Below, piece by piece: positions 1 through 32,445 of a stretch of DNA of 32,445 bases (position 1 is the stretch's first letter; each line of letters begins with the position of its first letter). Position numbers and translations under genes: made by a program. The notes under the pieces are model-generated. The model saw only the letters and a program-made list of their open reading frames with translations, ran no database searches and had not been told where the DNA came from. This DNA comes from an uncultured Peptococcaceae bacterium (GTDB lineage Bacteria > Bacillota > Dehalobacteriia > UBA4068 > UBA4997). The stretch spans positions 1-32,445 of the forward strand of contig CANSKT010000010.1 in NCBI GenBank assembly GCA_947647555.1, in the 5' to 3' direction.

Positions 1-32
1 TGAAGTTTTTGGTCTAATGGAGGTTCGCCATT

Positions 33-332
33 CTGAAAAAAGACATTATTGAATTATGCCTGCTGAAACTTTTATCAACCGAAGATATGTATGGCTATGA
101 AATATTGCGCCGCCTGCACACCGCCTTTCCCGATACGCAGGAAAGCGCCATCTATGCGCAACTGCGCAGTCTGTGCAAACAGGCCTATACCGAAAGCTAC
201 ACCGGACAGACCTCCGAGGGGCCGGCGCGCAAATATTACCGCCTGACGCCGCAGGGACAGCTGCAACTAAACAAGCGGCTAGACGAATGGCGGCGGCTGC
301 GCCAAACCCTGACCGAAATGGGCATAGAATAA
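33..332 (+). CDS. PadR-family transcriptional regulator (small, single-domain)
   Basis: This is a DNA-binding winged-helix repressor of the PadR type, about 100 residues and without the long C-terminal dimerisation domain. The family signature is clear: a YGYEILRRL segment, an IYAQLRSL recognition-helix region, and the wing motif GPARKYYRLTPQG. The first ATG (87) falls inside the conserved MYGYEI segment and would remove helix 1. The frame stays open upstream to a TAA at 15-17, and reading through gives the typical N-terminus KKDIIELCLLKLL. A Shine-Dalgarno-like TGGAGG (18-23) precedes CTG at 33 (9-nt gap) or ATT at 30 (6-nt gap), so a non-AUG start is likely; I chose CTG. The target genes are unknown. 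PadR regulators often control a neighbouring transporter or membrane protein, which would lie left of the window. Confidence 0.85.
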   Translation: MKKDIIELCLLKLLSTEDMYGYEILRRLHTAFPDTQESAIYAQLRSLCKQAYTESYTGQTSEGPARKYYRLTPQGQLQLNKRLDEWRRLRQTLTEMGIE

Positions 333-340
333 CAACAATA

Positions 341-375
341 AAAAGCCGTCGTTTTTTATGGTAACGACGGCTTTT
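341..375. terminator. Bidirectional rho-independent terminator between padR-like gene and tyrA
   Basis: A perfect 13-bp inverted repeat (341-353 with 363-375) encloses a 9-nt loop. Its A-rich left flank and T-rich right end give a U-tract in either direction. It sits between the convergent PadR-type gene (ends 332) and tyrA (ends 381), so it can terminate both. Confidence 0.9.
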
Positions 376-380
376 AACTA

Positions 381-1244
381 TTATTTATTCGCGTCAAATT
401 GCAGACGACGTGCTGTCGATTTACGGAAAAGTTGTTGCAGACCCTCACGGTCATTTTCCTGCAAAAACTGGCGCAGGCGCTGCAATTCCGCACTAAAGCA
501 ATCAATATTATCCAGCAGAATATCCCGGTTCAGCAGAAACAATTCTGACCACATCACGTCATTAATTTTGGCAATACGTGTCAAATCGCGGAAAGAATCG
601 CCGGTAAAATCAGCCAATTCAGCATCATCATTGCAGGTCATCAGACTGACGGCAATAGCATGCGTCAGCTGAGAAAGAAAACCAATCATGTGGTCATGCG
701 CATGGATATCCAACTGTCGAATAGTTTTAAAATGCAGAATTTCCGCCAGTTGACGCACCGCGGCAATGCCCTCCGGCGTGTTGCGCTCCGTTGGCGTGAT
801 GATAAAATTAGCGTCCGCAAAAATACGGCAATCCGAATTTTGAATACCGCTACTCTCCTTGCCGGCCATTGGGTGGCTGGCGCAAAACTCCAAATCCGGC
901 CGCAGAAAATCCTGCGCTACATCAACAATATTGCTCTTAACGCCGCTCACGTCGGTTATCAGCGTGCCGGGGCGCAGGTGTTGTTGATTAGCGCGCAGCC
1001 AGTCCAGCATAACCGTTGGATAAAGCCCCATTATCACCAAATCCGCCTGCGCCAGTAATTCCGGCCGCGGCTCCGTGCTGCCCTCGGCAAAAAGACCCTG
1101 CTGCAAGCCAAATTCAATGCTCTGCGCATTGGTATCAATCGCGCAAACCCGGTATCCCTGCCGAGTCAACCCCATAGCATAGGAACCGCCAATCAGACCA
1201 ACGCCGACAATCACAATCCGCGCGTTTTTGTCATGCCAATTCAT
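381..1244 (-). CDS. tyrA: Prephenate dehydrogenase
   Basis: The enzyme oxidatively decarboxylates prephenate to 4-hydroxyphenylpyruvate, the committed step to tyrosine, in the cytoplasm. The N-terminal NAD(P)-binding Rossmann motif GVGLIGG is at residues 14-20, with an acidic residue (IDTN) ending beta-2. The substrate-site motif SHPMAGKE is near residue 120. At about 287 residues it ends after the helical dehydrogenase domain and lacks the C-terminal ACT domain seen in many Gram-positive TyrA proteins. ATG at 1244 is chosen because GGAGG lies 6 nt upstream; a TTG at 1250 is also in frame. The start overlaps the end of aroA by 14 nt, so translation is probably coupled. It is the last gene of the operon, just before the shared terminator. 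Confidence 0.96.
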   Translation of the reverse strand: MNWHDKNARIVIVGVGLIGGSYAMGLTRQGYRVCAIDTNAQSIEFGLQQGLFAEGSTEPRPELLAQADLVIMGLYPTVMLDWLRANQQHLRPGTLITDVSGVKSNIVDVAQDFLRPDLEFCASHPMAGKESSGIQNSDCRIFADANFIITPTERNTPEGIAAVRQLAEILHFKTIRQLDIHAHDHMIGFLSQLTHAIAVSLMTCNDDAELADFTGDSFRDLTRIAKINDVMWSELFLLNRDILLDNIDCFSAELQRLRQFLQENDREGLQQLFRKSTARRLQFDANK

Positions 1245-2550
1245 CAACAACCTCCGCTTTTATGCCCAAATTCTGCTGTAAATCCGCAAAAAAGTTGGGA
1301 TATGATTTATTAACCGCCTCCGCACCAACAATTTCCAGCGGCTGCCGACTGGCCGCCGCCAAAACCGCCAGCGCCATTACAATGCGGTGGTCGTTATGTG
1401 CCTGACAACAAACGCCACCCGGCAACTTTTCGCCGGCCGCCAAACCGGTGATAAACATTTCGTCTGCGGTACTGTGCATAACCACGCCGCAGCGTTTCAA
1501 CTCCGTTTCCACATCAGCAATGCGGTCGCTCTCTTTAATACGCAAACGCCCGGCATTATAAAGCCGGCTTTCGCCCTCGGCCTGCACCGCCAAAACCGCC
1601 AAAACCGGCCCCAAATCCGGACAGTCCGCCAAATCAATTTGCGTCGCCTGCAAAGTGGCAGGCCTTATCAGATAGCCGTCCGGCAATTCTTCAACATCGC
1701 CGCCCATTTCTCGAATAATCTCAATAATACACCGGTCCCCCTGCGCAGAATTGGGGTCAACCCCCATAATTTGCAGTCCCTCCGGCTGGGCGCTAATCGT
1801 AGCCAAAACCGCAAAAAAAGCCAGCTGAGAAAAATCGCCCTCAACCGCCGCCTGACAGGGCTGATAAGACTGCGCGCCGGGAATTTGCAGAGTATAATCG
1901 TCCAGCCATTCCGCATGAACGCCAAACTTGCGCAGCATAGCCAGCGTCAGCTGCACATAAGAACGCGATTCAAACGGCGGCTCAATATGCAAGCGAGAGT
2001 CGCCCTCCAGCAGGGGCAGCGCAAACAATAGACCAGAAATAAACTGCGAACTGACGTCGCCGCGCAAGTGAAAATCGCCAGCATGCAGAGGACCGCGCAC
2101 CAGCCAGCCATTTTGCGCCGGGGTTGGCATAAAACACAAATCCTGCTCGGCAAAAATCTGCTGATAAACCGTTTGCGGACGCTGCGGCAGGCGACCATGC
2201 CCTGTCAGCAGCACCGGCAAGCCCAGCAGCGATACAATCGGTATTAAAAAGCGCAGGGTGGAGCCGCTCTCGCCACAGTCAATTTCCCAAACTTCATCAC
2301 CAGACAAAGCCAGCCGACCGCCCCGAACCACCAACTCATCACCGTCAAAACGGATATCCGCCCCCAACTTCTGCATGGCGGCAATGGTAACGCGAATATC
2401 ATCAGATAAATTTTCCGCATGCAAACCCGTCAGACGGCTTTCTCCATCCGCCAGCGCCGCGCAGATTACCGCCCGATGCGCCAGACTCTTGCTGGGCGGC
2501 ACCTGCACCGTGCCTTTGGCCAGCCCCGGATAAACTTTAACCGTCCGCAT
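1231..2550 (-). CDS. aroA: 3-phosphoshikimate 1-carboxyvinyltransferase (EPSP synthase)
   Basis: The enzyme transfers enolpyruvate from PEP to shikimate-3-phosphate, step six of the shikimate pathway. The 439-residue product has the family length. Visible motifs are PPSKSLAHRA (residues 18-27, catalytic Lys21), CGESGSTLRFL, the HGRLPQRP loop, VEGDFSQ, RIKESDRIAD (337-346) and HNDHRIVMA (385-393). The PEP-site segment is GESGSTLR rather than the GNAGTAMR of glyphosate-sensitive class I enzymes. The ATG at 2550 is favoured; its A overlaps the last base of the aroF stop (TGATG), and AGGCAG lies 6 nt upstream. A GTG at 2553 is an alternative. It is tightly coupled to aroF upstream and tyrA downstream. 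Confidence 0.97.
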   Translation of the reverse strand: MRTVKVYPGLAKGTVQVPPSKSLAHRAVICAALADGESRLTGLHAENLSDDIRVTIAAMQKLGADIRFDGDELVVRGGRLALSGDEVWEIDCGESGSTLRFLIPIVSLLGLPVLLTGHGRLPQRPQTVYQQIFAEQDLCFMPTPAQNGWLVRGPLHAGDFHLRGDVSSQFISGLLFALPLLEGDSRLHIEPPFESRSYVQLTLAMLRKFGVHAEWLDDYTLQIPGAQSYQPCQAAVEGDFSQLAFFAVLATISAQPEGLQIMGVDPNSAQGDRCIIEIIREMGGDVEELPDGYLIRPATLQATQIDLADCPDLGPVLAVLAVQAEGESRLYNAGRLRIKESDRIADVETELKRCGVVMHSTADEMFITGLAAGEKLPGGVCCQAHNDHRIVMALAVLAAASRQPLEIVGAEAVNKSYPNFFADLQQNLGIKAEVVDELA

Positions 2551-3569
2551 CACATCTGCCTGCCAATCACATGGGCAATGGCCTTGCCCTTGGCGATAAT
2601 CTGTTGCAGCTGCTCCGGCGCAACCGTCTGCGCGCCGTCTGACCAGGCCGCCTCCGGGTCATGATGCGCCTCAATAATCAGCCCGTCCGCGCCGGCCGCC
2701 ACAGCCGCCAAAGACATCGCCTCCACCAGCTGACGGTGACCGGTGCCATGGCTGGGGTCAATGATAATCGGCAAATGACTATGCTCTTTAACAATCGGAA
2801 TAACGCTCAAATCCAGTGTGTTGCGCGTATACTTTTCAAAGGTGCGAATACCGCGCTCACAAAGCACCACATTTTCATTGCCCTCGCTCATGATATATTC
2901 AGCGGCCATCAACCATTCCTCGATAGTATTGCTAAGTCCTCGCTTCAGCAAGATTGGGGTCTGCGTGCGCCCAACCGCTTTCAGCAAATCAAAATTCTGC
3001 ATACTGCGCGCGCCAATCTGAATCATATCCACACCAAACTCTAAAAACTCGTCCAGCTTTTCAATGCTCATCAACTCGGTAACAATAGACATATCAAACT
3101 GCTCCCGGGCGTTGCAAAGGGTATGCAGTCCATCCGCACCGCGCCCCTGAAAAGCATAAGGAGAGGTGCGCGGTTTATAAGCGCCGCCGCGCAGCATATC
3201 CGCCCCGGCACGCTTCACCGCCGCCGCTGAAGCCAGCAGAGAGTCCTCCTCCTCCACGGAGCAGGGGCCGGCAATCACCACAATTTTTTCATGACCGCCA
3301 ATCTTCAGGCCGCCAACCTCCACCACTGTATCCTCTGGGTGAAAAATGCGGTTAGCCAGCTTATAGGGCGCGGCAATGCGCGTAACCTCCTGCACGCCGG
3401 AAAAACCGTAAATTTTCTTTTCATCTAATATCGTGGTATCGCCCACCACGCCAAAAACATTCAGGCTGGTGCCGGAAATCAAATGCATCTCCAGCCCCTG
3501 GCTCTCAATACTATTAATCAGGCGCTGCGTTTCCTCCGGCGAAGCGCCGCGCTTCATGGTAATAATCAT
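2550..3569 (-). CDS. aroF: 3-deoxy-7-phosphoheptulonate synthase (DAHP synthase, type I-beta)
   Basis: The enzyme condenses PEP and erythrose-4-phosphate to DAHP, the entry and main control step of aromatic synthesis. Residues 1-75 form the ferredoxin-like/ACT-related N-terminal domain typical of the Thermotoga/Bacillus type I-beta class, starting MIITMKRGASPEE. That domain normally carries feedback inhibition. The (beta/alpha)8 barrel follows with AGPCSVE (100-106), GAYKPRTSPY (129-138), IQIGARSMQNF, PILLKRG, CERGIRTFE, IIDPSHGTGHR and IEAHHDP, which carry the PEP and metal ligands. At 339 residues it is full length. It overlaps the aroA start. The upstream gap to aroQ is 27 nt, with a modest GCGGAA ribosome site. 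Confidence 0.96.
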   Translation of the reverse strand: MIITMKRGASPEETQRLINSIESQGLEMHLISGTSLNVFGVVGDTTILDEKKIYGFSGVQEVTRIAAPYKLANRIFHPEDTVVEVGGLKIGGHEKIVVIAGPCSVEEEDSLLASAAAVKRAGADMLRGGAYKPRTSPYAFQGRGADGLHTLCNAREQFDMSIVTELMSIEKLDEFLEFGVDMIQIGARSMQNFDLLKAVGRTQTPILLKRGLSNTIEEWLMAAEYIMSEGNENVVLCERGIRTFEKYTRNTLDLSVIPIVKEHSHLPIIIDPSHGTGHRQLVEAMSLAAVAAGADGLIIEAHHDPEAAWSDGAQTVAPEQLQQIIAKGKAIAHVIGRQM

Positions 3570-3596
3570 AATTTCCGCTCTTTTCTGTAAATAAAA

Positions 3597-4049
3597 TTAA
3601 ATAGTTGGTTTCTGTTCCCAAATATGCTGCAAAAGCACGTCAATAGCCGTGCAATAACCCTGAATACCCTCGCCTTTGATAGTCTTAAAACAATACATAC
3701 CGGGATAAGAAATGTGTCGAAAATCCTCGCGTTTGTCTACATCGCTGATATGAACCTCCACAGCCGGCAGACCAACCGCGCGCAAAGCGTCCAAAATCGC
3801 CACGCTGGTATGCGTATAGGCCGCCGGGTTGATGATAATGCCGTCGCAATAATCCGGCGCGCTCTGGATAGCGTCCACAATCGCTCCCTCATGATTGCTC
3901 TGCATTATTTTGCAATCCACCTGCATCTCCTGGCAATGTTTGCTTATCAGCTTCACCAAATCGGCATAGGTTGCGCTGCCATAAATTTCCGGCTCACGCC
4001 GCCCCAGCAAATTCAGATTTGGCCCATTAATAATCATAAATCTTAACAT
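3597..4049 (-). CDS. aroQ: 3-dehydroquinate dehydratase, type II
   Basis: This type II dehydroquinase removes water from 3-dehydroquinate to give 3-dehydroshikimate and is usually dodecameric. Its 150 residues match the family. Motifs include NGPNLNLLGRREPEIYG (residues 8-24, with the flexible-lid Arg and the catalytic Tyr23), SNHEGAIVD, INPAAYTHTSVAILDAL (catalytic His) and VEVHISDVDKREDFR. It is unrelated in fold to type I AroD. The ATG at 4049 has an excellent GGAGGAG site 7 nt upstream. The gene overlaps the end of the aroE/aroK fusion by 7 nt, so translational coupling is likely. Confidence 0.97.
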   Translation of the reverse strand: MLRFMIINGPNLNLLGRREPEIYGSATYADLVKLISKHCQEMQVDCKIMQSNHEGAIVDAIQSAPDYCDGIIINPAAYTHTSVAILDALRAVGLPAVEVHISDVDKREDFRHISYPGMYCFKTIKGEGIQGYCTAIDVLLQHIWEQKPTI

Positions 4050-5320
4050 TTTGCTTCTCCTCCGGTTTCCGCTGCAAAATATGCGGCAATTTTCTCAGCC
4101 GCAGCCGCCGCGCTCTGCTCATTAGGCAGACGCAGGTCGGCATAACGCTGATAAAGCGGCGCGCGCTGCTGATAAAGCTGTTCATTCGCCCGAGCATTAG
4201 GAGAAAGCGGCCGCGCCGCAGAAATAGCCAGTTTATCCAGCGGCCTGTCCAGCCAAATCAGCAGAGAATTTTGGCGCAGCAGCTGCATATTAACCGCCTG
4301 CGTCACCACACCGCCACCCGTGGCAATAACCTGACCGCCCTCTTTGGCAATATCCGCCAGCGTTGCCGTTTCAATCTGCCGAAAAGCGGCCTCGCCCTGA
4401 CTGCTGAAAATATCAGCAATGCTGCAACCCTGCTGCTGCACAATTTTAGCGTCACAATCCACAAACGGCCGCTGCAACAACTCCGCCAGCCGCCGCCCCA
4501 CCGTGGTTTTGCCGCTGCCCGGCATACCAATCAACGCCACATTCAGCTTCCTTTTGCGCAGTTTTTGATAAATCTCCTCAATTTTATCATCAGCAATTTT
4601 ATCGCCGATAAACAATTCGGCGGCATATTTAGCCTGCGCCACCAGCATCTCCAGCCCACCGCAGGCTTTCAGCCCCAACTCTCTGGCCTGCAAAACCAGA
4701 TTACTCTGCAAGGGGTTATAAATTACGTCGGCCACCGCTTCCAGTTTGGGAAAATCGGCCAACTTAAGCAACGGCTGTTCCTGATTGTGCGGATACATGC
4801 CGCGCGGCGTAGTGTTGATAATTACCTGTGTTGTTTTGGCAGCCGCCGCCTGATGATAATCCAGCATGGGCTGGCCGGCGCTGTCCAAACCGCCGCCACG
4901 GCTTACCAGCTGCACAGACGCTGCTCCCTGGCTCTCCGCCACCGCGCGCACCGTTTTGCTGGTGCCGCCACTGCCCAAAATCAGCACCTGCCGGCCGGCC
5001 AAATCAATCCCATGCTGCCGCAGCAGATAACAGACCCCGGCAAAATCCGTATTGTAACCCTTGAGCCGGCCGCCCTGATTTACAATCGTATTAACTGCAC
5101 CAATTTTGGCCGCCTGCGCGTCAACCTCCGCCAAATAAGGCAAAACCTGCTCCTTATAAGGAATGGTCACATTGATAGCTGCAAAATCCGCCTGCTGCAT
5201 AAAAGACGGGAACTCCGCCCGGCTCAATGGACACAGCTCATATTGATAGCCGGCCAGCTGCTCGTGTATCTCCTGCGAAAAACTATGCCCCAGCTTTTCC
5301 CCGATTAGTCCGTATTTCAT
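4043..5320 (-). CDS. Bifunctional shikimate dehydrogenase / shikimate kinase fusion
   Basis: A single 425-codon frame joins AroE and AroK, which catalyse consecutive steps (3-dehydroshikimate to shikimate, then shikimate-3-phosphate). The AroE part covers residues 1 to about 255. It has the shikimate-binding GHSFSQ (Ser13, Ser15), Lys56 in NVTIPYKEQ, the GYNTDFAG motif (Asn90, Asp92) and an NADP-binding GSGGTSKT loop. The kinase begins near residue 260 with NVALIG and has Walker A GMPGSGKTT (265-273), the DCD metal/shikimate motif (288-290), FRQIE, ATGGGVV, the lid RPL and the RAPLYQ segment. The junction (near 4543) is a short basic stretch with no stop or frameshift, so the fusion looks genuine. 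It starts 3 nt after aroC with GAGGAA upstream, and its end overlaps aroQ. Confidence 0.95.
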   Translation of the reverse strand: MKYGLIGEKLGHSFSQEIHEQLAGYQYELCPLSRAEFPSFMQQADFAAINVTIPYKEQVLPYLAEVDAQAAKIGAVNTIVNQGGRLKGYNTDFAGVCYLLRQHGIDLAGRQVLILGSGGTSKTVRAVAESQGAASVQLVSRGGGLDSAGQPMLDYHQAAAAKTTQVIINTTPRGMYPHNQEQPLLKLADFPKLEAVADVIYNPLQSNLVLQARELGLKACGGLEMLVAQAKYAAELFIGDKIADDKIEEIYQKLRKRKLNVALIGMPGSGKTTVGRRLAELLQRPFVDCDAKIVQQQGCSIADIFSSQGEAAFRQIETATLADIAKEGGQVIATGGGVVTQAVNMQLLRQNSLLIWLDRPLDKLAISAARPLSPNARANEQLYQQRAPLYQRYADLRLPNEQSAAAAAEKIAAYFAAETGGEAKC

Positions 5321-5323
5321 CTT

Positions 5324-6445
5324 CTAATATTCCTCGCCATTGCTCGTTTGCCAGTTGGTGCCATAAGCCTCACAAAACAAATCCACCAACCCGATTGCCG
5401 TCACCGAATCAATTACCACGCGCGCCCGGTGTACGATAGCCGGGTCATGCCGCCCCTGAATAGTCAACTCGGCATTCTCGCGCGCGGCAAAATCCACCGT
5501 CTGCTGCGCCTGATAAATAGAGGGAGTCGGCTTGACCGCCACCCTGAAAATAATCGGCATACCATTGCTGATACCGCCGTTAATGCCGCCGTTATTGTTG
5601 CTGGTGGTGTAAATATGGCCGTCAGCAGCTATACGTAAGGGGTCGTTGGCCTGGGAACCGCGCAGCTGGGCCAGCGCAAAACCGGCGCCAAATTCCACGC
5701 CCTTAACCGCCGGTACGCTGAACAGCAAATGCGCCAGCACACTTTCCAGCGAGTTAAAAAAAGGCTCGCCAATCCCGGCCGGCATACCACAAACAGCCGT
5801 TTCAATAATACCGCCCACGCTGTCGCCGTCAGCCCTGGCGCTCAAAATAGCCTGCTGCATCTTCTCGCCCTGCGCCGCGTCTAGCACCGCAAAATCCAAA
5901 TCATTCAAACGGCGTACGGCCGCCAGCAACTCCGCCGGGTCTTCCGGCAATGGCGCGTCAGGAATAGCGGCACATTCCGCCAAATGACTGCCAATCACAA
6001 TGCCATGGCCAGCCAAAATCTGCCGACAAATTTCCCCTGCCGCCACCAGCGGCGCCGTCAGGCGGCCGGAAAAATGACCGCCGCCCCGATAATCCTGCCA
6101 GCCCTGATACTTCATAAAAGCGGTGTAATCAGCATGCCCCGGCCGCAGCAGGTTTTTAGTTTTCTCATAATCACGGCTGCGCGTGGAGGTGTTGGCAATC
6201 AACAGGCAAAGCGGCGTGCCCGTGGTGCGCCCATTGAAAAAACCGCTGACAATCTGAATTTCATCTGGCTCCTGCCGCGCCGTGGAAATCGCGCCCACCG
6301 CCCGGCGCTGGGCCAACCGATGGCTAACACCGTCCAAATCGAGCCGCAGCCCGGCCTGCAAGCCGTCAATCACCACGCCAATCGCCGTACCATGGCTCTC
6401 GCCAAACAGTGAAACAGTCAAATTTTTGCCAAAAGTGCTTTTCAT
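5324..6445 (-). CDS. aroC: Chorismate synthase
   Basis: The enzyme eliminates phosphate from EPSP to make chorismate, the pathway end point, using reduced FMN. The 373-residue protein carries the family signatures ESHGTAIGVVIDG near the N-terminus, the RPGHAD and RGGGHFSGRLTAP region, the NNNGGINGGISNGMPI loop, and a C-terminal RHDPAIVHRA segment. Length is normal for a bacterial enzyme. The start ATG has only a weak purine-rich site (GAGAAAGAAG) 21 nt after aroB. It ends 3 nt before the aroE/aroK start, so ribosomes probably re-initiate directly. Confidence 0.97.
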   Translation of the reverse strand: MKSTFGKNLTVSLFGESHGTAIGVVIDGLQAGLRLDLDGVSHRLAQRRAVGAISTARQEPDEIQIVSGFFNGRTTGTPLCLLIANTSTRSRDYEKTKNLLRPGHADYTAFMKYQGWQDYRGGGHFSGRLTAPLVAAGEICRQILAGHGIVIGSHLAECAAIPDAPLPEDPAELLAAVRRLNDLDFAVLDAAQGEKMQQAILSARADGDSVGGIIETAVCGMPAGIGEPFFNSLESVLAHLLFSVPAVKGVEFGAGFALAQLRGSQANDPLRIAADGHIYTTSNNNGGINGGISNGMPIIFRVAVKPTPSIYQAQQTVDFAARENAELTIQGRHDPAIVHRARVVIDSVTAIGLVDLFCEAYGTNWQTSNGEEY

Positions 6446-6466
6446 ATTGCTACTTCTTTCTCAATA

Positions 6467-7498
6467 TTAAAGGTATTTTTTAACGGCGTCCAGCGGCATT
6501 TTTACAATTTCCGCCTTACCCGGCGTTTTCACCAAAATCAGGTTGATTTTATTACCACTCTGCTTTTTATCATGACTGATAATTTCCATAAGCTGCTCCG
6601 CCGGATATTCATGGCTGGTGGGCAGGTTCAATTTGCGTAAAACCGCCGCCAAACGCTCATGCAGCGCTGCGTCCTCCGTCACCTGCAACATGCCGATGCC
6701 GATTGCCTCGCCATGCAGCATACCAGCCAACTCGCCAGCGCTTTCAATAGCATGACCGATAGTGTGGCCGAAATTCAAAATCTGGCGCAGACCGTTTTCT
6801 TTCTCGTCCTGCTCCACCACGCTCTTTTTCACCGCCAGCGCCTTAACAATAATCTGCTCAATATATTCCTGCTGAATTTGTTCGCGCTCGGCCGGCAGCT
6901 GTTCAAACAACTCAAACAGCTCCGCATCGCCAATCAAACCGGCCTTAACCGCCTCGGCCAGACCATTATAGAAATTGCGGTCGTCCAGCGTTTGCAGCAA
7001 ATCCATATCAATGAAAACTGCGCGCGGCTGATGAAAGGCACCGACAATATTCTTCACATCGCCCAGATTTATAGCGCCCTTGCCGCCGATACTGCTGTCA
7101 ATCTGCGCCAGTGTGGAAGTGGGAATGTTGATATAGTCCACTCCGCGCATATAAGTGGCCGCCGCAAAGCTGGTGAGGTCGCCCACCACACCGCCGCCCA
7201 GGCCAATCAGCAAATCCTTGCGGCCAAAGCCGTTATCCAGCAACGCATTCCAGATAAATTGCAGGTAAATAAAACATTTAGAAGCCTCGCCAGCATGCAC
7301 CGTCGCCAGATAACATTCCGGACATTGCTGCTGCAAAGCGCTCACATACTCCTCCGGAATTTCATCGTCCGTAACAATCAAAACCTTGCGCTCCAAGTCC
7401 ACATATTTATGCACATCGGCCAAAACGCCCTTTTTGATGTGAATATTATATTTATGCCCCGGAATTTCCACCGTCATTTTTTCGTTTACTTTTTTCAT
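6467..7498 (-). CDS. aroB: 3-dehydroquinate synthase
   Basis: This NAD- and divalent-metal-dependent enzyme cyclises DAHP to 3-dehydroquinate, step two of the pathway. The 343-residue product shows the nucleotide-binding GGGVVGDL (101-108), the conserved YINIPTSTLAQIDSSIGGK and INLGDVKNIVGAFHQP stretches, and probable metal ligands in GLAEAVK (Glu182), NFGHTIGHAIE and LHGEAIGIGM. Start ATG 7498 is preceded by GGAGAGGG. It lies 33 nt after pheA. Confidence 0.97.
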   Translation of the reverse strand: MKKVNEKMTVEIPGHKYNIHIKKGVLADVHKYVDLERKVLIVTDDEIPEEYVSALQQQCPECYLATVHAGEASKCFIYLQFIWNALLDNGFGRKDLLIGLGGGVVGDLTSFAAATYMRGVDYINIPTSTLAQIDSSIGGKGAINLGDVKNIVGAFHQPRAVFIDMDLLQTLDDRNFYNGLAEAVKAGLIGDAELFELFEQLPAEREQIQQEYIEQIIVKALAVKKSVVEQDEKENGLRQILNFGHTIGHAIESAGELAGMLHGEAIGIGMLQVTEDAALHERLAAVLRKLNLPTSHEYPAEQLMEIISHDKKQSGNKINLILVKTPGKAEIVKMPLDAVKKYL

Positions 7499-7531
7499 AA
7501 TAAATTACCCTCTCCTGATATATCAAAATTT

Positions 7532-8626
7532 TTAATTGCTAATCTGCAATAAATCATAGCTGCCCAGCAACTTCAAAGAATGACAATTATTTTTCAGCTG
7601 AACCAGCAAATCCTGCGCCGCCGCATCGGCCACATTGCCCTCAATCTCCACATAAAAATAATACTGCCAGGGCAAATCACGTAGCGGCCGTGATTTTATA
7701 CTTTCCATATTAAAGCCCAAATCGCCAATTAACGACATTACTCGTGCCAGCTGACCGGCATTGTGATTAACCGTAAACAGCAGGTTAAAATGACTGCCGC
7801 AGGCTTTCAATTCCCGGCCAATTACAATAAAACGCGTGGTGTTCTGATTGCTGCTATTAATGTTAGGCGCCAGAATATCCAAACCATACAACTCCGCGCT
7901 CTCCGCCGAAGCAATAGCCGCCAGCGACAAATCGCCGCTATCCGCCACAAACTGCGCCGCCAGCGCCGTGTTGGCATAAGGCTGCGGTTGCAGGTTATAT
8001 TCCTGCAAAAAGGCGGCGCATTGACTCAAAGCCTGCGTATGCGAATACACCTTTTTTATACCACTCAGACGAGCGCCCGGCAGCGCCAGCAAATTCTGCC
8101 GAATAGGCAAATCGCAAATAGCCTGAATATAACAATTATGCTTAAACAGCAGGTCAAAAACCTCGCCCACCTCGCCGGTATAAGAGTTTTCAAAAGGAAT
8201 TACGCCAAAAGCGGCCTGCCCGGCCAAAACCTCCTGAAAAACGCCAGCAAAATCCACGCAAGAATGATAACGATAAGTAGGAAAAAGCTCTCTGGCCGCC
8301 TGTGAAGCAAAAGCGCCCTCCGCCCCGGCAAACGCCACCGTGTTTTGCTGCAAAATGGAGCGCTGATAGTCCTTGCTGATATCCATAAAACTCTGCAAAA
8401 ACTGACGAAAATACGGCGCCAATTCCTGATTTTGCAGGCGCGCCAGATTTTTAGCCAAAACCTGCCGCTCACGCTCCGTATCCAGAACCGGCAAATCATG
8501 CGCCGCCTTATAGGCTACAACCTGATTAACCGCCGCCATGCGCTCCTCAAAAAGCCGCGCCAGTTCCGCATCAAGCTGATTAATGCGCTCTCTGGCCGCC
8601 GCCAATTCATTCAAAACCACACTCAT
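7532..8626 (-). CDS. pheA: Bifunctional chorismate mutase / prephenate dehydratase (P-protein)
   Basis: The protein converts chorismate to prephenate and prephenate to phenylpyruvate, committing carbon to phenylalanine. Residues 1 to about 90 are an AroQ-class chorismate mutase helix bundle, including RINQLDAELARLFEERM and the LDTERERQVL helix. A prephenate dehydratase domain follows (AFAGAEGAFASQAA, FGVIPFENSYTGEV, NTTRFIVIG). The C-terminus is an ACT domain (LLFTVNHNAGQLARVM, then ESIKSRP), the usual site of phenylalanine feedback inhibition. At 364 residues it is full length. It is first in the operon, about 38 nt after the predicted transcription start, with GGAG 10 nt before the ATG. No leader peptide, T-box or attenuator fits in so short a leader. 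Confidence 0.97.
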   Translation of the reverse strand: MSVVLNELAAARERINQLDAELARLFEERMAAVNQVVAYKAAHDLPVLDTERERQVLAKNLARLQNQELAPYFRQFLQSFMDISKDYQRSILQQNTVAFAGAEGAFASQAARELFPTYRYHSCVDFAGVFQEVLAGQAAFGVIPFENSYTGEVGEVFDLLFKHNCYIQAICDLPIRQNLLALPGARLSGIKKVYSHTQALSQCAAFLQEYNLQPQPYANTALAAQFVADSGDLSLAAIASAESAELYGLDILAPNINSSNQNTTRFIVIGRELKACGSHFNLLFTVNHNAGQLARVMSLIGDLGFNMESIKSRPLRDLPWQYYFYVEIEGNVADAAAQDLLVQLKNNCHSLKLLGSYDLLQISN

Positions 8627-8670
8627 ATAATAAATGCTCCAGTTTCATAAAAATAAGAATATAATTAATT

Positions 8671-8699
8671 ATTATACCATTTTTTTTATGGCTTGTCTA
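8671..8699 (-). promoter_or_regulatory. Sigma-A promoter for the pheA-aro-tyrA operon
   Basis: Read on the minus strand, TAGACA (8694-8699) and TATAAT (8671-8676) are separated by exactly 17 nt. The -10 is a perfect consensus and the -35 has one mismatch in the core TTGACA pattern. Predicted transcription starts near 8664, leaving a leader of about 38 nt before pheA. The promoter lies just downstream of the UPF0126 gene stop (8719). Confidence 0.85.
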
Positions 8700-8718
8700 T
8701 TTATTTAACAGCTATTTT

Positions 8719-9405
8719 TCAGAAATTTTTACTATTTTCTTCCGGATTGGGACGCGGCAAATGCCAGCGGTAATAAGTGGCCGCCAAACGCAGCACAATC
8801 GTCAGCGAGCAGGCAATCAACACCGCCGCCAGCGAAGTCACATTTATATGCACCAGGAAGTAATAACAGCCAGCGCCCAGAATAGCCGCCAATGCATAAA
8901 CATTCTTGCGCAGTACGGAGGGAATTTCACCATTCAGCAAATCGCGCAGCATACCACCACCAATGCCGGTAATCACGCCCACGGTGATAGACAGCAGCGG
9001 ATTATCCGCAAAACCGTTATCCAGCGCCACATTTACGCCGGAAACACTAAAAGCGCCCAGACCAATCGCATCAAAAAGGTTTACCAGACCGGGAAAGTCC
9101 AGCCTGACATGCCGCCGCCGACAATAAATGACAAACATACGGGACAGCCGGCGCTGCCGATAGATTAGAAAAACCAGACAGGAGGAAAGAGCCGCCAACA
9201 GCAGAAAAACATAATTGTTGAACATGGCCGGCGGATTGATACCCAGCAGCAAATCGCGAATAACACCGCCGCCAAAAGCCGTTACAATACCCAGCACCAA
9301 AATGCCGAAAATATCCAAATTTTTTTCGGCCGCCAACATCGCGCCAGAAACCGCAAAGGCAAAAATACCAATCACTTCTGCTATATAAATTATCGTCGTA
9401 TGCAT
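8719..9405 (-). CDS. UPF0126 / TRIC-like family membrane protein
   Basis: This is a polytopic inner-membrane protein of the YicG/YadS (UPF0126) family, which is structurally related to trimeric intracellular cation channels; some annotations call the domain a glycine transporter. The two internal repeats are plain: GIVTAFGGGVIRDLLLG in the first half and GVITGIGGGMLRDLLNG in the second. Each is followed by a hydrophobic helix, with about seven transmembrane segments in all. A basic linker rich in Arg joins the halves. I chose ATG 9405 because CGGGAGGT sits 7 nt upstream; an in-frame TTG at 9426 overlaps that site and is unlikely. The product is 228 residues. Physiological substrate is uncertain, and its position before the aro operon may be incidental. 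Confidence 0.88.
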   Translation of the reverse strand: MHTTIIYIAEVIGIFAFAVSGAMLAAEKNLDIFGILVLGIVTAFGGGVIRDLLLGINPPAMFNNYVFLLLAALSSCLVFLIYRQRRLSRMFVIYCRRRHVRLDFPGLVNLFDAIGLGAFSVSGVNVALDNGFADNPLLSITVGVITGIGGGMLRDLLNGEIPSVLRKNVYALAAILGAGCYYFLVHINVTSLAAVLIACSLTIVLRLAATYYRWHLPRPNPEENSKNF

Positions 9406-9440
9406 AGCCCAAACCTCCCGGGTCAATCTTATTGCTATCT

Positions 9441-9469
9441 ATTTTACAATATACACGCGCAAATGTACA
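9441..9469 (-). promoter_or_regulatory. Candidate sigma-A promoter for the UPF0126 gene
   Basis: On the minus strand TGTACA (9464-9469) and TAAAAT (9441-9446) are spaced by 17 nt. The predicted start near 9434 is about 29 nt before the ATG at 9405. Each hexamer is imperfect, so this is moderate support only. Confidence 0.5.
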
Positions 9470-9541
9470 GAATTTTTTTGCCGCTCCAGCCTGTTTGCGC
9501 TGTTTTTATTCGAGCCATTTGGCAAAAATTTCAGCTAAAAT

Positions 9542-9658
9542 TCACTTTTCCTCCATGTAGATTTTAGAAAAGGCCTGTATAATAAAACCAGAAATTGACA
9601 AGCAGTAAAAAACAACAAGCGCCGCAAGGTTGCTTTTTACATAAATCCTTTTCTTCAT
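9542..9658 (-). CDS. Putative 38-residue single-pass membrane peptide
   Basis: A 38-codon ORF has a basic N-terminus (MKKRIYVKSN), one hydrophobic stretch of about 20 residues (residues 11-30, LAALVVFY through FIIQAF) and a charged tail ending MEEK. A good ribosome site (AGGAAAGGAAA) precedes the ATG, and the upstream short ORF ends on the same ATGA tetramer, suggesting coupled translation. The product matches no family I know. The shape fits many small membrane proteins, including type I toxins. The alternative is that it is a chance ORF; at 38 codons with a matching RBS and a membrane profile I find it more likely real than not, but only just. Confidence 0.42.
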   Translation of the reverse strand: MKKRIYVKSNLAALVVFYCLSISGFIIQAFSKIYMEEK

Positions 9659-9747
9659 TTTATTTCCTTTCCTATTAAACTTTTTATTACATTTTTTTCA
9701 TCATTACAACTTTTCATTTTACACATTCCTACTAACTTTTTCTTCAT
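9655..9747 (-). CDS. Possible 20-30 residue basic peptide coupled to the 38-residue ORF
   Basis: This short open frame has possible ATGs at 9747 (30 codons), 9726 (23) and 9717 (20). AGGA lies 9 nt before the 9717 start, the best-supported one. Its TGA overlaps the ATG of the membrane peptide (ATGA), the classic arrangement for translational coupling. The peptide is Lys/Asn-rich and hydrophilic (for example CNDEKNVIKSLIGKEIK) with no recognisable domain. It may be a leader ORF that controls translation and not a functional protein. Confidence 0.22.
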   Translation of the reverse strand: MKKKLVGMCKMKSCNDEKNVIKSLIGKEIK

Positions 9748-9758
9748 TTTTCTTCATG

Positions 9759-9784
9759 AAGCCGTTCCTGACCGGGAGCGGCTT
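9759..9784 (+). terminator. Stem-loop, possible plus-strand terminator
   Basis: A 10-bp stem (9759-9768 with 9775-9784) carries a 6-nt loop and is followed by TATTGATTTT. In plus-strand RNA all ten pairs form, one of them a G-U wobble; in minus-strand RNA that pair becomes an A-C mismatch. The plus strand is therefore the better-folded sense. No annotated plus-strand gene lies just upstream, so it may end an unannotated RNA or lie in the 5' leader of yybS. Confidence 0.45.
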
Positions 9785-9927
9785 TATTGATTTTCTGCGA
9801 CAAAAACCCGAAAAAACTGGCAGGAAAAAAACCGGCGCGGCTAGAATTAAGATAAGTTAACATTAATTTAATCAAAAAATGCGAAAATAAGCCAAGTGCA
9901 TTAAATATTATTTAGAGGTGGGGAATT

Positions 9928-10965
9928 TTGTTTGAGTTAAAAAAAGATGGTCCGCCGGACCAGAAAGAACCCATTTTTGCCAATGAACCAACCCCGGCGC
10001 GCCGCGTGGCAGAGGGCGCCATGCTGGTGGCCACGGCTGTTGTCTTCGGCCTTTCCGCCAATTATCTGCCCTTTGTCTGGCTGATTGCCGCTTTCCTATG
10101 GCCGGTTCCGCTGGCCCTGTTGGTGCGCCGCTTCGGCCCCGGCTTCGGCTTGGGCGGCATATTGCTCACCACTGTTATTCTGGCTATTTTTACCGGCCCA
10201 ATCAACGCCCTGCTTAACCTGCTGAACATGGGCGGCGTGGCTTTCTGGTATGGTTGGGCGGCGCGCAAGGAAATCAAACCCTGGACCACCGTTATCATCG
10301 GCGTATTTATTTCCGCAATCTCCATGGTGTTGCTGATTTTAGGCTCCACCTGGCTCACCGGACTGCATGTTAACGATTTGATGAAACAGATTGAAGATTT
10401 TGTCGATTTTTACATTAATACCATGCAGCAAAACCCACAAATGCGTCAGCAGCTGCAACAGCTGCAAGGCAGTATGACAACCGCTGAATTCAGCGAATAC
10501 CTGAAAAATTATCTGACTTCCATGCTGCCGGCCAGCTTAATCGTAATTTCCATGATAGAAACCAGCGTTTGCTATGCCGTTATAAAATATGTTTTCCGCC
10601 GGCTGGGCTATCCCATGGCCAAACTACCGCCCTTTAAGGACTGGCGTTTGCCCTGGTATACCCTCTGGGGGCTGATTATTGCGCTGCTGGCTTTTGTGGC
10701 CTTTCATCAAATGGGGCTGGAATGGTGCCGCGCGCTCTTCAACAACATCATGTATATTTATCAGCCGCTGCTGATGCTGGCCGGGCTGGCGCTCTATTAC
10801 TGGCTGGCCGAGTTTTGGAAAATGCCCTGGTTAATCTGGACCATGGTGTTTATGGCAATCGGCTTCTTCAGCGTGGTCGGCCCCATGCTGATGCTGATGG
10901 GTATGGCCGACAGCGTTTGGGACGTGCGCCAGATGCTGATAAATAAAAAGCAGCGGCAAAGCTGA
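9928..10965 (+). CDS. yybS: YybS-like DUF2232 family integral membrane protein
   Basis: This 345-residue polytopic membrane protein belongs to the YybS/DUF2232 family found next to rplI in many Bacillota. After a hydrophilic N-terminus of about 25 residues come several hydrophobic helices (for example VAEGAMLVATAVVFGLSANY). A soluble, Gln-rich central segment follows (about residues 150-190, MQQNPQMRQQLQQLQ), then further membrane helices and a short basic tail. TTG at 9928 is the start: GAGGTGGGG lies about 6 nt upstream and the first ATG is far downstream. Function is unknown; B. subtilis YybS is uncharacterised. The c-di-AMP phosphodiesterase gene gdpP (yybT), which normally follows yybS, is absent here. 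Confidence 0.85.
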   Translation: MFELKKDGPPDQKEPIFANEPTPARRVAEGAMLVATAVVFGLSANYLPFVWLIAAFLWPVPLALLVRRFGPGFGLGGILLTTVILAIFTGPINALLNLLNMGGVAFWYGWAARKEIKPWTTVIIGVFISAISMVLLILGSTWLTGLHVNDLMKQIEDFVDFYINTMQQNPQMRQQLQQLQGSMTTAEFSEYLKNYLTSMLPASLIVISMIETSVCYAVIKYVFRRLGYPMAKLPPFKDWRLPWYTLWGLIIALLAFVAFHQMGLEWCRALFNNIMYIYQPLLMLAGLALYYWLAEFWKMPWLIWTMVFMAIGFFSVVGPMLMLMGMADSVWDVRQMLINKKQRQS

Positions 10966-11033
10966 TTTCTTCATATAATAAAGTTGTGTATCAAAATCTA
11001 AATTCATATATATGCTAATAGGAGTGATTTTTC

Positions 11034-11480
11034 ATGAAAGTTATTTTACTGCAAGACGTTAAGGCGCAGGGCAAGGCCGGCGATATCAAAGAAGTGGCCG
11101 ACGGTTATGCTCGCAATTTTCTGCTGAATAAAAAACTGGCTTTGGAAGCCACACCCCAAAATCTGAAGCATCTGGCCGCCCAGAAGCAAAAACAGGCGGA
11201 AAAAGCGGCTGCCGATTTGGCGGAAGCCAAGGCATTAGCCGCTAAAATTGCCGATATGACGATTGAAATTAAGGTGAAAACCGGCGAGGCCGGCCGCCTT
11301 TTCGGTTCCGTTACCAACAAGGAGGTGGCCGAAGCCATTTCTGCGCAGGTCGGTCAGGCCTTAGACAAGCGCAAGGTGGAAATTAAAGAACCAATTAAAA
11401 CCTTGGGCGAGGCTGAAGCCCTGTTGAAACTGCATACGGAAGTACATCAAAAGGTTAAGCTTAACATCACCGCTCTTTAA
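11034..11480 (+). CDS. rplI: Ribosomal protein L9 (50S subunit)
   Basis: L9 binds 23S rRNA near the base of the L1 stalk and helps keep the reading frame. The 148-residue sequence starts with the family N-domain ([21 protein letters not shown], then DGYARNFLL). A long charged, Ala/Lys-rich central helix follows, and then the C-domain ([16 protein letters not shown]). AGGAGTGAT precedes the ATG at a good distance. It lies 68 nt after yybS and 51 nt before dnaB, in the usual Bacillota order for rplI and the replicative helicase gene. Confidence 0.98.
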
Positions 11481-11531
11481 TTCGGCTTTAATAAAAGCTA
11501 ACCAATTAATATTTAAGTTGAGGTGAACAGC

Positions 11532-12905
11532 TTGCAAAATTCTCGCATACCGCCCCAAAGTCTGGCAGCGGAAAAGGCCGTTCTGGGCGCTTGTTTGCTG
11601 AACGATAGCGCCATTTTCAGCGCTATGGAGTTTGTGCATGCCGCGGATTTTTATAAAAAGGAACATCAGGTTATTTTCCAGACCATGCTGGATTTAAACA
11701 GCGCCAGCTATGTCTGCGATTTGGTAGCTGTATCGGAAAGACTGGCCAAGCAGGGACAGCTGGAAATGGTCGGCGGCCCGGAGTATCTGGCTACGCTCAC
11801 CGGCGAGGTGCCCAGCCTGGCCAATGCCGAATATTACAGTCAGATTGTTGCTGATAAGGCCACCCAGCGTCAGCTTATCAATGCCGCCCAAAAAGTGGTA
11901 GACGACGGCTATCAGGGCCACAAGGACGCTCTGGAACTTTTGGGCGATGCGGCCGCCGTGATTGATAAGGTGGGCGAACAGCGCCTGGGCAGCGGCGTGC
12001 AGGAAGCTGCCTTGGTAATGGAGCGCGAATTTAACAAGCTTGACGATATCAAGGCGCACGACGGCATAACCGGCGTGCCAACTTTCCGCGATTTAGACAA
12101 ATATCTTTCCGGCCTGCAAAAGGGCGATTTGATTATTCTGGCGGCGCGTCCCGGCTGCGGCAAAACATCTATGGCCGTGAATATTGCCGCCAACGCCGCA
12201 CTGGTGCAGGGTATCAGCGCCGTAGTTTTCAGTCTGGAAATGCCCAGCGGACAACTGGCGCAGCGTACTCTGTGCAGTTTTGCCCGGATTGACCAACGCA
12301 AATGGCGCAGCGGCCAGCTGAATAAAAGTGAAAAGGAACTTTTGCATGGCGAGTTGCAAAAATTTCAGAACACCAAGCTGTTTTTTGACGACTCCTCCGC
12401 CATCACAATCCCGGAAATGCGCGCCAAATGCCGCCGGATTAAAACTGAACACGGTTTGGGTTTAATCGTTGTGGACTATTTGCAGCTGATGCGCTCGGCG
12501 CGCCCCACGGAAAGCCGTCAGCTGGAAGTAGCAGAGATTTCACGTTCACTGAAAGCCCTGGCCAAGGAATTAGACGTACCGGTTTTGGCTCTTTCCCAGC
12601 TGGCGCGTACTGCCGAACAAAACAAGGACGGCACTCCCCTGCTCTCGCAGCTGCGTGAATCCGGCGCCATTGAGCAGGACGCTGACGTGGTTATCTTCAT
12701 TAATAATAAACGCAGCGTTGGCGAGGAAAATCAGGACGCCGAGGGCAATCAGCAGATTAACGGCCAGATTGTAGAGGTTATTGTGGCTAAAAACCGTAAC
12801 GGCCCGACTGGTTCTGATGATTTGCTATTTTTCCGCCAATATACGCGTTTTGCAGATATGGTGGAAGATTTTGTCGGCGAAGATGATGATTTTGCACCGT
12901 TTTAA
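11532..12905 (+). CDS. dnaB: Replicative DNA helicase (DnaB; called DnaC in Bacillus)
   Basis: The hexameric helicase unwinds DNA 5' to 3' at the replication fork. The N-terminal primase-interacting domain begins RIPPQSLAAEKAVLG. The RecA-like C-domain has Walker A ARPGCGKTS, the SLEM motif, Walker B LIVVDYLQLM, LSQLAR, the ESGAIEQDADVV segment and a C-terminal KNRNGPTG arginine region. The coding sequence is uninterrupted, with no intein. TTG at 11532 is chosen, giving MQNSRIPPQS: GAGGTG ends 6 nt before it. An in-frame GTG at 11523 lies within that site and has no site of its own. At 457 residues the length is normal. dnaX follows after 24 nt. Confidence 0.97.
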   Translation: MQNSRIPPQSLAAEKAVLGACLLNDSAIFSAMEFVHAADFYKKEHQVIFQTMLDLNSASYVCDLVAVSERLAKQGQLEMVGGPEYLATLTGEVPSLANAEYYSQIVADKATQRQLINAAQKVVDDGYQGHKDALELLGDAAAVIDKVGEQRLGSGVQEAALVMEREFNKLDDIKAHDGITGVPTFRDLDKYLSGLQKGDLIILAARPGCGKTSMAVNIAANAALVQGISAVVFSLEMPSGQLAQRTLCSFARIDQRKWRSGQLNKSEKELLHGELQKFQNTKLFFDDSSAITIPEMRAKCRRIKTEHGLGLIVVDYLQLMRSARPTESRQLEVAEISRSLKALAKELDVPVLALSQLARTAEQNKDGTPLLSQLRESGAIEQDADVVIFINNKRSVGEENQDAEGNQQINGQIVEVIVAKNRNGPTGSDDLLFFRQYTRFADMVEDFVGEDDDFAPF

Positions 12906-12929
12906 GATATTTAATTTGAGGGTTGTAAC

Positions 12930-13979
12930 ATGGAATATATGGCTTTATATCGAAAATACCGCCCCACGCGCCTTTCCGATTTGGTTGGACAGGAACATGT
13001 GGCCAAAACACTGCTAAACGCTTTGAGCAATCAGCGCGTGGCGCATGCCTATATCTTCACTGGGCCGCGCGGCACCGGCAAAACCAGCGCCGCCCTGATT
13101 ATGAGCCGGGCAGTAAATTGTCTGACCCCAACCGCCGAGGGCGAGCCCTGCGGCCAGTGCTCCGCCTGTCAGCGTATTCTCCATGGCACCTCCATGGACG
13201 TTATGGAAATTGACGCGGCCAGTAATCGTGGTATCAATGAAATGCGAGATTTGCGCGACGGTGTTAAATACCTGCCGGCGCAGGAAAAACGCAAGGTTTA
13301 TATCATTGACGAGGTACACATGCTCACCACCGAGGCTTTTAACGCCCTGCTGAAAACGCTGGAGGAGCCGCCGGAACACGTTATGTTCATGTTGGCTACC
13401 ACCGAACCGCATAAAGTGCCAACGACTATCCTGTCACGCTGTCAGCGCTTTGACTTTCACCGTATCGGCCAGCAGCAGCTTTTTGACCATTTGCAGCATT
13501 TGGTGCAGCTGGAGGGGCGCACAGCCGACGAAGCCGCATTGCGCCTGATTGCCCGGCGCGCGGAGGGCGGCCTGCGTGACGCTGTCAGCCTGTTAGACCA
13601 GTGTCTGGTGGCCTCCGAGGGCAATTTAAGCCAGAAAACCATTTCCGGCGTTTTAGGTATCGTTGATGAACGCTTTATTATGGCGATGGCCGAGGCCATT
13701 GCCGCGCATGACGGGCTGCGTATCATCAAAGGTGTGGAACTGCTGGCCAGCGAGGGACGAGATATGCGCCTGTTTTTGCAGCAGCTGCTGGAGTTTGTCC
13801 GGGAGCAGCTTCTGCTAAACATGAGCGGCCAGAAAACCATGCTAAATCGCCAACAGGCGCTGCAAATTCTGCGTGATTTGGTGGACGGCGACCAACGGCT
13901 GCGTTTTTCCCTGACCCCGCGCTTAACATTGGAACTGGCGTTACTGCAAGCGGCGCATTTGGAAAATGCGGCAATGTAA
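12930..13979 (+). CDS. dnaX: DNA polymerase III gamma/tau subunit, short (gamma-like) form
   Basis: This is the AAA+ clamp-loader ATPase. The N-terminus has ALYRKYRPTRLSDLVGQEHV, Walker A GPRGTGKTS, a zinc module of four cysteines (C then CGQCSAC), Walker B YIIDEVHML, sensor 1 LATTEPHKVP, the SRC motif in LSRCQRFDF, and sensor 2 GGLRDAVSLLDQ. Domain III (collar) follows and ends with LTLELALLQAAHLENAAM. At 349 residues the protein stops at the domain III boundary. Typical Bacillota DnaX proteins run to about 550 residues or more, with tau domains that contact the helicase and polymerase. No frameshifted remnant of a tau region is visible: the stop is followed within 20 nt by the -35 of the next promoter. 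GAGGG precedes the ATG. Confidence 0.95.
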   Translation: MEYMALYRKYRPTRLSDLVGQEHVAKTLLNALSNQRVAHAYIFTGPRGTGKTSAALIMSRAVNCLTPTAEGEPCGQCSACQRILHGTSMDVMEIDAASNRGINEMRDLRDGVKYLPAQEKRKVYIIDEVHMLTTEAFNALLKTLEEPPEHVMFMLATTEPHKVPTTILSRCQRFDFHRIGQQQLFDHLQHLVQLEGRTADEAALRLIARRAEGGLRDAVSLLDQCLVASEGNLSQKTISGVLGIVDERFIMAMAEAIAAHDGLRIIKGVELLASEGRDMRLFLQQLLEFVREQLLLNMSGQKTMLNRQQALQILRDLVDGDQRLRFSLTPRLTLELALLQAAHLENAAM

Positions 13980-13994
13980 AAGTGCAAAATTTAC

Positions 13995-14024
13995 TTGACC
14001 CAACAGCGCTTTATATAATATAAT
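13995..14024 (+). promoter_or_regulatory. Sigma-A promoter for ybaB-recR
   Basis: TTGACC (13995-14000) and a perfect TATAAT (14019-14024) are separated by 18 nt; a second overlapping TATAAT lies at 14014-14019. The predicted start near 14031 leaves a leader of about 45 nt before ybaB. It lies entirely between the dnaX stop and ybaB. Confidence 0.8.
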
Positions 14025-14075
14025 TAGAAGCAGGAAAATTAATATACAGGAATGATTAAGGGAGGACAAAAAAAT

Positions 14076-14384
14076 ATGGCTATGGATATGCAGGCAATTA
14101 TGCGCCAGGCGCAGAAAATGCAAAGCGATATGACACGCGCGCAGGAGGAACTGCGTCAGACTGAAGTGGAGGGAAGCGCCGGCGGCGGCGCGGTTAAAGT
14201 TAAAGCCACCTGCGCCAATGAGATTACCGGTCTGGAGATTTCACCAGAAGTTGTTGACCCAGAAGATGTGGAAATGCTTCAGGATTTAATTCTGGCTGCT
14301 ATTAATGACGCTATGAGCAAAGCGGCAGATATTGCCAATGAGCGCATGGGCAAGGTTACTGGCGGCATGAAACTGCCTTTTTAA
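14076..14384 (+). CDS. ybaB: YbaB/EbfC family nucleoid-associated protein
   Basis: This small DNA-binding protein (102 residues) is usually encoded between dnaX and recR. The sequence has the typical Met/Gln-rich N-terminal helix (MAMDMQAIMRQAQKMQ), the EVEGSAGGGAVKVKATC core, the ITGLEISPEVVDPEDVEML segment and the closing GGMKLPF. ATG 14076 is chosen because GGGAGGA lies just upstream; an in-frame ATG at 14052 lies ahead of that site. The gene is 6 nt before recR, and the two form an operon. Confidence 0.95.
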   Translation: MAMDMQAIMRQAQKMQSDMTRAQEELRQTEVEGSAGGGAVKVKATCANEITGLEISPEVVDPEDVEMLQDLILAAINDAMSKAADIANERMGKVTGGMKLPF

Positions 14385-14390
14385 GCGACA

Positions 14391-14996
14391 ATGGCACTTT
14401 ATTTTTACCCACCCTCAGTTGAGGAGCTAATTGCGGCGCTTACCAAGCTGCCCGGCGTTGGCCCTAAGACGGCGCAGCGTCTGGCTATGCATTTGCTGCA
14501 CGCCAGAGAGGAAGACGCTGCCGGTTTGGCAGAGTCCATTTTACAGGCCAGAGAACGGGTACAGCGTTGCCATATCTGCGGCAATTTAACTGACGAGGAA
14601 ACATGCCCGGTTTGTCAAGATGAGCAGCGCGACACCACCACTATTTGCGTGGTTGAGCAGCCCGGCGACTGCATTGTGGTGGAAAAAACAGGCCAGTATC
14701 AGGGGCTTTATCATGTTTTGCATGGCGCGCTTTCGCCAATGGAGGGAATTGGCCCCAACGATTTAAACATGACCAGCTTGATGCGACGGCTGCAAAACGG
14801 CAATGTGCAGGAGGTCATTATGGCCACCAACACCGGCGTGGAGGGCGAAGCCACTGCGCTTTATCTGGCCAGACAGATTAAACCGCTGAATATCAAAGTC
14901 AGTCGGCTGGCCTATGGCGTTGCTGTTGGCGGCGATTTGGAATATACAGACGAAGCCACTTTAGGCCGAGCCTTGCAAGGCAGACTTTCAATATAA
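14391..14996 (+). CDS. recR: Recombination mediator protein RecR
   Basis: RecR works with RecO and RecF to load RecA on gapped DNA. The 201-residue protein has the N-terminal helix-hairpin-helix (LTKLPGVGPKTAQRLAMHLL), a four-cysteine zinc finger (CHICGNLTDEETCPVC), and a Toprim domain starting TTICVVEQPGDC with the GPNDL loop and GVEGEATALYLARQI. It ends with the conserved C-terminal strand (RLAYGVAVGGDLEYTDEATLGRAL). Length and order are standard. It is the last gene before the shared terminator facing flhB. Confidence 0.97.
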   Translation: MALYFYPPSVEELIAALTKLPGVGPKTAQRLAMHLLHAREEDAAGLAESILQARERVQRCHICGNLTDEETCPVCQDEQRDTTTICVVEQPGDCIVVEKTGQYQGLYHVLHGALSPMEGIGPNDLNMTSLMRRLQNGNVQEVIMATNTGVEGEATALYLARQIKPLNIKVSRLAYGVAVGGDLEYTDEATLGRALQGRLSI

Positions 14997-15001
14997 AAAA
15001 G

Positions 15002-15027
15002 ACAGACCAGAAAAATTTCTGGTCTGT
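15002..15027. terminator. Bidirectional terminator between recR and flhB
   Basis: A 12-bp inverted repeat (15002-15013 with 15016-15027) has an A-run on the left and TTCTTTTAT on the right, so U-tracts exist in both senses. The innermost A-T pairs probably open to make the loop. It lies between convergent recR (ends 14996) and flhB (ends 15032). Confidence 0.88.
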
Positions 15028-15031
15028 TCTT

Positions 15032-16105
15032 TTATATCTCTGCGGCTCTGCCGTCCAATTTGTAAATGTAAACCATAACTTCCGCCACCGCACTATATAA
15101 TTCCGGCGGAATTTCATGGTTCAATTCGGCTTGTGCATAAAGGGCACGTGCCACCGGCACATTCTCAATAACGGTAACCGAATGTTCCTCGGCCACACGC
15201 ACAATTCGCAAAGCCAATTCGTCCATGCCTTTAGCCAAGACAATCGGAGCATTATCCTGCCCCAGCTTATAACGCAATGCCACCGCAAAATGGTTCGGGT
15301 TACGAATAACTACGTCAGACTGCGGAACCTGCTGCATCATGCGTGACTGCGCCATGCGCCGCTGCATTTCCTTAATTTTACCCTTAACCTGTGGGTCGCC
15401 CTCAATCTGCTTGTATTCGTCCTTGACCTCCTGTTTAGACATCTTCATTTCGCGCTCATAGTCCCACCACTGATAAAGATAGTCCAACGCGGCCAAAACC
15501 AGAAAGGCAACGCCCACTTTTAATATCATGAAAAATATTTCATTGAAAAAATGGCGGCAGGCATCGTTAATATCCATATAAAGGAAAGTGGCCGACTCAT
15601 GCAAAATGCCCATCAAACAGGAATAAATCAGGTACAGAAGAACGCATATTTTTAATATGCCTTTAACGGCCTCCACCACACTGCGCAATGAAAAAAGCCG
15701 CTTAAACCCCTGCAAAGGGCTGATACGATTAAACTTAGGCTTCAACAACTCGGAAGAAACCAACATCTTAGTTTGCGCAAAAGTCGCAACTACGGTTACA
15801 AAAACTGTAATCATCAGCATCGGCCCGGCGCATTTAGCCAGGGCCGTTAAAAGCTGAAAAAACAAACCTTTTATATAATAATTATCAGTTTCCGCAAAGG
15901 GAGCCATTGAAACGCATTCAAAAGCGAAGTAAAACACACCATAAATCGTGGCAACCACAACAACAAACATCAAACGCAAAACCAGAGCGCTGCCAAAAAG
16001 CGTAGCTACCGCTACCGCGTCTTTACTGAGAAAAACGTGGCCTTTTTTTCGTTCGTCTTGTCGTTTTTTAGGTGTGGCTTTTTCGGTTTTGGAATCACCT
16101 GCCAA
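15032..16105 (-). CDS. flhB: Flagellar type III export protein FlhB
   Basis: FlhB is the membrane subunit of the flagellar export gate whose cytoplasmic domain switches substrate from rod/hook to filament. The N-terminus (SKTEKATPKKRQDERKKG) is the family signature. About four membrane helices lie between residues 30 and 210, followed by the conserved KMSKQEVKDEYKQ linker. The self-cleavage motif, normally NPTH, reads NPNH here (residues 269-272, at 15290-15301), flanked by normal VVIRNP and HFAVALRY. Start is TTG at 16105 with AGAGGTGGT upstream. It is the last gene of the flagellar operon, 38 nt after motB, away from any fliP/Q/R or flhA. Confidence 0.96.
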   Translation of the reverse strand: MAGDSKTEKATPKKRQDERKKGHVFLSKDAVAVATLFGSALVLRLMFVVVVATIYGVFYFAFECVSMAPFAETDNYYIKGLFFQLLTALAKCAGPMLMITVFVTVVATFAQTKMLVSSELLKPKFNRISPLQGFKRLFSLRSVVEAVKGILKICVLLYLIYSCLMGILHESATFLYMDINDACRHFFNEIFFMILKVGVAFLVLAALDYLYQWWDYEREMKMSKQEVKDEYKQIEGDPQVKGKIKEMQRRMAQSRMMQQVPQSDVVIRNPNHFAVALRYKLGQDNAPIVLAKGMDELALRIVRVAEEHSVTVIENVPVARALYAQAELNHEIPPELYSAVAEVMVYIYKLDGRAAEI

Positions 16106-16143
16106 AGTTTAACCACCTCTGTGAACACTAAAATGTTGCCAGT

Positions 16144-16965
16144 TTATAAACTGTCAGCCGCCGTCTGCCCCTCGCCGGCACGCAGCTGATTATAGCGTTT
16201 CAAGCTATCGCTAAAATCATCTAAAACATTACGCCCGGTTACTGTGATTTCTACACGTCTGTTTTGACTGCGCGTTTCTTCCACATCATTAGGCGCAATC
16301 GGCCGATGTTGACCATAACCCACGCTAATCAAACGAGCCGGGTCAATCGTGCAATGAGTTTGAATATAATAGGTAGCCATAGCTGCACGTTCCGCAGCTA
16401 ACATTCTATCTTCCTGGTCGCGATTTTTCCGGTTCGGGCTGGCCTGGGCCGTATGCCCCATAATGCGAATTTCATCAATAGCCGGTTTAACCTCCTCAAA
16501 AATAGAGGAAATATCGGATAGCACCTTTTCGCCCTCCGGACGTAGCGCATAACTGTTACCGCCAAAAATTACCGCATTTTCAAAGGAGATGAAAACATAG
16601 CCGTCACCTTGAATAACCTCAATACTTTGAGAGGAATCGCTTTGTTCAGCATACTCTTTCAGCTTCTCATAAAGCATATCCATAGCGCCGTCAATTTCTT
16701 CCTGACTGATAGCCTCCGGCATTGCGCCAGGCTGCATACCGGCGCCATCAACGTCATCAGCATCAGGACCTTTGTTGCCCTCAATATTCACCGGGTCTTT
16801 AATGGCATCCGGATTAAAGCTTTTTACCAAAGCCAGCCATTTCACCTCGTCAATAACCGATATGGAATACAGAAGTACAAAAAAGCACAGCAAAAGCGTC
16901 ACCATATCGCCATAGGTGTCCATCCAGTTTGCGCCGCCGCCACCGCTTTTTTTCTTCTTCATCAT
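16144..16965 (-). CDS. motB: Flagellar motor stator protein MotB
   Basis: MotB anchors the stator to peptidoglycan and carries the ion-binding aspartate. After a Lys/Gly-rich N-terminus comes one membrane helix starting WMDTYGDMVTLLLCFFVLL, in which Asp20 is the likely ion-channel residue. A linker with an acidic, Gly/Pro-containing stretch follows. The OmpA-like peptidoglycan-binding domain includes EIRIMGHTAQ, RAAMATYYIQ, ISVGYGQHRPIAPN and SQNRRVEITV. At 273 residues it is a normal length. I cannot decide proton versus sodium use from sequence alone. GAGG lies about 10 nt before the start, and the gap to motA is 21 nt. Confidence 0.95.
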   Translation of the reverse strand: MMKKKKSGGGGANWMDTYGDMVTLLLCFFVLLYSISVIDEVKWLALVKSFNPDAIKDPVNIEGNKGPDADDVDGAGMQPGAMPEAISQEEIDGAMDMLYEKLKEYAEQSDSSQSIEVIQGDGYVFISFENAVIFGGNSYALRPEGEKVLSDISSIFEEVKPAIDEIRIMGHTAQASPNRKNRDQEDRMLAAERAAMATYYIQTHCTIDPARLISVGYGQHRPIAPNDVEETRSQNRRVEITVTGRNVLDDFSDSLKRYNQLRAGEGQTAADSL

Positions 16966-16986
16966 CAGGCAGCCACCTCGCTTTCT

Positions 16987-17802
16987 TTATTCGCCGCCCT
17001 TTTTGCTGCTACCAGAATCAGCGTCACGCATCTTCTGCGCCACGAAAGTAAGCAGCTTTTCACGCAGCAGTTTGGGGTTCTCGCCTGACTGAATACAGGT
17101 AATGCCCTCAACAATAATCTGCTTGCACAAAACTTCTTCCTCATCACGGGTACGCAGGTTGTTGGCAATGGGGCCAAAAATCATATGCGCCAAAATACAG
17201 CCATAAAGGGTGGTAATCAAAGCAACGCCCATATCCTGGCCGATAGTGGAAGCACCGTCGCCGTCCAAAGACATGTTCTTCAGCATGTTAATCAAACCAA
17301 CCAATGTACCAATCATACCAAAAGCCGGGGCCACAGAAGAACCTTTTTCATAAAGAGAGGCCGCAGCATCATGCCGAGCCGACATGCATTCGATATCGTT
17401 TTCCAAAATACTGCGAACACGGTCTGGGTCGTTAGCGTCCACAATCAGCATAATCGCCTGCTTAAAAAACGGATCCTCCTGGTCATTCGCCAAACCCTCT
17501 AAAGCCAGCAAACCGTCTTTTCTGGCCGCCTGCGCCAACTCCACCAGTTGGTCAATATAATAGGTGGGATTGTTCTTTTTAACATCAAGCATAACTTTAA
17601 AATGCCCAGGAATAGATTTTAGCATACTGGCCGGGAAACAAGCCACAACAATCGCAAACGTACAACCGATAACAATCATAACGCTGGGGCCGTCGACGAA
17701 GTTCATAATCTTGGTAAAATCATAGGGCGGGAAACCGTTGGCCATACCCAAAAGCATAACCACGATTGCAACTAGAACACCAATAATATATGTTATATTC
17801 AT
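16987..17802 (-). CDS. motA: Flagellar motor stator protein MotA
   Basis: MotA is the four-helix stator subunit that pairs with MotB and pushes on FliG. The sequence opens MNITYIIGVLVAIVVMLLGM and continues with FVDGPSVMIVIGCTFA (second helix). The large cytoplasmic loop includes KKNNPTYYIDQLVELAQAARKDG, and the C-terminal helix pair includes SVAPAFGMIGTLVGLINML and MGVALITTLYGCILAHMIFGPIANNL. ATG 17802 is chosen; GGAA sits 6 nt before it, and a TTG at 17814 lies too near its own potential site. The product is 271 residues. Flanked by flbD and motB in the same operon. Confidence 0.96.
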   Translation of the reverse strand: MNITYIIGVLVAIVVMLLGMANGFPPYDFTKIMNFVDGPSVMIVIGCTFAIVVACFPASMLKSIPGHFKVMLDVKKNNPTYYIDQLVELAQAARKDGLLALEGLANDQEDPFFKQAIMLIVDANDPDRVRSILENDIECMSARHDAAASLYEKGSSVAPAFGMIGTLVGLINMLKNMSLDGDGASTIGQDMGVALITTLYGCILAHMIFGPIANNLRTRDEEEVLCKQIIVEGITCIQSGENPKLLREKLLTFVAQKMRDADSGSSKKGGE

Positions 17803-17834
17803 TTTTCGTTCCAATCCTCACGTTTTTTACTTTA

Positions 17835-18053
17835 TTATTTTCTGCGGTCAACGACCTGCACTGTCCGGTGGATATCCATAATCTTGGCGTTATAATCCGC
17901 GATTTTCTGAATTATTTCATCTTCAGACTCCTGAACCAAATAATAATCATGGTTCATCATCACGACTTTACACTCCGGAATTAACTCAATCAACTCAATC
18001 TGATTATGATTAATCAAAAACCGTTCGCCATTCATTTTGGTTAAAACTATCAT
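17835..18053 (-). CDS. flbD: FlbD family flagellar protein
   Basis: This small protein of 72 residues belongs to the FlbD (DUF/PF06289-type) family, usually found next to flgE and motA in Gram-positive and spirochaete flagellar operons. The characteristic start MIVLTKMNGERFLIN and the LIELIPECKVVMMNHDYYLV core are visible. ATG 18053 is preceded by GGAGAGGGTG at 7 nt; an in-frame ATG at 18077 is upstream of that site. Family members have been linked to motility in several bacteria, but the molecular role is not settled. Confidence 0.9.
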   Translation of the reverse strand: MIVLTKMNGERFLINHNQIELIELIPECKVVMMNHDYYLVQESEDEIIQKIADYNAKIMDIHRTVQVVDRRK

Positions 18054-18092
18054 TTTGCGCACCCTCTCCCTGAACATTTAATAACACGCCAC

Positions 18093-18117
18093 CCGAGGCA
18101 GGGTTTTGCTGCCCCGG
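18093..18117 (-). other. Intergenic stem-loop between flgE and flbD
   Basis: In minus-strand RNA a 9-bp stem (18109-18117 with 18093-18101, one G-U pair) encloses a 7-nt loop. No U-tract follows, so it is not a clear terminator. It may protect the flgE message 3' end, guide processing, or partly reduce expression of the downstream flbD-motAB-flhB genes. Confidence 0.55.
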
Positions 18118-18139
18118 CTTGCCTGTTTATTTACATTTT

Positions 18140-19285
18140 TTAGCGTTTAAGATTTACCAGTTCCTCCAGCATGGAGTCTGTAACTGTAATGATACGCGTA
18201 TTGGCCTGATAACCGCGCTGCATCATAATCATGTTGGAGATTTCAGTAGCCAGCTCAGTACCGGAACTTTCCAGGCCGTTCGGCACCAAATTAGTACTCT
18301 TAGTGGAACCAATAGTATATTTATTCTTTCTATCGGTAGTACCGCCAGCACCACCAGCGCCATTATTATTAGCATCAAGCTTGGCGTCTGAAGGCAGATT
18401 TTCAAATTCACCCATTGTGAAAACGCTCAAATCGCCAGCACCGTCCATAGCACGATACAAACGGCCGTCCACGTGAGTTACACCATTGGGGTTATCAACC
18501 TTACCAAGAGCAATATAACCAACCACAATCTGTTTATCGGTTTCATCAACAACACCAGTCAACTGGCCATTTTCGTTAATAGTAAAGCTGTTCAGGATTG
18601 CTCTCTTGGTAACAGTAACATTGTTAGCGCCGCCACCACCAGTGCCATTGCCAACGGTATCACCAACTTCCGGGTCGTCAACGGTGTTATCACCCTCTGT
18701 GGGCCAAACAACGTCACCATTGCTGGCCAGCATGGGTACACGTAAAGGCGTTAAAATACGAGAAGTAACAGTCGGCTGTTTATTAGGATCTACATCAGCA
18801 CCGTTATTAGCACCGCCATTGGCATTTTCTGGCTCAACCTCCAGCCAGCCATAAACAACATTGCCATCGTGGTCGCAAAGGTAACCGTCCGCGCGAACTT
18901 CCAAGTCACCCAAACGGGTTAAGTAAAGGTTTTTCAGGTCATTATTATTCTCAAATGTCAAATCCTTGGGACCAACCAGCAAAAAACCATCGCCGTCAAT
19001 CGTAACATCGCCCGGCTTACCGGTAGGCGTATAGTTTTTAGTACTCATATCAATATCAACCGCGCCCACGTTTGTACCATAACCAATCTGAGCCGGGTTC
19101 GTGCCACCAGTAGTTAACGTACCGTTAGAACCGGTTTTAACATTGGTGTAAAGTTCCTCATTAAAAACATAACGTGATGCTTTATAAGCGTTGGTATTAA
19201 TATTAGCAATATTGTTGCCGATTACGTTCAATGCACTCATGTGTGAACGCAAACCGGAAACCGCTGCATACATTGCGCCTGTCAT
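18140..19285 (-). CDS. flgE: Flagellar hook protein FlgE
   Basis: FlgE forms the hook. The N-terminal rod/hook signature MYAAVSGLRSHMSALNVIGNN and NINTNAYKASR is present, then the FlgE-type segment GYGTNVGAVDIDMS with GDVTIDGDGFLLV (91-103). The C-terminal coiled helix ends with ELATEISNMIMMQRGYQANTR and SMLEELVNLKR. At 381 residues it is near normal length, but three low-complexity Gly/Asn/Asp-rich stretches interrupt the middle (about 153-167, 198-222 and 304-320). GAGAGGAG precedes the ATG. FlgF and FlgG share the end motifs; operon position after flgD and before flbD supports FlgE. Strong hairpins lie on both sides in the mRNA. Confidence 0.94.
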   Translation of the reverse strand: MTGAMYAAVSGLRSHMSALNVIGNNIANINTNAYKASRYVFNEELYTNVKTGSNGTLTTGGTNPAQIGYGTNVGAVDIDMSTKNYTPTGKPGDVTIDGDGFLLVGPKDLTFENNNDLKNLYLTRLGDLEVRADGYLCDHDGNVVYGWLEVEPENANGGANNGADVDPNKQPTVTSRILTPLRVPMLASNGDVVWPTEGDNTVDDPEVGDTVGNGTGGGGANNVTVTKRAILNSFTINENGQLTGVVDETDKQIVVGYIALGKVDNPNGVTHVDGRLYRAMDGAGDLSVFTMGEFENLPSDAKLDANNNGAGGAGGTTDRKNKYTIGSTKSTNLVPNGLESSGTELATEISNMIMMQRGYQANTRIITVTDSMLEELVNLKR

Positions 19286-19330
19286 ATTATTAAAAACTCC
19301 TCTCTCTCACAATACCTTAAATTTTGAGCC

Positions 19331-19366
19331 GCAGGTGGGAGGCCGTCAATCCGGCTGCCTCCCTGC
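19331..19366 (-). other. Intergenic stem-loop upstream of flgE
   Basis: In the 101-nt gap before flgE the minus-strand RNA can form GGGAGGC (19357-19363) paired with GCCTCCC (19337-19343). The stem extends through GCAGG/CCTGC at the base (19331-19335 with 19362-19366 in an alternative register with a 3-nt bulge). No U-tract follows. It could be a processing or stabilising element ahead of flgE. Confidence 0.5.
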
Positions 19367-19386
19367 AATTTCCAAATTAAGACCAA

Positions 19387-19770
19387 TTACAATAAAATTG
19401 CGGCGTCAATATTCGTAAATATTTTTTCTTTCATTTCATCTTGGGTAATAGTGGTGATTACTCGGCTGTGCGGAACATTGATAATAAAAGCCTGTTCTGC
19501 GCCAAAGGCCAAAATATTCACCGCGCCTTTTTCCTGCGCTTTTTCAACTGAACCAGCCAGCTTATCCATCAAATCCGGCGTCAGTTCAATACCGCGTTCC
19601 TCAACCCTGTTCAGCGCATGCTTGGAAAAATTAACCTGCTGCGCGGCCGGCGCGGTCTGCGCATTTGCTGCCTCGCGCAACATCTCGCCAAAAGCGACCT
19701 TGGGCTGTTGGGGTTTTGTATTGTTAACGACAGCTGTTGTTCCCTGTGCCAATCCTATGCGATTAATCAC
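19387..19770 (-). CDS. TIGR02530-type flagellar operon protein
   Basis: This 127-residue protein resembles the uncharacterised TIGR02530 family found between flgD and flgE in many Bacillota flagellar operons. The family core is visible: FSKHALNRVEERGIELTPDL, then KAQEKGAVNILAF, AFIINVPHSRVITTI and a closing Ile/Asp segment. The first 45 residues are Gln/Ala/Pro-rich and probably disordered. Start is GTG 19770 with AGGAGGTG upstream. The gap to flgD is 126 nt and to flgE 101 nt, both longer than usual for this operon. Its position suggests a role in hook assembly, but that is inference. Confidence 0.85.
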   Translation of the reverse strand: MINRIGLAQGTTAVVNNTKPQQPKVAFGEMLREAANAQTAPAAQQVNFSKHALNRVEERGIELTPDLMDKLAGSVEKAQEKGAVNILAFGAEQAFIINVPHSRVITTITQDEMKEKIFTNIDAAILL

Positions 19771-19858
19771 TGCCGTTCACACCTCCTATTATTCACTACA
19801 AATGAAACCTGTGCCAAGCTACACTCAACTACACTTAAATTATATTCGGCTTGACTAT

Positions 19859-19882
19859 GCCCAGTGCATACTTATGCCGGGC
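19859..19882 (-). other. Weak stem-loop after flgD
   Basis: Minus-strand RNA just after the flgD stop can form two 4-bp stems (19859-19862 with 19879-19882, and 19866-19869 with 19874-19877) separated by an asymmetric internal loop. There is no U-tract. It is the third hairpin-capable gap in the flgD-to-flbD part of the operon. Confidence 0.3.
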
Positions 19883-19896
19883 TTTGTTTGGCTGTA

Positions 19897-20553
19897 CTAC
19901 GCCATACGAACTTCCGGGTTAGCCTGGGCTTCACCATTATTGGTCTGAGAATTATCGCCGTTATCAGGTTTATTATCCGGTGTTTCCTCCGGCTTGGTAT
20001 CCGGCGTTTCTTCAACCTTATCGTCCGTATTATCACCAGGTTTATCAGGACCCTCAACCTTATCATCATCTGTATTCGGCTTATCCGTGCCATTGCCCGG
20101 TTTTTCAGGGTCTTTTACCTCCGGCAATTTACCAACCGCCATAACGTCAGAAAGCTTATAAACGTCATCGCCTATAAAAATAACCTGCTCACCGTTCAGC
20201 TGACCGGTACCAGTCACCACGCCAACAGTTTCTTTAAGCTCGCCGCCGGTATACTGACCAATCGTAACCGTCTGGCCAACCAGAGAAGAAGCATAATTCA
20301 GAACGCTGGTATCATTAATCAGGGCGCTAATATCCGTAATCGCCTGAATAACTGAAATCTGTACCATCTGGTTCATCATATCCGTGGTAGAAGCAGTGTT
20401 ATCAATGTCCTGATTTTGAAACATCGCACACATCAAAGTTAAAAAATCAGTAGTATCCAAATCCTTGCCAGCTTTTTTACTGGTACTATGTGTAGTCTGT
20501 AAAATTTGTTCAGGCTGACCAAGAATGGAGGAAACGTCATTCATAAACGCCAT
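19897..20553 (-). CDS. flgD: Flagellar hook cap / scaffold protein FlgD
   Basis: FlgD caps the growing hook and is needed for FlgE polymerisation. The conserved N-terminal cap region includes DTTDFLTLMCAMFQNQDIDN (residues 33-52, matching the usual FLKLLVAQLQNQDP pattern with substitutions) and TDMMNQMVQISVIQAI. A short beta region follows (SSLVGQTVTIGQY to VYKLSDVMAVG). Residues 146 to 218 are then a Pro/Asp/Glu/Lys-rich disordered tail with imperfect repeats such as DDKVE and ETPD. This tail is not typical of FlgD. ATG 20553 is chosen, with GAGGTG 6 nt upstream; a GTG at 20562 lies inside that site. The gap to fliK is 39 nt. Confidence 0.9.
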   Translation of the reverse strand: MAFMNDVSSILGQPEQILQTTHSTSKKAGKDLDTTDFLTLMCAMFQNQDIDNTASTTDMMNQMVQISVIQAITDISALINDTSVLNYASSLVGQTVTIGQYTGGELKETVGVVTGTGQLNGEQVIFIGDDVYKLSDVMAVGKLPEVKDPEKPGNGTDKPNTDDDKVEGPDKPGDNTDDKVEETPDTKPEETPDNKPDNGDNSQTNNGEAQANPEVRMA

Positions 20554-20592
20554 ACTTTTCACCTCTGTTTGTAATTATATTTGTAAAATTTT

Positions 20593-21816
20593 TTACTCAA
20601 TGTCAATCAGACCCAAACGCAGCTGCTGCATAAAATCAATCTGCGCCGTTGCCGAATTTTCATCATTCTGCTGCCGGTGCTGTTCCTGATTTTGCTGATT
20701 TCCCTGCCGTTCCTGCTGATCCGGGTTCAAAAACTGTTGAGCGTTTTGCTCCGGCAGACGGTTTTCAACCTCCACACGCACCTGTCCCTGCATATTGCCA
20801 GCCAACAGATTTTGCAGACTATTGCTATGTTTATCCAAAAGTCCGGCGGCTTTTTCCGTAATCACACTCAAAATAACACTTAAAGTGCCATCAGTCAGTC
20901 TGGTTATTTCTACCGTAATGTTACCCAGATTTGCCGGCGTTAAATTAATCGTCACGCGAGATTCGCCCTGATTAATCGCCTGGTTAATCTTCTGCGCCAA
21001 CTGCTCGGCGGCGTCATCAGCCTGCGGATTTAACGGCTGCTCGGCCTCCATAACTTTCACCGGCACAGCGTCATTGCTGGCAAAAACCGGCGTCTGCATG
21101 GCGGCTGCGGCGTCATCACCGCCCTCCTCCGTCAAATTCTGCTGCGGCGCATTGCTTTCTGCGGTTACAACCTTAAACTCCGGCTGTGTATCCGCGGTTT
21201 GCGTCTGCACCTGCTGAACATTCTGACCAGCTGTTTCCGGCTTTACCGTATTAACAGTCTGCATAGCAGAAGCCAAAGTTGTGGTTTCAGTTTGCTGCTC
21301 CGGCGCTGCCGTCTGCACAACCTGCGCATTAACCGGCTGCTGTACCTGCACTTCAGTCTGAACCTGTGGCATAGCGACTGTGGTCTGCTGTTCTGCATTA
21401 ACAGGCAAAACTGCTTCATTCATCACCGTCTGCGGCAACACAACAGTTTCCACTGGTGCAGCCATTTCCTCGGCTGGAACAACCAAAGGCATAGTCGGTA
21501 CAGGCTGGCTGGTTACCAGTGCCGCCGCCAAAGCCTGCTGATTTTCCTGCTGACTCTGACTGGTTTGCGTATTCTGCTCTGACTGGTTTGGCTGTTTAGC
21601 TGTTTCATCTGTTGTCTGAGCCGGTTTTTGGCTGTCGGTCGGCTTATCCTGCGTTTGATTTTGCGGCTTGCTGTTATCCACCGGCTTTTTATCACCAGCA
21701 GCCTGTTGCAGCATATCCTCAAAACCAGTACCGGCGCCATTAGCCACTGCCTCGCCTACAACCTTGGGATTTTTCTGCACCGCACCCAACAGTTGATACA
21801 TGGAATTTACATTCAT
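20593..21816 (-). CDS. fliK: Flagellar hook-length control protein FliK
   Basis: FliK is secreted during hook growth and, by contacting FlhB, ends hook export at the right length. The 407-residue protein has a long Gln/Thr/Ala/Val-rich disordered N-terminal part (to about residue 280), as expected of a molecular ruler. The globular C-terminal Flg_hook domain follows, with RVTINLTPANLGNITVEI and a VITEKAAGLLDKHSNSLQNLL helix. A Gln/Asn-rich linker and a short hydrophobic end close the protein. The start ATG 21816 follows a near-perfect AAAGGAGGTGA site. The gap of 94 nt to fliJ holds only a small CAGG/CCTG hairpin. Confidence 0.93.
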   Translation of the reverse strand: MNVNSMYQLLGAVQKNPKVVGEAVANGAGTGFEDMLQQAAGDKKPVDNSKPQNQTQDKPTDSQKPAQTTDETAKQPNQSEQNTQTSQSQQENQQALAAALVTSQPVPTMPLVVPAEEMAAPVETVVLPQTVMNEAVLPVNAEQQTTVAMPQVQTEVQVQQPVNAQVVQTAAPEQQTETTTLASAMQTVNTVKPETAGQNVQQVQTQTADTQPEFKVVTAESNAPQQNLTEEGGDDAAAAMQTPVFASNDAVPVKVMEAEQPLNPQADDAAEQLAQKINQAINQGESRVTINLTPANLGNITVEITRLTDGTLSVILSVITEKAAGLLDKHSNSLQNLLAGNMQGQVRVEVENRLPEQNAQQFLNPDQQERQGNQQNQEQHRQQNDENSATAQIDFMQQLRLGLIDIE

Positions 21817-21910
21817 CTCCTTCACCTCCTTTCAATGAAGACTACACTATATGTATACGCCATTTTTCAGGCATTTCCTGCAAAATTTTAAATGAATAAT
21901 ACTGTTATTA

Positions 21911-22357
21911 TCAAGCATTCGCCATAAATCTTCTGGCCGCGGTCAAGTCGTCAATAAAACGCTCCTCGTCCTTTTGCAACTCTTTCAAATATTCCTTATG
22001 TTTAATATCACGCAATTTCTCCAAGGTAGCCGTTTCTGTTCGTGATTCAATCACCCGGCTGCGTTTTTCCTCCTCAATCCGCTGCAACTGCCTTAAACGC
22101 TCCTGCTCGCGATTTTCCTCGCGATGCAAAGCTTCCAAACAATCCTGATAAAGCTGCAACTCCAAAATATTCAAACCCACAGCTTTTTTCTGCCGGTATT
22201 CATTCTCATACTCGGTACGTCGGTTCTGAACATCATTATATACAGCCTCCTGCGCGCGCGTTTGCGCCACGGCCGCCCCATGCTCTACCAGACGATTTTC
22301 CAAAACCTGTTGTTTATAATCCATTACGGTATCTAATTTGAATTGAAACTTCTTCAT
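21911..22357 (-). CDS. fliJ: Flagellar export chaperone FliJ
   Basis: FliJ is a coiled-coil stalk protein that sits in the FliI hexamer and links it to FlhA, much like the gamma subunit of F1-ATPase. The 148 residues are almost wholly helical and charged, opening MKKFQFKLDTVMDYKQQVLEN, with heptad-like Glu/Arg/Gln/Leu patterning throughout. The family is weakly conserved, so position directly after fliI and the N-terminal pattern carry much of the assignment. GGGAGAG lies 5 nt before the ATG. Confidence 0.9.
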   Translation of the reverse strand: MKKFQFKLDTVMDYKQQVLENRLVEHGAAVAQTRAQEAVYNDVQNRRTEYENEYRQKKAVGLNILELQLYQDCLEALHREENREQERLRQLQRIEEEKRSRVIESRTETATLEKLRDIKHKEYLKELQKDEERFIDDLTAARRFMANA

Positions 22358-22395
22358 GACTTCTCTCCCAATATTTTAGGGTAATTCAGCAATCG

Positions 22396-23703
22396 CTAAA
22401 CATTCCCGATAATCCGGCGCATCTCCGCCAAACACTGCTCATAAGAGAAAGACTCATTAATGCCCTGCATTAAATATTGATTAATTTCATCAATTTTCGT
22501 TAAGGCAAAATCCAGACGCGGATTACTACCGGATTTATAAGCCCCTATCGAAACCAAATCAGAATTTTTTTCATAAACACTTAAAATATCACGCAAACGT
22601 GAAGCCAGACGCTGATGTTCCTCTGGAACCAGTTCAATCATCAAACGGGAAATACTGGAACTAATATCAATCGCCGGATAATGGTTAGCCGCCGCCAAAC
22701 TGCGCGAAAGCACGATATGACCGTCCAAAATACCGCGAACAGTATCGGCAATCGGCTCATTTGTATCATCGCCCTCAACCAACACGGTATAAATGCCGGT
22801 GATTGAGCCTTTTTTGAAATTACCGCTGCGCTCCAAAAGCTTGGGCAGTTCGGCATAAATTGACGGAGTATAGCCACGCGCCACCGGCGGTTCGCCAATC
22901 GCCAGGCCAATTTCACGCTGTGCCATAGCAAAACGTGTTAAAGAATCCATCATCAATAGAACATCATAACCCTGATCCCGAAAATATTCAGCAATACCAG
23001 TCGCCACTGATGGACAGCGCATACGCAGCATCGCCGGCTGGTCAGAGGTCGCCACCACCAAAATGGAGCGACGCATGCCCTCCTCGCCAAGGTCCTTTTG
23101 AACAAACTCCAGAACCTCGCGGCCACGTTCACCTACCAGCGCAATGACGTTAATATCCGCCTTAACATTTTTGGCAATCATACCCAGCAACGTACTTTTA
23201 CCTACGCCGGAACCGGCAAAAATGCCCATACGCTGACCTTTGCCAATAGTGAGCAGCCCATCAATAGCTTTTACGCCAAATTCCATGCGCTCCCGAATTG
23301 GCGGCCTGGTCAGCGGATTTATGTAACCGCCGCCAATACAATAGGAAACACCGCCGCTGAAAGAACCCAAATCATCAATCGGCTGCCCCAACGCATTAAT
23401 AATGCGGCCTTTCAAAAACGGCCCAACGCGTAAACGCAACTGCTGACCAGATGTTCGCACAAAATTGCCGGCAGAAATACCGCTCATTTCAGAATAAGGC
23501 ATGAGTAACACCCGGTCATCGCGGAAGCCAACCACCTCGGCATTAATCTGACCTCCGGATTCGCCACTGTAAATACGACAAATATCGCCAACCGCCGCCT
23601 TAAGGCCACTGGCCTCAATGGACATGCCCACAATATTCTCAATTTTCCCGGTATGACCAATCGTTTCAGCCTGCTGAACTTGCCTGATTATACGCTTAAA
23701 CAT
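22396..23703 (-). CDS. fliI: Flagellum-specific ATPase FliI
   Basis: FliI is the hexameric ATPase of the flagellar export apparatus. The 435-residue protein has Walker A AGSGVGKST (163-171), the VGERGREV segment, Walker B VLLMMDSLTRFAMAQREIGL, and the GEPPVARGYTPSIYAELPKLLERSG stretch that separates FliI/type III ATPases from F1 beta. The C-terminus is the usual helical domain. The gene begins 3 nt after fliH, with GGGAGA within the end of fliH. Length and motifs are normal. Confidence 0.97.
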   Translation of the reverse strand: MFKRIIRQVQQAETIGHTGKIENIVGMSIEASGLKAAVGDICRIYSGESGGQINAEVVGFRDDRVLLMPYSEMSGISAGNFVRTSGQQLRLRVGPFLKGRIINALGQPIDDLGSFSGGVSYCIGGGYINPLTRPPIRERMEFGVKAIDGLLTIGKGQRMGIFAGSGVGKSTLLGMIAKNVKADINVIALVGERGREVLEFVQKDLGEEGMRRSILVVATSDQPAMLRMRCPSVATGIAEYFRDQGYDVLLMMDSLTRFAMAQREIGLAIGEPPVARGYTPSIYAELPKLLERSGNFKKGSITGIYTVLVEGDDTNEPIADTVRGILDGHIVLSRSLAAANHYPAIDISSSISRLMIELVPEEHQRLASRLRDILSVYEKNSDLVSIGAYKSGSNPRLDFALTKIDEINQYLMQGINESFSYEQCLAEMRRIIGNV

Positions 23704-23706
23704 AGT

Positions 23707-24615
23707 TTAGTTTTCTCCCACAGCATTTTGAATAACTTCTCGGATATTGTCCATCTGGGTAGAAACACTGGCATCAATAATTTCATCTGGCATTTCAATA
23801 ATACACGTACCAGATTCATCATCAGCCATCGGAATAATACGTATTCTATTGGATAAATGCCCAAGCGCCGCCGTCAACTCCGGCGTTGAAAGGGAAATGT
23901 TTTTGGTATCACAATCAGCAATATAAATCTGCACCCACTCACAGCGGCGATGTTTCTCCGTTGCCGAGTCAATCATGCGCAGCAAAATATCGCCGCTGGA
24001 TTTTAAGCTAACTCGAATTACCTTTTCAGCCACGGCCAGGGCTAAATCACGCAAATCCTCACGCGTATCCTGCAAAACCAAATCGCGCGAATGAACAGCC
24101 GCCTCCAAAAAGCGTTTAACTTCAGCACCCTGTTCAACCACCTGACGCTCTATTTCCGCCTGCGCTTCAGACATCGCCGCCGCCATGCCCTCCGCAAATC
24201 CACCATTATAACCGTCCGCCCTGGCGGCCCTGAAAAGTTCATGCACCTCGTCTTCGGCATCTTTAAGCGCCTTTTCTTTAATTTGCTCAGCCTCCAGACG
24301 CGCCGCCGCCAAAATGGCTTCTGCCTGAACTCTGGCAAAATCCAGTGGCGTCGATTGACGCAGTTCTGGCGCTGGCAGTTCTTCATCAACTGCCAAATCA
24401 GAGGGGTCATCTTCAGCCGTCGCATCAGGTTCATCTGTCAAATTTTCATCACTGCCAAAGCCTTGAAAATCCGAATCATCTGCTGCAAAATCATCTATAT
24501 CTTCAAATTCCGCCGCCGTATTGCGCTTTTCGTCCCCATCGTCCAGCTCATTGGCATCCGTAAAAACATAGTTAACAGCGGGGGGCTTCATAAAACGCTT
24601 AAAAATACTAGGCAA
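23707..24615 (-). CDS. fliH: Flagellar assembly protein FliH with acidic N-terminal region
   Basis: FliH binds and restrains FliI and docks it to the C-ring. The C-terminal two-thirds is typical: a long Ala/Glu-rich coiled coil (about residues 90-185, EAILAAARLEAEQIKEKALKDAED) followed by the FliI-binding domain (EKVIRVSLKSSGDILLRMI to the end). Residues 20-80 are strongly acidic, 26 of 61 being Asp or Glu, and look disordered. At 302 residues it is longer than many FliH proteins. The start overlaps the fliG end by 8 nt. Position between fliG and fliI supports the call strongly. Confidence 0.93.
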   Translation of the reverse strand: MPSIFKRFMKPPAVNYVFTDANELDDGDEKRNTAAEFEDIDDFAADDSDFQGFGSDENLTDEPDATAEDDPSDLAVDEELPAPELRQSTPLDFARVQAEAILAAARLEAEQIKEKALKDAEDEVHELFRAARADGYNGGFAEGMAAAMSEAQAEIERQVVEQGAEVKRFLEAAVHSRDLVLQDTREDLRDLALAVAEKVIRVSLKSSGDILLRMIDSATEKHRRCEWVQIYIADCDTKNISLSTPELTAALGHLSNRIRIIPMADDESGTCIIEMPDEIIDASVSTQMDNIREVIQNAVGEN

Positions 24616-25630
24616 TTATATCGTCCTTTCCGCCCTTCATAATAATAACTTCGCCTTTTTCTTCCAAACTGCGAATAATATTCACAATACGCTGCTGTGC
24701 ATCTTCAACATCTTTCATACGAACATTGGTTGTAATTTCCAAATCGTCCTTGATACTCTCAGCCATACGTCCGGACATATTTTTGAACAGCTTATCGGCA
24801 ACTTCCGCATTGGCCGCCTTAAGCGAAAGAACCAAATCGCGTGGGTCGCAATCGCGAACAAAACGTTGTACGGAGCGGTCGTCCATGGTGATAATATCCT
24901 CGAAAACAAACATGCGTTTCCGGATTTCTTCGGCCAACTCGTCGTTGGAGGCCTCCAAACCATCGAAAATACTCTTTTCATTGGCTCTGTCCAAATTGTT
25001 CATAATATCGGCCACAAAGTCGATACCGCCAACCTGTACATTGCTGCTGTCGAAAATATTAGCAAAGCGTCGGGTCATTTCCGCCTCAATAATCTTAATA
25101 GCGGTGGGGCTGGCGCTTTCCATCTGCGCAATACTTTCCACAACCTGAATTTGCCGTTTACCCTCCAGCTGAGAAATCACAGCGGCCGCTTTATCCGGGT
25201 CAACATAGGAAAGTACTAAAGCAATCGTCTGCGGCCGCTCATGCTGCAAAGCTGAAAACAACGATTTGTCATTCGCCTTATTCATAAAGGAGAATTCGCG
25301 GTTCTTCAAAGACTTGGTAACCTTATCCAACAAAGAAGCCGCCGCCTGCTCGCCAAAGGCCTTTTGCAAAACGGTGCGTGCATATTCCAAACCGCCCTCG
25401 GTAACCGCCTTATTGGTCATGCACATCTGATAATATTCGTTCAGAATTTCCTCGGTTAATGCAGCGTCCAAAAAACCCAGTTTTGCAACCTCCAGCGTAA
25501 CCTGCTCAACCTCCTCCGGCTCCATGTGTTTATAAAGCAATGAAGCCTTATCCACACCCAGGGCAATAATCACCGCAGCCGCTTTTTGCGCGCCGGTTAA
25601 ATCTTCCATTTTAGTAATTATCTCAGGCAT
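24608..25630 (-). CDS. fliG: Flagellar motor switch protein FliG
   Basis: FliG is the rotor protein that receives torque from MotA and binds FliF. The 340-residue protein shows the N-domain (LTGAQKAAAVIIALGVDKAS), the middle-domain HERPQTIALVLSYVDPDKAA (EHPQ-type motif), and ESIAQMESASPTAIKIIEAEM. The C-terminal torque domain has MFVFEDIITMDDRSVQRFVRDCDPRDLVLSLK and FKNMSGRMAESIKDDLE. Length is standard. GAGG lies 8 nt before the ATG, and fliF ends 38 nt upstream. Confidence 0.97.
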   Translation of the reverse strand: MPEIITKMEDLTGAQKAAAVIIALGVDKASLLYKHMEPEEVEQVTLEVAKLGFLDAALTEEILNEYYQMCMTNKAVTEGGLEYARTVLQKAFGEQAAASLLDKVTKSLKNREFSFMNKANDKSLFSALQHERPQTIALVLSYVDPDKAAAVISQLEGKRQIQVVESIAQMESASPTAIKIIEAEMTRRFANIFDSSNVQVGGIDFVADIMNNLDRANEKSIFDGLEASNDELAEEIRKRMFVFEDIITMDDRSVQRFVRDCDPRDLVLSLKAANAEVADKLFKNMSGRMAESIKDDLEITTNVRMKDVEDAQQRIVNIIRSLEEKGEVIIMKGGKDDIIA

Positions 25631-25668
25631 TGGGCAAACCTCTTTTCATCAACGCTTCAGGAATTATC

Positions 25669-27270
25669 TCAACCATTTTCCTCTTCTTTCAACCAGTTCT
25701 TCACCATCAAAGCGGCAATTTCCGGGTTGTTCTCTGCAAAACGACGAACATCTTTACGCAGCTCCATACTGCGCTCGGTATGGATATCCATAATATCCGC
25801 ATTGACCTCCGGCACCTGCACCTGCATAGCCGCCAGAGCAGCCGCTTCTTCGGCCTCCTGCGCCAAACGCTTCTTCTTGCGATGACGGCGGATTAACAAA
25901 ATCACAATCAACAAAATCAACAGGAACAGAATAGCGCCGGCAATCGCTGCATACAGCACCCAAGCATACTCATTAACTATCGGTTCAATCGGTTCAACCT
26001 GTTCAATCGGCCATGGACGTACCAGCAAAGCAACCTTTTCATTCTGCTGCTCAACTGTAATGCCTGCCGCCCGGGCAATCGCCGCAATCGTTGCATCTGT
26101 CGGCACAGACTCCGGCTGGGCATTAATTGCCACCGTCACCATAACATTGGTAACCGTACCGCCGGCGCTTTCGCGCTGTATCGTCTGCTTGTTATTATCG
26201 TATGTATCCTCGCCGCTGGCGCTCAGGTCGCGCTCCTGACCATCAGGCTGATAACCCTCTTCCACATATGTAGAAATATCAGAGTTAGTTTCAGTACCAA
26301 CCGCGCCGCCAACCGTCTGGTCTTCCTCACGACCAATATTATAACTGTAAACCCGGGTACCGATAATGCCGCGCAAACCGTCGTTGCCCACCACAGCATT
26401 TTCCGGCACCGAATAATTAATATCTTCCTCATAAACCTTGCTGACGTCAACCGTGGCGTTAACAGCAATGCTCAAATTTTCTTCGCCATAAGAATCGCGC
26501 AGCGCGGTCAAAACCTCAGTACGAATTTTATTGCTTACCTGCTCTTCCAAGGCCATCTTAAGGCGCGCCGAATCGGCAAAATCCAGATTGCCGTCGCCGT
26601 TGTAAGAATTGCCATGGTTATCCTCAATGGTTACATTCTCCACCACCAGGCCCTGCACGGCATTGGCCACCAGCCGCCGGATAGAATCCGCCGTCTTGTT
26701 ATCCAGACTTTTTTTAGTACTTTCCAACTCCACAAAAACCGACGCGCTGGCCTCAATTGAAGCGTTGCGGTTCAGAACGTAATCGTTATTAACACCAGTG
26801 GCAATATTCACACTGGCGTTCTGAATACCGTCAAAGCAGCGGATAACGCTGGCCAGACGGTCCTGCAAATCAAACAGATACAGCATCAGCCGGTCTGATT
26901 CCGTGGACAGGGAGGTAATATTACCCAAATACATCTGATAACCCAGGTCACTGCTGGGATACCCCTGCATTAAAAGTTGAGCTTTGAGGGTTGGTTCCTG
27001 ATTTTCCGGCACCAGGATTGTATCATTATTTTCCACCCGATAAGTCTTAATTCCGGAATCATTCAGGTATGTAAGAATAGAGGTCATATCCTCACCGGTC
27101 AACCCCGTAAAAAGCGTTGTATATGGCCTTGTCGACATAACCGCCACCAAAGCAATAATGGCAATCAACATCGTACCAAGCGCAATGGCAATCAGTCTTT
27201 TGGTCTTTTTACTGAACTTGCCAAAGAACTCTTTAATCCGTGGCCATAGTTGTTTCAGTTTCTCTTCCAC
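25669..27270 (-). CDS. fliF: Flagellar MS-ring protein FliF
   Basis: FliF forms the membrane MS-ring on which the basal body is built. The protein (533 residues) has a transmembrane helix near residues 26-45 and a large periplasmic ring domain, including RPYTTLFTGLTGEDMTSIL, DSGIKTYRVENNDTILVP, GYPSSDLGYQMY and RLASVIRCFDGIQNASVNIA. A second membrane helix lies near residue 440, and the cytoplasmic tail ends with the FliG-binding RRFAENNPEIAALMVKNWLKEEE. GTG at 27270 is the likely start: GCGGAGG lies 8 nt upstream, and an ATG at 27351 falls in the promoter. It is the first gene of the operon. No flgB, flgC or fliE precede it. Confidence 0.95.
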   Translation of the reverse strand: MEEKLKQLWPRIKEFFGKFSKKTKRLIAIALGTMLIAIIALVAVMSTRPYTTLFTGLTGEDMTSILTYLNDSGIKTYRVENNDTILVPENQEPTLKAQLLMQGYPSSDLGYQMYLGNITSLSTESDRLMLYLFDLQDRLASVIRCFDGIQNASVNIATGVNNDYVLNRNASIEASASVFVELESTKKSLDNKTADSIRRLVANAVQGLVVENVTIEDNHGNSYNGDGNLDFADSARLKMALEEQVSNKIRTEVLTALRDSYGEENLSIAVNATVDVSKVYEEDINYSVPENAVVGNDGLRGIIGTRVYSYNIGREEDQTVGGAVGTETNSDISTYVEEGYQPDGQERDLSASGEDTYDNNKQTIQRESAGGTVTNVMVTVAINAQPESVPTDATIAAIARAAGITVEQQNEKVALLVRPWPIEQVEPIEPIVNEYAWVLYAAIAGAILFLLILLIVILLIRRHRKKKRLAQEAEEAAALAAMQVQVPEVNADIMDIHTERSMELRKDVRRFAENNPEIAALMVKNWLKEEENG

Positions 27271-27322
27271 ACAATCTGCCTCCGCAACGTCCAATATTCG
27301 GCTTTTACCGCCAATATATTCT

Positions 27323-27351
27323 ATTATAGAACATTTGCAATCTTTTTTCAA
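27323..27351 (-). promoter_or_regulatory. Sigma-A promoter of the fliF flagellar operon
   Basis: On the minus strand TTGAAA (27346-27351) and TATAAT (27323-27328) are separated by exactly 17 nt. Transcription should start near 27316, about 46 nt before the fliF GTG. No sigma-28-type TAAA/GCCGATAA pair with proper spacing was found here. Confidence 0.85.
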
Positions 27352-27407
27352 GTCTTATCCTGAAAAAACAACAAATTTTCACTCTGGAAATTACAGGACT
27401 TGAAAAA
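27344..27407. repeat. Inverted repeat overlapping the fliF -35 box
   Basis: The perfect 11-bp arms TTTTTCAAGTC (27344-27354) and GACTTGAAAAA (27397-27407) are separated by 42 nt. One arm contains the whole -35 hexamer of the fliF promoter. The arms could be two half-sites for a regulator that blocks RNA polymerase, or a loose hairpin in addA read-through RNA. No U-tract follows, so an intrinsic terminator is not well supported. Confidence 0.5.
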
Positions 27408-27453
27408 TTTTTCTAAATATTTAACTTTTTTAGCCAAAAACCGTCAATTTATC

Positions 27454-30400
27454 TTAAAAAAGACGTACAACACGTGCATTTGCTGTAAAATAAACGTAAC
27501 CCTCTTTAACAGGCTGACCACAGGCGCGCTGCAAAGCCCAGCGATAAACCGCCAGCTGCAAACCATATTCCTCGCGCACCTGTTCAGCGCTTTTGTTACG
27601 GTTAGCGCCTGATTTATAGTCCACCAAAACCCAGCCGTCCGGCTCCGCAAAGGCCAAATCCAACACGCCCTGCAAAAAAACCGTTTCCTGGTCCAGCTGC
27701 ACTCCGGCCGAATTTTGCGTCTGTCCCTGCAAATCCAGCCAGGCCGCCAAATCCACACCCAACGCCGTCAAATCAACCAGCTTTAACCCGGCCACAAAGC
27801 GCTGCTCACGCAGCACCTGCCCGGCCTGCTGCTGATAACTGGCTAACATACGCCGGCCCAACGGCTGCAAAAAGAACTCCGCCAACACGGCCGGCTCTTT
27901 CGCTACCGCCCGAATAACCGACTCATCGGTGCAGCCTGCGCTCAACTCGGCCAACAACCCCTGCAAATATGCAGCAACCGCCGCCAATGCCACCTCTGAA
28001 TTATCAGCCTTTACCATATCCGCCAAAATACCCAAATCTGCTTTTTGCAGCAATTCATGCACCATACGGCCATATGCGGCATACCACTCCAAATTTCGCT
28101 GACCGCCCGATTTTTCTGGCCGAGTCTGAACCGTTTCCTGCAAATTTTCAGCAAACTCCTCGGCTATAAGCTGGTTTTGCATAACCGTATCCGCATCTAC
28201 TGCGTCCTCCGGCAAAGGCAACAGCCGCTTAAAGGCCGTCACGCTCCATTTAACCGGCAGCTTCGCCAAATCCGCCGCCGCATAACTTCTGTTCAGCGCA
28301 CCGGCAATCTCCTCGTCTGCCACCGTTTCATCATCAGCACTGCCCAGCCAGCTGTCAAAATCAAATTTTTCCGCCAGCGCCAGATTTTTAGCCATCTTAT
28401 CCAGCGCGTCCAGACTATTAATGAATTTTAAATGCCAGCGGCCCTCAACACCGGGCTGCTCCCATACAACATTCTGATAACGATTTAAATCACGCAGCAT
28501 CTTACCGTCCGGGTGCCGCAGCAACGCCGCGCAAAGCCAGGGCAGAAAACTACGGTTTTTAATCAGAAAGGCGGCCGAAACCCCAGTTGAACCATCTTCC
28601 TCCTCTGAAAGGCCAGCCAAAGTATTAATCAAATTCATCAGTGAGTTTATTGTCCCCACCAAATATAGTTTATGCTCGGCTCTGGTCATTGCCACATAAA
28701 GCAGGCGCAACATCTCCGCCAGACTTTCCCAGCGCGATTTCCGGGCGATAATATTAAAACCAAAGGTGGGATATTTACGCCGGCCGACCAAATCAACCCG
28801 GCGCATGCCCAAGCCCAAATTACGATGCAACAGAATATCACGCCGAAAATCTTCTTCATTAAAAGAAGTGCCAAGTCCGGCCACAAACACCACCGGAAAC
28901 TCCAACCCCTTGCTTTTATGAATACTCATCAAACGCACAGCCTCCACGACCGTATCCGTAGCCGCCGTGTGCTGTTTGCCAGCCGCCAGAAATTTCAGAA
29001 AACGCCCCAGACCAATACCGCCAGCCGCGTCGTATTCACCAGCCAAACGCTGTAACTCACGCAAATTGCGGCGGCGCAACCGACTGCCCGGCAAAAGCCC
29101 CAAAAGTTCCGGCAGCGCCGTAGCGTTATAAAGATAAACCAGCAAATCGGCCACGCCCAACTCCTGACTGCGGCGGCGCCACTCCGCCAAATGCTGAACA
29201 AATTGCAGCAGCCGACCGTCATGCGATTGCGTCAACCCCAAATAAAGCGAACTGGGGTTCAAAATATGCAAATCAGCCAACTCGGCCAAACTCAACCCAA
29301 CCAGCGGTGAATGAAGCACCGAAGCCAAAGCAATATCCTGACGCGGATTATCCAAAACCGCCAACAAGCTGCAAACCACCTGGACTTCCGGCAGACTCAA
29401 AAAATCGTCATAGCCTTCCGTATGGCAGGGAATGTCCCAACTGCGAAAAACCCGGCTGAAAGTGGGCGCCCAGGTGCGCACGGCACGCAGCAAAATTACC
29501 ATATCCTGCCAATCGCGCCCCCGTTCATGCTCCTGCTGAATTTTCTGCGCCAAAACCTGCGCCTCCAGCTCCGCCGTATGCATATCCGCCAGCCAGTTGT
29601 TAAGCGTCTGGCCGTCCGATAAATCCGCCCTGTTTTCAGTTTCTTCCTTATTATAACTATCTTCAGGCGCAGCATCTTTCGTCCATTCATAACTATCCGC
29701 CGCCGCTTGTACCGCCGACTTATCAATAATCAACAGTTCCACCGGACAGGCCGGCAGTTCTGGCCGACCACAGTGCAGCATAGCCGCATCGTCATAATTG
29801 ATTTCCAGGTTGCCGCCAGACATCAGTTGGGCAAAAACAAAATTAACCCCGGCCAAAATAGCCGATTGACTGCGAAAATTACGGCTCAAATCCACGCGTC
29901 GGCCGCCCTCGCCCCGGCCATAAGCCGCAAAACGCTGCAAAAACAGCCCCGGCTCCGCCAGCCGAAAACGGTAAATGCTCTGCTTGATATCACCCACCAT
30001 AAAACGGTTGTTACCATTGCTCAACAGCGTCAGAAGTCTTTCCTGGACTTCATTAATATCCTGATATTCGTCCACCATAATCTCAAAAAAACGCTGTTGC
30101 AGGCTGGCTGCCACACCCAACTGCTCATTTTGCAGCAAATCCAGAACATAATGCTCCAAATCGGCAAATTCCAGCAAACGCCGACGGCGCTTGGCCTGCT
30201 GCCAGGCATGGTAGAAATTCAGCGTCAGGTTAATCAAAGCCTCCGCCAGCGGCGCCTGTTCCTGCAATTCCGCCGCCAAAGTGCCACGTATAATCGGCGC
30301 GGCCTCAAGCAGCAAAGCTGCCACTCTGTCCTTGACCTGATTGCGCAGCAGCCGCACACGCTCCTTGTCCTCCGGGTCCGGGTTATCTTTCTTCCGAACA

Positions 30401-31263
30401 GCCGGCAGGCGCTTAAACTCCAGCTGTGCCAAAGCTGCCAGCCCGGCCAAAAGACCCTCGGTTGCCGTCAAAGTTGCCGCCTGACGCAACATTGCCGCTT
30501 CTTGCGTCAAAAGCGGCAGATAAGACGCCAGACCAGACGTTTCCGCCAAGTTTTGCGCCGTCTGATAAAGCTTGCTCAAATCGGCCAGCTCGTCCTGCAA
30601 ACATTCCGCAAAATAGGCCAGCCAGTTTTCCGCCTGCCCCTGCTGATAGACCGCCACCAAACCGGACAGCCAGCCCTCAATATCCGGCATGCTCTGCCCA
30701 AACTCAATCAAACGCAGCACCAACGCCCTGATATTATCATCACCCAGCCCCCGGCTGTAATGCCGCAGCAACAGGCGCAGACCAGAGTCCGGCTCGGCAT
30801 AGGCCGCCTCAAAAACATCGTCTAAAACCTTTTCACGCAACAAATTGAGTTCGCCCTCGCTGCCAATATGACTTTTAGCGTTCAAATCCAGCGCATAACC
30901 ATATTCTCGCAGCAAGTCCAGACAAAAAGCATGAATTGTCATAATCTTGGCGCGCTGCAACAGAACCAGCTGCCGGGTCAGGTGTTCAGCCGCCGCATTA
31001 CTTTCCAAATCAGCATTACGCATAAGCGCTGCCAGCCGCTCACGCAAAGACTGCGTCAAACGCTGACGCATCTCCGCCGCCGCCGCGTTGGTATAAGTCA
31101 ACACCAACAGACGGTCAACGTCCACCGGCTGCGCCAAATCCGTAATAATGCCCATAATGCGCTCAATCAAAACCGCCGTTTTACCGCTGCCGGCACCGGC
31201 CGCAACCAGCAGGTTACCGCTGTTTTTCTGCATCGCCGCCAGCTGTTCATTTGTCCAGGCCAT
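27454..31263 (-). CDS. addA: AddA, ATP-dependent helicase/nuclease subunit A
   Basis: AddA is the helicase-nuclease subunit of AddAB, which resects double-strand breaks to load RecA and responds to Chi. The 1269-residue protein begins MAWTNEQLAAM with Walker A AAGAGSGKT (21-29). UvrD-type motifs follow: MTIHAFCLDLLREYG, MVDEYQDINEVQE, MVGDIKQSIYRFR, SIHKSKGLEFPVVFV and LLYVAMTRAEHKLYLVG. The C-terminal RecB-like nuclease has GVLDLAFAEPDGWVLVDYKSG with the catalytic Asp and Lys. ATG 31263 is chosen with GAGGGAG 6 nt upstream; a TTG at 31278 overlaps it. addB precedes it on the same strand. Confidence 0.96.
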   Translation of the reverse strand: MAWTNEQLAAMQKNSGNLLVAAGAGSGKTAVLIERIMGIITDLAQPVDVDRLLVLTYTNAAAAEMRQRLTQSLRERLAALMRNADLESNAAAEHLTRQLVLLQRAKIMTIHAFCLDLLREYGYALDLNAKSHIGSEGELNLLREKVLDDVFEAAYAEPDSGLRLLLRHYSRGLGDDNIRALVLRLIEFGQSMPDIEGWLSGLVAVYQQGQAENWLAYFAECLQDELADLSKLYQTAQNLAETSGLASYLPLLTQEAAMLRQAATLTATEGLLAGLAALAQLEFKRLPAVRKKDNPDPEDKERVRLLRNQVKDRVAALLLEAAPIIRGTLAAELQEQAPLAEALINLTLNFYHAWQQAKRRRRLLEFADLEHYVLDLLQNEQLGVAASLQQRFFEIMVDEYQDINEVQERLLTLLSNGNNRFMVGDIKQSIYRFRLAEPGLFLQRFAAYGRGEGGRRVDLSRNFRSQSAILAGVNFVFAQLMSGGNLEINYDDAAMLHCGRPELPACPVELLIIDKSAVQAAADSYEWTKDAAPEDSYNKEETENRADLSDGQTLNNWLADMHTAELEAQVLAQKIQQEHERGRDWQDMVILLRAVRTWAPTFSRVFRSWDIPCHTEGYDDFLSLPEVQVVCSLLAVLDNPRQDIALASVLHSPLVGLSLAELADLHILNPSSLYLGLTQSHDGRLLQFVQHLAEWRRRSQELGVADLLVYLYNATALPELLGLLPGSRLRRRNLRELQRLAGEYDAAGGIGLGRFLKFLAAGKQHTAATDTVVEAVRLMSIHKSKGLEFPVVFVAGLGTSFNEEDFRRDILLHRNLGLGMRRVDLVGRRKYPTFGFNIIARKSRWESLAEMLRLLYVAMTRAEHKLYLVGTINSLMNLINTLAGLSEEEDGSTGVSAAFLIKNRSFLPWLCAALLRHPDGKMLRDLNRYQNVVWEQPGVEGRWHLKFINSLDALDKMAKNLALAEKFDFDSWLGSADDETVADEEIAGALNRSYAAADLAKLPVKWSVTAFKRLLPLPEDAVDADTVMQNQLIAEEFAENLQETVQTRPEKSGGQRNLEWYAAYGRMVHELLQKADLGILADMVKADNSEVALAAVAAYLQGLLAELSAGCTDESVIRAVAKEPAVLAEFFLQPLGRRMLASYQQQAGQVLREQRFVAGLKLVDLTALGVDLAAWLDLQGQTQNSAGVQLDQETVFLQGVLDLAFAEPDGWVLVDYKSGANRNKSAEQVREEYGLQLAVYRWALQRACGQPVKEGYVYFTANARVVRLF

Positions 31264-31337
31264 AGTTAACTCCCTCAATTTGCTGTTTAATCATATGCTG
31301 TTTATTTTATAAATATTAATACTTTTAAGACCGTTTA

Positions 31338-32445
31338 TTAAACGTCCTCGCCAAACTCCTGCTGCCAGCGATGCATGACTTCCGTCTGGCTGATTTTATC
31401 CACCGTGCGGCTCTGCTTCTCCACCGCCAAATCCACCGCACAAACGCTGTAATAATCGCAGTATTCACAAATCAGCCGGCCATTCCGCTCCAAAGGCAGT
31501 TGCCGGATTTCCCCGGCCTGCAAACGCTCCACACTGTTGGCCGCCTGCTTGCGCAGGCAATGCTGCATAAAACTATATTCTGCCGGCAAAAGTCCCAGCG
31601 AGTTTCGGCCAAAACTGCTATCGCGTTTCCAATAAACCGACATGGTCTTCGCATACTTGCCTGGCTCCAAATTACGCTCGGCCAGCAACAATGCTTCCAT
31701 ATCCAAAATAGCCAGCCCCTGCAACTTAACGCTGGCGCCCTCCTCTGCCCAAGACTGCACATTCTTAACAATCTCCTGCACCGGCACATAAAACATGCCG
31801 GCCGGGCGCAGTTTCTGGCTGCCGGCTTGCAGCAAAGCCTCCAAATACAAAGGCAACTGCCAGTTCAGACCATAATATATATCAGACAAATTCAGCGTTT
31901 TATTCTGCATTTTATAATCAATAATCCGCACAAAATCAGCATCACTGCCAGCCGCCACGTCCACGCGGTCAATAACGCCGCGCAGTTCCACCTGCCGGCC
32001 GTCAGCCAATTCCAGACGCAGCGGCTGCAAGCCGCCTCGCTCACCAAAACCCAACTCAAAACGATGTGGCTGAAAACTGCCGGCCGCCAAATTAGCCGCC
32101 ATATCCAGCAGGCTTTGAGTCACAACCGCCACAATTTTTTCCGCCATATAACTGTTTTTGCTGCTATCCGCCAAAATCTCGGCCAAACCGCGCTCCGCAA
32201 ACTGCTGCAAAGTCTGGCGCACCAACGGCTCCAGCGTCTGCGCTGTCAAATCCGCCCAAACGCAATTCTCCTGCACCAGCTGCTGCATAACCTCTGACAA
32301 AATATAGTGATAAAGCGTACCAACGTCGGCCGTTTGCAGCTTAAATTCCGGCCGCGGCGCCAAAGCCAGACCATAAGAAACATAATATTTGCAGGGACAG
32401 CTGTTAAAACGCTCCAAACGGGAAACGCTGGTCGAAACACTGCCA
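31338..32445 (-). CDS. addB: AddB, ATP-dependent nuclease subunit B (C-terminal part; 5' end beyond the window)
   Basis: The visible part is the last 368 codons of AddB; the frame stays open to the window edge. It contains the C-terminal nuclease domain of the partner of AddA. The family start of this region is present (SVSRLERFNSCPCKYYVSYG). The nuclease core has GVIDRVDVAAG followed by RIIDYKM. The four iron-sulphur cysteines are there: one in the NSCPC segment and three in CEYCDYYSVC near the end (C-x2-C-x5-C). These match the 4Fe-4S staple of B. subtilis AddB. The gap to addA is 74 nt and carries no clear terminator, so addB-addA is an operon. Confidence 0.95.
   Translation of the reverse strand, partial: GSVSTSVSRLERFNSCPCKYYVSYGLALAPRPEFKLQTADVGTLYHYILSEVMQQLVQENCVWADLTAQTLEPLVRQTLQQFAERGLAEILADSSKNSYMAEKIVAVVTQSLLDMAANLAAGSFQPHRFELGFGERGGLQPLRLELADGRQVELRGVIDRVDVAAGSDADFVRIIDYKMQNKTLNLSDIYYGLNWQLPLYLEALLQAGSQKLRPAGMFYVPVQEIVKNVQSWAEEGASVKLQGLAILDMEALLLAERNLEPGKYAKTMSVYWKRDSSFGRNSLGLLPAEYSFMQHCLRKQAANSVERLQAGEIRQLPLERNGRLICEYCDYYSVCAVDLAVEKQSRTVDKISQTEVMHRWQQEFGEDV

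Follow-up and report, generated by a model that had tools for sequence, protein, structure and literature searches.

The window, i.e., the whole stretch of 32,445 nucleotides that was analysed, carries the gene row rplI, dnaB, dnaX, ybaB, and recR (Table 1). The dnaX product is a clamp-loader ATPase of the gamma/tau family: Pfam recognises an AAA core, a DNAX lid, and domain III in one chain, which scores 416 bits against the TIGR02397 profile (cut-off, 250), and no tau domain, both the helicase-binding domain IV and the polymerase-binding domain V being missing after domain III. The residues that we take to form the P-loop (G45, G48, G50, K51, and T52) and to bind zinc (C64, C74, C77, and C80) are invariant in an alignment of 32 rows. 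The AlphaFold model based on a 32-row alignment (pLDDT, 90.6; last helix, residues 330–341) matches the E. coli gamma chain 8vap_D from end to end (TMq, 0.90; 358 columns; 39% identity), and because of this end-to-end match to E. coli gamma chains, domains I–III are regarded as complete. The window DnaX is a complete domain I–III subunit with nothing beyond domain III. The initial annotation had already placed the end of DnaX at residue 349, at the close of domain III, and next to the helicase gene, and the Pfam domains, the fold match, and the reading frames of the genus all agree with it; the range that it gave, up to 13995, overshoots the stop codon by 16 bp.

Table 1. Features of the replication gene cluster in the window.
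Feature	Position	Strand	Remarks
rplI	11034..11480	+	adjoins dnaB on its upstream side; Pfam
dnaB	11523..12905	+	replicative helicase, 460 aa; stop 24 bp upstream of dnaX
dnaB, last 13 codons	12864..12902	+	acidic tail EDFVGEDDDFAPF, SSB-tip-like, terminal Pro-Phe
dnaX	12930..13979	+	ATG to TAA, 349 aa; clamp-loader domains I–III; tau domains IV–V absent
dnaX–ybaB gap	13980..14051	+	short; relatives encode the tau arms here
Promoter-like element	TTGACC 13995–14000; TATAAT 14019–14024	+	spacer 18; read by eye in the dnaX–ybaB gap
ybaB/ebfC	14052..14384	+	directly 3′ of dnaX; Pfam
recR	14391..14996	+	Pfam

In the genome of the window (G000; 2.17 Mb in 162 contigs, 96% complete), the window dnaX is the single TIGR02397 match above the cut-off, and the next match, at 77 bits, is a delta′-like gene. 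A dnaX search over 61 genomes, including nine from the genus of the window (g1), recovered the gene in eight of these nine, the exception being G003 (81% complete). All eight reading frames span 347–355 codons, share the same end, and lie clear of contig ends, and the proteins counted from ATG are 346–349 aa long; among the 43 dnaX loci outside the genus, four run into a contig end, whereas all the remaining 39 have 468–887 codons. The search for a second dnaX and the length comparison that the initial annotation had proposed thus both came out in its favour. The surroundings of the gene are likewise constant in the eight genus members: dnaB precedes dnaX by 13–27 bp, the stop codon of dnaX lies 58–189 bp before the start codon of ybaB, and no homopolymer near the 3′ end of dnaX exceeds five nucleotides. 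Frameshifting or slippage in the dnaX of the genus is ruled out by these short runs and by the small space before ybaB, and a test for a gamma made beside tau found no slippery site with a downstream tau coding part in any of the eight. The assertion that the stop codon is followed at once by a promoter and ybaB holds for ybaB, the likelier start of which is the ATG at 14076, preceded by GGGAGG; the promoter deserves less weight, as a motif pair read by eye of which TATAAT recurs in the gap of seven of the eight genus members. Pairwise dN within the genus (0.004–0.148) is far below dS (0.22–2.0 where computable), and dnaX, judged by these substitution rates, is under strong purifying selection.

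In a phylum sample of 139 genomes at least 90% complete, the window genome alone has a DnaX frame that is both intact and short. A contig end truncates the dnaX of G036 (380), the tau part of which lies on another contig, and the dnaX of G048 (178) resumes in a second frame. Among 80 dnaX loci of named genomes, three belong to members of the genus and five are cut by contig ends; 69 of the 72 other complete loci have at least 500 codons, and the short ones are L085, L103, and L104. In L085 (from 4001), the short DnaX frame has an A9 run and the tau part resumes in another frame; L103 (from 4001) has a short DnaX frame with a run of nine A and a frame break resembling that of L085. The break is real in L085 and likely to be so in L103, and gamma and tau would probably both be made by slippage; a dnaX frame break thought to be rescued by slippage has been reported in Blochmannia (PMC3017870). 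Unlike these, the short DnaX of L104 looks real. This distant DnaX, from WY5.bin119 (L104, 865–1953), ends at domain III and is followed by a terminator-like hairpin and a T-run, both read by eye, and the DnaB of the same genome (L379) ends in SSEEEF. Its tau absence refers to the dnaX locus only. With this lineage, the candidate tau-less lineages number two.

We searched 27 genomes with a tau domain V profile (A1; 20 rows); its reach is domain V, the disordered domain IV and any separate copy of it lying outside the search. Domain V was found in all 18 genomes outside the genus, in 17 at E ≤2.3e-11 and in G060 at 0.002; the profile contains rows from seven of the 18, and 10 of the other 11 match at E ≤2.3e-11. 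Eight of the nine genus genomes gave no match to the domain V profile, and the one match in G008 (14 bits; E 0.04) looks like chance, no sensible gene occurring in that frame among the listed reading frames. The TIGR02397 search in the window genome and the domain V search in the nine genus genomes rule out a second dnaX or a split tau, and the DnaX of every genus member that yielded the gene lacks tau, as had been claimed for the window gene. The sister genus, represented by G009, retains a 62-residue tau end at a contig edge (E 3.6e-13), which is followed by a stretch of Ns and then by ybaB and recR. In a DnaE tree of 26 rows, seven genus members form one clade (100/100), to which G009 is sister (99/98), with G011 next. 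Since the genus lacks the arms while its relatives, including the sister genus, keep them, the arms would most simply have been deleted once, on the stem of the genus.

The DnaX of B. subtilis recruits PolC. In a search of 46 genomes, PolC was found in none of the 35 members of the order (G000–G034) and in six genomes overall, four of which belong to family f6 of the same class; it was found in none of the four genomes of family f7, also of this class. With PolC missing throughout the order, as in family f7, DnaE therefore replicates alone, and the loss of tau is a milder step than the same loss in E. coli. DnaE is single in the window genome, and some Clostridia are also known to have just one DnaE1 (PMC3919608). 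The rest of the clamp loader is ordinary as far as its sequences tell: neither delta (HolA; 14 aligned, six from the genus) nor delta′ (HolB; 15 aligned, seven from the genus) has an added domain, which rules out a relocation of tau domain V to either subunit. A loss of the C-terminal domain of DnaE together with tau is likewise ruled out, the domain being retained in the genus. Its identity between the genus and G009 is 27–28%, compared with 38–44% in pairs of similar core identity (G009–G011, G010–G016, G016–G018, and G010–G018); it is 30% for G000–G011 and 38% for G008–G011, and these few pairs are suggestive of extra divergence between the genus and G009. In all nine genus members, the DnaE linker that joins the OB fold to the C-terminal domain carries the motif RYP(R/H)RR. 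The linker is present in G009 and G011, which lack the motif, and absent from the DnaE rows of families f2, f4, and f5; being common to G009 and G011, the long linker is older than the loss of tau, and the basic patch is not. The main SSBs of the genus retain normal tips (DDLPF or EDLPF), so that a transfer of the tip from SSB to DnaB is ruled out; G001 and G006 each have, in addition, a short second SSB-like copy with a different end.

The acidic DnaB tail with its terminal Pro-Phe is found in all eight genus members with a readable DnaB end; that of G005 was read from its dnaX contig, and no DnaB was found for G003. The seven typed tails contain no Lys or Arg. The tails of the genus end in FAPF, DAPF, NMPF, or LPPF; they depart from the SSB consensus D-D-D-I/L-P-F, with which only the acidic character and the final -PF are shared. 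As an acidic C-terminal extension of the helicase, the tail has the property expected of a T7-type tether in all eight. The DnaB of the sister G009 and of G011 lacks it. A DnaB end could be read in another 21 members of the order; four of these ends are -PF (G014, G024, G031, and G023) and two are -VF (G026 and G030), and all six belong to family f2 (L223, L284, L288, L278, L283, and L286), so that tails occur within the order in families f1 and f2 only, apparently by a separate gain in f2. The tail does not need the loss of tau, because G014, G024, and G031 carry acidic -PF tails beside a tau-bearing DnaX (the DnaX of G023 is cut by a contig end). In the phylum sample, none of the 70 best-scoring DnaB rows, which are not a random draw, ends in Phe. 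A set of 30 DnaB-like loci was taken from 26 named genomes, most of them distant; the end is visible in 29, and four of these have a final Phe (L361, L368, L379, and L381), including the DnaB of a tau-bearing Paenibacillus (L361), which ends in -APPF. The adjacency of dnaB and dnaX as a cause of the loss of tau is weakened by G033, in which dnaB also lies just upstream of a tau-bearing dnaX.

The reading that we prefer, for which belief and doubt stand almost level, is a tau-free clamp loader at a fork in which DnaE is held by contacts with the clamp, helicase, primase, and SSB, with the DnaB tail as a candidate tether of DnaE. The gamma-like DnaX and the ordinary delta and delta′ would constitute a loader that loads the clamp and has no arms for polymerase or helicase. 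In an earlier step, PolC would have been lost in the order, leaving DnaE as the sole replicative polymerase, which may be kept at the fork by the contacts named. In B. subtilis, DnaE binds the C-terminus of SSB directly (PMC3000357) and is recruited by DnaC, SsbA, and DnaG, with no DnaE–DnaX contact described in the available portion of that report (PMC13220808). The tau arms, which in E. coli bind DnaB through domain IV and the alpha polymerase subunit through domain V (PMC11470591), may have become dispensable because the order, already without PolC, would hold DnaE through other fork contacts; their subsequent deletion is what is seen in the genus. The acidic Pro-Phe tail, in up to six copies per fork hexamer, could then act as a flexible tether that takes over part of the tethering, and is the main candidate for this role in a tau-independent fork. 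Its docking site on DnaE may be the basic RYP(R/H)RR patch, perhaps a counterpart of the tail, or the site that binds the SSB tip. In phage T7, the acidic tails of gp4 bind basic patches of gp5, and without the tails processivity falls from 17 kb to about 5 kb (PMC12593628). A bolder scheme, in which cells arrived at a T7-like arrangement by dropping tau and coupling the DnaB tail directly to a new basic patch of DnaE after the loss of PolC, perhaps repeatedly (this genus and WY5.bin119), is possible but rather unlikely.

These readings compete with several others. The fork might be loosely coupled, with a loader that only loads clamps, a DnaE that is kept in place by its clamp and undergoes exchange, tau arms that were never replaced, and a DnaB tail that is incidental. 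Such a fork would account for the lack of any replacement protein in the domain V search and in the HolA and HolB alignments, and for the divergence that separates the genus from G009 in the C-terminal domain of DnaE, as if a constraint had been released, few as the compared pairs are; we consider it unlikely, since the DnaB tail and the DnaE patch are maintained throughout the genus and since a weakened tau–alpha contact harms genome stability and viability in E. coli (PMC11470591). It would nevertheless be a second way for such a replisome to work, and the earlier statement that the replisome must couple helicase and polymerase in another way is too strong, given that other contacts and loose coupling are both possible; the observation made in the initial annotation is confirmed, and its interpretation is partly supported. 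Alternatively, the role of tau may reside in another protein, either highly diverged or unrelated, with DnaX, DnaB, and DnaE as its partners. Domain V is a small domain of variable sequence, the profile is blind to an unrelated analogue and to the disordered domain IV, and the window genome is 96% complete; yet the same profile caught the 62-residue fragment of G009 and, at E ≤2.3e-11, domain V in 10 of the 11 genomes that had not contributed to it and found nothing real in the nine genus genomes, and HolA and HolB gained no domain, which makes this protein quite doubtful.

The tail itself could be a mimic of the SSB tip that serves PriA, RecG, or DnaG and not DnaE, independently of the loss of tau. 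SSB tips have many binding partners (PMC3000357), and tails also occur on the DnaB of tau-bearing relatives; against this, only f2 has tails outside f1, all eight readable genus members have one while the sister does not, and DnaE is itself a known partner of the SSB tip (PMC3000357), so that we hold this use of the tail to be very doubtful. A tau part concealed by an assembly error or a programmed frameshift, for which L085, with its A9 run and second frame, and the similar L103 offer real examples, is extremely improbable here, where eight separate genomes share the same end, homopolymers do not exceed five, and the space before ybaB is insufficient; to the extent that assemblies can tell, the earlier judgement that a frameshift is unlikely is borne out.

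Returning to the preferred reading of a tau-free loader with DnaE held by other contacts, each of its parts has likenesses in known systems. The gamma isoform of E. coli likewise consists of domains I–III, with a fold match over its full length; it is made by frameshifting beside tau, whereas the DnaX of the genus is the sole product of a sole dnaX and, unlike E. coli gamma, ends without any piece of domain IV. The DnaX of Serratia symbiotica STs, an aphid endosymbiont, is also reported to be without tau domains IV and V (PMC5013485); that bacterium is host-restricted with an eroding genome, whereas the loss described here is genus-wide, in genomes of 1.4–2.3 Mb, with flagellar genes in the window and strong purifying selection. 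T7 gp4 and gp5 resemble the genus in the acidic flexible C-terminal tail of a hexameric helicase and the basic patch of a polymerase (PMC12593628); here DnaB and DnaE stand in their place, a clamp loader is present, and the tail–patch contact is a candidate drawn from sequence. The SSB tip (DDDI/LPF) shares with the DnaB tail an acidic run followed by Pro-Phe at the protein end (PMC3000357), but the tail sits on a helicase, has A, M, or P and not I or L before the Pro, and coexists with SSBs that keep their own tips. Like the fork proposed here, the DnaC–DnaG–DnaE primosome of B. subtilis relies on helicase, primase, and SSB, and not on DnaX, to bring DnaE (PMC13220808), although both PolC and a full tau are present in B. 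subtilis and absent from the genus.

A review of 2012 held that all bacteria likely keep three tau at the fork (PMC3290774). A literature search for tau-less DnaX, with most subscription papers outside its scope, returned one precedent, that of S. symbiotica, and no genus-wide loss of tau in genomes of 1.4–2.3 Mb; a search of the same scope returned no report of acidic or SSB-like tails on DnaB. What is new is thus the genus-wide loss outside endosymbionts, the acidic DnaB tail with its final Pro-Phe, and the genus-specific patch of DnaE, the tau-less DnaX itself having a precedent. Bacteria other than reduced endosymbionts, with genomes of about 2 Mb, can do without tau, and the genus offers a natural test of the purpose of coupling through tau and of a helicase tail as its substitute. 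The named genus members are all metagenome assemblies, and a cultured strain is therefore lacking; a literature search for the habitat of the named relatives returned no papers.

Two further observations concern the surroundings of these genes. Flagellar genes, FlhB and FliF, lie near the replication cluster (window positions 15032–16105 and 25669–27351), and would not be expected in a reduced endosymbiont. Furthermore, the C-termini of tau in family f2 (L027, L031, L161–L167, L170, and L171) have a conserved SLF, ALF, or RLF, often as QxSLF. This type of end resembles a beta-clamp-binding motif, through which the tau of family f2 may itself touch the clamp.
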